From Verrucomicrobiia bacterium (GTDB lineage: Bacteria; Verrucomicrobiota; Verrucomicrobiia; Limisphaerales; JADLHS01), in the NCBI GenBank assembly GCA_026125285.1, contig JAHCLO010000016.1, positions 62,001 to 126,000 on the forward strand: a stretch of 64,000 bases of DNA. Direction: 5' to 3'. Position numbers and translations under genes: made by a program. Positions 1 to 64,000 of this stretch are shown here, in pieces (position 1 is the stretch's first letter; each line of letters starts with the position of its first letter). Under the pieces are notes generated by a model, which was not told the origin of the DNA, made no database searches, and saw only the letters and a program-made list of their open reading frames with translations.

Positions 1-2442
1 TCTTGCCAGAAAGGACTTTGCCGCCTTGTCCACCTCGAGTACCAGATTCTGTTGGGCCAACCGCTGGTCCAACCGGGCGAGTTGGATGTCCACGATGCGG
101 TCCAGTTCCGCCGCGCGCAAGCTGTGGAAAATGATGATGTCATCCACGCGATTCAGAAACTCAGGGCGGAAGTGCGCCTTCAACTCCAGCTTCACCACAC
201 GCTCCAGTTCCGCCTCGTCCTTCACCGACCCTTCGCTGCCCGCATAGAACTCCTGGATCACGGGCGAGCCGACGTTGCTCGTCATGATCACGATGGTACT
301 CTTGAAATCCACCATCCGCCCCTGCCCGTCGGTCAGGCGGCCATCGTCCAACACTTGCAGCAACACGTTGAAGACGTCGTGATGCGCTTTCTCAATTTCG
401 TCGAAGAGCACGACCGAGTAAGGCCGGCGGCGCACGGCTTCGCTGAGTTGTCCGCCTTCGTCGTAACCAACGTAGCCCGGCGGCGCGCCAAGCAACCGCG
501 CGACGGTGTGTTTCTCCATGTACTCGCTCATGTCAATCCGCACCATCGCGTTCTCGTCATCAAACAGAAATTCCGCCAGCGCGCGGGCGGTTTCGGTTTT
601 GCCCACGCCGGTCGGGCCGAGGAAGATGAACGAACCAATGGGCCGGTTCGGATCCTGCAATCCGCTGCGCGAGCGGCGCACGGCGTTGGCCACCGCCTTG
701 ACCGCCTCGGCCTGGCCGATGACGCGCTGCTGCAAACGTTCCTCCATGTGGAGCAGCTTCTCGCGTTCGCCTTCCAACATGCGCGCCACGGGGATATGCG
801 TCCACGAAGCGACGACACGGGCGATGTCCTCGTCGGTCACTTCCTGCCGCAGCAGTGAGTGGCGCGCGGACTGCACCGACTGCTTTTCGATGTCGGCCAG
901 CTTCTTTTCCAGTTCGGGAATCTTGCCGTATTGGATCTCCGCCGACTTCGTGAGATCGCCGCGCCGCTGCGCCTGTTCCAGTTCAATCCGTGCCTGCTCC
1001 AGTTGCTGTTGGACGATGCTGACGGCATTGACCGCGGTCTTTTCATTTTGCCATTGCGCGGTGAGGGCCTTGGACTGTTCCTTCAAATTGGCGAGTTCTT
1101 CGTCGAGCAACTTGAGCCGCTCCTTGCTCGCGGCGTCCTTCTCTTTGGCCAGCGAGGTGCGCTCAATCTCCAACTGCAGAATCTGTCGGTCCAACTGATC
1201 GAGTTCCGTGGGCTTGGAATCCAGTTCCATCTTGATGCGCGACGCCGCCTCGTCCACCAGATCAATCGCCTTGTCCGGCAGAAAACGGTCCGCGATGTAG
1301 CGATGCGACAAGGTGGTCGCCGCCACCAGCGCCGCGTCCTGGATCCGCACGCCGTGGTGAACCTCGTAGCGTTCCTTCAGCCCGCGCAAGATGGCAATGG
1401 TCGCCTCAACGGACGGCTCGGCCACCATCACCGGTTGAAAGCGCCGCTCCAGCGCCGGGTCCTTCTCAATGTGCTTGCGATACTCATCCAACGTCGTGGC
1501 CCCCACGCAACGCAACTCTCCCCGCGCGAGTTGCGGCTTCATGATGTTGGCCGCGTCCGTCGCGCCTTCGGCGGCGCCGGCCCCGACCAGGGTGTGCAAC
1601 TCGTCAATGAACAGAATGATCTTTCCCTCACTCGCGACGATCTCCTTGAGGAAAGCCTTGAGGCGGTCCTCAAACTCACCGCGATACTTGGCCCCCGCGA
1701 TCATCGCGCTCAGGTCCATCGCCACGAGCCGTTTGTGCTTGAGCGATTCCGGAATGTCCCCGCTGACGATGCGCCGGGCCAAGCCTTCCGCGATGGCGGT
1801 CTTGCCCACTCCCGGTTCGCCAATGAGCACCGGATTGTTCTTCGTGCGGCGGGTCAGCACCTGCATGACCCGGCGGATTTCCTCGTCGCGCCCGATTACC
1901 GGATCAATCTTGCCCTGCCGTGCCAGGGCCGTGAGGTCGCGGCCATACTTCTCCAGCGCCTGAAACTTCCCTTCCGGAGTCGGATCCGTCACCCGCTGAT
2001 TGCCGCGCAAATCGGCAAGGGCTTTGAGCACGGTATCCCGCTTCAACCCCTGCGCCCTGAAAAGTTGCTTGAGCGCCGCGCCCCCTGCATCCAGCAAACC
2101 CAGCCACAGGTGCTCGGTGCTGATGTAATCGTCCTTGAGTTTGGCGGCCTCGCTCTGGGCGGCATCCAGCGCCTGCTTCAGGTCCGGCGTGGAATACAGG
2201 TCGCCGCTGCTCGTGCCCTGCACCTTGTGCCGCCGCCCCAGTTCCTGCTCGACGTCCGCCCGCAACCGGGCCGCCGACACGCCGATCTTCTCCAATAATT
2301 CCGGCACGAGACTTTCGCTCTGGCTCAGGAGCGCCAGGAGCAAATGCTCACAATCCACTGCCTGATGCGAATAGCCGTGCGCGAGGCGTTGCGCTTCCGC
2401 CAGCGCCTCCTGCGATTTGATCGTCAACTTGTCCAATTGCAT
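1..2442 (-). CDS. clpB: ATP-dependent disaggregase ClpB (C-terminal end outside window)
   Basis: Hsp100 disaggregase that threads aggregated proteins through a hexameric ring together with DnaK, in the cytoplasm. The window holds about the first 814 residues of a protein normally near 860. Order seen: Clp N-domain repeats (1-145), NBD1 with Walker A GEPGVGKT near 207 and Walker B near 275-283 (ILFIDELH), a long coiled-coil middle domain (about 400-530) that separates ClpB from ClpA, and NBD2 with Walker A GPTGVGKT near 608 and Walker B LFDEIEKA near 678. Start ATG ([14 protein letters not shown]) is read leftwards from 2442. No CIRCE-type heat-shock operator is visible upstream. Identity is certain; only the C-terminal oligomerisation end is missing. 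Confidence 0.97.
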
Positions 2443-2576
2443 GGCTAAATAATTGTAGCGACACTAACCCATCGTCAAGGGGCGTCCACCCGGTCACCAC
2501 TATTCAGCTTGATGGAGCGCCGATTTGTAGTCGGCTTCAACCGCTTGTGAGGGGCAGGCTGTTCGTGTTCATTACA

Positions 2577-2606
2577 CCGAAAGCCGGCTGCAAGCCGGCG
2601 CTCCGT
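2577..2606. repeat. GAGCGC-type palindromic intergenic repeat, single unit
   Basis: A GCCGGC/GCCGGC stem (2583-2588 with 2594-2599) around loop TGCAA, followed by GCGCTCC. It belongs to a family of short hairpins in this window that share a GCGCTCC/GAGCGC edge and a variable stem (see 3874-4200 and 63046-63206). Confidence 0.6.
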
Positions 2607-2721
2607 AGCCAAACGGAGAATTGCCGGTATGGGCACATCCTCCGAACAAAAATAATTTGCCTTGGACCGCATTTGTCCCACCCGACCCGTCACACTGGCC
2701 TCAAAAATGAAAGGCACAACG

Positions 2722-2928
2722 ATGACAAATCAACAAATGGAACTTGGTTTCGGTGGACAGAAACTCCTCGGCCGATCTGGCCGGCGGGAACGGCGGATGA
2801 CGCGGGCCAAGTGGTGGTTCACGAATATGCGCCAAATTGTGGACCGCGCCATGGACTGGCAGGCCGCGGCCGAACCACGACCTGAACAAACCTGGTTGCC
2901 CGGCGCCAATCGGCAGGTGCGGGTTTAA
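2722..2928 (+). CDS. Small basic conserved protein (68 aa), unknown function
   Basis: Starts MTNQQMELGFGG, then an Arg-rich segment (SGRRERRMTRAKWWF) and a Trp-rich middle (RAKWWFTNMRQIVDRAMDW), ending with a Pro-rich tail. I recall similar short proteins with the RAxWWFxxMRQxVDxA(L/M)DW pattern in other verrucomicrobia, but I cannot search to confirm it. The composition suggests a nucleic-acid- or protein-binding peptide; no catalytic motif is present. An alternative ATG at 2707 adds five residues; 2722 is preferred because the conserved-looking part begins there. It stands alone between clpB (divergent) and a strong terminator at 2992-3022. Confidence 0.6.
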   Translation: MTNQQMELGFGGQKLLGRSGRRERRMTRAKWWFTNMRQIVDRAMDWQAAAEPRPEQTWLPGANRQVRV

Positions 2929-2991
2929 TGGAGGCATCGCGCGACCACCCGCCCCACAACAGCCAACGTGGCTGGCGCGCGCAAAACCAAC

Positions 2992-3022
2992 AAAACCGCC
3001 GGACGCAATGTCCGGCGGTTTT
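2992..3022 (+). terminator. Intrinsic terminator after the 68-aa gene
   Basis: A perfect 13-bp inverted repeat (2992-3004 with 3010-3022) around loop GCAAT, GC-rich core and terminal A4/T4. It can act in both directions, ending the small gene and insulating the cas9 remnant. Confidence 0.85.
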
Positions 3023-3163
3023 AAGAAACGCTTTTTAACGCGGCGTGTCCGGCTGGCGGACAGTGAACCTGTCAATTCAGGAGTCGGTCTGCGTTATCTA
3101 ACTTTGTCTTGATTCCGGGAGAACGATTAACTGAAATGGCCCTGCCAAGCCAAGAGGAAAGTT

Positions 3164-3907
3164 ATGTCGGAACAAAACGCCGCACCTAGACTGGAACTCG
3201 CGTTCGATGTTGGCCACAGCTCCATCGGCTGGGCCGTGCTGCAATCGGTGGGGCGAGTGTCCTCGCGAGCCGAAACCCCGAACGTGAACCTACTCGGCTG
3301 CGGCGTCGTCACCTTCGGGGCGGATGATTGCCTCGCTTCCCAACGTCGTGCTTTTCGTCGGCAACGCCGACGTATCCGCGCAACGCGCCTCCGTATCGCC
3401 CGATTGAAGCGCCTGCTCGCACACCATGGCGTGCTAACCAATGAACAACTTGACACCGTCGTATCGTCGAGTCCCTGGCTGCTTGCCGCGCGCGTGCTGC
3501 GGGGCGGGGAGAAACTCTCATGGGCAGAATTGTGGGATGTCCTGCGTTGGTATGCGCACAATCGCGGTTACGATGGGAATAAGGGCTGGAGTCGGCAGGA
3601 AGTTGCGGCGAGTGCTGAGGACACGGAAAAGGAACAGAAGGCTCATGAACTTCTCGATGCCTTCCGCGCAAAGCACGGGCGCGAAGGAACGATGGCGGAG
3701 GTCTTTTGCGACCGGCTTGGACTCGACCCACTGGCAGCGAAAGCATCGTCGCAAGTCCGGTTTCGTGATCTTGGCGCCGCCTTTCCACGCGAAGGTGTAG
3801 AAGCTGAAGTTGAACGCATCCTGCGAGCGCAGGGCGTGGAGGAAAAGGCAATCGTGGCGATCACCCACTGCGGGGCGCTTTGCGCACCGCCGCGCTCCGG
3901 TTCTTGA
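3164..3907 (+). pseudogene. cas9: Truncated type II-C Cas9: RuvC-I motif and bridge helix only
   Basis: The frame encodes 247 residues. RuvC-I is at 10-26 (ELAFDVGHSSIGWAVL, catalytic Asp15), a GCGVVTFGADDC segment follows, then an Arg-rich bridge helix (about 57-92, RRAFRRQRRRIRATRLRIARL) and the start of the recognition lobe (ELWDVLRWYAHNRGYDGN). Residue order and spacing match the Akkermansia-like II-C Cas9 branch as I remember it, up to about residue 232 (VEAEVERILRAQGVEEKAI). After that the frame runs into a palindromic repeat and stops. No HNH, RuvC-II/III or PAM-interacting part is found in the next kilobase, and no cas1/cas2, tracrRNA or array is visible. An intact GAGG ribosome site precedes the ATG. 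A full Cas9 is about 1000-1100 residues, so this is a remnant. Confidence 0.9.
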
Positions 3908-4200
3908 AGAATCTCCACGATTTCCGAATCGCGCATCAGGACCGTGAACTCGCAAGAGCGCAGCGCCGGTTTTCCAACCGGCGTGCGCCGACGGGAAAAT
4001 CGGCGTTACCGACAAACGGCTCAGAAAGACAATTCGGCAAATCCAGATTCGCGCTTTGAAGCTTTGAAGCGGCGCAAGGCGTCCCTCCCGCGCGGAGAGC
4101 GGCGCTGAAGACGCACGCACTCCAAACGCTGCGCGACGTTTTCAGCGACAACGAACCGCGCGCAGCGTCTGGAGTGCGGCGGATTCATCGCCGCTTTGGG
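3874..4200. repeat. Cluster of palindromic intergenic repeats at the cas9 break
   Basis: Several hairpins lie head to tail. GGCGCTTTGCGCACCGCCGC at 3874 abuts the last cas9-like codons. GCCGGTT-ttcc-AACCGGC is at 3965-3982, CGCCGA/TCGGCG at 3986-4005, and a GCGGCGGAT/ATCGCCGC hairpin at 4176-4194, between GAGCGC- or GGAGTGCGGCG-type edges. The composition matches other non-coding repeats in the window. No gene is seen from here to 4608. Confidence 0.6.
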
Positions 4201-4608
4201 CACAGAGGTTCCGGAGGAGTTTCGACCTGCGAGAATGGACGCGCATTGGGGCCATGAACCGCAGCGGCGTCTCGGTAGAGCGCCTGATCCCGCATGGTGT
4301 CCCCTGCTTCAAACTCTGCGGCTCTGGTCATTGGCTGGTTCCGGGGTTGTCGTTTGTTCATTTGACGGATTCCCCGCTTTCCTTTCAATATCCGGTCCGG
4401 CGATGAATTTTGAACCCTGCCCTCAGAATTGGCCCCTAACAACGGCTGAAGCCGCGCCCTGCCCAGTTGTCAATCGGGGCGCAAGTAGGTGTCGCACGGC
4501 AGCGCGTCAGCCGTGGGAACGCCATCGCACGCGAAGCGTTCACCGGCGACGAATTTGGCCGGCGACCCTGTGAACGACTCGTCTCCAGAACGAGCGATTT
4601 CGCCCGGC

Positions 4609-6405
4609 ATGTCGAGCTTTCCGCCCACGCCGCACGGTTTGCCCGTCGGTTGGCTGCGGGCCGCCAGCGGGTTGGTGTTGGTGTCGCTCATTGTCCAACA
4701 CGGGTTTCCCCTCGGCGAGGTTTGGGATCGCGGTTTGCATGGATTGAATTTCCTCCTGGCGGCGATTTTCGGCGCCGATCTGGTGCTGGCCAGGCAAACC
4801 GTGCGCCGGCGACCGCAGGTGTTCGGGGCGCGGCGGGTCGAGTATTGGCTGCTGGGCGGATTCCTCGTGCTGCTGATTTTGACCTGGATGCTGCCGGCGG
4901 CGGCCGCGGGCAGGCTGGCGAGTTTCCTGCATTTGGAATCGCGCGTGGAGTTGGCGTGCAACCTGGCAAAGTTGTTTCTGCTCCTGAGCCTCTGTGTGCA
5001 ATGGTTGCGGGCGACGGGCCGGTTGTTTGGCAAGGGGACGCGGCCGGAACTGATCCTCGCCGGCTCGTTCGCTGCCGTAATCGTCATCGGCACCTTTTTG
5101 TTGCTGCTGCCGAACGCAACGACGGTCGGGCGCCAGCCCACGGGCATGGTGGACGCTTTGTTCACCGCTACCAGTGCCACTTGTGTAACGGGACTGGTGG
5201 TGCGCGATACGGGCACCGATTTCTCCGGCTTCGGCCAGACCATCATCTTTGCCCTGTTCCAGGTCGGCGGACTGGGCATCATTACCTTCGTTGCCTTGCT
5301 GTCGTTTTTTTCGACGCGGGCTTTGCCGGTGCCGCAGATGGTCATCTTCCGGCAGCTTGCCAATGCGCCGACGCGGTCGGATTTGAAGCGGCAAATCGTC
5401 GGCATCGTGGTGGCGGCGGGAGTCATCGAATTGGTCGGGGCAACGCTGCTATACCAATTTCTAACGCCGGAGGGCGACGCGCTGGCGCGGCTTCAGTGGT
5501 CGTTATTCCATGCGGTGTCGGCTTTTTGCAACGCCGGCTTCGCCCTTCATGCGGATAGCTTGGAGGGCTTTAGAACTAACCCCGGGGTGAATTTCACGAT
5601 TATGGGATTGATCGTCCTGGGCGGGCTTGGCTTCCTGACCATTTCGGAACTGGTGGGCTTCCGGCTGACACGGTCGCCATTCTTCCGCCGGATGAAGTTC
5701 TTTCGTCGGTTGCACGCCGGGCAGGTGCCGGCACGGTTGAGCGTGCAAACCAAACTCGGCTTGACGGTGATGTTGGCCATGCTGGTAGTGGGAGCGGTCG
5801 GGTTCTGGAGTCTGGAAGGACGCCATTTGTTGCGGGAACACTCCGTTGGCGAGAGCTTCCTGATCTCCGCGTTTCAATCCGTGACACCACGCACAGCGGG
5901 CTTCAACACCGTCCCCATCGGGCAGTTGCAGGATGCCACGCTCGTGCTGTTGATGATGCTGATGGTGGTGGGCGCGAACCCGGTTTCGGCGGGTGGCGGC
6001 GTCAAGACGGTGAGTTTCGGGATTTTGCTGCTGGCCTTGCGGGCCATGGTGGCCCGGCGTGACCGGGTTGAGGCGTTCGGGCGAACCATCCCTGCCCGGA
6101 CCCTGGTTGCGGCGTTGAGCGTGTTCGTCATCTACATCATCTCCGCGGTCGTCGGTGTGTTCCTGCTCTCGATCTTTGACTCGCATCTGGCGTTTAAGAG
6201 CCGGGTGTTTGAAGTGATTTCGGCACTCAGCACCGTGGGACTTTCGACGGGAATCACGGCGGAATTGAGTATGGGGAGCAAACTGGTGCTGTGCGTGGCC
6301 ATGTTCGTGGGCCGGGTGGGACCGCTGGCGCTGGTGCTTTCAGTCTTTCATAGCGGCCGTCCCCTGGCGTATGAATTTCCCGAAGAAGAAGTCGTGGTGG
6401 GTTGA
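4609..6405 (+). CDS. ktrB: TrkH/KtrB-type potassium uptake membrane subunit
   Basis: Integral-membrane K+ translocation subunit of the SKT superfamily (four membrane-P-loop-membrane repeats). The four selectivity-filter loops are visible: TSATCVTGL near 185, SAFCNAGF near 303, VTPRTAGFN near 423 and SALSTVGLSTG near 540. About 130 residues with extra hydrophobic helices precede the first repeat, longer than a minimal KtrB. I chose ATG 4609 (MSSFPPTPHG) because upstream residues are low-complexity; a GTG at 4489 in the same frame, preceded by GGGG, is a real alternative. A gene for the cytoplasmic gating subunit follows 73 bp downstream, so the two form a Ktr-type system. Confidence 0.9.
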   Translation: MSSFPPTPHGLPVGWLRAASGLVLVSLIVQHGFPLGEVWDRGLHGLNFLLAAIFGADLVLARQTVRRRPQVFGARRVEYWLLGGFLVLLILTWMLPAAAAGRLASFLHLESRVELACNLAKLFLLLSLCVQWLRATGRLFGKGTRPELILAGSFAAVIVIGTFLLLLPNATTVGRQPTGMVDALFTATSATCVTGLVVRDTGTDFSGFGQTIIFALFQVGGLGIITFVALLSFFSTRALPVPQMVIFRQLANAPTRSDLKRQIVGIVVAAGVIELVGATLLYQFLTPEGDALARLQWSLFHAVSAFCNAGFALHADSLEGFRTNPGVNFTIMGLIVLGGLGFLTISELVGFRLTRSPFFRRMKFFRRLHAGQVPARLSVQTKLGLTVMLAMLVVGAVGFWSLEGRHLLREHSVGESFLISAFQSVTPRTAGFNTVPIGQLQDATLVLLMMLMVVGANPVSAGGGVKTVSFGILLLALRAMVARRDRVEAFGRTIPARTLVAALSVFVIYIISAVVGVFLLSIFDSHLAFKSRVFEVISALSTVGLSTGITAELSMGSKLVLCVAMFVGRVGPLALVLSVFHSGRPLAYEFPEEEVVVG

Positions 6406-6478
6406 ACTGAGTATTCAGCGTCCAGCCTCCGTCCCGCGAACGCAGGACGGCTGAGTGAACCAAGCAGATTACTGATTT

Positions 6479-7162
6479 ATGAAATGTGCTGTGATTGGAT
6501 TGGGTGAATTTGGCCGCGCGGCCGCGTTGAGCCTCGCACAGAATGGTGTGGAGGTCATCGCGGTGGACAACAATCTGGACCGGGTGAATGGGATCAAGGA
6601 CGAGGTGGCGTTGGCGGTGCGGTTGGATGCGAGCCAGGAACACGCGTTGCAGGCGCACGGCATTGGCGAGGTGGACGTGTTGATCGCCGCCATCGGCGCG
6701 AACTTCGAAGCGCAAGTCTTGACCGTCGTGCATGGCAAACGCGCCGGCATCAAGAAGATCGTGGCGCGTGCCACCACGCCGGACCATCACCGCGTGCTGG
6801 TGGCCGTTGGGGCCGACGAGGTTTTCAATCCCGAAGAGGAAGCGGCGCGGTGGATGGTGCAGCGGCTGTTGATTACCAACATCACCAGTTACTTTGAATT
6901 GGCCGAGGGCTTTAGCATCGTGGAGGTGAAGGCGCCCGTGGGGATCGTGGGCAAGAGCCTTGGACAACTCGACCTGCGCCGGCGCTTCCGCGTAAATCTG
7001 GTGGCGATCAAACGAATGATGGCCAACGAACGCGGACACAAAGTGCTGGAACGATTCAACCCCGTGCCGCTCCCGGATGAGATCATCCAATCCGAAGATG
7101 TGCTGGCGCTGGTGGGCAGTGTGATTGACCTGGCCAACTTCATGGGAGAATACGTGGCGTAA
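6479..7162 (+). CDS. ktrA: KtrA/TrkA-type RCK regulatory subunit of K+ uptake
   Basis: Soluble ring-forming regulator that binds nucleotide and gates the membrane subunit encoded just upstream. The 227-residue length means one RCK_N plus one RCK_C domain, as in KtrA rather than the doubled TrkA. The Rossmann dinucleotide motif GLGEFG lies at residues 6-11, and the second strand ends with an acidic residue (VIAVDNN). RCK_C spans about 140-222. Likely co-transcribed with ktrB. Confidence 0.9.
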   Translation: MKCAVIGLGEFGRAAALSLAQNGVEVIAVDNNLDRVNGIKDEVALAVRLDASQEHALQAHGIGEVDVLIAAIGANFEAQVLTVVHGKRAGIKKIVARATTPDHHRVLVAVGADEVFNPEEEAARWMVQRLLITNITSYFELAEGFSIVEVKAPVGIVGKSLGQLDLRRRFRVNLVAIKRMMANERGHKVLERFNPVPLPDEIIQSEDVLALVGSVIDLANFMGEYVA

Positions 7163-7830
<668 letters not shown>

Positions 7831-7847
7831 CCCGGCAAACATCTCAA

Positions 7848-9296
7848 ATGAAAATCCATTCCCACTTCAAACCACACTCAGTTCTCAGCTACTTCCTGGC
7901 CTCTGTGCTAATGACCGGCTTGCTGGTCATGCCCGCGCTGGCGCAACCCGAACCGGCCGCTGTGGCCGGAGCGGTCGCTGAAGCCGTCAAAGAAGCGGCG
8001 GACGATGCTCCCAAGTACGCCGACATGGACGCCTTCGCGGCGTCACCCGGCTACGCGATATTCACGACGCACAATTTGTGGATGATGATCGCGGCGGCGC
8101 TGGTGTTCATCATGCACCTCGGGTTCGCCACGTTGGAGTCGGGCCTGACACGCTCGAAGAACACCACCAACATTTTGTTCAAGAACACCATGATCGTGTG
8201 CATCGGCTTGCTGACTTACGCGTTGATGGGTTTCAACCTGATGTATCCGGGCGATGCGTTTGAAGGCAAGTTCATCGGCTTTGGCGGCTTTGGTGTCGGC
8301 GTTGGAACTGGAACGGAAATGGCGAACCTGACCGACACGTATAACGCGGGCTACACCTACTGGACTGACTTTCTCTTCCAAGCGATGTTCGCCGCTACGG
8401 CTGCGACCATTGTTTCCGGCGCGGTGGCCGAACGCATCAAGTTGAGCACGTTCCTCGTCTTTTCAACGCTGTTTGTAGCGATTGCCTATCCGATCACGGG
8501 CTTCTGGAAGTGGGGCAACGGCTGGCTGAACACTATGGGAACGCCTTTCTATGATTTTGCCGGCTCCACCGTGGTACATTCTGTCGGCGGCTGGGGGGCA
8601 CTTGCTGGCGCGATCGTTCTCGGTCCGCGCATCGGCAAGTATGTCGGCGGTCGGATCCGCCCCATTCTGGGTCACAGCATGCCGCTGGCGACCATTGGCG
8701 TGTTCCTGCTCTGGCTGGGTTGGTTTGGTTTCAACGGCGGCTCCGTGTTGTCGGCCGATCCGGCGCTGGTTTCTTTGACGCTCGTGACGACTTGTCTGGC
8801 GGCGGCGGCGGGAGGCGTGGCGGCGGCGATGACCGCGTGGACGGTTCTCAAAAAGCCGGATCTTTCCATGGCCCTGAACGGAGTGCTGGCCGGATTGGTG
8901 GGGATCACGGCTGGTGCCGATCAGATGGCCGCCGGTTCGGCCATCATCATTGGCTTGGTGGCGGGAGTGTTGGTGGTCTTCTCGGTGTTGGTTTTCGACA
9001 AGCTTAGGATTGACGATCCCGTGGGCGCCATTTCCGTGCATCTCGTATGCGGCATCTGGGGCACGTTGGCGGTGGGTTTGTTCGGCGCCTTGAAAGGCGG
9101 CGCGCAGATTGTCGCACAGCTCAAAGGCATCCTGAGTATTGGTGCGTTCACTTTCATCTTCGCGCTGGTGCTGTTTCTCATCCTCAAGGTAACGATGGGA
9201 CTGCGCGTGGATGCGGAAGAGGAGACCGAGGGTCTGGATATTGGCGAACATGGGAACCACGCCTATCCGGATTTCCAACCCATGGCAGAGAAATAG
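7848..9296 (+). CDS. amtB: Ammonium transporter Amt, copy 1
   Basis: Trimeric inner-membrane ammonium channel, 482 residues. An N-terminal signal peptide ends near ALAQ (residue 33), followed by about 11 transmembrane segments. Both pore histidines of the family are in place: GSTVVHSVGG near 243 and ISVHLVCGIWG near 397. The cytoplasmic tail has the LRVDAEEETEGLDIGEHG form that contacts GlnK. It is the second gene of a sigma-54 glnK-amtB operon. Its sequence diverges clearly from amtB2, unlike the near-identical glnK partners. Confidence 0.94.
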   Translation: MKIHSHFKPHSVLSYFLASVLMTGLLVMPALAQPEPAAVAGAVAEAVKEAADDAPKYADMDAFAASPGYAIFTTHNLWMMIAAALVFIMHLGFATLESGLTRSKNTTNILFKNTMIVCIGLLTYALMGFNLMYPGDAFEGKFIGFGGFGVGVGTGTEMANLTDTYNAGYTYWTDFLFQAMFAATAATIVSGAVAERIKLSTFLVFSTLFVAIAYPITGFWKWGNGWLNTMGTPFYDFAGSTVVHSVGGWGALAGAIVLGPRIGKYVGGRIRPILGHSMPLATIGVFLLWLGWFGFNGGSVLSADPALVSLTLVTTCLAAAAGGVAAAMTAWTVLKKPDLSMALNGVLAGLVGITAGADQMAAGSAIIIGLVAGVLVVFSVLVFDKLRIDDPVGAISVHLVCGIWGTLAVGLFGALKGGAQIVAQLKGILSIGAFTFIFALVLFLILKVTMGLRVDAEEETEGLDIGEHGNHAYPDFQPMAEK

Positions 9297-9319
9297 TCAG
9301 GGTTGGGTGCTGGGTGCAC

Positions 9320-9432
9320 CGGCGGGCGCCGCGAGGCGTCCGCCGTAACCCGACAGACATTTCCAGCCGCGGCGGAGTAGTCACGGTTGGGTGCTGGGTG
9401 CGCCGGCGGGCAGCGAGTGCTGCCCGCCGTTT
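9320..9432 (+). terminator. Duplicated terminator hairpins after amtB1
   Basis: Two related hairpins lie in tandem about 84 bp apart. The first has stem 9320-9330/9335-9345 with one mismatch and loop GCGA. The second is a perfect 11-bp stem, 9404-9414/9419-9429, loop GAGT, followed by TTT. Both are preceded by the same GGTTGGGTGCTGGGTGC text, so the unit was duplicated. Only the second has a short T tract. Confidence 0.65.
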
Positions 9433-9734
9433 GCGTTCAGGCGCGATGGCCGCGGATCGTCATGCTACACGTTGAGTCACCCCAGGTTGAAGCTGGTTGA
9501 CGCCTGTCCGTCAGAACGCGGCTTTGCGCGGCTTCGAACCAGGATCATGCAGGCAAGGTTTCCCACGGACAATCAGTGACTTCGACCACTGAGCCATGAC
9601 GCTTCACGACTGTTGTCTGCTGATCTTGGTGTGCGAAATGTAACACCCTCGGAACGCGCGCAGGGTCGAGGGCAAAAGCCCGGTGAGTCACGGAATCAAC
9701 AACTTGCGTGCGGATTTGGAAAGGATTGCCTGCG
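9433..9734. other. Intergenic with a decayed tRNA-like patch
   Basis: No gene is supported. Around 9530-9600 the reverse strand carries a D-loop-like TGGCTCAGTGG and a GGTTCGAA T-loop-like word, but the stems do not pair. Confidence 0.4.
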
Positions 9735-9750
9735 TGGCATCGCCGTTGCT
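9735..9750 (+). promoter_or_regulatory. Sigma-54 promoter of glnK2-amtB2
   Basis: TGGCATCGCCGTTGCT, GG-N10-GC spacing, 14 of 16 bases identical to the box at 7406. It lies 93 bp before the glnK2 ATG. Confidence 0.85.
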
Positions 9751-9840
9751 AAAGAGCGTTTGCCAAACTTGGGAGCCGTCGCAGAAGTGCGCAGAGAGGC
9801 ATTCAGAGACGGTGAGTTTGGCGAAGCAAACCCAGCATGA

Positions 9841-10182
<342 letters not shown>

Positions 10183-10216
10183 CGCACCCCGCCCAGTTCT
10201 CAAGAAAACTCTGCCT

Positions 10217-11596
10217 ATGAAAAAGATTATTCTGCTGCTTGGTGTCGCCGGTTTGCTGGCGACGAGTGCTTTCATTCCCGCCCTGGCTCAGGATGCGAAT
10301 CCTGCCGTGACTGAAGCGGTGGCTGCCGCCGGCGAAGCGGCCAAACCCACACTCGATTCGGGTGATACCGCGTGGATGATCACGGCCACCGCGCTGGTGC
10401 TATTCATGACGCTGCCGGGGCTGGCGCTCTTTTACGGGGGATTGGTTCGCGCGAAGAACGTACTGACCGTGCTGGTTCAATGCTTCGCCCTTGCCGGCAT
10501 CATCACCGTGTTGTGGGTGATTTTCGGGTATAGCGTGGCTTTTGACACGGAGAAGATGAGCGCGGGCGTTACTAACTTCCGATCATTCTTTGGCGGTTTG
10601 GATAAACTGTTTTTGGCTGGGCTGACGCCCGACTCACTCACAGGAACTGTCCCGGAGGCAATTTTTGTCACCTTCCAACTCACGTTCGCGATCATCACGC
10701 CGGCGCTGATGGTTGGCGCTTTTGCCGAACGCATGAAATTCAGTGCGATGCTGATATTCACCCTGGTCTGGTTTGCCTTGTCCTATCTTCCCATCTGCCA
10801 CATGGCGTGGTCCGGTGACGGCGCGTTGTTCTGGGACTGGGGGGTGCTGGATTTCGCAGGTGGAACGGTGGTTCACATCAATGCGGGCATCGCCGGACTG
10901 GTGGCCTGCATCATGTGCGGCAAACGACGCGGCTTTGGCCGCGAGCCGTTGCCGCCACACAACGTGCCCATGACCATCATTGGCGCATCCATGCTCTGGG
11001 TGGGCTGGTTTGGTTTCAACGCCGGCAGCGCGCTGGCGGCCAACGGGACCGCCGGCATGGCGATGCTGGTAACGCAAATCGCAACGGGAACGGCCGCCAC
11101 CGTGTGGATGCTCTTGGAATGGATGCGCAGCGGCAAGCCCACCGCCGTGGGTTTGGCCACGGGCGCCGTGGCTGGATTGGTGGCCATCACTCCGGCCTCC
11201 GGCACCGCTGGCCCGATGGGCGCTCTGATCATTGGGGCGGTGGCCTCCGCGCTGTGTTATGTGGCCGCCACTTCCGTCAAGCGCGCTCTGGGCTACGACG
11301 ACAGTCTGGACGTATTCGGCGTCCATGGCGTGGGCGGCATCGTGGGCGCCCTGCTTACCGGCGTCTGCGCCAGTGCCGCCTTGGGCGGGACGCCGCCTGA
11401 AGGCTATGCCATGGCCGGCCAGGTCTTTACGCAGTTGAAAAGCGTGCTGGTAACGGTCGTGTGGAGTGCGGTGGTGGCGTTCATCGGCCTAAGCCTGGCA
11501 AAGGTGACCGTCGGCCTGCGGGTGTCGGAAGAAGTCGAAGCCGCCGGATTGGACTTGTCCGAGCATGGCGAAGAGGGGTATCACACTGCCCGTTAA
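10217..11596 (+). CDS. amtB: Ammonium transporter Amt, copy 2
   Basis: 459-residue ammonium channel with signal peptide (MKKIILLLGVAGLLATSAF, cleavage near ALAQ). The pore histidines are in GGTVVHINAGIAGL near 219 and FGVHGVGGIVGA near 370, closer to the E. coli AmtB text than copy 1. The C-terminal tail LRVSEEVEAAGLDLSEHGEE is the GlnK-contact region. ATG 10217 is chosen as the signal-peptide start. The divergence between amtB1 and amtB2 against nearly identical glnK genes suggests gene conversion of glnK or independent acquisition of one channel. Confidence 0.94.
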   Translation: MKKIILLLGVAGLLATSAFIPALAQDANPAVTEAVAAAGEAAKPTLDSGDTAWMITATALVLFMTLPGLALFYGGLVRAKNVLTVLVQCFALAGIITVLWVIFGYSVAFDTEKMSAGVTNFRSFFGGLDKLFLAGLTPDSLTGTVPEAIFVTFQLTFAIITPALMVGAFAERMKFSAMLIFTLVWFALSYLPICHMAWSGDGALFWDWGVLDFAGGTVVHINAGIAGLVACIMCGKRRGFGREPLPPHNVPMTIIGASMLWVGWFGFNAGSALAANGTAGMAMLVTQIATGTAATVWMLLEWMRSGKPTAVGLATGAVAGLVAITPASGTAGPMGALIIGAVASALCYVAATSVKRALGYDDSLDVFGVHGVGGIVGALLTGVCASAALGGTPPEGYAMAGQVFTQLKSVLVTVVWSAVVAFIGLSLAKVTVGLRVSEEVEAAGLDLSEHGEEGYHTAR

Positions 11597-11724
11597 CCGA
11601 CCCAGCATTTAGAACAATTTAGAATGATTCTCGTCGAGATCGTGCGGATGGGCGTCGGTTGAGGCGTAGTCCGCGCGATCCCGCGATTTGCAGACCAACA
11701 AACAAACCAAATACCAAAATAGAA

Positions 11725-13137
11725 ATGAGCACACCCAAGAGCGTAATTGATATGGCCAAGAAGGCCGGGGCCAAGATGGTGGACGTGAAATTCGTGGACA
11801 CCTTCGGCACCTGGCAACACTTCAGCGTCCCCATCGGCGAATTGACCGAGGACGTGTTTGACGAGGGCTTCGGTTTTGACGGTTCCTCCATCCGCGGCTG
11901 GAAATCCATCGAAGCCTCGGACATGCTGGCCATGCCGGATCCCGACAGCGCGTTCATTGATCCCTTCATGGCCGTGCCAACCTTGTCCATCACCTGCACC
12001 ATTGCCGAAACCGGGACCAAGGAAGCCTACACCCGCGACCCGCGGGGCATTTCACAGCGCGCGGAGGCTTACTTGAAAAGCACCGGTTTGGCAGATACTG
12101 CGGTGTTCGGCCCGGAGGCCGAGTTTTTCATATTTGACAACGTGCAGTATGACCACAAATCGAATGGCACGTTCTATTCCGTGGATTCGGATGAAGCCGT
12201 CTGGAACACCGGTCGCGATGAGATGCCGAACCTCGGCTACAAAATCCGTCACAAGGAAGGGTATTTCCCGGTCGCGCCCATTGACACGCAGCAGGACATC
12301 CGCACCGAAATGTGCCTGATGATGGAATCGTTGGGCATCAAAGTAGAACGACAACATCACGAAGTGGCCACCGCCGGGCAGGCTGAAATTGATTTTCGCT
12401 TCGACACGCTGGTGAAGACCGCCGATACGATGATGCTCTACAAATACATCATCAAAAACGTGGCCAAGAAGCACGGCAAGACCGTGACCTTCATGCCCAA
12501 ACCGCTCTTCGGCGATAACGGCAGCGGCATGCATACACATCAATCGCTGTGGAACAAGGGCAAGCCGCTCTTCGCGGGCAAGGAATACGCGGGCTTGAGC
12601 CAGATGGCGCTGTATTACATCGGCGGCATTCTCAAGCACGCCAAGGCCCTCTGCGCAATCTGCAATCCCACCACGAACAGCTACAAGCGGCTCGTGCCCG
12701 GTTACGAAGCACCGGTCAATTTGGCCTACAGCGCACGCAATCGTTCCGCGGCGATACGCATTCCGACCTTCAGCGAAAGCCCGAAAGCCAAGCGGATCGA
12801 GTATCGTCCACCGGACCCGGCGGCCAACCCCTATCTGTGCTACTCGGCGCTCCTGATGGCCGGATTGGACGGTGTGCTCAACAAGATTGATCCGGGCGAG
12901 CCGATGGACAAAAACCTTTATGAGTTGCCGCCCGAGGAACACGCCAAGATTCCACAGGTGCCGGGCAGCCTGGACGAAGCCCTCGCGCATTTGGAGAAGG
13001 ACCATGCATTCCTGCTCAAGGGGGACGTATTCACCACTGACTTCCTGGACATGTGGATCACGCACAAGCGCAAGGAGCACGACGCGCTGCGCCTGCGGCC
13101 TCATCCGTATGAATTCTTCCTCTATTATGACGTGTAG
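11725..13137 (+). CDS. glnA: Glutamine synthetase type I
   Basis: Cytoplasmic dodecameric enzyme making glutamine from glutamate, ammonium and ATP. 470 residues, usual for GSI. Visible motifs: [22 protein letters not shown] (metal-binding Glu), [12 protein letters not shown] (ATP loop) and NRSAAIRIP. The adenylylation site NLYELPPEE puts the modified tyrosine at about 399, so GlnE-type control of the GSI-beta class is expected. It follows the two glnK-amtB operons but has no sigma-54 box in its 128-bp leader. A terminator lies at 13174. Confidence 0.97.
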
Positions 13138-13173
13138 TTTTCCACGTGCTGCTTAAGGTCGGCGTGAACACAG

Positions 13174-13205
13174 AACGGCGCGGGTGGTTGGGCCCGCGCC
13201 GTTTT
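13174..13205 (+). terminator. Intrinsic terminator of glnA
   Basis: Stem CGGCGCGGG/CCCGCGCCG (13176-13184 with 13193-13201), extended by AA/TT, 8-nt loop, followed by TTTTC. Confidence 0.85.
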
Positions 13206-13313
13206 CTTCATTCCGGCTTAAACTCCTGCCGCATGGCTTCGAAACAATTCGTTGCCAGCTTGACTCCGATAGGACTCTGGCCGACGATGACGGCGATTCC
13301 TTTTCCAATGCTT

Positions 13314-13589
13314 ATGCGAAATCAAAGTGCTTTTGTGGTGGCGGCTTCGGTCTTGTTGCTTTCGGGTTGTGCCACGGATTCCGCGCGCGCCTACAAGATG
13401 CATCAGACGTCCGGCAAGATGACGCGCGGCTCGGACGTCGGCTACCGCGCCATCTGCAACACCCTGGTATCCGGCAGTCACGCGGACATTTGGACTGGCA
13501 CAATGTGGCCGGAAAAGGAGCGTGCCATGAGGGATGCCCTGCAACACAACAAGGAGTTTCCTGGCCATAACGCCAAGTTGGATCGTTGA
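13314..13589 (+). CDS. Small predicted lipoprotein (91 aa)
   Basis: Begins MRNQSAFVVAASVLLLSGCATD, a classic lipoprotein signal with lipobox LSGC, so the mature chain would be lipid-anchored at about Cys19. The mature part is about 70 residues, hydrophilic, and contains MTRGSDVGYRAICNTLVSG. An ATG two codons earlier (13308) is possible. I recognise no domain. It sits alone between the glnA terminator and rpoD. Confidence 0.6.
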   Translation: MRNQSAFVVAASVLLLSGCATDSARAYKMHQTSGKMTRGSDVGYRAICNTLVSGSHADIWTGTMWPEKERAMRDALQHNKEFPGHNAKLDR

Positions 13590-14055
13590 ACTAGTTACCT
13601 AAGATTGACGCCTGCTTCCGGCACCAAGCATTGTATTGGCTTGCCTGGCCTTCCGGCCGTCCCGAGGTCCCAGGAGGTATACACCGGCAGCCATTGCTTT
13701 TGCTATCCGACTACTCCGATTGCTGCGCCGGCTTCTATCTGAGTCAGGGCTGGCAGGAGGATTCCAATTGCAATTATCTATACACTAATGGCTTGCGCGG
13801 CTTGAATCTCGCCACTTGAGGTCTTGAAGGAAGGTTGTAACCCGCCTTTTTCCGGGCAAACCGCATTTATTCATTGAGTTCCAAAACGAATGAGCTACGA
13901 TGCAGAGGCGTCAGACTTCCGACAATTGTCGTTCCCGAAGAAAAAGCGAGAAGGCAAGCGTTTGGACGTGGTTCACGAATCGGCCTGTCACTGCCAGGGG
14001 GCTGTTGACGAAACCATTTCTGAACCGGAATCAACGGACGCGGGTCTTAACAAAT
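13590..14055. other. Intergenic region upstream of rpoD
   Basis: Short frames here (for example around 13631-13819) have no recognisable composition. The rpoD promoter probably lies here. Confidence 0.4.
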
Positions 14056-15924
<1,869 letters not shown>

Positions 15925-15950
15925 AGCCCCGCAAGCAGCGATTCTCAACT

Positions 15951-15981
15951 GGCCGAACCGCGATTCCCGGTTCGGCCTTTT
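15951..15981 (+). terminator. Intrinsic terminator of rpoD
   Basis: Stem GGCCGAACC/GGTTCGGCC (15951-15959 with 15969-15977) followed by TTTT. Confidence 0.85.
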
Positions 15982-16094
15982 CGGTTATCCGCTGAAATGC
16001 AATCAATCGGCTCAGTGGGTTTGGGGTTCCGTTCGGATTGTTCCCGCGATTTTGTTTGTTCCCTGCAGGGTTTCGATTCGCTATCGTGCCGCCC

Positions 16095-16409
16095 ATGAAA
16101 CGCCACGCTTTGCCCAGGCTGTCAGTGCTCCAAGTTGCCCTGCTCGCGATTGCTTTGCTGGTGGTCGGTTGTGCCACCACCGGCCAGGTGGATTGGAACA
16201 AACGCGTTGGCTCGTACACCTACGATCAGGCCATCGTGGAGTTGGGACCGCCCGACAAACAGAGTAAACTGAGTGATGGCCGGACGCTGGCCGAATGGTC
16301 TTCCCGCAGTGTTGGCGCCAGCGGCAGCCGCTCAACCCCGGTATCCGGTGTCCGTGCCTTGCGCCTGACCTTTGGCACGAATGGCCGGCTGGCGGACTGG
16401 TCCAAGTAA
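16095..16409 (+). CDS. Small predicted lipoprotein (104 aa)
   Basis: Starts MKRHALPRLSVLQVALLAIA with lipobox VVGC, so Cys26 is the likely lipidated residue. The mature domain includes YDQAIVELGPPDKQSKLSDG and LAEWSSR, the pattern of small SmpA/BamE-like envelope lipoproteins in which a GPPD turn follows a helix. ATG 16095 gives a clean signal peptide. A single gene between rpoD and the alcohol dehydrogenase. The function within the envelope is not known. Confidence 0.65.
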   Translation: MKRHALPRLSVLQVALLAIALLVVGCATTGQVDWNKRVGSYTYDQAIVELGPPDKQSKLSDGRTLAEWSSRSVGASGSRSTPVSGVRALRLTFGTNGRLADWSK

Positions 16410-16527
16410 GAAACTCAAGCGGCGACATCCAGTGCCGAAGGCTGATGATTCGGAATCTTGACTTGGCCGGCCCGCCAAAGAGAATACGCCCACGTGTCGT
16501 GCGCAATCTGAACCGCCACTCATATCT

Positions 16528-17682
16528 ATGAGCTTGCATGCCTTTTCATTTCCTACTCCGACTGTTTTCGGGAGTGGGGCCATATCCGAACTGCCAAAAC
16601 GCAGTCAGCTTCTCGCCCTTCGCCGTCCGCTGGTGGTCACCGATTCAGGCTTCGTTGCCACGGACGCTTTCCGCACTTTTTCGGAAGTGCTTGGGACGAG
16701 CGCGCAGGGGCGCGACTGGTTTCTTTATTCCGGGGTTCACCCCAACCCCATCGAGCAGGACGTCCGGGAGGCTGCCCAGTTCTTTTGCCAAAACGGTTGC
16801 GACGGAGTGATCGCGCTCGGCGGCGGCAGTCCGCTGGATGTGGGCAAAGCCGCGCGCCTCCTGGTCAAACGCCCGGGCTACGATCTGACGAAGTTTTATG
16901 AGGAGCGAGATTGGTCCGGGCTGGCCCCATGTATTGCCATTCCTACGACGGCGGGCACGGGCAGCGAAGTCGGCCGCAGTTCGGTCATTACCCTCGAGTC
17001 AACCCGCCGGAAGGCGGTGCTTTTTCATCCTGAGTTGTTGGCCAAACTGGTGATTCTCGATCCACAACTCACCGTCGGCTTGCCGCCCAAACTCACCGCC
17101 GCCACCGGCGCCGACGCCCTCACGCACTGCATCGAAAGTTATACCTGCCCCCAGTTCCACCCCATGTGCGATGGCATTGCGCTGGAAGGCATCCGCCTGA
17201 TCGTCGAAACCCTTCCCCGCGCATACACGCACGGCGGCGACCTTGAGGCGCGCGGAAAAATGCTGGTCGCCGCGGCAATGGGCGCGGTGGCGTTTCAGAA
17301 AGACCTCGGCGTGGTTCACTCGCTGGCGCACCCCCTTTCGACCCTCTGCGGGATGCACCACGGTCTGGCCAATGCCCTTTGCCTGGTGGCTGGTATGAAG
17401 TTTTGCGCGCAGACTCAGCCGGGGCTTTATCGCCGGGTGGGCATTGCCTGCGGGCTGGATGTGATGAAGTGTGCCGCTCTGGAAGCCGATCAACGAACAA
17501 TCTCTTTCATTGCTGATTTCCTTGCGCAGCTCGGCCTTAACACCCGTCTGCGCGACCATGGTGTGAAACCAGACCAACTGGATGCACTGGTGGCTCAAGC
17601 GGTGGACGATCCGTGTCACAAGACGAACGTCGTGCCGGTCACCGCTGGCGATTTCCTGAATCTCTATCTTGAAGTGCTGTGA
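16528..17682 (+). CDS. Iron-containing alcohol dehydrogenase (group III)
   Basis: NAD(P)-dependent oxidation of an alcohol to aldehyde (or the reverse). 384 residues, normal for the family. The GGGSPLDVGKA cofactor loop lies near 98-108. The iron ligands Asp and His are visible in GADALTHCIES (about 193-200), HSLAHPLS (about 265) and GMHHGLAN (about 279). It overlaps the aldehyde dehydrogenase start by four bases (GTGA), so translation is coupled. With the next genes it suggests stepwise oxidation of an amino-alcohol or diol to an acid; the substrate cannot be read from the sequence. Confidence 0.9.
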   Translation: MSLHAFSFPTPTVFGSGAISELPKRSQLLALRRPLVVTDSGFVATDAFRTFSEVLGTSAQGRDWFLYSGVHPNPIEQDVREAAQFFCQNGCDGVIALGGGSPLDVGKAARLLVKRPGYDLTKFYEERDWSGLAPCIAIPTTAGTGSEVGRSSVITLESTRRKAVLFHPELLAKLVILDPQLTVGLPPKLTAATGADALTHCIESYTCPQFHPMCDGIALEGIRLIVETLPRAYTHGGDLEARGKMLVAAAMGAVAFQKDLGVVHSLAHPLSTLCGMHHGLANALCLVAGMKFCAQTQPGLYRRVGIACGLDVMKCAALEADQRTISFIADFLAQLGLNTRLRDHGVKPDQLDALVAQAVDDPCHKTNVVPVTAGDFLNLYLEVL

Positions 17683-19109
17683 AAATACCCAACCAACTGT
17701 TCATTGATGGCGCCTTCCGCGATTCCGCGAAAGGACGCCCCACCACGCTCATCAATCCCGCCACGGAGGAGGTTAACGGCGAAGTCGCGGCAGCCGACGC
17801 CGGGACGCTCAACGCGGCAGTGGAATCCGCCCAGCACGCCTGGGAATCCGGCTGGCGCGATGTCGCCCCGGGCAAGCGCGGTGAAATCCTTTTCAACGTG
17901 GCGCGGGTGTTGCGTGAAAATCTCGAAGAGCTTTCCCAACTGGAAAGGTTGAACATCGGCAAACCGATCAGCGACGCGCGCGACGAAATCGGGTTGGGGG
18001 CACGGGTGTTCGAGTTCTACGCCGGGGGCATCACCAAGTTCTACGGCCAGACCATTCCCGTGGCGCGCGGTGGTTTTGATTTTACGCTGCGGCAGCCGAT
18101 GGGCGTCGTGGCCTGCATTGTGCCCTGGAATTTTCCTTTTCCAATCGCGAGCTGGAAAGCGGCACCGGCATTGGCCGCCGGCAACTGCGTGATTCTCAAA
18201 CCCGCCTCGCTCTCGCCGCTGACGGCGCTCAAACTTGGCGAACTGGCCCACGCCGCCGGGCTCCCGCCGGGCGTGTTGCAGGTGGTGCCGGGACCGGGCG
18301 GAGCGATAGGCGAGGCCCTGATCACACACCCGCTCATCCGCAAGGTGTCACTGACGGGTTCCACGGAAGTGGGCCGCCGCGCGATGGAACTGGCCGCGCG
18401 CGATTTCAAACGCGTCTCCCTGGAATTAGGTGGCAAGTCGCCGAACATTGTGTTCGCCGACGCGGATTGGGAGGTCGCCGCCGAAACTTCGCCGATGAGT
18501 GTCTTCGCCAACACCGGCCAGGACTGTTGCGCGCGCAGCCGGATGTTTATTGAACGCGGCATTTACGAGCCGTTCGTGGAGAAGTTTGTCGCCGCCACGA
18601 AGAAGCTGATCGTGGGCGACCCCTCAAAGGCAGAAACCCAGCTTGGCCCGCTCGTCTCCGCCGGACAGCGCACCACGGTGGAACAGTTTCTGGCTGACGC
18701 CAAAGCGCAGGGCAGCCGCTTTGCCTGCGGTGGGGCGCGGCCTCATCCCAAGGGTTTTTACCTGGAGCCTACCGTGCTCCTAGACGTGGCCAAACAGGAC
18801 CGCTGCTGGCGTGATGAGATATTTGGCCCTGTCGTCTGTATCACACCGTTCGACAACGAGGATCAGATGCTCCGCGAGGTGAATGATTCCCCTTACGGTC
18901 TGAGCGGTTCGCTCTGGACCAACGACCTGCGGCGTGCCTTGCGCGTGGCTCGGCGCGTTGAGAGCGGGGTGATCAGCATCAACTCGCACAGCAGTGTCCA
19001 TGTGGAAGCACCCTTCGGTGGATTCAAACAAAGTGGCATTGGCCGCGATCTGGGCATGGCCGCAATGGAAGGTTATACCGAACTCAAGAATATCTACGTC
19101 GCCCCCTGA
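17679..19109 (+). CDS. NAD(P)-dependent aldehyde dehydrogenase
   Basis: 476-residue ALDH of the betaine-aldehyde/aminobutyraldehyde type. The catalytic general base is in LELGGKSPNIVF (about residue 250). The nucleophile Cys lies in NTGQDCCARSR near 286. The N-terminal fold includes VVACIVPWNFPF and the cofactor segment TGSTEVGRRAM. The start is a GTG embedded in the stop of the upstream alcohol dehydrogenase. The glutamine-synthetase-like gene begins 5 bp after its stop. In the Puu pathway an ALDH acts on a gamma-glutamylated aminoaldehyde; the gene order fits that but does not prove it. Confidence 0.92.
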   Translation: MKIPNQLFIDGAFRDSAKGRPTTLINPATEEVNGEVAAADAGTLNAAVESAQHAWESGWRDVAPGKRGEILFNVARVLRENLEELSQLERLNIGKPISDARDEIGLGARVFEFYAGGITKFYGQTIPVARGGFDFTLRQPMGVVACIVPWNFPFPIASWKAAPALAAGNCVILKPASLSPLTALKLGELAHAAGLPPGVLQVVPGPGGAIGEALITHPLIRKVSLTGSTEVGRRAMELAARDFKRVSLELGGKSPNIVFADADWEVAAETSPMSVFANTGQDCCARSRMFIERGIYEPFVEKFVAATKKLIVGDPSKAETQLGPLVSAGQRTTVEQFLADAKAQGSRFACGGARPHPKGFYLEPTVLLDVAKQDRCWRDEIFGPVVCITPFDNEDQMLREVNDSPYGLSGSLWTNDLRRALRVARRVESGVISINSHSSVHVEAPFGGFKQSGIGRDLGMAAMEGYTELKNIYVAP

Positions 19110-19114
19110 CACGC

Positions 19115-20461
19115 ATGACTCTTAGACAATTGACCCAACAAGTTCGCGCCGGCCACATTGACACCGTTATCGTCGCATTGCCGGATCCCTTTGGCCGCTT
19201 GGTGGGCAAACGATTTCGCGCCGACTTGTTCTTGAAATCGGTTGCCAAGCACGGCACCCACGGCTGCAATTACTTACTCACGGTGAATCTCGACATGGAC
19301 CCGCTGGACGGCTTCGAAGTGGCGAACTGGGCGGCGGGCTTTGGTGATTTCGCGCTGCATCCCGATCTTGATACACTGCGTTTGATTCCCTGGCAGCCGG
19401 GCGCGGTGCTGGTGATGTGCGATCATTTGAAGCACGACGGTTCCCTCGTGGACGAGTCGCCACGCTCCGTGCTGCGCCGGCAGTTGGATCGGCTCAAGCA
19501 GCAGGGGTTGACCTGCTATTGCGCCAGCGAACTGGAGTTTTATTTATTCAATCAGACTTACCATTCGGCCTTCAACAGTGGTTATCGGGATTTGCTCCCA
19601 TCCAGTGATTACCGGATTGATTACCACCTCATGCAGCCGACACGCGATGAACCGTTGATGCGCGCCATTCGCAACGGCATGACCGCCGCCCGTGTGCCGG
19701 TGGAGAGCAGCAAGGGCGAGTGGAGCCGCGGTCAGCACGAAATCAATTTCGTGTACGATGAGCCGCTGGCCATGGCCGACATGCACGTGCTATTCAAACA
19801 GGGCGTGAAGGAAATTGCCGAGCAGCAGGGCAAGGCCGTTTCGTTTATGGCCAAATACGCTCCGAGTGAAGCCGGCAACTCCTGTCACATTCACATGAGT
19901 GTGTGGCGCGGCCGGCAAAGCCTCTTCCCGGCGTCGCCCGGACATGGCGGCACAAAGTACTTCCGCCAATTTCTCGGTGGCCTGCTCAAGTATTCGCCCG
20001 AGTTGTGCCTGTTCTTTGCGCCGACGATCAACAGCTACAAACGCTATCAGCCCGGCAGTTGGGCGCCGACGCGCATGGCGTGGGCGGTGGATAACCGCAC
20101 CGTGGGCTACCGCGTCGTGGGGCATGGGCCCGGCTTCCGCATCGAAAACCGTATGCCCGGCGCGGACGCCAATCCCTACCTCGCCTTCGCTGCGATGATC
20201 GCCGCTGGCTTGGCCGGCGTAGAGGAAAAGTTGGACTGCGGCGACGAGTATCTTGGCAACGCTTACATTGACCCGAATCTCGCCCGCTTGCCGCTCAGTC
20301 TTGGTGAGGCGGCCGATTTGTTTGACCGATCCAAATTTGCCCGTGCGGCGTTGAGCGACGCCGTGGTGAACTTTTACGTTCGCCACGCCCGGCTTGAGGT
20401 GGAAGCGTTTAACAACACCGTTACCGATTGGGAAAAAGCACGTTATTTCGAGCGCATCTGA
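19115..20461 (+). CDS. Glutamine-synthetase-like ligase (gamma-glutamylpolyamine synthetase type)
   Basis: 448 residues with the GS catalytic fold: CASELEFYLFN (metal Glu), GQHEINFVYDEPLAMAD, AGNSCHIHMSVW (ATP loop), NSYKRYQPGSWAPTRMAW and RIENRMPGADANPYLA. It lacks the adenylylation-site motif of GlnA and the usual GSI spacing, matching the PuuA/GlnA3-like group that ligates glutamate to a polyamine or similar amine. It lies directly after ALDH and before a HAD phosphatase, as part of one operon (gaps of 5 and 14 bp). The amine substrate is unknown. Confidence 0.85.
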   Translation: MTLRQLTQQVRAGHIDTVIVALPDPFGRLVGKRFRADLFLKSVAKHGTHGCNYLLTVNLDMDPLDGFEVANWAAGFGDFALHPDLDTLRLIPWQPGAVLVMCDHLKHDGSLVDESPRSVLRRQLDRLKQQGLTCYCASELEFYLFNQTYHSAFNSGYRDLLPSSDYRIDYHLMQPTRDEPLMRAIRNGMTAARVPVESSKGEWSRGQHEINFVYDEPLAMADMHVLFKQGVKEIAEQQGKAVSFMAKYAPSEAGNSCHIHMSVWRGRQSLFPASPGHGGTKYFRQFLGGLLKYSPELCLFFAPTINSYKRYQPGSWAPTRMAWAVDNRTVGYRVVGHGPGFRIENRMPGADANPYLAFAAMIAAGLAGVEEKLDCGDEYLGNAYIDPNLARLPLSLGEAADLFDRSKFARAALSDAVVNFYVRHARLEVEAFNNTVTDWEKARYFERI

Positions 20462-20475
20462 GAGGACCAAGCTGG

Positions 20476-21666
20476 ATGAGGCAAGGGAATCGCAATCGCG
20501 GACGCCCAAGCACTGGTGCGTGCAAACTGCTTTCGCCCGGCTGGAGTGACCGCACCCGCCGGGCTTTGGAGCAGTTGATTGATCGTGGCGCGCACCAGAA
20601 CCTGCCGGTAGTTTTTGATTTCGATAACACGCTCGTGGCAGGTGACCTGCAAGAAGCCACCTTGGCAGTGTTGACACGCGATGGAGTTCTGACGGCTTCC
20701 CGTCTTGCGGAGACGCTGAGTCCCCCCTTCCGTCTTCCGGATCGGGGCCGGATAACGCTCGATGCGAGCGCGGACATCACGGAATACTACGAGGCATTTC
20801 TGGCGCCAACTGCCCACGGGGCGCGCGACCTCACTCCCCTGGCCAACAGCTATGCTTGGGCCATCGAAGTACTTGCCGGTTTGAGCATTTCCGAAGTGGT
20901 GGCAGCGACCGCGGAAGTTTGCCGGCTGTCTCGTCTGCCCACGCCAAGCCACATCGAAGTAACCCCGGGCAAAACCCGTTTTCCGGTGCCGACCTTCTAT
21001 CCGCAGATGGTCGAACTCGTGGCCGAGTTGCTGCGCCGGCAGTTTGACGTGTGGATCGTTTCAGGCACCAACGTCTGGAGCGTGCGTTGGATGGTGAAAC
21101 ACGAATTGAATACGCGGTTGCGCGAGTATGGCTTGCGGACTGGATTGCGCCCGGATCACATCATCGGCGTTTCAACGCTGCTGGCTGACGCGCGTGACTG
21201 GCTCTACAAGGATGGTCTCCTAGTGCAGGAGAATGTCCGTTACGCCGCCCTCGACGAAACGGCACTTTCAAAATATCGGCTGACCAGTCGGCTCCAGTTC
21301 CCCGTGCCTACTTACTCTGGGAAAGTGGCCTGCATTTTGGATGCAATCGGCTGTCGGCCTTATCTATGCCTCGGCGACAGTCCCGGCGACCACGCCATGT
21401 TGAGTTTTGGGAAGAATCGGCTGTGGATGGCACGCTTGGAAAAACCGGACCACGTGAACCAAACCATCCAACTTATTCGTAAAAGTGGAAGCACGGGCTG
21501 GATGCTGCAACCCACGCTCGCCAGCGGTAATTCAAGTTTTGTGCCCGATTTGAACAGGCTCGCCAAACGGCACAAAAGCCTTTCGGCCGAACTGCGCAGG
21601 ACGGTCTGTAAGTTGTCCGACATAAGCAAGCAATTGGGTTTGATCTCAATTGCCGCCCCATCCTAG
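20476..21666 (+). CDS. HAD-superfamily phosphatase
   Basis: 396 residues. HAD motif I is VVFDFDNTLV near 46-55, motif II is the WIVSGTN segment (about 195), and motif III/IV is LGDSPGDHAML near 303. The C1-type cap lies between motifs I and II. Motif I with DFDNTL and a large helical cap resembles phosphoserine or phosphorylcholine phosphatase-like proteins. It sits last in the ADH-ALDH-GS-like operon, 14 bp after the ligase, with GAGAGGACC as a ribosome site. The substrate is unknown; a phosphorylated amino-alcohol is a reasonable guess from context. Confidence 0.8.
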   Translation: MRQGNRNRGRPSTGACKLLSPGWSDRTRRALEQLIDRGAHQNLPVVFDFDNTLVAGDLQEATLAVLTRDGVLTASRLAETLSPPFRLPDRGRITLDASADITEYYEAFLAPTAHGARDLTPLANSYAWAIEVLAGLSISEVVAATAEVCRLSRLPTPSHIEVTPGKTRFPVPTFYPQMVELVAELLRRQFDVWIVSGTNVWSVRWMVKHELNTRLREYGLRTGLRPDHIIGVSTLLADARDWLYKDGLLVQENVRYAALDETALSKYRLTSRLQFPVPTYSGKVACILDAIGCRPYLCLGDSPGDHAMLSFGKNRLWMARLEKPDHVNQTIQLIRKSGSTGWMLQPTLASGNSSFVPDLNRLAKRHKSLSAELRRTVCKLSDISKQLGLISIAAPS

Positions 21667-21756
21667 CGAATTCCCCTGTCACAATTGACTGCTCTCGTGT
21701 GGGTTTCACGGTTACCATTAGTCATCCATCCCCACTTGGGAGCAGTTGGGCTGCTG

Positions 21757-22326
21757 TCAAACTCTCAGCCGGCTACGGAAGCCGCGAACGGCGTAGTAAG
21801 ACTGCGCGCCGTTGTGCCCAATGAAGATGCGACCGTAGCGGAGTTCTCCGTAGAGCGCGCCACCGAGTTCTCGGAGGTCTGCCGGGGTTGCGATCCAACT
21901 CGAGGTCTTCGAATCGAACTCGCCCAGCTTTTGGAGCGCGAAGTATTCTTCCTCTGTCAACAGCTCGACGCCCATGGCTGCCGCCATATCCATGGCGGTA
22001 GTTTTCGGTCGGTGTTCTTTCCGTGACTCCAAGCCTTCGCGGTCGTAACAAATGCTGACGCGGCCCTTGGGCGTTTGCGCGGAACAATCGGTGAAGAGGT
22101 ATTCGCCCGACTTCTTGTCCTGGCCCACGACATCCGGTTCGCCGCCGGTGCTTTCCATCCCGTGGAGTGACCAGAGCTTTTCCGGATTGGCTGCCAGCCG
22201 GGCTTGGACCCTGGCCCAATCCAGACCTTTGTGGCGGTTGCAGTTCTGCTCAAACCGGGCCTGCAATGCTTTGAGCAGTTCGTCGCGCTGTTTCGCTGAC
22301 AACAGCTTTTTGGGGTTGGGGTTCAT
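21757..22326 (-). CDS. DUF4256 family protein
   Basis: 189 residues, MNPNPKKLLSAKQRDELLKA, with the conserved-looking SLHGMESTGGEPDVV, FTDCSAQTPKGRVSICYD and a C-terminal FIGHNGAQSYYAVRGFR. These match my memory of the DUF4256 family (soluble, about 180-190 residues, unknown function). ATG 22326 is chosen over an upstream in-frame start at 22353. Transcribed convergently with the HAD gene. Confidence 0.75.
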   Translation of the reverse strand: MNPNPKKLLSAKQRDELLKALQARFEQNCNRHKGLDWARVQARLAANPEKLWSLHGMESTGGEPDVVGQDKKSGEYLFTDCSAQTPKGRVSICYDREGLESRKEHRPKTTAMDMAAAMGVELLTEEEYFALQKLGEFDSKTSSWIATPADLRELGGALYGELRYGRIFIGHNGAQSYYAVRGFRSRLRV

Positions 22327-22737
22327 AGATTCTTTTCCGACGAATTCAACCAAAGTGCGAGCCTGCGGGCAATCTCAACGCAAAGTCGCAAAGATGCAAA
22401 GTTGAACTGCGAACCACACGAACCACGCGAAAGCTGTTCCCTCTCCGCCTCGTACGGGGGGAGTCCGACTCCACCCTCGCCCATCGGACGGGAGAGGGGC
22501 TGGGGGTGAGGGTTGCGGATGCGGTGTCAAATTCAGTGTGAACAATTCGTCCCGCGCTTGAACTAGCGGCCAATCTGTTCCGCGCCACGCAGACCGAGGA
22601 AAAACTTCGACGCGAATACGCGATGTGCAAGGTGCAAATCCTTCAACATTCTTCTTAGCTCTTCGCCAACAATCAGAACACAACCGCGGTCTGATTCTCC
22701 AAAGTAAGTTCGGGAACGTTCGATTGAAGTCATGCGG
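22327..22737. repeat. Intergenic repeats between DUF4256 and the gcvP 3' array
   Basis: Holds a GCAAAGTCGCAAAG tract, a GCGAACCAC..GAACCACGCGAAA tract that recurs near 25670, and a CCCTCTCC...GGAGAGGG inverted repeat (about 22438-22498). No gene is seen. Confidence 0.5.
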
Positions 22738-22917
22738 TTAGGAACAATTCTCCATCCCCACGCACGAGCAAACTGGGTTGCGATCACCGAAGGCGTTGTC
22801 CACGCGGGCGACGGGTGGCCAGAATTTGTAGTCGAGTAAGCTCTTGGCCGGGAACGCCGCGGCTTCGCGGGTGTAGGGACGATTCCACGCGCCGCTGGCG
22901 ATCTGGTCGGCGGTGTG
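22738..22917 (-). pseudogene. gcvP: gcvP 3' fragment D (last 59 codons)
   Basis: Matches the end of glycine dehydrogenase: [20 protein letters not shown], then [25 protein letters not shown], and its own tail ENCS before TAA. It begins right after the NTase gene stop (22932). The text is closer to fragment B (25 kb) than to the intact gcvP at 28389. It has no start or catalytic part. Confidence 0.9.
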
Positions 22918-22931
22918 CTTGGCTTTCGCTT

Positions 22932-23639
22932 TCATTTGGTGTGACGAAGCCGCTCCAATTCCTGGCGCAGGGGCAGCCAATATTTCTTGTCCTGCTGGCG
23001 TTCGTAGGCCTCCTCAGCCAACAACGCCTGCTCCAGGCTGTCGGTATTTCCGGCCTCGGCATGGACGAGAAGCGGGCGTTTCCCGATGTGGCGGCGGCAA
23101 ATCTCCGGATAACGTTGAACCAGTTCAACCAGCAGTTCCGGGGTGCGAAGTTCCTGCGTCCAGAATCGAATTTGCGCGGGCCGGGGTTTCCGCTGGTTTT
23201 CAAAATAGTGCGCCTCGACCAGCCGCCGGATCATGGGCCAATCCTTGTCCCGCTGGGTTTTCTTGGCCTGCACCAGGTCAGGCAATGCCAGCAGATCGCA
23301 TTCGGCTCCGCCGGGAATTTGCAGGGTGGTCCGGCGTTTCCAAAGTTTGGCAAAAGAATCCACCCCGCGCATCTTGGACATCACGTCCACGCGCATCCGC
23401 AGCGCCTCGGGATGTTGACAGCGAAAGTGAATCGCATGACCACGACGCAGAAATTGGATGGCAAGGGGCGGAACCGCGATGGGTTCGGCTTGCAACTCAG
23501 CGAGGGCTTTGCGCAGGCGCGCAAGATTCGCCCCGTCCGCGAGGATGGCGAAATCCGTGTCGCGACTAAACTCGGCCGCGCCGTAAAACACGCACGCCTG
23601 TCCGCCCATGAGCAGGGCGCGGACGCGATGTGCGCGCAT
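22932..23639 (-). CDS. Nucleotidyltransferase-fold protein (minimal NTase type)
   Basis: About 235 residues. The start of the fold reads LLMGGQACVFYGAAEFSRDTDFAIL: the GG and a D-x-D pair (RDTDFAI) are the NTase active-site pattern seen in MNT/AbiEii-like toxins and antitoxins. A Lys/Arg-rich helical C-terminal half follows. I start it at ATG 23639 (MRAHRVRALL). It overlaps the end of the 76-aa partner gene by 74 bp in another frame. It lies between gcvP fragments D and C, so it belongs to an integrated module. Nucleotide transfer to an RNA or protein is the family expectation; the target is unknown. Confidence 0.7.
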   Translation of the reverse strand: MRAHRVRALLMGGQACVFYGAAEFSRDTDFAILADGANLARLRKALAELQAEPIAVPPLAIQFLRRGHAIHFRCQHPEALRMRVDVMSKMRGVDSFAKLWKRRTTLQIPGGAECDLLALPDLVQAKKTQRDKDWPMIRRLVEAHYFENQRKPRPAQIRFWTQELRTPELLVELVQRYPEICRRHIGKRPLLVHAEAGNTDSLEQALLAEEAYERQQDKKYWLPLRQELERLRHTK

Positions 23640-23796
23640 CGAAGAAAGGACTTTGCGTATCGGGTTCGGGATCAAGCGAGCCTCCGAGCGCGAGATAGAT
23701 TTGCCAGAGCTTCTCGCTTTCCAACCAGCGTTGCGCCGGGGTGAGCCGATACCATTCGGCCCACTCACCGCCAACCAGTTCTTCCGGCTGAATCAT
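23566..23796 (-). CDS. Small partner protein of the NTase (76 aa)
   Basis: MIQPEELVGGEWAEWYRLTP, then SEKLWQIYLALGGSLDPEPD and FFDAR, ending GVRVLRRGRV. I recall pairs like this (a short LGGSLDPEPDTQSPFFD protein overlapping an NTase) in related bacteria. The long overlap with the NTase start suggests translational coupling. It could be the antitoxin-like or specificity partner; no motif decides that. Confidence 0.55.
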   Translation of the reverse strand: MIQPEELVGGEWAEWYRLTPAQRWLESEKLWQIYLALGGSLDPEPDTQSPFFDARTSRPRPAHGRTGVRVLRRGRV

Positions 23797-24264
23797 GGAA
23801 AATGACTAACACGTTCCGACCTGACTGTAAATCTCAGCCTCTCGGCAGCTCGCCGGTATCAGCTTTGATACGGATTGGGAAAATTGCGCAACCCGTCGAA
23901 TCTGTGTCGTTCATTCCTGTTGGGGCGGCAGGCCAGAAGATTACCTGCTCGGCGATTTGGGTGGGTTGCCATTTAACAGTTTTGCGCTTGGTTGCCGGTT
24001 CTTTTGTGCTCCCGTATGTGAAGTGTCATCAAAAACTGCGACCGTCTTGCATCGCCTTCTGACTGATATTTCGGCGAAGCCTGAATTGGGCGTGCGTTAC
24101 CTAAACGCAATTCGAGAAGATCCTGCCATGGCGCTTTACAAAATCTACGGTTTTGCAGACGAGCCAACTATGATTGAACCGCGATACCCCCCTAGAAAGT
24201 ATTTTCCTCAGCGAGACGCACGCGGTTATCAATCCTTCGACACTCCACCTCGCGCCTTTCGCAG
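23797..24264. other. No supported gene
   Basis: Plus-strand frames at 23802-24062 and 23957-24274 are present but unrecognised and of poor composition. The region holds the promoter of the NTase pair. Confidence 0.4.
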
Positions 24265-24347
24265 TCAGGAATAATTTTCCATCCCCACACACGAGCAACC
24301 CTGATTGCGGTTTCCAAAGACATTGTCCACGCGGGCGACGGGTGGCC
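24265..24347 (-). pseudogene. gcvP: gcvP 3' fragment C (about 27 codons)
   Basis: Reads RPPVARVDNVFGNRNQGCSC then VGMENYS and TGA. It is the shortest copy of the gcvP end. The homology stops at 24347, where unrelated sequence begins. The tail ENYS differs from every other copy. Confidence 0.8.
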
Positions 24348-24403
24348 GATTCCAACGCGGAACGTTGAGTGCGGAGTGCAGAATGGAAAGGCGCTTCGCC
24401 ATA

Positions 24404-24722
24404 TCACCCCCATTTCAATTCAACGAAATCTCCGGGTTTAAGCGCGTTCGCTCTGGTTGCGATCTCCTCGCTGTGTAGCCGGAGGATTGGCCAGTCGTTG
24501 GTCGGTAGAACGAGAATGGCCAGTTTTCGCCCGGCGATGTTCTGTTGGTATTTGAGATTTTTGGTCGCTGGTGATCAAGGCGTCAAATTCCGGTTCGGCG
24601 GCTTGAAGTAGCGCACCATTCTGCAATTTTCCCCAGCCCATTTCCTGCGCGGTCTTGACGGTGTGAGCGGTGAGAAAATTGCGGAGCGGACGCGGGACCC
24701 AGGCATCCAGCAGGATTTTCAT
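24404..24722 (-). pseudogene. DUF5615 PIN-like toxin, frameshifted
   Basis: Begins MKILLDAWVPRPLRNFLTAH, with TAQEMGW and FDALITSDQ, the DUF5615 (Mut7-C/PIN-like) pattern. The frame breaks near 24557 inside an A5 run. With A4 it continues NLKYQQNIAGRKLAILVLPT and runs to a TGA at 24404-24406 after ELKWG. It starts inside the stop of the DUF433 gene (ATGA overlap), the usual DUF433-DUF5615 toxin-antitoxin order. As written it would be inactive unless the indel is a sequencing error. Confidence 0.75.
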
Positions 24723-24949
24723 GCGGCTTGGAGCGCGGTCTTGTGCGCGTATTCCAAGACGGCCACGGCCTGCTCACGGGTGACGTCAGGAAAACAGTCG
24801 AGGTATTCGTCGAGGCTCAAGCCACTTTCGAGGTTGGTGAAGAGGCTGTCCACCGGCACGCGCGTGCCTGCAAAGCAGGGCGCACCGCTCATGCGTTCCG
24901 GGTCAACCCAGATCGGCACCTCAGGCGGAAATGTCGGCACGGACTTCAT
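24719..24949 (-). CDS. DUF433 antitoxin
   Basis: 76 residues, MKSVPTFPPEVPIWVDPERM then SGAPCFAGTRVPV and DYLDCFPDVTREQAVAVLEY. This is the full DUF433 helix-turn-helix pattern (xGxPxxxGTRIPV). It overlaps the DUF5615 gene by four bases. The module lies between gcvP fragments B and C. Confidence 0.85.
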   Translation of the reverse strand: MKSVPTFPPEVPIWVDPERMSGAPCFAGTRVPVDSLFTNLESGLSLDEYLDCFPDVTREQAVAVLEYAHKTALQAA

Positions 24950-24981
24950 CTGGCATCAGTTTACCAGCATCCCGAGTTTTG

Positions 24982-25522
24982 TCACGTTGCGTAAGTCTCC
25001 ATTCCGACACACGAGCACACCGGATTGCGGTTGCCGAACCCGTGTCCACGCGGGTGACGGGGGCCAGAATTTGTAGTCGTGCAGGCTCTTGGCCGGGAAC
25101 GCCGCGGCTTCGCGGGTGTAAGGACGATTCCACGCGTCACTGGCGATCTGGTCGGCGGTGTGTGGGGCGTTCTTCAAAACGTTATTCTTGGAATCCGCTC
25201 CGCCGGATTCCACGGCGGTCATTTCGGCGTGGATGGAGATCATCGCGTCGCAGAAGCGGTCGAGTTCGTATTGGGATTCGCTTTCGGTGGGCTCGACCAT
25301 GAGCGTGCCGGCGACGGGCCACGAGAGTGTTGGCGCGTGAAAGCCGTAATCCATGAGGCGCTTGGCGACGTCCTCGGCGGTGCAACTCTTGAACGCGCGC
25401 AGGTCGAGGATGCATTCGTGCGCGACGAGGTTGTGGTTCTTGTAGAGCGTGGGGAAATGTTTTTCGAGCCGCTTGGAGATGTAATTGGCGTTGAGGATGG
25501 CGAACTTGGTCAACGGGTTCAT
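24982..25522 (-). pseudogene. gcvP: gcvP 3' fragment B (about 180 codons, one frameshift)
   Basis: Starts [20 protein letters not shown] in place of the intact gene's [16 protein letters not shown], then follows GcvP through [32 protein letters not shown] and [21 protein letters not shown] missing base near 25058 (in a GGGGG run) shifts the frame; in the other frame the end reads [11 protein letters not shown] with TGA at 24982-24984. The longest of the three partial copies. Not functional, since the PLP lysine and N-terminal half are absent. Confidence 0.9.
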
Positions 25523-25865
25523 GGGTTAAATTTCAAAATGTTTTCCGCTCCGGCAACACTTCCAATCGAACGCGCCACGACGTTCGATTAAAAACCGGTG
25601 CGTGAGTCCAGCTTGCAGCCGGGCATCACGCGGACAACGTGCGCGGGCCGAGCAGGCGAAAAAGAAACCGCGAACCACGCCAACCACGCGAAATGAATTG
25701 CCGCAATAGAACGCATGGAACGCAAAAAATTCCTTCTCCGTTCTAACGCAAAGGCGCAAAGGAATGGCCGATTTCAATTGGAACGGTCAAGCGGCGTGGA
25801 CGCTGCGCACCGGGAAAAATGTTCTGGCTTGTAACTGGCCGCTCACGCCGACAAACTGCTCTCAG
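25523..25865. other. Intergenic with shared repeat text
   Basis: Contains a GCGAACCAC..CAACCACGCGAAA tract and a GCAAAGGCGCAAAGG tract that also occur at 22375-22430. No gene is seen. Confidence 0.45.
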
Positions 25866-27059
25866 ATGAGCAATCCCAACGCTCAATTTGCGAAATGCTC
25901 GTGCCAGAATTGCAATGGGCATATCGAGTTCGATGCCGAACAGGTTGGAGAGGCTGTGACGTGTCCGCATTGCGGTTTGGAGACAAAATTATTTGTTCCG
26001 GCAATTCCTCTAGGTGCTCGCGCTGAGGCCAAGCGTGGAGTCAGCCCGCTTGGCATTGCGGCACTGGTGCTAGGCATCCTGTCGTGCTTATTCTGCTGGA
26101 TTCCTTTGCTTGGTCTTTTCGCACTCCCAATCGCTTTCATAGGCGTATTGCTGGCGGTCGGCGGTGTGCTCATGGCAAGTATCAACAAGAAGACGGGATT
26201 CGCCTTCCCGATCGGTGGCGGCATCGTTTGTGTTTTGGCTGCGTCCATTGCTCTTGTGATAACCGGCGGGTTCTCGTTCGCATGGGAACGAGGCAAGCGC
26301 ACGAATCAACAACCAGAAACGAGTGCCGCTGTGCGAGAACCGGCTGCTAACACCCACGAGCCAACTCCTGCTACACCCGAGTCAGCGAATGTTACACGCG
26401 CGCCGTCAACTGCGGTGCGTGAACCAGTCGGGGCGGAATGGTCAAGAGCTCGCACCGTCAGACAAGGAGACATCAGGGTTGCGGTGAACTCAGTTCATAT
26501 CGGCAGAGTCAACCACCTTGACGTGCTGGGTGAGATTCAAAGCACAAGGGAGGAATTCCTCACTATTGATCTTGCAGTTGCGAATTTGAGTCCCACAAAG
26601 AAAATAAATTTTCAAACTTGGCGCGGTGCGACCCTCGCCGTTGGAGGCGCACCTGCAAACCTGGCCGACAATCACGGGAATAACTACAAGCGGATCACCA
26701 TGACACCGAACGCGAGGAGAAACCCCTCTCCTGATGAAGTTTCAATTTACCCCCAGAACGAACACCGCGATCTAGTTGTTTTTGAACTGCCCGTGGAAAA
26801 TATCCAGTGGCTTCGCCTTGAGCTTCCGGCCAGCAACTTTGGAGGCAGTGGAATGTTGCGGTTCGAGATTCCGATGTCGAACGTCTTGGCAGCATGGAAG
26901 GCTGTCAGAGTTGCCAGAGCAGAACGTGAGGCGTTCTGGGCTACTTCACCAACAATGGCCGAGAGGATGAGAGTCCAGGGCGCTTATCACAGAAAAGTTG
27001 ACGCTGCTGAAGCTCGGCTTGCGATTGTGGAAACAAATCTATACGCAATTCCTCAGTGA
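25866..27059 (+). CDS. Zinc-ribbon membrane protein (397 aa), unknown function
   Basis: MSNPNAQFAKCSCQNCNGHI carries a CxC..C pattern followed by VTCPHCGLE, a typical zinc ribbon. Two or three transmembrane helices follow at about 50-140 (LGIAALVLGILSCLFCWIPL and two more, DUF4190-like). After a Pro/Thr/Glu-rich linker, an extracytoplasmic beta-rich domain spans about 200-380 (RVAVNSVHIGRVN; ANLSPTKKINFQTW), recalling DUF4352-type domains. ATG 25866 is chosen because the zinc ribbon follows. It sits in the module between intact gcvP and fragment B, next to the HEPN gene but divergent from it. Confidence 0.65.
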   Translation: MSNPNAQFAKCSCQNCNGHIEFDAEQVGEAVTCPHCGLETKLFVPAIPLGARAEAKRGVSPLGIAALVLGILSCLFCWIPLLGLFALPIAFIGVLLAVGGVLMASINKKTGFAFPIGGGIVCVLAASIALVITGGFSFAWERGKRTNQQPETSAAVREPAANTHEPTPATPESANVTRAPSTAVREPVGAEWSRARTVRQGDIRVAVNSVHIGRVNHLDVLGEIQSTREEFLTIDLAVANLSPTKKINFQTWRGATLAVGGAPANLADNHGNNYKRITMTPNARRNPSPDEVSIYPQNEHRDLVVFELPVENIQWLRLELPASNFGGSGMLRFEIPMSNVLAAWKAVRVARAEREAFWATSPTMAERMRVQGAYHRKVDAAEARLAIVETNLYAIPQ

Positions 27060-27131
27060 ATTAGCGAACCAAGCAAAACGATGACCAACGAAAGCTGGTT
27101 TCGTGAATCCAAACGGAAGATCTGACGCTCG

Positions 27132-28361
27132 CTACTTGTAGCCGTGAAATGTCATCGCGAGCTTCAGAGATTTCAACTTCCCTCCGAGTTTGTCTTTCTC
27201 AGGTGGCAAATCCAAGAATCGAACAACCTCGTCCAGACTATTGAACCATTTGTAACTCTGAAAATGAAAGAGCAGCACGTCCTCAACATGCCGCTTCAAC
27301 TGGTAAAGCAACGTTACGATCAGGCTGCTTTCACTGCCGGAATGGACATGGTGGTTGCGATAATCTCGCAGATGTTCGAGCAACAGTTTTGTGAACAGAC
27401 GATCCTGATAAATGAATGAGCACCGCCTGATTGTTACATCGTAAGGGTCTTTCTTTCCCGTTTGGGTTAGCAATTCAAGAAGCGACCACAACTTCAAAAA
27501 CGCTGCATTGAAGTCAGTGCCGTCCAACGCTCGGCCATAACGCCGAATGGCCTTCTCTAGCACATCACGGTATTTCGATTTGCAAAGATTCTTAATTGCC
27601 CACTTTTCAAAACTCAGCGCACGCTCAAACGAAGGTGGGTTTGGCACAGTTACGCCACCGCTGAAGGTGGTTTCATAGAAGAACTGCTGGGTCGCCAAAC
27701 TTCCATCCGGTTTGTGAATAGTATGCACTGGCCCGAGGAGGATTTGATTGATGGGTTGTCGTTTGCCACTGGAACTGCTGCTAATAATTCTTCTGTTTAG
27801 CCCCAAGTTCCACAAACCACGAATCAAATCCAAATCGTCTAAAGCTTTGCTGGCAGCCTCTGCTGGCGTCCGTGCCCGAAGCATAACGCGCGTTGCTGGA
27901 TAATTTGCTGGCAAATCCGATGACAGAAGGGTTCGCGCGTGTTGAATGATTGGCTCTCGGCTAAATTTGCCGTCACTTGTTCCTCCGATTGAAATCCTTG
28001 AACCGGTTCGGGGGCGTCGCATCAGGGAAGCCGCTGGAGCGAGCGAGATATTGGTGGCGACTGTGAACTGAACGAGCGGCAGATCGAGAAAGGCTTTTTC
28101 GGCTTTGCTGATTTCGGAACAGAGCGACTTGGCGGTGATGCGTCCGGCCTTTGCCGCGGCAAAGATTCCTTTCCAGAAAATACTGCTAATTTCCGATTCA
28201 AGGATTTCATCGGAAAGAACCAGTGAACTCCAAAGCAGTGTCACGCAGTCATGATGTTCCATCTTGAATCCGATTCGTCCGGGACTGCTACGGTCACAGC
28301 CAGCTTCGATACGTTCAGCCAAAAGATTCGGATCGTATTTATCTTTCCATTTAGCACACAT
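27132..28361 (-). CDS. HEPN-domain protein (ApeA-like C-terminal), candidate defence gene
   Basis: 409 residues. The C-terminal third has LWSLLELLT, then LLEHLRDYRNHHVHSGSES: the R-N-x-x-x-H box (RNHHVH) typical of HEPN RNase domains, in the ApeA-like arrangement where helices before it contain a long aliphatic stretch. The N-terminal 250 residues are unrecognised and could sense a phage or RNA target. Start ATG 28361. It lies only 28 bp from the gcvP stop, in the island that appears to have inserted there. HEPN proteins of this layout are often anti-phage abortive-infection effectors; here that is inference from the motif and location. Confidence 0.6.
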   Translation of the reverse strand: MCAKWKDKYDPNLLAERIEAGCDRSSPGRIGFKMEHHDCVTLLWSSLVLSDEILESEISSIFWKGIFAAAKAGRITAKSLCSEISKAEKAFLDLPLVQFTVATNISLAPAASLMRRPRTGSRISIGGTSDGKFSREPIIQHARTLLSSDLPANYPATRVMLRARTPAEAASKALDDLDLIRGLWNLGLNRRIISSSSSGKRQPINQILLGPVHTIHKPDGSLATQQFFYETTFSGGVTVPNPPSFERALSFEKWAIKNLCKSKYRDVLEKAIRRYGRALDGTDFNAAFLKLWSLLELLTQTGKKDPYDVTIRRCSFIYQDRLFTKLLLEHLRDYRNHHVHSGSESSLIVTLLYQLKRHVEDVLLFHFQSYKWFNSLDEVVRFLDLPPEKDKLGGKLKSLKLAMTFHGYK

Positions 28362-28388
28362 CTGCGGCCTTCTTTTTTGCGCGTCGTC

Positions 28389-31265
<2,877 letters not shown>

Positions 31266-31454
31266 GGCGGGAGGTTAAGTTTGGCAAGCAGGTTAGCAAG
31301 TTGGATTTAGCTGGCTGTGGGTGTCCGCAGAAGATGCGGTGGGATCTGAGATTTTCTTCGACACAAACAATTTGGCTTGCGGCAGCCACTCCTGCGGTGA
31401 AGCTTGGGAAGCGCGGCGCAGATCGGATGACCGGCGGCTCGAGCGAAGTTCCCA

Positions 31455-32162
31455 TTGAAGACCAATTCTGACAGATCACACTCAGTTGAAACGGCGCCGG
31501 AAGCGACTTTGCACGAGGCGGCCGAACCTGTGCGCCGGAACAGGCTGCCGGGGCGCGCGGTCTTCAAGTGGGCATTGTTCCTGATGGTAGTGATGATTTT
31601 GGCGGCGCTCTGGCCGCGCGGAGCGACCTTCACGGATGTGTTAAAGCAGATCAAAGAAGCCGGTCCACTGCCATACTTCACGGCGTTGGCATTCGTTCCT
31701 TGCCTGGGCTTTCCCACCACGCCGTTCTTCCTGCTGGCGGCGCCGGCGTTTGGCGTGCCCGTGAGCATCTTGGGCACGGCGTTGGCCCTGGCGGTTCAAT
31801 TCACCTTTTCCTACTGGCTGGCCAAACACCACCTGCGCGGCTGGCTGGAGAAATTGCTCGCCCGAACCCGTTATGACTTGCCTGAAGTCGAAGCGCGAAA
31901 TTTTTGGCGGGTCGCCCTGTTGATCAAACTGCCGCCGGGAGTGCATCCCGCGCTCAAGCATTACTTGATGGCGCTGGCGGGGATTCCATTCGGGATTTAC
32001 TTCACGGTAAGTTGGTCGTTGAGCATGATCTACGCGGTCGGTGCCATCATTCTTGGGGACTCAGTGTGGGACCGGAACTTTGTGGGCTTCCTGGCGGGAC
32101 TGATTGTAATCGTCCTGCTGATACTAGCGGTGCGTTGGTTACGGCATCGGTACGGGCACTGA
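31455..32162 (+). CDS. DedA/TVP38-like (VTT domain) membrane protein
   Basis: 235 residues with about five transmembrane segments. The central FVPCLGFPTTPFFLLAAPAF and a Pro/Gly-rich re-entrant loop, followed later by LLIKLPPGVHPALKHYLMAL, match the SNARE-associated/VTT domain of DedA and TVP38 proteins (lipid scramblase-like). The only start in frame that keeps the N-terminus is TTG 31455, with GAAG just upstream; the next ATG would cut into the first helix. Divergent from gcvP. Confidence 0.75.
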   Translation: MKTNSDRSHSVETAPEATLHEAAEPVRRNRLPGRAVFKWALFLMVVMILAALWPRGATFTDVLKQIKEAGPLPYFTALAFVPCLGFPTTPFFLLAAPAFGVPVSILGTALALAVQFTFSYWLAKHHLRGWLEKLLARTRYDLPEVEARNFWRVALLIKLPPGVHPALKHYLMALAGIPFGIYFTVSWSLSMIYAVGAIILGDSVWDRNFVGFLAGLIVIVLLILAVRWLRHRYGH

Positions 32163-32257
32163 GCCGACTCCGACCAGGCGCGGGAGGATGTGCGCCCGGC
32201 CCCAGCAAGCTGGCAGTGGAGGTGAAGCGACACCGCCAACGTTCCATGCGGCCACCC

Positions 32258-33766
32258 TTATCTCTTCGTTACCTTAAGGGCAACGTCGTCGCGGTAGGAC
32301 GGCGAGTTGAGCACGAGTCGGCCGCCGGAATGACGGTGGTCTTCGGCCAGGTCGGTTTTCCCGGTCAACGGGTTGGTCCATTCACTGCGATACGTGCCGG
32401 CTGGCAGCACCAAGGCAAGGGTGGCATGGCGTGCCTGGGGTTTCTCTTTTACTGCTTCCTGCGGTTTTTTTGGGCCAAGGTAAATGGCGTAGGCCTTGCC
32501 CGGTTCGGCCAGCATGCGGGCCGACGTGCGCGCATCCAATGTGACGATTTCGAGCGCGGAGTCCGCGGGTTTTAGGCGCAGAAAATCGAAGCTGTGGATA
32601 AAGTCCTTGAGGGTCTTCATCTGCCGGCGAAATCCCGGATTGCCGCCACCGGGTTGCGTGGCGGGGTAAACGAACGTACCGTCCTCATGCCCCGCAACAA
32701 ACGAGTAGTCGAGATTGTTGAACAACGCACCACCCGCGAGAATGAAATCCCACGCTTCGACGCGATACGCCAGATCGTTCGTGCCGCGAAAGCCGGTTTC
32801 GTTGTCGCCAATCACCTTGTTCAGGTGATAATTGATTCCGACCGCGTCCGGCGGGTGGGCATAATGGAAATTGAACACCGAAACCGCGGGCTGCGGATTC
32901 TCGATCTTCGCCTTGCCGTTGGCGATGTTTTGCGTAATGAGATGCTTGTTTGGCAGACCCTTCTCCGCTTCCACGATCACCTCCGCGATGCGGTGCTGCC
33001 ATGCCATGGTAACGCCGCCGAAGTAAGGTTCGTTGCATATCTCATACATCAAGTTGTCGAAGTCCTTGAGTTCGGCCACCACTTTACGGACCAGGGCTTC
33101 GTGGACGGCGAGCAGGCCGCCATTATGGTCAAGCGTGTAAACATTGGTGCGCGAAACGTCACCGAGGCCGTTCACGTTGTTGGCGACGTTCTGCGGACTG
33201 AGCTTCCACTGGCTCTCCTCATAGAACGGACAGAAAAACACGAACTCCACAACCACGCCGCACCTGCCCGCGTGGGCTACGAAGTCTTTCAGGCGTTTGA
33301 AGTAAACCTCGTCCCATTGGGTAAGATCGAATTTGTTCCCGCCATTTGGGTAGCCGGGAACATTCGATCGCGCCCAGGGACTGATAAACCGGTTCTGATC
33401 CGGCGCGAGCGTATTGCGCGCGATTCTGAACGCACCCAGGGGTTCGACGTAGGCGCCGGAGAAGGTGCGGGTGTTGTTCAGGCCGTCCTTGGCCAGCGTG
33501 TCGAGATACTTCCGGAAATCGAAGTCGAGGTTGAGCACCGCGCCGTAATGCTCGGCGGAAGTGATCAGTACCGTCGGCTTGCCGCGGAAATGGAAGTAGT
33601 GCGGATTGTCGGGATGCAGAGCAATGGGCTTGATTGAATCGGCCCCGAGTGCCATGAAGGCAGCAGACAGGGGCGCGAGCACCAGCGCCAACGCCACGAG
33701 TCTCTGGCCAAGGGAAATCGAAATTGCGCGGCACACGCTCAAGCTGAAGGAGGATTGGTATTTCAC
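32258..33766 (-). CDS. Secreted GH5-like (clan A) glycoside hydrolase
   Basis: About 502 residues with a signal peptide ending near AAFMALG. A TIM-barrel glycosidase pattern: FRGKPTVLITSAEHYGAVLN, GLNNTRTFSGAY, MYEICNEPYFGG (acid/base Glu near residue 244) and GDNETGFRG (candidate nucleophile Glu). The C-terminal beta domain includes AGTYRSEWTNPLTG. I chose GTG 33766 (MKYQSSFSLSV), which gives a normal signal peptide; TTG 33805 is the longest option. Probably acts on a polysaccharide outside the cytoplasm, like the operon at 35854. The exact GH family is uncertain. Confidence 0.7.
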   Translation of the reverse strand: MKYQSSFSLSVCRAISISLGQRLVALALVLAPLSAAFMALGADSIKPIALHPDNPHYFHFRGKPTVLITSAEHYGAVLNLDFDFRKYLDTLAKDGLNNTRTFSGAYVEPLGAFRIARNTLAPDQNRFISPWARSNVPGYPNGGNKFDLTQWDEVYFKRLKDFVAHAGRCGVVVEFVFFCPFYEESQWKLSPQNVANNVNGLGDVSRTNVYTLDHNGGLLAVHEALVRKVVAELKDFDNLMYEICNEPYFGGVTMAWQHRIAEVIVEAEKGLPNKHLITQNIANGKAKIENPQPAVSVFNFHYAHPPDAVGINYHLNKVIGDNETGFRGTNDLAYRVEAWDFILAGGALFNNLDYSFVAGHEDGTFVYPATQPGGGNPGFRRQMKTLKDFIHSFDFLRLKPADSALEIVTLDARTSARMLAEPGKAYAIYLGPKKPQEAVKEKPQARHATLALVLPAGTYRSEWTNPLTGKTDLAEDHRHSGGRLVLNSPSYRDDVALKVTKR

Positions 33767-33904
33767 AGTGAACCAAGGATGCCGGCTGGACAGTGTATCG
33801 AGCAAGAGGGAAGAATCAGGTTGGCGGCAGGCAACTCATGCTACGTGAGCCTTGGTTCCCGCGAAGACCTGGCGAGGAGGAAAGGCAATGCCTGCCGGAC
33901 TGCC

Positions 33905-34405
33905 TCATTTCGTTTCGGGCAGAGACGGAACTGGACCTGAAGGAATCCGTGACTGGTTCCGCTTGGTTAATCCTCGCAGCAGCACGATCCAGTACACGGG
34001 CACAAACAACGTGTACTGCGCCAGTCCCAGCAGGAAGAAGAAGGCCACAGTCAGCGGCGAGCGCCGGAACTCACCACTGGTGCCGATTCGCAGGGTGTGC
34101 CCGATGGAAAACAGATAAAGGAATGGCATGCAGTTGGTGTAAGCCCCCACGGGAGCGCCACATTCTGGACAGAAGTAGGACATGGCATGATGCGGCGTAA
34201 GGCAGCGGTGGCAGATCGGCACGGCGTCTTCCCTGGCCAATTCCGCAGCCACATTGGCATCCCACGGCTCCGGGGCCACGGCTGCTCTGCGCACCCAGCC
34301 AATCAATCCCATCACCCCGGCAGCGGCCAGAACCACCAGTACCAGAATTGCCACCTGCATTTCCGGATCGGTTCCGGAGAGATGAGTTTGTGCGAGCAAG
34401 ATCAC
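33905..34405 (-). CDS. Membrane protein with zinc ribbon (166 aa)
   Basis: An N-terminal transmembrane helix (AILVLVVLAAAGVMGLIGWV), a cytosolic or peripheral segment with CHRCLTPHHAMSYFCPECG (two CxxC pairs, zinc ribbon), then two more helices around GFRRSPLTVAFFFLLGL-like text. Function unknown. Downstream of dapF on the same strand but 245 bp away, so a joint transcript is uncertain. Confidence 0.65.
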   Translation of the reverse strand: MILLAQTHLSGTDPEMQVAILVLVVLAAAGVMGLIGWVRRAAVAPEPWDANVAAELAREDAVPICHRCLTPHHAMSYFCPECGAPVGAYTNCMPFLYLFSIGHTLRIGTSGEFRRSPLTVAFFFLLGLAQYTLFVPVYWIVLLRGLTKRNQSRIPSGPVPSLPETK

Positions 34406-34650
34406 CAGACCCTCAACATTTGTAAGCCCAAATTCACCGTCAAGCCAACCCTACGCCTGAATCTTGGGTAAGCAAGCAACTTCACACCAGCAATGAACCG
34501 ACTCCAGAAATCGGAACGCGGGAATCACTTTCATGAGCCAATGAACCGGGGTGCCGTCCAGGCGTGAACACGGTTCAACTTCCGCTCGAAGTTGAACCCA
34601 GTACTATGGCGAACCCTGCGAACCGCCGGTGAGCAAAGGCGACATGAGTG

Positions 34651-35460
34651 TCATAGCTCCATTCGCCCTTCAAACACGAAATCCGCCGGACCGGTGAGTC
34701 TCACATCGTCGAATTCGCCGCCGTTGTCGGAAAAGCTAACCTCCAGGGTATCCCCGCCCTGCACCTGCACTTTTACCGGCGATGTAAAATTGTGAACCCG
34801 TGCGGAAATCATGGCGGCCGCGCTCACTCCCGTGCCACACGCCAGAGTTTCACCTTCGACTCCGCGCTCGAAAGTCCGCACGCGGATATGATTCGATCCG
34901 AGCACCTGGACGAAATTGACATTCGTTCCGCGCGGACCGAAGTGCGTGTGGTGCCGAATCTCCGGACCGAGGGATTGCACCATGGCCTTGTCTGCGTCCG
35001 GCACGTAGAGCACGGCATGTGGCACACCCGTGTTCAGCGAATGAATGGTTTCCGTCCCCGTGGACAATTTCACCGCCTCCCCAAGGCGGAGGTCCCTGGG
35101 TTTGGTCAGGTTAACCGTCACTCGTTCACCCTGAAAACTTGCGGTGATCACTCCCGCCTCGGTTTCAAACGTGAAGTCGCGCTTCGAGCCAACTGTCCGC
35201 TGGACGAACCGCGCGAAGCAGCGAGCCCCGTTACCGCACATTTCGCCCGTGCTGCCATCGCTGTTGAAGAAATCCCAAGCCCAGTCCGCTTTTCCCGACT
35301 TACACGGCACCAGCACCAATACACCGTCCGCCCCAACCCCGCGATGACGGTCGCAGAGCCGAATGACTTGATCCCGCGACAGTTGGCTGGTGGTGGCGCG
35401 ATTGTCCAACAGGATAAAATCATTACCCGCGCCGTTCATCTTCGTGAAATTCAAAAGCAT
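34651..35460 (-). CDS. dapF: Diaminopimelate epimerase
   Basis: 269 residues, converts LL- to meso-diaminopimelate for lysine and peptidoglycan synthesis, cytoplasmic and cofactor-independent. Both catalytic cysteines are present: GEMCGNGARC and LACGTGVSAAA. The start MLLNFTKMNGAGNDFI fits the family; the frame extends 37 codons further upstream but without homology. Conserved RHRGVGADGVLVL and GVPHAVLYV are visible. A single gene; no other lysine gene is nearby. Confidence 0.95.
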   Translation of the reverse strand: MLLNFTKMNGAGNDFILLDNRATTSQLSRDQVIRLCDRHRGVGADGVLVLVPCKSGKADWAWDFFNSDGSTGEMCGNGARCFARFVQRTVGSKRDFTFETEAGVITASFQGERVTVNLTKPRDLRLGEAVKLSTGTETIHSLNTGVPHAVLYVPDADKAMVQSLGPEIRHHTHFGPRGTNVNFVQVLGSNHIRVRTFERGVEGETLACGTGVSAAAMISARVHNFTSPVKVQVQGGDTLEVSFSDNGGEFDDVRLTGPADFVFEGRMEL

Positions 35461-35853
35461 GGGCCAAAAGTATGAACCACCCGGAGCAGTGCCAAATGAA
35501 ATGTTCACGAGATATCGGGACATCGTGCGTGATGGATTTCTCCTGAGGGTGTGACCCGTCCCCTGCTCCACTCAGACTGAAGCGGTGTGCGGCACGTTGG
35601 CGCTTGACGCCCACCTCCCCGAACCCTGTCAGTTCCTTGGACGACAGGACATTGTCCGAGTGGCGCGATTAGGGAGGAACGCATGATCACACGCGTTCTG
35701 CGGTTAGCTTTGAGTTCTGAGCGCTCGGAAAACGAGTGCTGCTATCATTAGGTCTTGAACCGGACAGTCACCTGGGCTTTGCTCCTCGCGCGATGGAGCT
35801 TTTTGGGTGCGCAGCGTCCTGGCTTCTGGTATTCGCATCATGACGAGGTCATT
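35461..35853. other. Intergenic between dapF and the glycosidase operon
   Basis: Divergent promoter region; no gene or strong hairpin is seen. Confidence 0.4.
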
Positions 35854-38043
35854 ATGAGCCAGAAAACAAAGTTGGTCATTCAGACCCTTTCTGCGTTGGC
35901 GTTGACGATGTCGGTCAGCGCCGCCCCGCCGGAAGATTTTCCTACATTTCATGTCCCAGGCCACGAAAAGGAGATGGCCACATTACGGGAGTTGTTCTGG
36001 CTGCATTACCCCGGCGCGGGACCAAAGGCCACCCTGTGGGATGAATGGCTGCCCGACGCCGCTCTCTGGCCGGCGGTGCAGACCGACAATCACTCCGACA
36101 AAATGCGGCGCGCCTGGAAGAACACGCTGACGGCGCGCATCGTGGACCCGGAAGGTTATGTCGCCACGCACCAGCACGCGAGTATCGCGCATCAACTCGG
36201 CTGGCCGTTCCCGTTCTGGAATCAGGGCCGGCGCGGTTGCGGCTGGCACTTCTCGTTCAAGAACACCGTGGACCGCAACTGGCGTCCGCATGATCTGTCA
36301 AAGACCGACGGCTGGACGCTGACGGGAGCCCGTGACGCCGGCATCAAAGATGATGGCTGGCTCGTTGAAGTGACCGATGCGTCGGCCATTGTCACGGCCA
36401 AGCCCTGGCTGTGTCACACGTTTGAAGTGCCGTTCCTGCAACTCCGCTGGAACACGTCCGGCCTCGGCGCGTTTCAGCCCTACATCGAATGGACCACGCC
36501 GTCCGCCACGAACTTCAGCACCGAGCGCCGCATGTATTTCGACCCCGTCGGCGGCGGCCCGATGCACTACAGCATGATTCCGATGTATCGGCATCCGCAA
36601 TGGACCGGCGAGGTCGCACAACTGCGCATCGGCCTCGACAACACCGCGCCCGGCAGTGTCACCATCCAGGCGTTCTTCTCGCAATACGACACGCGGCACA
36701 ATATCAACGGGCAGAACTTCGTTCGCGGCTGTGCGAAATACTTCTGGTGGACGCGCGACCTGGAATTTCTGCGGGCAAACATCAATCGCATGCGCACCGC
36801 CATCCGTTATCTCATGACCGAGCATCAGGCACTGGAGCGGAAGGTGGTGTTCACCGATTGGGTCGGCCACGACGGACGCACCGGCGTCAAACGCCCGGCG
36901 CCCGGCAAGAAGGAAATCATCACCGGTCAGGGCATCGGCAACAATTATTGGGACCTGATGCCGTTTGGCTGGCTCGATTGCTACGCCACGATGCAGTACT
37001 ACGACGCCGTACTCACGCTGGCGCGCCTCGAACGCGAAATCCTCGCCCACCCCGAATGGAACATCCCGCGCGGCGTCCTGAGTTTTGAACCGCCCATGCT
37101 CGAGCGCCACGCGGCCGAGGTGAAGACCACGGGCAATCGCATGTTTTGGAACAATAAGACGCAGCGGTTTAACGCCTCCATTGACGCCGGTGGCAACCCG
37201 CACGAATACGGTTACACCTTCCTGAACCTGGAGGCCATTTACTATGACTTTGCGACCCCGGCACACGCGAAAGCCATCCTGAGTTGGGTCAATGGCAGTC
37301 GCATCGTGGAAGGCGATACTTCGCAAGGCGCGGATATTTATCACTGGCGTTTCGGGCCCCGCGCGACCACCAAGCGCAACCTCGACTGGTATTTCTGGGC
37401 GTGGAACGATCCCGAGTCCATTCCCTGGGGTGGCCAGGTGCAGGACGGCGGCGCCGTGCTGGGCTTTTCCTACCACGATCTCATGGCGCGGCTAAAAGTG
37501 CTGGGACCGGACGACGCGTGGCAGCGGCTGCAGGAAATCACAAGGTGGTTTGAGGAGGTCCAGGCCGCGGGCGGCTATCGCAAGTATTACGACGGCAAGT
37601 CGCGTGAGGGAACGTTGCAGGGCGGCGGCACGGCGGGTGGGCTGGGATTGGATCAGGAGTTCTTTGAAAGCGCGCTCGTGCCGCAGGTCATGCTGTATGG
37701 CTTTCTTGGCTTTGCGCCGCGCGGCGATGGCTTCAAGCTGGAACCCCGGCTGCCGACGGACTGGAAGGAGTTGAACGTGAATCAAATCAGATTCCAGAAC
37801 CTCACGCTGCACATTCGCGCCACGCGCGACACCATCGAAATCAAGAAGACGGGCGTTGCCGAGGAGCCCCTGTTTCTGGATCTGCCCGACAGGAAGTGGA
37901 CAACCCAATGGCTGGGTGAAGACGGCAACATGAAGGCTGCGTCGTTGCCCGTGCGTAAAGCTGACGGAGCGTATCAGGTGAATTGGAGCGGGACCGCCAG
38001 CCTTCGCTTGGAAGCGGTCTCGCCAAAACCCAGCCAGCCCTGA
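35854..38043 (+). CDS. Secreted six-hairpin (alpha/alpha)6 glycosidase
   Basis: 729 residues with signal peptide (MSQKTKLVIQTLSALALTMS, cleavage near SVSAA). The middle and C-terminal parts have the toroid pattern of six-hairpin glycosidases (GH63/GH78/GH95-like): FTDWVGHDGRTGVKRPAPG, IGNNYWDLMPFGWLDCYATM, YGYTFLNLEAIYYD, HWRFGPRATTKRNLDWYF and GGTAGGLGLDQEFFESALVP. Acidic candidates for catalysis are in FTDWVGHD and QEFFES. ATG 35854 follows a weak AGGT site. First gene of a three-gene operon with gaps of only 7 bp, so the products probably act on one polysaccharide. Confidence 0.8.
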   Translation: MSQKTKLVIQTLSALALTMSVSAAPPEDFPTFHVPGHEKEMATLRELFWLHYPGAGPKATLWDEWLPDAALWPAVQTDNHSDKMRRAWKNTLTARIVDPEGYVATHQHASIAHQLGWPFPFWNQGRRGCGWHFSFKNTVDRNWRPHDLSKTDGWTLTGARDAGIKDDGWLVEVTDASAIVTAKPWLCHTFEVPFLQLRWNTSGLGAFQPYIEWTTPSATNFSTERRMYFDPVGGGPMHYSMIPMYRHPQWTGEVAQLRIGLDNTAPGSVTIQAFFSQYDTRHNINGQNFVRGCAKYFWWTRDLEFLRANINRMRTAIRYLMTEHQALERKVVFTDWVGHDGRTGVKRPAPGKKEIITGQGIGNNYWDLMPFGWLDCYATMQYYDAVLTLARLEREILAHPEWNIPRGVLSFEPPMLERHAAEVKTTGNRMFWNNKTQRFNASIDAGGNPHEYGYTFLNLEAIYYDFATPAHAKAILSWVNGSRIVEGDTSQGADIYHWRFGPRATTKRNLDWYFWAWNDPESIPWGGQVQDGGAVLGFSYHDLMARLKVLGPDDAWQRLQEITRWFEEVQAAGGYRKYYDGKSREGTLQGGGTAGGLGLDQEFFESALVPQVMLYGFLGFAPRGDGFKLEPRLPTDWKELNVNQIRFQNLTLHIRATRDTIEIKKTGVAEEPLFLDLPDRKWTTQWLGEDGNMKAASLPVRKADGAYQVNWSGTASLRLEAVSPKPSQP

Positions 38044-38050
38044 AGTCCAC

Positions 38051-39196
38051 ATGTTTGCCCGGCACTTGATCTTAATCGCCCTCGCGAGCGCATTGGTGCC
38101 CGCGTTTGCCAATCCGAACAGCGCCAGCACGCCCGCACCAAGTGGCCGCGCGGACTTCTTCCGTGCGCAACCTTCCAAGGCCGGTGAGTTTCGTGGCGCG
38201 TGGATTCATTCCGGTTACGGAATTCAAGGCTGGGATTGGGACCAGACGGTCGGTGCGCTCAAGAGCAATGGCTTCAATGCCATCTTCCCAAACCTGGTCT
38301 GGGCGGGCCTGGCGCATTATCCAAGCACAATCTTGCCGATCAGCCCGAGGGTGGAGGATCAGGGGGATCAAATCGCGACCTGTCTTTCCGCCTGCCGCAA
38401 GTACGGTGTCGAGCTGCACGTGTGGAAGGTGAATTACTACCTGCTGCACGCGCCGCGAGAATTTGTGGCCGAACTGCGTGTCGCCGGCCGCACACAGAGG
38501 AACACCAAAGGCGAGGATGTGAACTGGCTCTGCCCGTCGCACCCGGAAAATGTCGCGCTCGAACGCGATTCGATGCTCGAGGTTGCGCGCCAATACGACG
38601 TGGACGGTATTCATTTTGACTACCTCCGCTATCCGGATCGGGAGGCGTGTTTTTGCACAGGCTGCCGCGAGCGATTTGAAGCGGCCGCCAATGTGAAACT
38701 CGCCAATTGGCCGGAGGATGTTTTGCAGGGTGAACGCGCGGAGCCCTTCGCCGAGTGGCGCCGCGAACAAATCACCCGACTGGTACGGACAGTGAGCCAG
38801 GAGGCGCGCGCGTTGAAGCCAAACCTCAAAGTGTCCGCCGCGGTGTGGGGTGGTTGGGCCAATGCACGCCAATCCATTGGCCAGGACGCCCAAGCATGGA
38901 TTGACGCCGGTTATCTCGATTTCGTGTGCCCGATGAATTACGAAAGCGAGGACGAGGTGTTCGCCGGTTGGACCCGGAAGCAGGTGGACGCCATCAATCG
39001 CAGGACGCCGCTCTACATCGGCATTGGCGCGTACAAGCTGTCGGGGCCGGAACAACTCACGCGCCAGATTCAATTGAGCCGGGAGTTGGGCGGCGACGGT
39101 TTTGTGGTCTTTCAACTCAACGAGAAACTGGCCACGGAATTCCTGCCGCTGCTTCGCCTCGGAACGACGGCGGCCCCGCCGGCCTCCAAGAACTGA
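38051..39196 (+). CDS. Secreted glycosyl-hydrolase-like protein GHL10
   Basis: 381 residues with signal peptide. TIM-barrel motifs of the GHL10 (PF02638) family: GEFRGAWIHSGYG, GFNAIFPNLVWAGLAHYPS, GVELHVWKVNYY, DVDGIHFDYLRYPD (acidic pair in the active site), VSAAVWGGWANAR and DFVCPMNYES. Second gene of the operon, 7 bp after the six-hairpin gene and 7 bp before the heparinase-like gene. Confidence 0.85.
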   Translation: MFARHLILIALASALVPAFANPNSASTPAPSGRADFFRAQPSKAGEFRGAWIHSGYGIQGWDWDQTVGALKSNGFNAIFPNLVWAGLAHYPSTILPISPRVEDQGDQIATCLSACRKYGVELHVWKVNYYLLHAPREFVAELRVAGRTQRNTKGEDVNWLCPSHPENVALERDSMLEVARQYDVDGIHFDYLRYPDREACFCTGCRERFEAAANVKLANWPEDVLQGERAEPFAEWRREQITRLVRTVSQEARALKPNLKVSAAVWGGWANARQSIGQDAQAWIDAGYLDFVCPMNYESEDEVFAGWTRKQVDAINRRTPLYIGIGAYKLSGPEQLTRQIQLSRELGGDGFVVFQLNEKLATEFLPLLRLGTTAAPPASKN

Positions 39197-39203
39197 TCCA
39201 CCA

Positions 39204-41579
39204 ATGAAAAGTTGCACTCTCCTCATTCTGGTCTGCACCTGCGTTTCCTCGACGCTGCTCGCTCAACCGCAAATCAACAACCGCGCGGCGCGTCCCGACG
39301 AAATCGGCTATCGGCCGGCGGACGGTTCGACGGTGCGCATGAATCCGCCTTCGCTGACCTGGCTGCACGAAACCGCCGCCCGGACTTACACCGTCCAATG
39401 GAGCCGGCGCGCGGATTTCTCCGACGCCACGACGACAACGAATCTTCCGTTTAACGTTCACACCCATTCTGCGCCGCTGACACAAGGTCAGTATTTCTGG
39501 CGTTACCGGTTCACCGACAAGGACGGCAAGGACTCCAACTGGAGTGTCAGCCGCAGCTTCACCGTTCCGGCGGATGCGATTGAGTTTCCCATGCCCACCC
39601 GCGCGCAACAACGCGACCGCGTGCCGCAGGCTCACCCGCGATTGTTCATGCGCCCCGAGGATCTGCCGCGTCTCCGCGAACTGGCGAGTGGTCGCGACGC
39701 CGCTGCCTTCGCCAGGTTGCTCGCAGAGGCGGACCGTTACATCGCCGACGGGCCGACGCCCGAACCCGAGCATCTCGGCTCGGCCACGGACAAGGAAAAC
39801 AAGGAACTGATCAAGTATTGGTGGCCGAATCGCACGCAAACAGAGAAAGCCTGCCGCGAGGCGGAAACAATCGCCTTCGTTTACCTCTTGAGTGGCGAGA
39901 AAAAATACGGCGAGGCTGCGCGCAAATGGATTTTGCATCTTGCTTCGTGGGATCCGGATGGCCCCACCAACTTCCGGCTCAACTGCGAGGCCGGCAAACC
40001 GATGCTCTATCGCCTGCCGCGCGCCTACGATTGGGCCTGGGACACGCTCACCGAAGCAGATCGCGAAAAGGCCCGCGCTGTGATGTTGCGACGGGCGCAA
40101 GACGCATGGATCAGTGGCGAAATCGGGCGTGGTGTCGGCCACTTGAATCGTCCGTTCAGCAGCCACGGCAATCGCACCTGGCACAAACTGGCCGAGTGCG
40201 CCATCGTATTTCTCGGTGAGATTCCTGAAGCCGAAACCTGGCTTGATTATGCCGTGAACAAATTCTACGCCGCGTTTCCGGTTTGGTCTGATGACGACGG
40301 TGGCTGGCACGAAGGCGTCAGTTATTGGGGAGGTTACATGAACAAGGCGGTAACGTGGTTGCAGTTCGCAAATACCGCGCTAGGCATTGACGGTTTCAAA
40401 AAACCCTTCTTCTCGCAGGTTGGCGATTATCCGCTCTACGTCGCGCCGCCCGGCTCGCCGAACATGGGCTTCAGCGATCTCTCCTTCCGCCCACCGCCGC
40501 AAAGCTGGGGTGGATTTATCGAATACTTCCTCCGGGCAGGCAGCGGCAATGCCGGTGCGGACAAGAGCCACGCCGGTTACTGGCGTTGGTGGACGCAGCA
40601 ATGGCAGATGCGCGGCGAAGGCGGTTTGATGGGCTTCCTCTACAACGCAAGCTTGCCACCCTTGCCGCCAGCCAAAGCGCCGACGGATTTGCCGCCGTCC
40701 AAAATCTTTCACGGCATCGGCGTCGCCAGCCTACACACCACCTTGCTCGACAGCGCAGACGACGTGCATCTGCTGTTCAAGTCCAGTCCGTTTGGCTCGC
40801 AAAGCCACGGACACAATCCGCAGAACAGTTTTCAATTGAACGCCTATGGCGAATCGCTGCTCACGACCTGCGTCTATCGCGATTTGCACGGCAGCAAATT
40901 CCACACGCGCTGGGCCTGGAGCACCGTGGCCCACAACGCCGTGCTGGTGGATGGCGAAGGGCAAATCCCGCACTCGGCCACCTCGATGGGCCGCATCGTG
41001 GATTCCAAGCTCACGCCGGAATGGGATTACGTGGAAGGTGATGCCCTTGCGGCGTACGGTGGCAAACTCACGCGTGCGCGACGCAAGATCGCCTTCGTCA
41101 AACCAGACCTCATTGTGATTTGCGACGATCTGGCCGCGCCGAAACCCGTTTCCTACCAGTTCATGCTCCACGCGCTCAGTCCGTTCACCGTGGCCGAAGC
41201 CGACGCACGCCTCACCGCGAAGCAACCCAAAGCCAGCGTGACCGCGCAGTTGCTTTCGCCAACGCCGCTCAAGTTCTGTCAATGGGATGGCTACAATCCA
41301 CCACCCGACCGCGAGTTCCCAATTCAATGGCACGTCGAAGCCGCCACTCAGGCGAAGCTTGGCGAACTCCGGATGCTCACCGTCATCGTCCCGGAACGGG
41401 CCGGCAAGTCAGCAACTTGGCGTGCGGAACGACTGGAAAGCGACTCAGCTGTAGGAGTGCGTGTGGTTCGAGATGGCCAAACGGCGCTCGTGGGATTTCG
41501 CAAAGCCGACGCAGGCAGCGGACGACTTGGTTCGTCAGACTTCGATGCCGCCGTTCAAGTTGAATTCACATCCAAATGA
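39204..41579 (+). CDS. Secreted heparinase II/III-like polysaccharide lyase
   Basis: 791 residues. Signal peptide (MKSCTLLILVCTCVSSTLLA), an FN3-like N-terminal domain (TYTVQWSRRADFSDAT), an (alpha/alpha) toroid of the DUF4962/alginate-lyase type (DDDGGWHEGVSYWGGYMNKA, WHKLAECAIVFLG) and a heparinase II/III beta-sandwich (FKSSPFGSQSHGHNPQNSFQ, with His candidates, and TVAHNAVLVDGEGQ). ATG 39204 starts the signal peptide. Third gene of the operon; eliminates a uronic-acid-containing polysaccharide, probably at the cell surface or in the periplasm. Substrate not determinable. Confidence 0.85.
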   Translation: MKSCTLLILVCTCVSSTLLAQPQINNRAARPDEIGYRPADGSTVRMNPPSLTWLHETAARTYTVQWSRRADFSDATTTTNLPFNVHTHSAPLTQGQYFWRYRFTDKDGKDSNWSVSRSFTVPADAIEFPMPTRAQQRDRVPQAHPRLFMRPEDLPRLRELASGRDAAAFARLLAEADRYIADGPTPEPEHLGSATDKENKELIKYWWPNRTQTEKACREAETIAFVYLLSGEKKYGEAARKWILHLASWDPDGPTNFRLNCEAGKPMLYRLPRAYDWAWDTLTEADREKARAVMLRRAQDAWISGEIGRGVGHLNRPFSSHGNRTWHKLAECAIVFLGEIPEAETWLDYAVNKFYAAFPVWSDDDGGWHEGVSYWGGYMNKAVTWLQFANTALGIDGFKKPFFSQVGDYPLYVAPPGSPNMGFSDLSFRPPPQSWGGFIEYFLRAGSGNAGADKSHAGYWRWWTQQWQMRGEGGLMGFLYNASLPPLPPAKAPTDLPPSKIFHGIGVASLHTTLLDSADDVHLLFKSSPFGSQSHGHNPQNSFQLNAYGESLLTTCVYRDLHGSKFHTRWAWSTVAHNAVLVDGEGQIPHSATSMGRIVDSKLTPEWDYVEGDALAAYGGKLTRARRKIAFVKPDLIVICDDLAAPKPVSYQFMLHALSPFTVAEADARLTAKQPKASVTAQLLSPTPLKFCQWDGYNPPPDREFPIQWHVEAATQAKLGELRMLTVIVPERAGKSATWRAERLESDSAVGVRVVRDGQTALVGFRKADAGSGRLGSSDFDAAVQVEFTSK

Positions 41580-42540
41580 CCTTCCCCTTCCCCGCGGCCA
41601 CGTCGGCGAAGCTCAACTCCCTGCCAGAACAGGGGGTGACGTGGTAGAACTCGCCGCGTTGCGCCGTGTTCGGCGGCGCAGCGACCCGCGCAAGTGAGCC
41701 AGGTCCGCCCGCTGGTCCCCGACGGGGTGGCCACAGCGCGACAACCACTACCCGCAAGAATCTGAGTTGCGTTCCTGGTGCTGCCTGCTCCGCTCCATTG
41801 GCCGGTGCTCCAAACCACCCCAAGGATGAACGTTTTCAGAAAGATTTTTGAAAGATTTCTGGAAAAGCGGCGTGTACGTAACCAGTGACAACACACCAGG
41901 CCGATAGCCGGCTGCGACGGACAAGCTCTCTTGCGGAAAAGCCGGTGAAAACCGCTTGCTTTCACGGGGCGGCCCGGTTACGACCATTACTGTTCAGAAA
42001 GGGAAAGGCTATGGCTAATCCACGCTTCCTTCTCGGCGGAATCGCTTCCGGGCTGCTGGGGATTTCTGCTACCTCGTCCTGGTCGCCCGACCTCCAAGAA
42101 GCCGGCAGCCTGGCAGCGGGATGCTGCGAACCGAATAGCGACGGAGATTTCCGCCCGTCAAAACAGCAACGCGTCCTCCTGCCAGGTTCAACGCGCTTGA
42201 GCGAAATGAACCTGATTCAAATAACATTCTGCCAATACTCCGAAGGAGTTGGAGACAACTTTTTGACTCGGGCTTCGGCAGGTCAATCCCACCAAAGACC
42301 ATGAAAAATATGCCCTTCGTTGATCCCCTATCACTGCTGCTGATTTCAGTGGCGGCCCTAAGAAACGTTTTCAGGCAGGCGTTGCTCCCGGTGGCTCACC
42401 CGGCGGCTCGGGCTTTCGCAGCCTGCTGCTGGTTTTTCTGCGCCGGAGAAAGTTTGGCGTGGGTTGAGTACAGTTCTCCAAACAGCGGCTCTGACTGCTC
42501 GCCGTTTTGAATGAACAAACCTGACAATAAAGAGGAGCAA
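41580..42540. other. Long gap; one weak small-ORF candidate
   Basis: Nothing firm. A frame 42011-42304 (MANPRFLLGGIASGLLGISA, 97 aa) has an AAAGG site and a hydrophobic start, but its remainder looks random. The rest holds no recognisable gene or terminator. Confidence 0.3.
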
Positions 42541-43247
42541 ATGAAAACGAGATTCATACAAACCTTCATCGTAGCGGAAAAAGCCGCCATTGTTACGCCG
42601 CTAATCGCTGCTTACAGCCTTCTCGCCGGCCTCACAACTCTTGCCCAATCCGATGCGATTCCGACGCTGAACGACATTGCGAGCAGAGTCGCCAAAGCGA
42701 CAGCACCATTGCATCCCCACCGCGTTGTTGTCCGCCAGACAGTTGAGCAGACTGCGACGAATGCGCCACCGGGTCTCACGCGCCCAGGTCAATCGCAAAA
42801 GAATCAAAGCACGTATACCCTCCATTTCACGCCTCAGAAGGGATTCCGAACAGAGGTCGCTCCGAAAGCGACTGGCACAAATGCCTGGCCTGCCATGACT
42901 TCGAATGTCCCCACTGCTCGGCTTTCCATCAACATTCCAAGCTTTCTCAAGGAGATTCAGGCTTGGCCCACGAACAATGTTACGAAGGACGTTTTGGACG
43001 GGAAGCAAGTTCACAAAGTATTGGCAAGCAATCGGGATGTTACCGCCGTCTTTTGGGCTGATGCCAAAAACAACTGCATTCGCAAAGTAATCCTCGATGT
43101 CCAAGGCAAGCGGTTCGCCGAAAGCAGCTTCGTTACAGATTCGATAAAAAGCAAGGTTGGCTCTTGGACAAGGCTGAGACGTGGTACGCCACCGATGCCA
43201 CGCATGTTTCGTTGGACTATGGCGATTACGATTTCTCAGCGCAGTGA
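42541..43247 (+). pseudogene. LolA-like periplasmic protein, frameshifted near the end
   Basis: A strong AGAGGAG ribosome site precedes ATG 42541. A signal peptide, then a beta-rich chain: STYTLHFTPQKGFRTEV, RLSINIPSFLKEIQ, LDGKQVHKVLASNRDVTAVF and NNCIRKVILDVQGKRFAE, the look of LolA/outer-membrane lipoprotein-sorting folds. Near 43150 an A5 run breaks the frame: with A6 it reads KQGWLLDKAETWYATDATHV and ends SLDYGDYDFSAQ with TGA at 43245-43247, a natural C-terminus 26 bp before the start of the giant gene. The frame as written runs to 43332 instead. Probably one operon with the giant gene. Confidence 0.7.
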
Positions 43248-43386
43248 GAAGACAATGAGAAGGGACATGTTTTATGAAACACCGGATTTCCAACGCACAG
43301 CTGATTGTGGCATTGCCTGCTGTTCTATTTAAGCGCGCATAAATAACTCGACATAGTCGCGTCGTCCTTGTAGGTTCATCAGGCAA

Positions 43387-43935
43387 ATGCAACCGGTATT
43401 TGCCAAAGGAAATTCAAGGACGGCTGAGAAGCTTTTGGAGTTTCGCCGACAGGCCCAGCGCGACAAGGCGCCGCGCGTGGTGCTGCGGCTGCAGGGGATT
43501 CTCATGAGCTTGGACGGTTTGACCGTCAGCGAGATCGCGCAGCGATTGCGGGTGCATCGCAGCACGGTGCCACTGTGGATTGATCACTGGAATCATTTCG
43601 GGGAGGAAGGACTGCTGGAAGGCCAACGTCCTGGACGCCCCGTGGCCCTCAACGCCAAGGATCGGGAAAAGCTCGCCGACATTCTCGACAGTGGTCCAGT
43701 GGCTTACGGTCTGGAAACCGGCATCTGGACCTCCCCGTTGATCCGCCAGATCATTCGGGAAGAGTTCGGTCGAGATTATCATCCGGGACACGTCCGCAAA
43801 CTGCTCAAGCAATTGGGTTATTCCCGGCAACGACCGGCCACGCGCCTGATTCAGGCCGATCTGGCTCAGAAACGCAAGTGGGTGCGCTATACGTATCCGA
43901 ATCTAAAAAAAACGCCAAAACCGAAGGGGCGGTGA
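43387..43935 (+). CDS. IS630 transposase OrfA (N-terminal half)
   Basis: HTH part: LTVSEIAQRLRVHRSTVPLW then EGLLEGQRPGRPVAL and the second winged helix GYSRQRPATRL. Ends in an A8 run (43905-43912), where a -1 slip would join it to OrfB. That arrangement is the known programmed frameshift of several IS630 elements. Confidence 0.85.
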   Translation: MQPVFAKGNSRTAEKLLEFRRQAQRDKAPRVVLRLQGILMSLDGLTVSEIAQRLRVHRSTVPLWIDHWNHFGEEGLLEGQRPGRPVALNAKDREKLADILDSGPVAYGLETGIWTSPLIRQIIREEFGRDYHPGHVRKLLKQLGYSRQRPATRLIQADLAQKRKWVRYTYPNLKKTPKPKGR

Positions 43936-44456
43936 TTGTGTTTGAGGACGAGGCGTCCTTCCAACAAACCCCGACCTTGCGTGCCACCTGGGCGCGAGTG
44001 GGCTGCCAGCCGCAAATTCCCACGCGCGGAGAACGCCACACCCAGAAGATTTTCGGGGCAGTGAGTCTGAACCACGCCCACTTCACGTATCTCCACCAGC
44101 AGGAGTATTTTCAGTGGGAAACCTACTTGGCGTTCGTGGATCAGGTGCTCGTGCCGACGTTCTACCGCCGCAACCATCGCGTGTATCTGATCCAGGACAA
44201 CGCCTCCTACCACAAGAAGCAAGAGAGCTGCGACTGGTTTGCCAAACACCGGCGCTACGTCCAAGTATTCCAATTACCGCCCTACTGGCCGGAACTCAAT
44301 GCGACGGAACGCATTTGGAAATACCCCCGGCAGCACGCCACGCACAACCGCTTTTTCGCCAAGCCCGAACATTTGTGTGCGGCGTTGTTCCGAACCTTTG
44401 ATCACGCGCGCCGCCATCCCGAGGAAATCGCCAGCCTTCTCCAGTCTTTCAATTAG
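43878..44456 (+). CDS. IS630 transposase OrfB (catalytic half)
   Basis: DDE residues visible: VFEDEASFQQ, YLIQDNASYHKK and WPELNATERIWK (D, D, E). Intact to its stop near 44456, so with frameshifting the element may be active. Confidence 0.85.
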   Translation: MGALYVSESKKNAKTEGAVIVFEDEASFQQTPTLRATWARVGCQPQIPTRGERHTQKIFGAVSLNHAHFTYLHQQEYFQWETYLAFVDQVLVPTFYRRNHRVYLIQDNASYHKKQESCDWFAKHRRYVQVFQLPPYWPELNATERIWKYPRQHATHNRFFAKPEHLCAALFRTFDHARRHPEEIASLLQSFN

Positions 44457-45119
44457 CCTAGATGTCGAATGATTTATGCGCGTCTAAATAGGGACGTTAT
44501 TCTCCGCCGGCATCGGACATGAAACCGAAGTGGCGCAACAGCACGCCACGCTTGCCGGACAACTGGGGTTACCTTCTCGTGAACTCAGCACTGGCTGGAT
44601 AAATAATCCATCTTTTGGGTTGGGACTCCAAATCAATATCGGCGGCTCTCTCGGGGGGACATGGGCCGGGGTGACGATGGACGGCACGGGTTTGTTGCGC
44701 TACACGCAGAACCCTGGAGGCGGGACAGTGAATTTCGTGAGCAGTGCCGGGCATGCAACGACAGACGTCGGATTTGATACATGGGCAAGATACAGAATCA
44801 CCCTTTTTGGTCATACAGTTGAAAGCGACCTGCCACTCCTCCCAGAGATTGCAAACCGAGACTGGCGATTTTCAGACGACAAGACTTTCGATTCCTATCT
44901 ACTGGGGCGATCCGTCACATTGAGAGACACGAGCGATTTGGTTCCGATTGTCGGCGTTAAGCTGGGGTTCTCCCAAATTGGCATTAGCGGCATTGGGGAC
45001 ATTACGTTTTCGATCGGCCTCAACCCCACTCTTGAGTGCAATCTTACAGGAACGCGGCTACAGACCAGCGCGGGTGCAATTTATTCACCGGAGAGCGGTG
45101 TAACGGTCAACGTGAGTTC

Positions 45120-46551
45120 ACAGGTGGACCCCATTCTTTGGACCACGGAACGCAGAATTTAAGTTAGCTTTCCGGGCTCTGTTGGGACTTGTTTGGGTTG
45201 GTTGTTTTGCTCTGCGTTCACACTGACTACACCCTCCGAGGCTGCGGCGTCCAGCCCGGAGTGAACCCCTTCGACCCGTCAGGGTCGAAGGGGTGAACGG
45301 AGGGATGGACGCCGGCGCAGCCTCACCGCCTATCGCCACCGCCAGGCCGCGGGCTTGGCCCCATACGACTCGGGCGAATGATACAGCTCGCTGGGCGTCG
45401 CATAACCCAAGGCTTGGTGCGGGCGGAGGGTATTGTAATCGCCAAACCACCGTGCCAATCCCCGGTGCGCCGTCAACCCGTCGGCATAGTCCTGCAGGTA
45501 GATGTCCTCCTGCTTGACGCTGCGCCAGAGCCGCTCGATGAACCGGTTGTCGATCCAGCGTCCGCGACCATCCATGCTGACATCCACCCCAGCCGCCTCT
45601 ACGGCCTCCAAGAACGCCTCGCTGGTGAATTGACTCCCTTGGTCGGTGTTGGAGTCAACGGTTGCCTTCCGGTCGCCAACCCGGCGGTCCACGCCCGGAT
45701 GCAGAACTCGCTGTCCAGCGTGTTGGACAGTTCCCACGCCACCACATACCGACTCCACCAGTCCATCAGTGCCACCAGATACAGGAAGCCACTGGCCATC
45801 GGCACATAGGTGATGTCGCTGCACCACACCTGGTCGGACCGCTGATTTCCAGCCCTCAAGAGGTAAGGGTAGATCGTGCCCTTCGCCGGGCTGGCTCAAA
45901 CAACGCTTCCGGATAGATCGCCTCCACCCCCATCAAGCGCAACAGCCGCTGCACCCGCTTGCGGTTTACCCCCAACCCTTCCCGTTGCAACAGTGCCGTC
46001 AGCCGCCGACTCCATACACCGGGCGTTCCAAGTGCAACTCGTCCAGCCGTCGCATCAGCGCCAGGTTCTCCGCACTCTCCGGCGCGGCTCGTAGTAGAAA
46101 CCGCTGCGGGAGAGGCCCCAGCTCGCACTGCCGTCGGATGCTCAGTTCGGGACATGGCGTGATGAATTCCTGCCGGGCCGTTACAGACCCAACTGCCTGC
46201 ACTTTTTTAAGCCAATCCACCTCCACGGTCAGTTGGCCGATCTTCTCGTGCAACTGGGCCACCAACTCCTGGCTGTCTTGATTGCCTGTTCGTGGGGACT
46301 CGAACAGCTCCGGCAAGTGCTCCCGGATCACTCCCTTCCATTGGGTCACTTGCACCGGATGCACCTGGTATTCTCGGGCAATCTGCCCGACCGTCTTGAC
46401 GCCCATCAACGCTTCCAGTCCCACCTTGGCTTTGAAGGCGCCCGTGTATCGTTTCCGTTTGGTTTTGCTCATAGTCCTACTGGCTTCTCATGCCCAGCAG
46501 AACTCGAAAAGTCTAACTTAGCTCGTGGTCCGAATTTCGGGGTCCACTTCT
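45120..46551 (-). mobile_element. IS3-family element A, copy 1 (1432 bp)
   Basis: Ends ACAGGTGGACCCC (left) and AGAAGTGGACCCC (right, reverse complement). Target duplication TTC at 45117-45119 and 46552-46554; removing the element restores the frame of the giant gene. Copy 2 lies at 46782-49665. Confidence 0.92.
45330..46472 (-). pseudogene. IS3 transposase of copy 1, frameshifted
   Basis: OrfA-type start MSKTKRKRYTGAFKAKVGLE with HTH and leucine zipper (QIAREYQVHPVQVTQWK), running in frame into OrfB-like text. Catalytic DDE pieces WCSDITYVPMASGF, NTDQGSQFTS and RFIERLWRSVKQED are all present but in different frames because of single-base indels, several inside short C or G runs. Inactive as written. 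Confidence 0.85.
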
Positions 46552-46974
46552 TTCGCCATCTGTCACGCTGAATGATATTTCTCAAACGACGCACTGCAAT
46601 TTTCGATTTGGAATTTCGCCTGGCGGAGAAATCGAAGTCTCAATCATCGGACTATACGACAACACTTTCCCATTTCCCACAGACCTTAATTTTACATTTC
46701 CCGTCGCCTCTACTGACATTTCCACATCCCCCTCGCGAAGCATAACATTCGACATTCAGTCGCCACCGCCGACGGTAATAAACAGGTGGACCCCATTCTT
46801 TGGACCACGGAACGCAGAATTTAAGTTAGCTTTCCGGGCTCTGTTGGGACTTGTTTGGGTTGGTTGTTTTGCTCTGCGTTCACACTGACTACACCCTCCG
46901 AGGCTGCGGCGTCCAGCCCGGAGTGAACCCCTTCGACCCGTCAGGGTCGAAGGGGTGAACGGAGGGATGGACGC

Positions 46975-48422
46975 TGAGGTGGACCCCATCTTCAAACCAC
47001 TGACCGCAGAAAATAAGGTGTGATTCCTTGGGTCTGCATCGTTGGTTTTTTGTTGTTGTCTGCTCTGCGCACAGAACCCTTTTGGAAAAGAGAAGGCGAC
47101 GCCAGGCGCCGGCCTCCTCTCTCCCGTTTTCTTTAGGCACCGTCATCTTACCGCCGCAGGCGGTCTGATTTCAACTCCCACTTCGCCGGCCTGGCCCCAT
47201 GCGATTCAGGGAAGCGATACACTTCCCGGGGCGTCGCGTAGCCCAGCGCCTGGTGCGGTCGTTCGTCGTTGTAATGGGCGAACCAGTGGAACATTCCGTT
47301 CTCCAACTCCAGTCCGTCCTCGTAGTCGCGCAGGTAGATGTCCTCATACTTGAGACTGCGCCACAGCCGTTCCACGAACACGTTGTCCAGGCCCCGGCCC
47401 GGCGCGTCCATGCTGACCAATGTGCCCCCTTCCTCCACCGCCTCAATGTGCCAGTGAGGTGAACTGCGATCCTTGATCCGTGTTGCCGATCAACGGCGCT
47501 CGCGTGCCATTCTTGAGCGCCGCCTGCCAGCACACGCAGAAGGCCGCCTCAAGGTATTGCTCAAACGCCACGCCAGCACATACCGGCTCACCAATCCATC
47601 ACCGCCACCAGATACATGAATCCGTGGCGCATCGGGGTAGGTGATGTCGGCGCACCACGCTTGATCCGGGCCCGTGATCTCCTTTCCACGCAGTAAATAC
47701 GGGTAGATCTCGTGCCCCGGCTCCGGTCGGCTGGTGTTCCTTTGCGGGTAGATCGCCCGGATGCCCATCAGCGCCATCAGGCGTTGCACCCGCTGCGATT
47801 GACCGCCCAGCCCTCACGCCGCAACAGCGCCGCCAGCCGCCAACTCCCGAAGACCGGACGCTCCAGGTGCAAGTTCGTCCAGCCGGCGCAGGAGGGCCAG
47901 GTTCTCCGCGCTTTCGGGCCGCGGCTCGTAGTAATACGCCCCCGCGAGATGCCCAGCAACGCGCACTGCGCCCGCAGCGACAGTCCCGCCGGAAGGGCCT
48001 CCACCAGTTCCGCGCTCCTTCACAAGCCCAGTTGTCTGGACTTTTTTGAGCCAGTCCAACTCCATCGTCAACTGCCCCTGCTTGCGCTCAGCCGTTCGAT
48101 CTCCTTCTCACTCTCCTGGATTTGCACCGTCGGCCCCGTCTCGAACACCTCGGGCAGCCGCTGACTCACCTCGCCCTTCCACTGGCTGACCTGATTGGGA
48201 TGCACCTGATACTCCCGGGCAATCTGCGCCACCGTCTTGATCCCCTTCAACGCTTCCAGCCCCACCTTGGCCTTGAAGCCCGCTTCCAACCGTCGTCGTT
48301 TCGCTCTCATTTTGTTGTCTGTCCTTTCCTTTCTTTTTAACCGGCTCGTTCATCGAGCCGGTCAGGAGCAGACACCAAAAAATCCACCCATACCAGTGGT
48401 CTAAAAACTGGGGTCCATTTCA
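46975..48422 (-). mobile_element. Nested IS3-family element B (1448 bp)
   Basis: Ends TGAGGTGGACCCCATCTTC and (reverse complement of right) TGAAATGGACCCCAG. Target duplication CGC at 46972-46974 and 48423-48425. It shares the end motif AGGTGGACCCCAT with element A, but the internal sequence differs. Confidence 0.88.
47148..48310 (-). pseudogene. IS3 transposase of the nested element, frameshifted
   Basis: OrfA MRAKRRRLEAGFKAKVGLEA with HTH KTVAQIAREYQVHPNQVSQW (about 80 codons). OrfB pieces include ITGPDQAWCADITY, the segment near FVERLWRSLKYEDIYL and a C-terminal YNDERPHQALGYATP. Indels break the frame at several places, so no full transposase remains. Confidence 0.8.
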
Positions 48423-48442
48423 CGCCGGCGCAGCCTCACCGC

Positions 48443-49586
48443 CTATCGCCACCGCCAGGCCGCGGGCTTGGCCCCATACGACTCGGGCGAATGATACAGC
48501 TCGCTGGGCGTCGCATAACCCAAGGCTTGGTGCGGGCGGAGGGTATTGTAATCGCCAAACCACCGTGCTAATCCCCGGTGCGCCGTCAACCCGTCGGCAT
48601 AGTCCTGCAGGTAGATGTCCTCCTGCTTGACGCTGCGCCAGAGCCGCTCGATGAACCGGTTGTCGATCCAGCGTCCGCGACCATCCATGCTGACATCCAC
48701 CCCAGCCGCCTCTACGGCCTCCAAGAACGCCTCGCTGGTGAATTGACTCCCTTGGTCGGTGTTGGAGATCAACGGTTGCCTTCCGGTCGCCAACCCGGCG
48801 GTCCACGCCCGGATGCAGAACTCGCTGTCCAGCGTGTTGGACAGTTCCCACGCCACCACATACCGACTCCACCAGTCCATCAGTGCCACCAGATACAGGA
48901 AGCCACTGGCCATCGGCACATAGGTGATGTCGCTGCACCACACCTGGTCGGACCGCTGATTTCCAGCCCCTCCAAGAGGTAAGGGTGAGATCCGATGCCC
49001 TTCGCCGGGCTGGCTCAAACAACGCTTCGGATAGATCGCCTCCACCCCATCAAGCGCAACAGCCGCTGCACCGCTTGCGGTTTACTAACCCTTCCCGTTG
49101 CAACAGTGCCGTCAGCCGCCGACTCCCATACACCGGGCGTTCCAAGTGCATCTCGTCCAGCCGTCGCATCAGCGCCAGGTTCTCCGCACTCTCCGGCGCG
49201 GCTCGTAGTAAAAGCCGCTGCGGGAGAGGCCCTAGCTCGCACTGCCGTCGGATGCTCAGTTCGGGACATGGCGTGATGAATTCCTGCCGGGCCGTTACAG
49301 ACCCAACTGCCTGCACTTTTTTAAGCCAATCCACCTCCACGGTCAGTTGGCCGATCTTCTCGTGCAACTGGGCCACCAACTCCTGGCTGTCTTGATTGCC
49401 TGTTCGTGGGGACTCGAACAGCTCCGGCAAGTGCTCCCGGATCACTCCCTTCCATTGGGTCACTTGCACCGGATGCACCTGGTATTCTCGGGCAATCTGC
49501 CCGACCGTCTTGACGCCCATCAACGCTTCCAGTCCCACCTTGGCTTTGAAGGCGCCCGTGTATCGTTTCCGTTTGGTCTTGCTCAT
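48443..49586 (-). pseudogene. IS3 transposase of copy 2, frameshifted
   Basis: Nearly identical to copy 1, with the OrfA start and HTH. The downstream OrfB frame (about 48443-49045) is longer and carries VWCSDITYVPMASGF, ISNTDQGSQFTSEAF and FIERLWRSVKQED in one frame, so only the junction near 49050 is broken. Differences from copy 1 are almost all one-base gains or losses rather than substitutions. Confidence 0.85.
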
Positions 49587-51464
49587 AGTCCTACTGGCTT
49601 CTCATGCCCAGCAGAACTCGAAAAGTCTAACTTAGCTCGTGGTCCGAATTTCGGGGTCCACTTCTTAACTCCCACGATCAAGTCCGTCAGCCCCGCATCG
49701 CTTGCCGGGCTGGCTTTGCCTCAAACGCAGAGAATCACGATTCTTGGCTCCGGTTTTACGGAAAGCTCTAAATTGGCATTCAATGATGGCACCATCAGCT
49801 ATCCGCTGAAAACGCCGGTCTTTATCAGCCCATTCGAGTTGAAATACGACATCGCGGTCGGAACGACGCCCGCGCAATGGATCGTCAAAGTGGTAAATGT
49901 CACCGCCGAGTCTGGTTCTTATCCCTTCTATGTCGTGGCGAATGACGACACGACGTCACCGGGCGCTCCAATTGCCCTGACGGCTTTGCCCTCTCCTTGG
50001 GCGAACAACAATCAATTCGCGTTGAATTGGACCAACCCGAACGACCCGTCCGGCATCGCCAAGGTTTGGTGGAAATGTGGGGCGGTGCCGACTTCAGCAT
50101 CGGATAGTGTTTCCTATCGCTTGCCTGCTTACAAACCGCTGCCGGTTTCACTGGCCATTTTTGAGGGCGCACAGACGATTTACGTCTGGTTGGAAGACGG
50201 CTCGGCCAACAAAGACCATAACAACCGAGCGTCTGTGACTCTGAGACTGGATGTAAAGCGACCAACAATCAGCATCACCACCCCGACCGCAAACTTATCG
50301 TATTCGACTTCCGCAAACTCAGTTTCTCTGTCCGGCGTACATGCCGATAACCTCAGCGGCGTAACCAGCGTGACTTGGATAAACAATCGCGGAGGCGCCG
50401 GGACTGCCTCTCTGACAGGTAATCCTCTCAGCGGAACGTGGTCAACAGGGCCGGTGGCGATTTCCAGCGGCGACAACACCGTGACAGTCACGGCGACAGA
50501 CGCAGCGGGCAACAAAGCTTCCTCCGTTTTTTTTTGTTAGCCGGATTGACACTTCCAACAGCGGAACGGTAATCGTCACCATCACCCCGCAAGACGCGAT
50601 CAACAACGGCGCGCGGTGGCGTGTCAACGGTGGACCTTGGCGGGAAAACGGTGTGCCGGAATCGAATGTGCCCACGGGGCCGCGATTCGTGGAGTTCATG
50701 AACATCCCGGGCGGCTGGCGCACCCCGGTGGGTTTTGCGGCCAACGTCACTGCCGGCCAGACCGTGAGCGGCACGGGGAACTACACGCCGGTCTTTGTCA
50801 ATGAGCCGCCCAATGCTCCGAGCAATCCTTCGCCGGCGAATGGAACCGCGAACCTGAGCAGGGTGAACCCGGCTTTCTCGTGGACCGGCGGCGATCCAGA
50901 CAGCCCGGTTACGTACGCATTTCTCTTGGGCACCGGGCCGAATCCCGATTTTGCGGATCCGAACCTGGTTCACCTGGTGGGTTTCGGCGTTCTTTCCGAG
51001 AAATCCCTGCAGCTTGAACGGGTGCTTTCCGCCGGGACAACGCATTATTGGAAGGTTAAAGTGCGTGATGAAGTGACGGGGGTGATTGTTGACAGCCCGG
51101 TTTGGCAGTTCACAACCGAATACAGTTACTCGGATATCGCGGCCAAGGGGCTGTCCCTCGAAGGGAATGTTCGTCCCGGAGCGCAGGTCATGTTGTCAGT
51201 GACGGCGACAAACGAAGGGTCGTTTCCCTTGGGAGGAGCCTATGTTCACTTCTACCTGTCGCGTTCGCCGGGAGCAAAAGAGATGCGGTTGACGTTGCCG
51301 GTTGGAATCTTTATCGGCAGCACCCAACCCGGCGGGCAGCAGGTAGTGCAGTTTCAAGCGACGTTGAACGGGCTGCAAGCCGGACAGAGCTTCATTGACG
51401 CATGGATAGACCCCGGCGCGTACGGCCAAGGCGTCGAGAACAACTTCGCGAACAACCTGCAAAC

Positions 51465-52830
51465 GGGTGCATCTTGGCACTGTCCTTAGTTTGGCGCCCA
51501 AAGTTCGTCCCAGTGGTGATTGCGCCAGGCCTCATCCAAAGCGCAGAGGTTGCGCAATCCCTCCTGGGTCCAGAACTGGCCGCAGCGTTTGAAACGACAC
51601 TGTTTTTGGCGACAAGCCGATTCCACCGCGCCAGACCCGATGGGCCAGCGGCGGCGGGCGATTTCCTGGTAGTTCATCCGGCTGGCATTGGTTTGAAAAT
51701 AATTCTGTTCACGCTGAATCACTTTCCCCACCTCACCCCGCCGTTTCTTGAGCCGGCCGATCTGGCGCAAAACCTGGCGTTCCTTTCCGTGTCTGAGCTG
51801 ATGCCGCAGGGGTTCCACCCACTGCGAAAGCGCGGGCTGCTGCTGGCCGTGTAAGGCGCGTCCCAGTTCCCAGAGGTGTTCGCTGCCGTGATAAAAGTCT
51901 AGGAGTTCCCTGGCCGTGCTCCAGCGATCCTGCTTCAGGTTCCAGGTCCAGGGCGCTCCGTCGGCCAGGAACAGCGTGTCCTTGGCCCGGGCCAGTCCTT
52001 CGCGCAAGGCTTCCCAGTGGAGCCGTCGCCCCAGTTCCACGGCCTGCTCCTGCCAACTGACGACCAGCTTGTCAATCAACAGGCCGCGTCCACTCTCAGT
52101 GCGGGCGGCTTCTTCGTGCCGATAGAACACGCCCAGCTTCAATTCGTGCCATTCCACGCGGTTTTCACGGGTCTTCTTCTTGCCCCAGCGAGCGCCGCGA
52201 TAGCGAAGCTGACAACCATCCACCATCAGAACTCCCAACTCGCTGGGGCCACGCTGGGGCAATCGTTCCTGGGCGGGCTGCTCATAGCGTTGCTGCGCCT
52301 GGCCTTCGGCCCGCGCGCCCACACGTTGCACCAGCGCGTGCAGGGTGGAGTCATCCACCGTTTGAGACCATTTGCTGGCGACCTGCGCCGCTTCCTCGTA
52401 AGACCCCGTCGCCGTCGCCGTAAAGCAAAGTTTCTCCGCAAAACCGGGAGTGATCTTCTCGTGCGGCCCCAATTGCCATTGTTCACGGATCGGGCAGCAC
52501 CAGCGGCCCGAGCCGGCTTCCTTTCCGTAGTCAACGACGAGCTCGATTTCGCCCAGTTCGCTGCGGAGCGTTAGCGGTCGGCGTCGCCGCTGCTTGAGGG
52601 GGAAAAACCTCGCCAGACTCATCGGCGAGTTGTTGCAGGCGCTCTTGCAGGCGCTGACGCCCCCATTAACGGCTTTCGGCCACGACTTCGCGTTCGATGT
52701 CGGCAAGACGGGGGAGAGACTTGGGTGCGGGTTTCGGTTTCATGTGACGACACGGCTTCCATGGTTTTTGTTTCTGCCGGTCGAGGAACCGTTACGCCTC
52801 AAATCTTAAGGACAGTGTCAAGATGCACCC
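51465..52830 (-). mobile_element. ISKra4-like element (1366 bp), 9-bp target duplication
   Basis: Perfect-looking ends GGGTGCATCTTG[G/A]CACTGTC on both sides. The target CCTGCAAAC is duplicated at 51456-51464 and 52831-52839. It interrupts the CARDB-like part of the giant gene, only 23 bp from the next IS. Confidence 0.88.
51486..52743 (-). pseudogene. ISKra4-like transposase, disrupted at its start
   Basis: The catalytic body is long and intact: VLMVDGCQLRYRG, LFLADGAPWTW and the ending YFQTNASRMNYQEIARRRWP then IGSGAVESACRQKQCRFKRC. That last pattern is typical of ISKra4/ISLre2-like transposases. An ATG at 52743 (MKPKPAPKSLPRLADIE) should be the true start, but a stop codon and a slip in a T5C5 run separate it from the main frame (which can begin near 52706). 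Confidence 0.7.
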
Positions 52831-52853
52831 CCTGCAAACGATTGAAATCAATT

Positions 52854-54310
52854 CACAGCCATCCCTCAGGCGGATGAAAAGTTGGGATGGCGCGGACGGA
52901 GTTTACCTGCCACAAGGCAGGGATGAAAAAACCACCGCACTCCACGCCAACCCGTTCCAAGTTCACCGTCTTCCGCCAACTCTGCAATCTCATTCCCCAG
53001 CATCTGGTGTCGCAACTGGCCCGCGGCACCGGCGCCCAGGAAAAATCCCGCTCCTTCACGCCGTGGAGTCACGTCGTGAGCTTGCTCTTCGCCCAGTTCA
53101 CCCACGCCCTCGGCCTCAACGATGTGAGCGACAGTTTGCGCCTGCACTCCGGTCCGCTCTCGGCCATTCGCGGCGCCACCCCGCCCAGTCGCAACGGCCT
53201 GTCCACTGCCAATCGCACCCGCCCTGCCGCCCTGGCCGAACAGCTCTTCTGGAAAACCCTCGAACATTTGCAAAGCCTCTCGCCCGCCTTCGGTGCGGGC
53301 CGCGCTGGCAAACGTCTGGCGCACCGGTTCAAAACCGCCATCCACGTCGTGGACGCCACCACGATCCAACTCGTGGCCCACGCGCTGGATTGGGCCAAGC
53401 ACCGCCGCCGCAAGGCCGCCGCCAAATGTCATCTGCGGCTGGACCTGCACAGTTTCCTCCCGCGCTTCGTGCTCATTGACACGGCCCGCGACAACGACGC
53501 CAAACGCGCCCGCGAGGTCTGCGCCGCCATCCGCGCGGGCGAAATCGTGTTGTTTGACAAGGCGTACGTGGACTTTGTCCACTTGCACGATTTGCACCAG
53601 CGTGGCGTCTTCTGGGTCACCCGCGCCAAGGACAATATGGCCTTCAGGGTGGTCCAGCGCCGCATCAAAAAACCGGCGGGCAAGATCCTGCGCGACGACG
53701 AAATCCTGCTGACCGGGCCGCAGAGCCGGGCGGATTATCCCCAGCGCCTGCGCCGGGTGGTGGCGCTCGTCGAGGTGGACGGTGTGGAGCGCGAAATGGT
53801 CTTCCTGACGAACAATTTCACTTGGGCCGCCAGCACCGTGGCTGAACTGTATCGCTGCCGCTGGCAGATCGAAGTGTTCTTCAAGCAGATCAAACAGACG
53901 TTGCAACTGGCGGACTTCCTGGGCAACTCGGCCAACGCGGTGCGCTGGCAGGTGTGGACGGCGCTGCTGGTGTATGTGTTGTTGCGCTATCAGGCGTTCC
54001 TGTCGCGCTGGGGCAGCAGCTTCGTGCGGCTCTGGACGTGCGTGCGCGCCGCGCTGTGGTTGAAACTCGACGCCCTGGCGCTGCTCAAAAGCTATGGGAC
54101 AGCCGGCGGGGACTTTCGCTTGCTGGGCCAACCGGAAGCCGCGTATCTGCCAGGATTTCGGCCCGCCGCTGCGGGATAGCCGCCGCGCTCCAAACCGACG
54201 CCCAGCGCAGGATGAACTGAAATTCCTTAACTCCACTTTCAAATCGCCCCCTGTGTTTCTTCGGAAACCATCGGGATCAGGCAGCGTCTATCAGCCTTGG
54301 GGGATGATTG
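52854..54310 (+). mobile_element. IS4-family element (1457 bp), 11-bp target duplication
   Basis: Flanked by TGAAATCAATT at 52843-52853 and 54311-54321. Imperfect inverted ends: CACAGCCATCCCTCAGGCGG and (reverse complement) CAATCATCCCCCAAGGCTGA. Removal joins LQTIEIN to YIDGQPPEVSYVG of the giant protein. Confidence 0.88.
52923..54179 (+). CDS. IS4-family DDE transposase (intact)
   Basis: 418 residues from MKKPPHSTPTRSKFTVFRQ. An N-terminal DUF4372-like domain (PWSHVVSLLFAQFTHALGLN), the first catalytic Asp in VVDATTIQL, the second in IVLFDKAYVDFVH, and the YREK signature YRCRWQIEVFFKQIKQ. The frame is open end to end, so this copy may be active. Confidence 0.9.
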   Translation: MKKPPHSTPTRSKFTVFRQLCNLIPQHLVSQLARGTGAQEKSRSFTPWSHVVSLLFAQFTHALGLNDVSDSLRLHSGPLSAIRGATPPSRNGLSTANRTRPAALAEQLFWKTLEHLQSLSPAFGAGRAGKRLAHRFKTAIHVVDATTIQLVAHALDWAKHRRRKAAAKCHLRLDLHSFLPRFVLIDTARDNDAKRAREVCAAIRAGEIVLFDKAYVDFVHLHDLHQRGVFWVTRAKDNMAFRVVQRRIKKPAGKILRDDEILLTGPQSRADYPQRLRRVVALVEVDGVEREMVFLTNNFTWAASTVAELYRCRWQIEVFFKQIKQTLQLADFLGNSANAVRWQVWTALLVYVLLRYQAFLSRWGSSFVRLWTCVRAALWLKLDALALLKSYGTAGGDFRLLGQPEAAYLPGFRPAAAG

Positions 54311-55646
54311 TGAAATCAATTACATAGACGGGCAACCGCCCGAGGTTTCGTACGTTGGGTTCCAGAATTCGTATCTGAAAACGGGCCATTCCAACACGGT
54401 CATTTACATGGCTTCGGACGATGTGGCGATTAGGACGATGGACTTCTATTTTTCGACGAATGGCGGCTTGGATTGGAGTGCGATTGAGGAGGGATATGTT
54501 CCTCCGACGCCCCCAACTTACGGCGCGGTGTTTCCATGGTTGGTCCCGGGGGAACTGGCGCTCACGACTGACCTCATGCTTCGAGTCGTGGCGCGGGACA
54601 CCTCTGGCAATTGGGGCGAGCAGGTTGCAGGACCTTACACCGTTCTCGACGGCTCCGCACCTTCCGTTACCCTGCTTTCACCGAATGGGGGTGAAGTGTG
54701 GGACATGGGGACAACCCAGGAGATTCGCTGGCACATGTCCTCGGCCAATCCACTCGCCTGGATCCAACTCCTGTTTCATTACGACAATAGCGTTGATTTC
54801 GTTTCCACCACGGTACCTGTTGGCGCGACCGCGCAATCGTGGATGTTGCCAAGCCCGTTTGCCACCTCGTCTGGAAAGATCCAGATTCGAGTTCAAGACG
54901 TGAACGGGAATCTCGCGGTTGATTTTAGCGACGCCTTCTTCACCATTCGCGATACGTCAGCCCCGCCGCCGGTACCGTGGATGACGCCTACAAATATCAC
55001 GTCCACGGTCGCAGGTGATCCGGGGGAACGCCGAGAATTGTGACGGATGCGAGTGGAATCGCGCACTTGATTTATGGTTTGAACCACGACGCGAACGCTC
55101 GCACCATCAACTTCCGCTACAAGAAAAAAATTGGATCGAATTGGACTTCGCCGACGGCGGTAAATCTGGACGTGCAATCCGTGGACAGTCAGGTCGGCGG
55201 TTCGTATTCAATCAACGATTGGCGGTTCGCGGTAGATGCCCAAGGCCGCCCCCACGTTGTCTGGGGCACCAGTTTTCCGACGTTTTCTGAATTCAACAAG
55301 GCAGACATCTACTATAGCTCTTTCGACGGCTCTACTTGGAGCGCACCCAAAATGTATCGGACGGTATCCGGGGGGCATTCAACGTCAATACTCTCTCGTG
55401 GAGCACCAGGCAGAACATGCCTTTCGCGCAAGCAAATTGTGCATCGGCGGTGGTGAACGGAAAGCTGTACATCCTTGGTGGAACCGCGTTTTTGCGCGTT
55501 TACGAGTACAATCCGGGGAGCGACTCCTGGCTGAGAAAATCGGACGCCCCAACTGCACTGGATAGCGGTGGTGCCGGGGTGGTGGATGGAAAAATCTACG
55601 TGATTTCGCCGAATGCTAAACACAACGTCATAAGTAATTGCATATA

Positions 55647-56150
55647 TCAAATCCCACAAAGACGTCGCAGAGTGGCGTTAGGCCGGGACCAAAGGCGAAA
55701 TGTTGGTTCGACCGCGGCAATGACTTCATCCAGAGCGGCGAAGTAGCGGTTATGAAGGCAGCGCCGCCGGATGAGCTTCCAGACACGTTCGATCGGATTG
55801 AGTTCCGGACTGTAGGGCGGCAGAAAGTGCAGACAAAAGTGCCCGGCCACTTCGTCGCGCCAAGCTTCGTGCAGACAGGCATGGTGATAACGGGCGTTGT
55901 CGATGATGATTACCATCTTTCGACCTCCCCGACGATGGCGGCGCAGCTTCCGATAAAAGTCCCAGCAGGTTTGGGCATCAAACATTCCGTTGGGTCGGGA
56001 CATCACCAGCATGCCGTCGTTGAGCCGCACGGCCCCGAAATAGCTGATGCTCTTTCGGGTCGGAGCGTGAAGACAGATCGGGTCGTCCACTTCGGGTGGG
56101 ACCCACATCCGGCAACGCGAGCCGTGCTGTTGGAAGTGAACCTCATCCAT
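55647..56150 (-). CDS. IS630 element 2 transposase, catalytic part
   Basis: Catalytic pattern MDEVHFQQHG, IIIDNARYHHACLHEAW, then PPYSPELNPIERVWKLI. Overlaps the OrfA frame by a few bases, so frameshifting is expected. Confidence 0.85.
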   Translation of the reverse strand: MDEVHFQQHGSRCRMWVPPEVDDPICLHAPTRKSISYFGAVRLNDGMLVMSRPNGMFDAQTCWDFYRKLRRHRRGGRKMVIIIDNARYHHACLHEAWRDEVAGHFCLHFLPPYSPELNPIERVWKLIRRRCLHNRYFAALDEVIAAVEPTFRLWSRPNATLRRLCGI

Positions 56151-56697
56151 CGCCCACAGATCGAGGTCGTTTCTGCGTGCCAGTGCGTGGAGTTTTTTTA
56201 TGCGCAGCTTGCAACAGGGGGTCGGCTTTGGCCACTTGCGGACGGGGTTTGCGCAGACGAAAACCCAACTGCCGGAACAACCGCTGACATTGGCGCACCT
56301 TTAGCCTTACCCCCAACTCTCGCTCCAGGAACGCAGACAGAGTCGGGCCATCCCACATCTGCGTCGCCAGCCCATACTTTTCCGGGCTGTCGCGCAACGC
56401 CGCTTCCACCTTGGCCAGTTGCTGGTTGTTCAAACGACTGGGACGCCCGAGACGTTGACCTTCTGCCAAGCCGGCCAATCCCTCGGTTTCAAAACGCTGC
56501 ACCCAGTTTACGACGCTGTGGTGGCAATCACCCAGCAGTTGCGCCACCCGAGGGCAGGTCATGCCTTGAGCCACGAGCAATACGCCGTGGAGTCGGTGAT
56601 CATAGCGCGACGCATCGTTGCGCCGAATCTCATCTTGGAGCGCCATGATCATGTTTTCTTGGTCGGAGATAGTGAGCGGTTTCATCAACCGGACCAT
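56143..56697 (-). CDS. IS630 element 2 transposase, HTH part
   Basis: Starts MVRLMKPLTISDQENMIMAL, with HTH CPRVAQLLGDCHHSVVNWVQ and the GLAEGQRLGRPSRLNNQQL linker typical of IS630 OrfA. An upstream ATG at 56721 lies in the terminal repeat and is less likely. Confidence 0.8.
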   Translation of the reverse strand: MVRLMKPLTISDQENMIMALQDEIRRNDASRYDHRLHGVLLVAQGMTCPRVAQLLGDCHHSVVNWVQRFETEGLAGLAEGQRLGRPSRLNNQQLAKVEAALRDSPEKYGLATQMWDGPTLSAFLERELGVRLKVRQCQRLFRQLGFRLRKPRPQVAKADPLLQAAHKKTPRTGTQKRPRSVGDG

Positions 56698-59320
56698 ACT
56701 TCCGCCTGGCACTATATGCAATTACTTATGACGTTGTGTTTAACAGCACTTCCATTTACAGCCCCGCGACCGATTCTTGGACAACCGCCCCGCGTGTCCC
56801 AACCGCGCGGCAGGGATTGGCAGTGGCGGTCGTGTCGGGAAAGGTCTATGCCATTGGCGGCCAGAACTCGGCAAAGAATGAAGTGTTCGACCCGGGCACC
56901 GGAAGCTGGACGGTCAAATCGGACATGCCCACGGCAAGAGGGTGGCCGGCTATCGCAGTGGTCGCCAACCGAATCTATGTCATCGGCGGAAGGGCCAGCA
57001 ACGGCGCCAACCTGAGAACGATAGATGTTTATGATCCGGCGACTGATGCGTGGACCTCGCGAACGAGTCCGGCCGGGGTTCAATGGCCAGCAAAGGAAGG
57101 CGCAGTTGCCGCTGTCGTGAGTGGCAGGATTTACTTGATGGGTGGGCGAACGGGGAATAGTTATCTCAACACGGTTGACGAGTGCGATCCGACCACGGAT
57201 TCGTGGATTCCTATGAACACCATGAGTGATGCCCGGGCATATTTCGGTGGTGGGGTAATTGGATCGGAACTGTATGTGGCTGGGGGTACGGAATTCAACG
57301 GGTCATTCCCTAACACGTTGGCGTCGGCGGAGAAAGCCACAATCTCGACGAGTCTAGTTGGCGCACAGTCATCGTCACCTGTTGTCGCTGTGGATGAGTC
57401 GAATACTGTCCATGTCGCATGGGGCGATGGCATCGTGTGGCAGCCAGACCCCAACAGCATCGTGGGTTTTTCCGTCACAGGAAGTAACAACATTTACTAC
57501 CGCACTAAAGAAAGCGGGCAACCGCTTTCGACTGCAGTGCAACTGACGACAAGTGGAGCAAGCGTTAGTCCCGACCTAGCGGTGGGAGTGAATAACGCCC
57601 TACACTTGGCTTATATCGACTATCCGTCTGGCAATGGCGCCGCAATGTACATGGAAAAAAATGGCGGAGGTTGGAGCGTACCGATCATCGCTGCGCCTCA
57701 AGCCACTGATCTGTTGCGAATCGCAAGTGATGCCAGTCATCAAGTCCACTTGGTCTGGCGTTACTGGAACGACGCGATCAACCAGAGCACAATGCAATAC
57801 CGCTCCGGCAGTGCCGATTCGTGGACTTCGGTCGAAAACATCACCACGAATGGAACTCCCCAACGTCCCACGATCAGCGTAGATTCGCTCGGGCGCCCAC
57901 ACGTTACCTGCGAAGATTGGCAGTGGCCCGAGAAACTGCTTTACACATACAAGCGACAGAACTGGGTCTCGCCGATCAAACTCAATCACGACAGCCAAGT
58001 CGTCGCAAATTCCAGCAGTGATGCCAGTCTCGCACGAACGAATGACGAGATGCACGCCGTGTGGCTTTCCTGGTTCAATGGAAATTCCGAAGTCTTTTAC
58101 AACTACGCGGTGGTCGGCAGTACCAATGACATTTCTCCACCTTCCGTTTCGGTGATTGCGCCCCATGCCGGTGAAGTTCTGTCTGTCGGCTCATCCACGA
58201 CTATTCTGTGGGAGGCTCTCGATGATCAAGGCGTCGCCAGTGTTGACATTCACTTGACTACGGACGGTGGTATCTCTTGGTCGGTCATCGCAACGAGCGA
58301 ATTGAACGACGGCCAGTTCTCTTGGATTGTCAGCGATACGGGAACAAGTATCGCCCAAATCAAGGTTTCGGCGCGGGACTTGATGGGGAATGTGAATTAC
58401 TCCACTTCCGGCCCATTCACAACTGCGGACCTGACACCGCCTTCAGTTTCTCTCATTTCGCCGACCGGCGGTGTGACGCTCTCTGGAAATGCAAATGCTA
58501 ATCTCACATGGAGTGGCAGCGATAATGTCGGGATTACGCGCATTGACCTGGAATACTCGCTCGACGGCGGGCAGAGTTGGCTGGTGCTGGCCAGTGGACT
58601 ATCCAATCTGGGTTCGTACACATGGTCAGTTCCGAACACACCTACGACGACACTACTGATCCGCGCGACCGCCGGAGATGCCGCAGGCCTTGCAGCGTCT
58701 GCGACATCCGGTCTCTTGACGATTGTGAAAGGAAACACATCCCCAATAACTCCTCATAGCCCGTTCCCATTGAATGGGGCAACGAATATTCCTCTCACTC
58801 TTGCGAATTTGGCATGGAGCGGTGGTGATGTTGATGGGGACGTACTGGAGCAACAACTGTCATTTGGAGCGAATAGTAATCTCCCGTTGGTTTATGCCGG
58901 CACGGCTACTTTGTTGCACATAGGTTTACTTCGGCCGGAAACCACGTACACATGGCAAGTAACAGTGTCCGACGGGATCACGACAACCATTGGCCCGGTT
59001 TGGTATTTCACCACAGAATCGGGAAGCTTCTCCCATCTGGCCCTGCGGGAAATCCAGTGCTTTGATGACGGTGTTTGGATCGAGTTCACCGGACTCCTTT
59101 TTGGTGAGGTTTACCAGCTTCAAATCTCTCCGGACTTGACCAATTGGACGACGGAAGCAACGCTCAATGCCATCCAATCAACGATCACTTTTCAGGACTC
59201 CTCAGCTACCAATCTGCAGCGGCGATTCTATCGCTTGATTGCGCCCTAAGTTACTGGTTCAGGGCGACGCTTTGCGACGCGACCAAAGATGCGAAACATA
59301 TCGGTAGTAATCAACAGCTA

Positions 59321-60414
59321 GTGCTTAATTGCATAGATTAACGATAGTATTCCGAAGCTGGGATCCCTTTACTTCGCGCTTCCGCCATTTGAATGGTTTT
59401 GCGTGGTGACCGTACGCCTCAATAGAGGCTCCGATGGCTTGGCGTAGCTCTGCTGTGCTTCTGGCGCTGAGGCCACGCAGGGCCTTGCGCGAGAGGATTC
59501 CGAACCAGATCTCCACTTGATTGAGCCAACTGGCTGAAGTCGGCGTGAAATGGAAATGGACATTGGAATGTGCGGCTAGCCAAGCATCGCACTTTTTTGT
59601 GCGTGTAGCAGTCCAAAATCATGCAATTCCTGCTCGGCCGGAGCTGGCTACCACTTCCAGATCCATAGACCAGGGAACCTCGCGTTTCGCCGGAGCTGGG
59701 TGATGGTCTTCACTTGCCCGGTGCTGTACCTCCAGCGCCAGTGTTGAGCGTGCCGTGGCGTTTGTAGGTGCTCGAGCCCGCGAACGATCTTGCCATTGAA
59801 CCAGCCCTGACATAGCCCGTCTTGCGCCCAAGGGCTGGATATTTGGGTTTTCGTCTACTGAGATCACCAGCGCTCTTCGGGGGATTGAGATACAAGCCCA
59901 CACACGCGGCCTTGGCAAAACTCCTTGTCCGTGCTCACACACCAGGAACGTTGCCGTTGCAAGCAGATTCCTCATGGCGCAGAACCCGCCACGGCATGGA
60001 CCGAGCCGTTGAGCGCAGCGGCCACCGCCGGGCCGTCAGTCCGCGGGCAGCCACCGCAGGGGGCGGTTGCTCCAGAAGCGCCAATACCCGGTTGCGGAAT
60101 TTCGCCATAAACCGGCTTGGCTCCCGGTCGAGGGCCATCCCGCAACCCAGCCAAGCCGCGCGCTACAAAACGTTGCCGCCATTTAATGACGGTGTTGGAA
60201 CGGGTGTGAGCGCTGCGAGCAACCTCTTGGACTCGTTTGCCGGCCAGACAGCCCAGGATGATCCGAGCCCGTTCCACAACTTGCTTAGATTCGGTCCGAC
60301 TACCAGCCAACCGCTCCAACTCCTGCCGGTCTTCCGGACCACACGTAATTGCGGGCGCATTTCTTGCCATGCACCCCAGCATATAATATATCGCTTAACA
60401 TTGCAAGTAAGCAC
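59321..60414 (-). mobile_element. IS630-family element 3 (1094 bp), degenerate
   Basis: Inverted ends GTGCTTAATTGCA / GTGCTTACTTGCA, flanked by TA at 59319-59320 and 60415-60416. Placed about 70 bp after the stop of the giant gene. Confidence 0.85.
59335..60382 (-). pseudogene. IS630 element 3 transposase, many frameshifts
   Basis: N-terminal HTH part from MARNAPAITCGPEDRQELER with VVERARIILGCLAGKRVQEV. Later pieces in other frames: ALVISVDENPNIQ (catalytic Asp), then NQVEIWFGILSRKALRGLS and HAKPFKWRKREV. At least three frame changes; not functional as written. Confidence 0.8.
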
Positions 60415-60416
60415 TA

Positions 60417-60786
60417 GGTTGGGAATGCTCCAGTTGGCAGCGCGGGAGAACTCAGTCCGGGCGGTTCGCCGGGCACGATCACCATCGTCGGCAGTTACAC
60501 GCATCTGGCGTTGACCCCCAGCTACGGTCCAACCGCACTCACCTTGCAGGTCGCGAATCTCATTGGCGGCGCTCAAACGAACTCGTTCGATCTCACGGGC
60601 GACCTGCCGGCGCTGGAACTACTGCTTCCGCCCGGCGTGTCGGGTCCATTCCGTTTTCAAGGTTCGAGCAATCTGGTGGACTGGATTGATCTCTCCACCA
60701 ACACGCCGTCCGGGCAGGTGTTCCGGTTCGTTGACCTGGAGGCCTCCGGCTTGACTCATCGTTTCTATCGCGCCGTCAGCCCGTGA
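60417..60786 (+). pseudogene. C-terminal remnant of an autotransporter-like repeat protein
   Basis: In frame: VGNAPVGSAGELSPGGSPGT then ITIVGSYTHLALTP, the G-x-LSPG-x-SPGT-(x)-G-x-Y motif of PEP/autotransporter repeats, followed by GPFRFQGSSNLVDWIDLS and HRFYRAVSP. The final module matches the end of the giant protein. Upstream across the IS630 the frame meets a TAG, so the remainder of this protein is gone. Confidence 0.65.
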
Positions 60787-61040
60787 AGAATCGTAGTGGG
60801 ACAGCGCGTCCTGCCTGTCTCGGTTCATCTCCGCGAGAGATCACAACGCGGCGAAACCGCAACCCGGCGATGAGGGTCGGAGAGGAGGGTTTGACTCCTC
60901 CCCGCCCTCCCAAACCGGACGGGCGGATTTCCCGCATCCGGCTTTCCGGTTCGTGGCTCCCGATGGGCTGGCTCAGGCACTCGTCGCAGGGCGTTGGGAC
61001 TTGGATCCGGCGTGAATTTCGGTCCTTTTGTGAAAGAGCG
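60787..61040. repeat. GC-rich structured block, left of IS1380
   Basis: Nested hairpins: GGAGAGGAGGGTTTGACTCC (about 60878) and AACCGGACGGG...CCGGTT (about 60913-60956). No coding frame is supported. With the block at 62437-63060 it may be one element split by the IS1380. Confidence 0.4.
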
Positions 61041-62436
61041 GCCTAAAATTGAGGTTCCTGCCGGAATGTTTTGCAGCACTCAACGGTTTTTTCAGGGCAT
61101 GGTCTCAGGCCTCCAGCGGTTGCAGCTGATGGACGCGGGAGAGAATTTTTTCGGTCCAGGTCCGAAGGACCGGCGAATCGGCCAAGCGCAGTGTGGGGCG
61201 GTTCTGTGGTCGGGTCAGTTCTCCCGGCAGCCAGAATAGTCTGTAGCGCAGCGTGCCCAGCGTCAGGTCCTGCCACTCTGGAGGCAGGCAGGTGCGTTGG
61301 AAGGTAGTGACTAAATTGTGGGCCAGCCGAATCACTTCCAAGTAGAGCGCATTGGCGGCAAAGTCCCCGGTTGGGATCTTTCTGCAGAGCGAACTTTCCT
61401 GCAGTTCGTAGATGCGCGCCTCCATGCCTGCACGCCCATCATAGAAATGCCACACTCCCTCCGGAGTGAGCGTCAGATTGGTAATCCGCCCGATACAAAT
61501 AGCTTCCCAGATTGAACAGGGTCGGCTCGGGCTCGTTATGCCCAGCTGCCGCCGCGCGACGATGAAGCGCCGCGCCTGGGACCAGCCAGTGGTTTGAAGT
61601 TCCACGCATTTCACAGGCGATTGCACTGTAGCGCAAGCCACCCAGTTTGCGTTTCAGCCTCAGCCGCGCGCCACCACCGCGATTGGGGCGGTCGCCATAT
61701 CTGGCAACACAGGCCGTAACCGAAGCCGGCATCGGCCTGAACTCGCAACTGCGCATGTCCCCGGCGCGCGCTCAAACCACTGGCCAACAGCCTCGACGGC
61801 ACTGTTCTCCTGGGCGCCTGCATTGCCCGGTCGTGTTCGGTGTCCCAAAGCAGCGAGGAGTTCGCCTCCAGACAGAGGAGCGGATTATAGGAACGTTTGC
61901 CGCGGTAGCGCGGATTATAGCCAACCTCCGCCTGCTCCTGATGTCCGAAGACCGTGACGACGGTGCTGTCCAGATCCAGGATCAAGCGGGAGCGATGATC
62001 GGTTTCAATGAATGAACTGTTGCTGAAGTTGATCGTTACGCGATGAAGTTGGTGTCTGAAATCCTCCGGTGCTCCGGCTCAGAACCGGCGCAGCGTTTGT
62101 GGGTCAGGATCATCCGCAGTCCGGTCAGATACTGAAAGGCTCCGTTGGCGTGGAGGAAGGAAGAGGTCTCGATGCGGCCCAAACCCAGCAGGATCGGATA
62201 CAGGAGTGCCAGCGTCATCTGCGACAGACTGTAGCGTTGATTGCGCCGGGGATACCGCAGATGGCGGCGTTGGTCTCAATTGCAGCACTCGTGTAAATTC
62301 GTGAAAGAAGTAAACGCCGCCATAGTGCGTCAAACCCCCGTGATTACAGGCGATCTTGAGGTTTCTGGGTGCGCGGCGCATGTTGAGCCTCACTTCACTA
62401 AAAGGGAGGTAAGGCTCAAAACTTAAAAAGGCCATT
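61041..62436 (-). mobile_element. IS1380-family element, degenerate
   Basis: The end regions are related: left GCGGCCTAAAATTGAGGTTC, right (reverse complement) ATGGCCTTTTTAAGTTTTGA; exact ends are approximate. The interior is a broken IS1380 transposase. Confidence 0.65.
61105..62435 (-). pseudogene. IS1380 transposase, frameshifted
   Basis: Pieces in order: MAFLSFEPYLPFSEVRLN, then the catalytic MILDLDSTVVTVFGHQEQAE and GYNPRYRGKRSYNPLLCLEA (IS1380 core), and the C-terminal VWHFYDGRAGMEARIYELQE with DFAANALYLEVIRLAHNLV. Several frame changes; at least two lie in short homopolymers. Confidence 0.8.
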
Positions 62437-63045
62437 GCGGCCCGTCAATATCTAGGGAAAATCGCATGGCCACCCCGCTTTTCACGCCGGAAATAGGTGG
62501 GAAGCAACTCACCAACCGCGCAAGCTCGCGCTCCGCTCACCCCTTCCAGGGCGGCCCACTGGCCCCCGGCGCTCCGTCCCCAGGCGATCTTTCATCGCGC
62601 CGACGCGCAAAGCCTCGCGGCACTACGTCGGCCTTTGTGAGATGGGTCCGGTGCGGCGGCGACCACCACGTTCCTACGTCCCTTCGCTCCACGGTCGCTA
62701 CCCGCTTCTTCGCTACTACGGACGCGCTGACCCCGACAGAGCCGTTCGTCGCCCTCTGCCGTGGTTCCCTGATTCACGTCTCTCTGACTTCCGACCATGC
62801 TGCCTCCAACCATCTGCGGTTCTCTGCCGGACGCACTCCACTCCCCCCTCAGCGCCGACAGCACTATTTTGTTCGGGCTTCGCCCTTTCGCTCGCAGGCT
62901 CGCCAGAACCGCCGACCGAATCGAGTTCACAGGGTGGCGGTCATACCGCCACGGCGTTACGGCCTGGTCGTTCTCCTCCCGATGCTCTCCACCCGGGGGT
63001 ATCGCCCCGATGCAGTTTCGTTCGGATACTGGCCCTACAGTGTCG
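62437..63045. repeat. GC-rich non-coding block, right of IS1380
   Basis: Open in several frames but with no protein character. The text (for example TGGCGGTCATACCGCCACGG, and CCACCCGGGGGTATCGCCCC) is hairpin-rich. I think similar blocks recur in related genomes, but I cannot confirm this here. Confidence 0.35.
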
Positions 63046-63206
63046 GCCAGGTCAGGGACTTTCACCCCGCTGTCAAAGAGCGCTCTCAGGCGCACGAGCG
63101 CGGACTTCAGTCCGCTTCACCGTGCCAATGGAAGGAAGCGCCGCCGATTTCCACGACGTTCGGACTTGCGGATGCTGAAGCGGCATAAATGCCGCGCTCC
63201 AAAAAA
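63046..63206. repeat. Palindromic intergenic repeats
   Basis: Units with GAGCGCGGACTTCAGTCCGC (about 63099-63118) and AGCGGCATAAATGCCGCGCT (about 63178-63197), the latter a near-perfect palindrome. Same family as at 2577 and 3874-4200. Confidence 0.55.
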
Positions 63207-63246
63207 CAATCCGTGTCCATCGCTGCTCATTCTGTTGCCTTGTGCC

Positions 63247-63554
63247 TTACAACAGGCCGACTTCGCGTTCGACAATCAGAATTTCCTCCTGCTGAAATTC
63301 CTGTTTCAAAGACTTCTTGAGATTTGCAGGGAACGCGCGCGCACCGGCGGCGTCCTGACTGATCACCCGATAAATCACGATCTCGTCGCGATACGTCAGG
63401 TTGCCGAATTTCCAGAATCCCTGATTCGGCTGCGGAAAAAACGTCAGCCCCTCGAAGTGCTCCAGAAGCCTGCCCTGCAGATTTTGAAATCGGGTAGGTC
63501 AAAGGGCGTTTCGTCGTTGTAGAAAAGCGGGATGAAAATGTCATACTCTTTCAC
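63247..63554 (-). pseudogene. Conserved protein of unknown function, one frameshift
   Basis: Starts GTG 63554: MKEYDIFIPLFYNDETPFDL then PDFK. An A4 run near 63490 breaks the frame; with A5 it continues NLQGRLLEHFEGLTFFPQPN, GFWKFGNLTYRDEIVIYRVI, LKKSLKQEFQQEEILIVERE and VGLL, ending with TAA at 63247-63249. I recall this MKEYDxFIPLxYNDG family in several phyla without known function. It overlaps the 77-aa upstream gene by 14 bp, so the two form a module. Confidence 0.7.
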
Positions 63555-63774
63555 CAGCGACCTCCTCGAGGCACGGTGCGGCGGATTCACGGGTCACCTC
63601 GGAGAACCGGATGCCGGCTTTCCGCAAGGCTCGCAGAGCGCCTTCGCTCAAAACGCAGGTGCCTTCACGCAAGATCATTCCTGGAGAATGGCGCAGGAGA
63701 ATCGGCAGTGCCTTGACTTCCTCATCTCCTGCCAGGTGAATGACGGCTTTCGTTGCAACGGCGCCAGTATTCAT
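63541..63774 (-). CDS. Small conserved protein (77 aa), partner of the next gene
   Basis: MNTGAVATKAVIHLAGDEEV then LPILLRHSPGMILREGTCVL and ALRALRKAGIRFSEVTRES. Its size, gene overlap and position suggest an antitoxin-like or accessory partner, but no DNA-binding motif is visible. ATG 63774. Confidence 0.6.
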   Translation of the reverse strand: MNTGAVATKAVIHLAGDEEVKALPILLRHSPGMILREGTCVLSEGALRALRKAGIRFSEVTRESAAPCLEEVAGERV

Positions 63775-63830
63775 GGCGGCAAATTAAGGCCGATCAACGA
63801 GCGAAACAAGCGCCAGTTTGCGCGCAGCGG

Positions 63831-64000
63831 TCCGGCGCGTTTGCCGACAGCAACCCCGGCCTGCTGGGGCTGACGGAATCCTACACGCCCACGGGCCTGC
63901 TCTTGATCGCGGGCAGCAACGCGTATCCCAGCCTCAGTTTCACCGTGTCCGGCGGCACCACGCAGACGGTGTGCGTGCCGTTCCAATTGCAGGCCGTCGC
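63831..64000 (+). CDS. Partial secreted-type protein, runs off the window
   Basis: In frame: SGAFADSNPGLLGLTESYTP then TGLLLIAGSNAYPSLSFTVS and GGTTQTVCVPFQLQAV. Beta-rich, Ser/Thr/Gly-rich text like other secreted repeat proteins here. The true start is unknown; the frame is open upstream to at least 63783. Confidence 0.45.

What the first reader, a model, noticed from the sequence alone, without database searches (positions are those of the whole stretch)
3164..4200. Orphan Cas9 N-terminus ending exactly in a palindromic repeat cluster
A clean RuvC-I motif and bridge helix in a frame with an intact ribosome site stop at about residue 232, and the next bases are dispersed hairpin repeats. 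The rest of Cas9, the adaptation genes and an array are absent. It is either a decayed locus opened by repeat insertion or a retained short RuvC/bridge-helix protein.
Basis: partly seen in the sequence, partly recalled or inferred. Interest (0 to 1): 0.6.

Follow-up and report, generated by a model that had tools for sequence, protein, structure and literature searches.

The report
Relic of a Cas9 CRISPR locus
This is the broken front end of a CRISPR-Cas9 defence locus, its guide-scaffold RNA gene plus the first fifth of cas9, with the rest lost at a cluster of genome-wide palindromic repeats; it looks like a recent, ordinary gene loss rather than a new kind of protein.

Summary
Confirmed: window 3164-3862 encodes about the first 223-232 residues of a type II Cas9, 67-74% identical over that part to three intact 1156-1159 aa verrucomicrobial Cas9s. 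Within 37 nt of the last Cas9-like codon begins a mosaic of dispersed palindromic repeats (3899-4300; 88 matching pieces in this genome). No Cas9 body, type II array or second tracrRNA exists elsewhere in the 95%-complete genome; its cas1 genes belong to type I-C and I-E loci. It carries a 16-nt insertion seen in no modelled relative. The coding stub shows no decay: 53 of 54 clade-invariant residues are kept and branch rates are normal. If unconstrained, it has drifted at most about 0.03-0.04 substitutions per site, so the break is recent. No other genome of the family has this cas9; the congener carries a different, clipped type I cas locus at the same point. Best explanation: a horizontally acquired type II-C-like locus recently truncated by rearrangement at REP-type repeats. 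A retained short protein is not excluded but has no positive support. Interest low.

The parts
2647..2980 (+). clpB-side flank shared with the congener G001, including a small ORF (ATG 2722 to 2928); its end is the left edge of the variable segment
   Evidence: blastn 74% to L134 5170-5502, ending there; G004 shares it to 2943
2986..3117 (-). tracrRNA gene, ending in an intrinsic-terminator hairpin (about 2992-3022)
   Evidence: covariance model R1 built without the window: 76.7 bits, E 4.3e-18, full-length match 1-118; the only hit of note in the genome; fold z -3.29
3102..3116 (-). anti-repeat GGAATCAAGACAAAG, pairing with the type II repeat of relatives (..GGAATCAAGGCAAAGC), with the same G-to-A difference as the anti-repeat of intact loci
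3068..3083 (-). 16-nt insertion in the tracrRNA core, absent from all 19 modelled relatives; the predicted fold departs from the conserved one
3164..3862 (+). cas9 N-terminal stub: RuvC-I, bridge helix, start of the REC lobe
3863..3907 (+). non-Cas9 codons (including the stop) read after the break
3899..4300 (.). mosaic of dispersed palindromic repeat modules (about 3899-4031, 4037-4218, 4205-4300), including a 25-bp inverted repeat 4116-4140/4154-4178
3959..4009 (.). REP-type hairpins CGCCGGTTTTCCAACCGGCG and CGACGGGAAAATCGGCG, near-identical to repeats around a Y1 (RAYT-like) transposase gene in the same genome

Best explanation
A degenerate type II-C-like CRISPR-Cas9 locus. A locus with the order tracrRNA (divergent) / cas9-cas1-cas2-array was acquired beside clpB in this lineage. 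A rearrangement at REP-type palindromic repeats then removed cas9 from codon ~232 onward together with cas1, cas2 and the array, leaving the tracrRNA gene and a cas9 stub. The stub has no RuvC-II, HNH, RuvC-III or PAM-interacting part, so it cannot cut or be guided; CRISPR immunity in this cell would rest on its type I-C and I-E loci. Shown: homology, missing parts, order in relatives, repeat dispersion, absence from the family. Inferred: acquisition by transfer, the deletion mechanism and its recency.
For: Intact relatives have the full layout with the tracrRNA in the same place and orientation. The break coincides to within 37 nt with a repeat mosaic having 88 matching pieces in the genome, part of it REP-like and linked to a Y1 transposase. 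No Cas9 body, type II repeat or second tracrRNA elsewhere. None of the other 11 family genomes has this cas9, and 28 of 320 in the order have a match. Codon constraint is intact on the stub's branch: 53 of 54 clade-invariant residues kept, pos1+2/pos3 branch ratio 0.06, within the range of intact genes. Neutral simulation limits drift since the break to about 0.03-0.04 substitutions/site. Cas9 breakage recurs in the clade (G113, G101).
Against: The stub shows no mutational decay, so pseudogene status rests on missing parts and not on damage inside it. No strain carrying the intact locus at this site was found, so the deletion itself is inferred. Repeat homology could not be shown for the 37 nt nearest the break.
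Confidence: 0.86

Rival explanations
1. A retained short RuvC-I/bridge-helix protein that still binds the neighbouring tracrRNA and has a function of its own.
For: Ribosome site and frame intact, invariant residues kept, tracrRNA still beside it with terminator.
Against: No other genome with this truncation was found among 320 of the order or in the nine relatives found in genome contigs; the break falls at a dispersed repeat and the frame runs into unrelated codons; only one RuvC catalytic motif of three, no HNH; a recent break explains the lack of decay; the tracrRNA has a 16-nt insertion in its core.
Confidence: 0.06
2. Assembly artefact: two unrelated pieces joined at a repeat.
For: The join lies at a multi-copy repeat; the assembly is in 79 contigs, 95% complete.
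Against: The junction is in the interior of a 147.9-kb contig. No contig carries the other part of cas9, its cas1 and cas2 or the array. If the misjoin were through the repeat, the cas9 side would still run into the repeat, so cas9 would still be interrupted.
Confidence: 0.05
3. The stub is irrelevant but the tracrRNA is kept as a regulatory RNA.
For: Terminator and most conserved tracrRNA positions intact.
Against: Insertion in the core; no type II repeat in the genome to pair with; no partner Cas9. Intactness fits recency.
Confidence: 0.03

Closest known systems
Intact verrucomicrobial type II loci (L012 CAIRYQ010000120.1, L013 VFJQ01000066.1, L014 JAICMR010000176.1)
   Same: Cas9 N-terminus 67-74% identical; tracrRNA upstream on the opposite strand with a matching anti-repeat; tree support 100 for the four together
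   Different: They have a full 1156-1159 aa Cas9; cas1, cas2 and an array were seen after it in L012 and L013
Broken Cas9 loci in the same order: G113 C197 (L092) and G101 C239 (L100)
   Same: Cas9 reduced to N-terminal parts
   Different: L092 keeps Cas9 1-555, cas1, cas2 and an array, with the deletion ending inside the first codons of cas1; L100 has pieces in different frames
REP/BIME repeats with RAYT (TnpA_REP) transposases (PMC2817692, PMC8266576)
   Same: High-copy palindromes in mosaics; a Y1 transposase gene in the genome is surrounded by near-identical hairpins
   Different: REP class, GTAG-type tags and mobility were not tested; most of the mosaic (4037-4300) has no shown transposase link

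Membership tests
Type II CRISPR-Cas (functional locus) | cas9 with RuvC-I to III and HNH | tested here: not met
   Only RuvC-I and bridge helix; in L012 RuvC-II starts at residue 583, the HNH DKDH motif at 667 and RuvC-III HHALDA at 844; no body in the genome
Type II CRISPR-Cas (functional locus) | tracrRNA with anti-repeat | tested here: met
   16-nt insertion in the core
Type II CRISPR-Cas (functional locus) | cas1 and cas2 of the locus | tested here: not met
   none in the window by tblastn; the genome's cas1 genes are of type I loci
Type II CRISPR-Cas (functional locus) | CRISPR array with matching repeat | tested here: not met
   no array in the window; repeat core absent from the genome, one lone 1-mismatch site
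Subtype II-C | cas9-cas1-cas2 without csn2 or cas4 | tested here: inconclusive
   relatives have cas9-cas1-cas2-array directly adjacent in nearly all cases; csn2 and cas4 were not searched for explicitly, and L091 has a 2.1-kb gap
Retained short Cas9-derived protein | same short form conserved in several genomes | tested here: not met
   320 genomes of the order and the nine relatives in genome contigs: other short frames are contig ends (L015, L044) or differently broken (L028/L092, L043/L100)
Retained short Cas9-derived protein | purifying selection after truncation | tested here: inconclusive
   no decay, but too little time may have passed
REP/BIME mosaic | high-copy extragenic palindromes | tested here: met
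   (copy number and palindromes; extragenic position of each copy was not checked)
REP/BIME mosaic | association with a RAYT transposase | tested here: inconclusive
   hairpins of 3959-4009 recur around the Y1 transposase gene L118; the other modules were not linked

The most novel reading that the evidence does not exclude
A Cas9 stub of RuvC-I, bridge helix and the start of REC is kept with its tracrRNA as a small ribonucleoprotein after loss of the nuclease.
Probability: 0.04. Interest if true: 0.65.

Novelty: new member of a known kind. Interest (0 to 1): 0.22.

Why it matters
It is a clear, early snapshot of type II CRISPR loss: the guide-scaffold RNA and the cas9 start are still nearly pristine, the rest is gone at a repeat. 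It also warns that a good Cas9 N-terminal hit is not a Cas9. If several such stubs proved conserved, that would be a new RNA-binding protein family, but nothing here shows it. The same chromosomal point carrying two different CRISPR loci in two congeners hints at a turnover site.

Tried and rejected
Leftover Cas9 past the break in any frame: tblastn of seven Cas9s on window 2001-8000 gave only chance matches. Tail-copy explanation for 3862-3898: local alignment to 4161-4260 scored 19, reached by 23 of 500 shuffles, so dropped. Ancestral-sequence reconstruction for branch dN/dS: the machine does not offer it, so I compared terminal branches by codon position and used pairwise NG86 (dN 0.19, dS about 1.9, near saturation). 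Failed calls from coordinate, thread or form errors: 18, 26, 36, 68. The covariance model holds only 7 base pairs, so it tests sequence more than structure; a low score is not proof of decay, since L020, outside the model, scores 49.8 beside an intact cas9. A CreTA-like or tracr-L-like role was considered from memory and rejected for lack of a Cas9 effector. The literature search found no paper on verrucomicrobial type II-C tracrRNA.

Full report
Observation. The frame 3164-3907 is the N-terminus of a Cas9: NCBIfam TIGR01865 matches residues 12-224 at 1.5e-21 and phmmer finds Cas9 chains in the PDB. The closest full-length relatives are 1156-1159 aa verrucomicrobial proteins (L012-L014), 67-74% identical over the shared part. 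Alignment ends at residue 223 in most cases and about 232 at best. The frame then reads about 15 unrelated codons to its stop.

What follows. From 3899 to 4300 the DNA is a mosaic of repeats dispersed through the genome: 88 matching pieces, the window's own included, resolving into at least three modules found in different combinations elsewhere. Two hairpins at 3959-4009 recur around a Y1 (RAYT-like) transposase gene, which marks that part as REP-type (compare PMC2817692 and PMC8266576). The 37 nt between 3862 and 3899 remain unassigned.

What precedes. In 21 relatives the 150 nt upstream of cas9 hold a tracrRNA gene on the opposite strand: anti-repeat, a hairpin core and a terminator. The window has it too, at 3117-2986 minus. 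A model built without the window finds it at 76.7 bits and finds no second copy in the genome. The anti-repeat has the same one-base difference from the repeat as in intact loci. The window copy alone has a 16-nt insertion in the core, and the predicted fold changes there. That this RNA is transcribed and is a tracrRNA is inferred from position, complementarity and conservation, not measured.

What is missing. Relatives read cas9-cas1-cas2-array. The window has none of these after the stub. The genome has no other Cas9 and no type II repeat. Its CRISPR loci are type I-C (C2) and type I-E (C12).

Selection and age. The stub keeps 53 of 54 residues invariant in 21 relatives, as intact proteins do (0 to 3 violations each). 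Its terminal branch has a codon-position ratio of 0.06, inside the range of intact genes. Simulated neutral drift makes the observed state (at most one invariant lost, no stop) unlikely beyond about 0.03-0.04 substitutions per site (P 0.09 at 0.03, 0.007 at 0.05), against a third-position branch of about 1.75, which is itself near saturation. So the break is recent, or the stub is still constrained; sequence alone cannot separate these.

Site history. None of the other 11 genomes of the family has this cas9. In the congener G001 the clpB side is shared to window position 2980; there the sequence passes into a Cas4-Cas1 fusion lacking about the first 33 model positions, then a four-helix-bundle protein, cas2 and an array of another type. 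G004 shares the flank to 2943 and shows no cas gene beyond. The segment from about 2981 is therefore variable, and the type II locus was probably acquired in this lineage (inference).

Conclusion. This is a recent relic of a type II-C-like locus. The artefact reading is unlikely because the missing part is nowhere in a 95%-complete assembly and the junction lies inside a 147.9-kb contig. The retained-protein reading has no positive support. Subtype II-C is a placement by gene order in the relatives and was not formally tested.

Noticed in passing
L134 5170-8941 (G001:C155, same genus): The same clpB-side point carries a type I cas4-cas1 fusion without its first ~33 model positions, a four-helix-bundle protein, cas2 and an array (repeat GCGCAGTCACCGCGACTTCAGGAATCGTGAGGCGG). 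Two different CRISPR loci, both clipped, at one site in two congeners.
   Followed up: partly
L092 6501-9721 (G113:C197): A type II locus whose Cas9 is only 555 aa, ending just before RuvC-II and running into cas1 minus its first codons, with cas2, a 4-repeat array and the tracrRNA kept; a second, independent Cas9 truncation or an assembly fault.
   Followed up: partly
L100 1409-2705 (G101:C239): Cas9-like pieces (residues 76-150 and 275-376) in two different frames: a third decayed cas9.
   Followed up: no
L086 7966-9030 (G000:C2:98100-99030): cas1 of the genome's own type I-C locus is split over two matches about 10 nt apart, a frameshift or sequencing error.
   Followed up: no
L118 (G000:C34:203777-204013): A Y1 transposase gene surrounded by several REP-like hairpins identical or nearly so to window 3959-4009.
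   Followed up: partly
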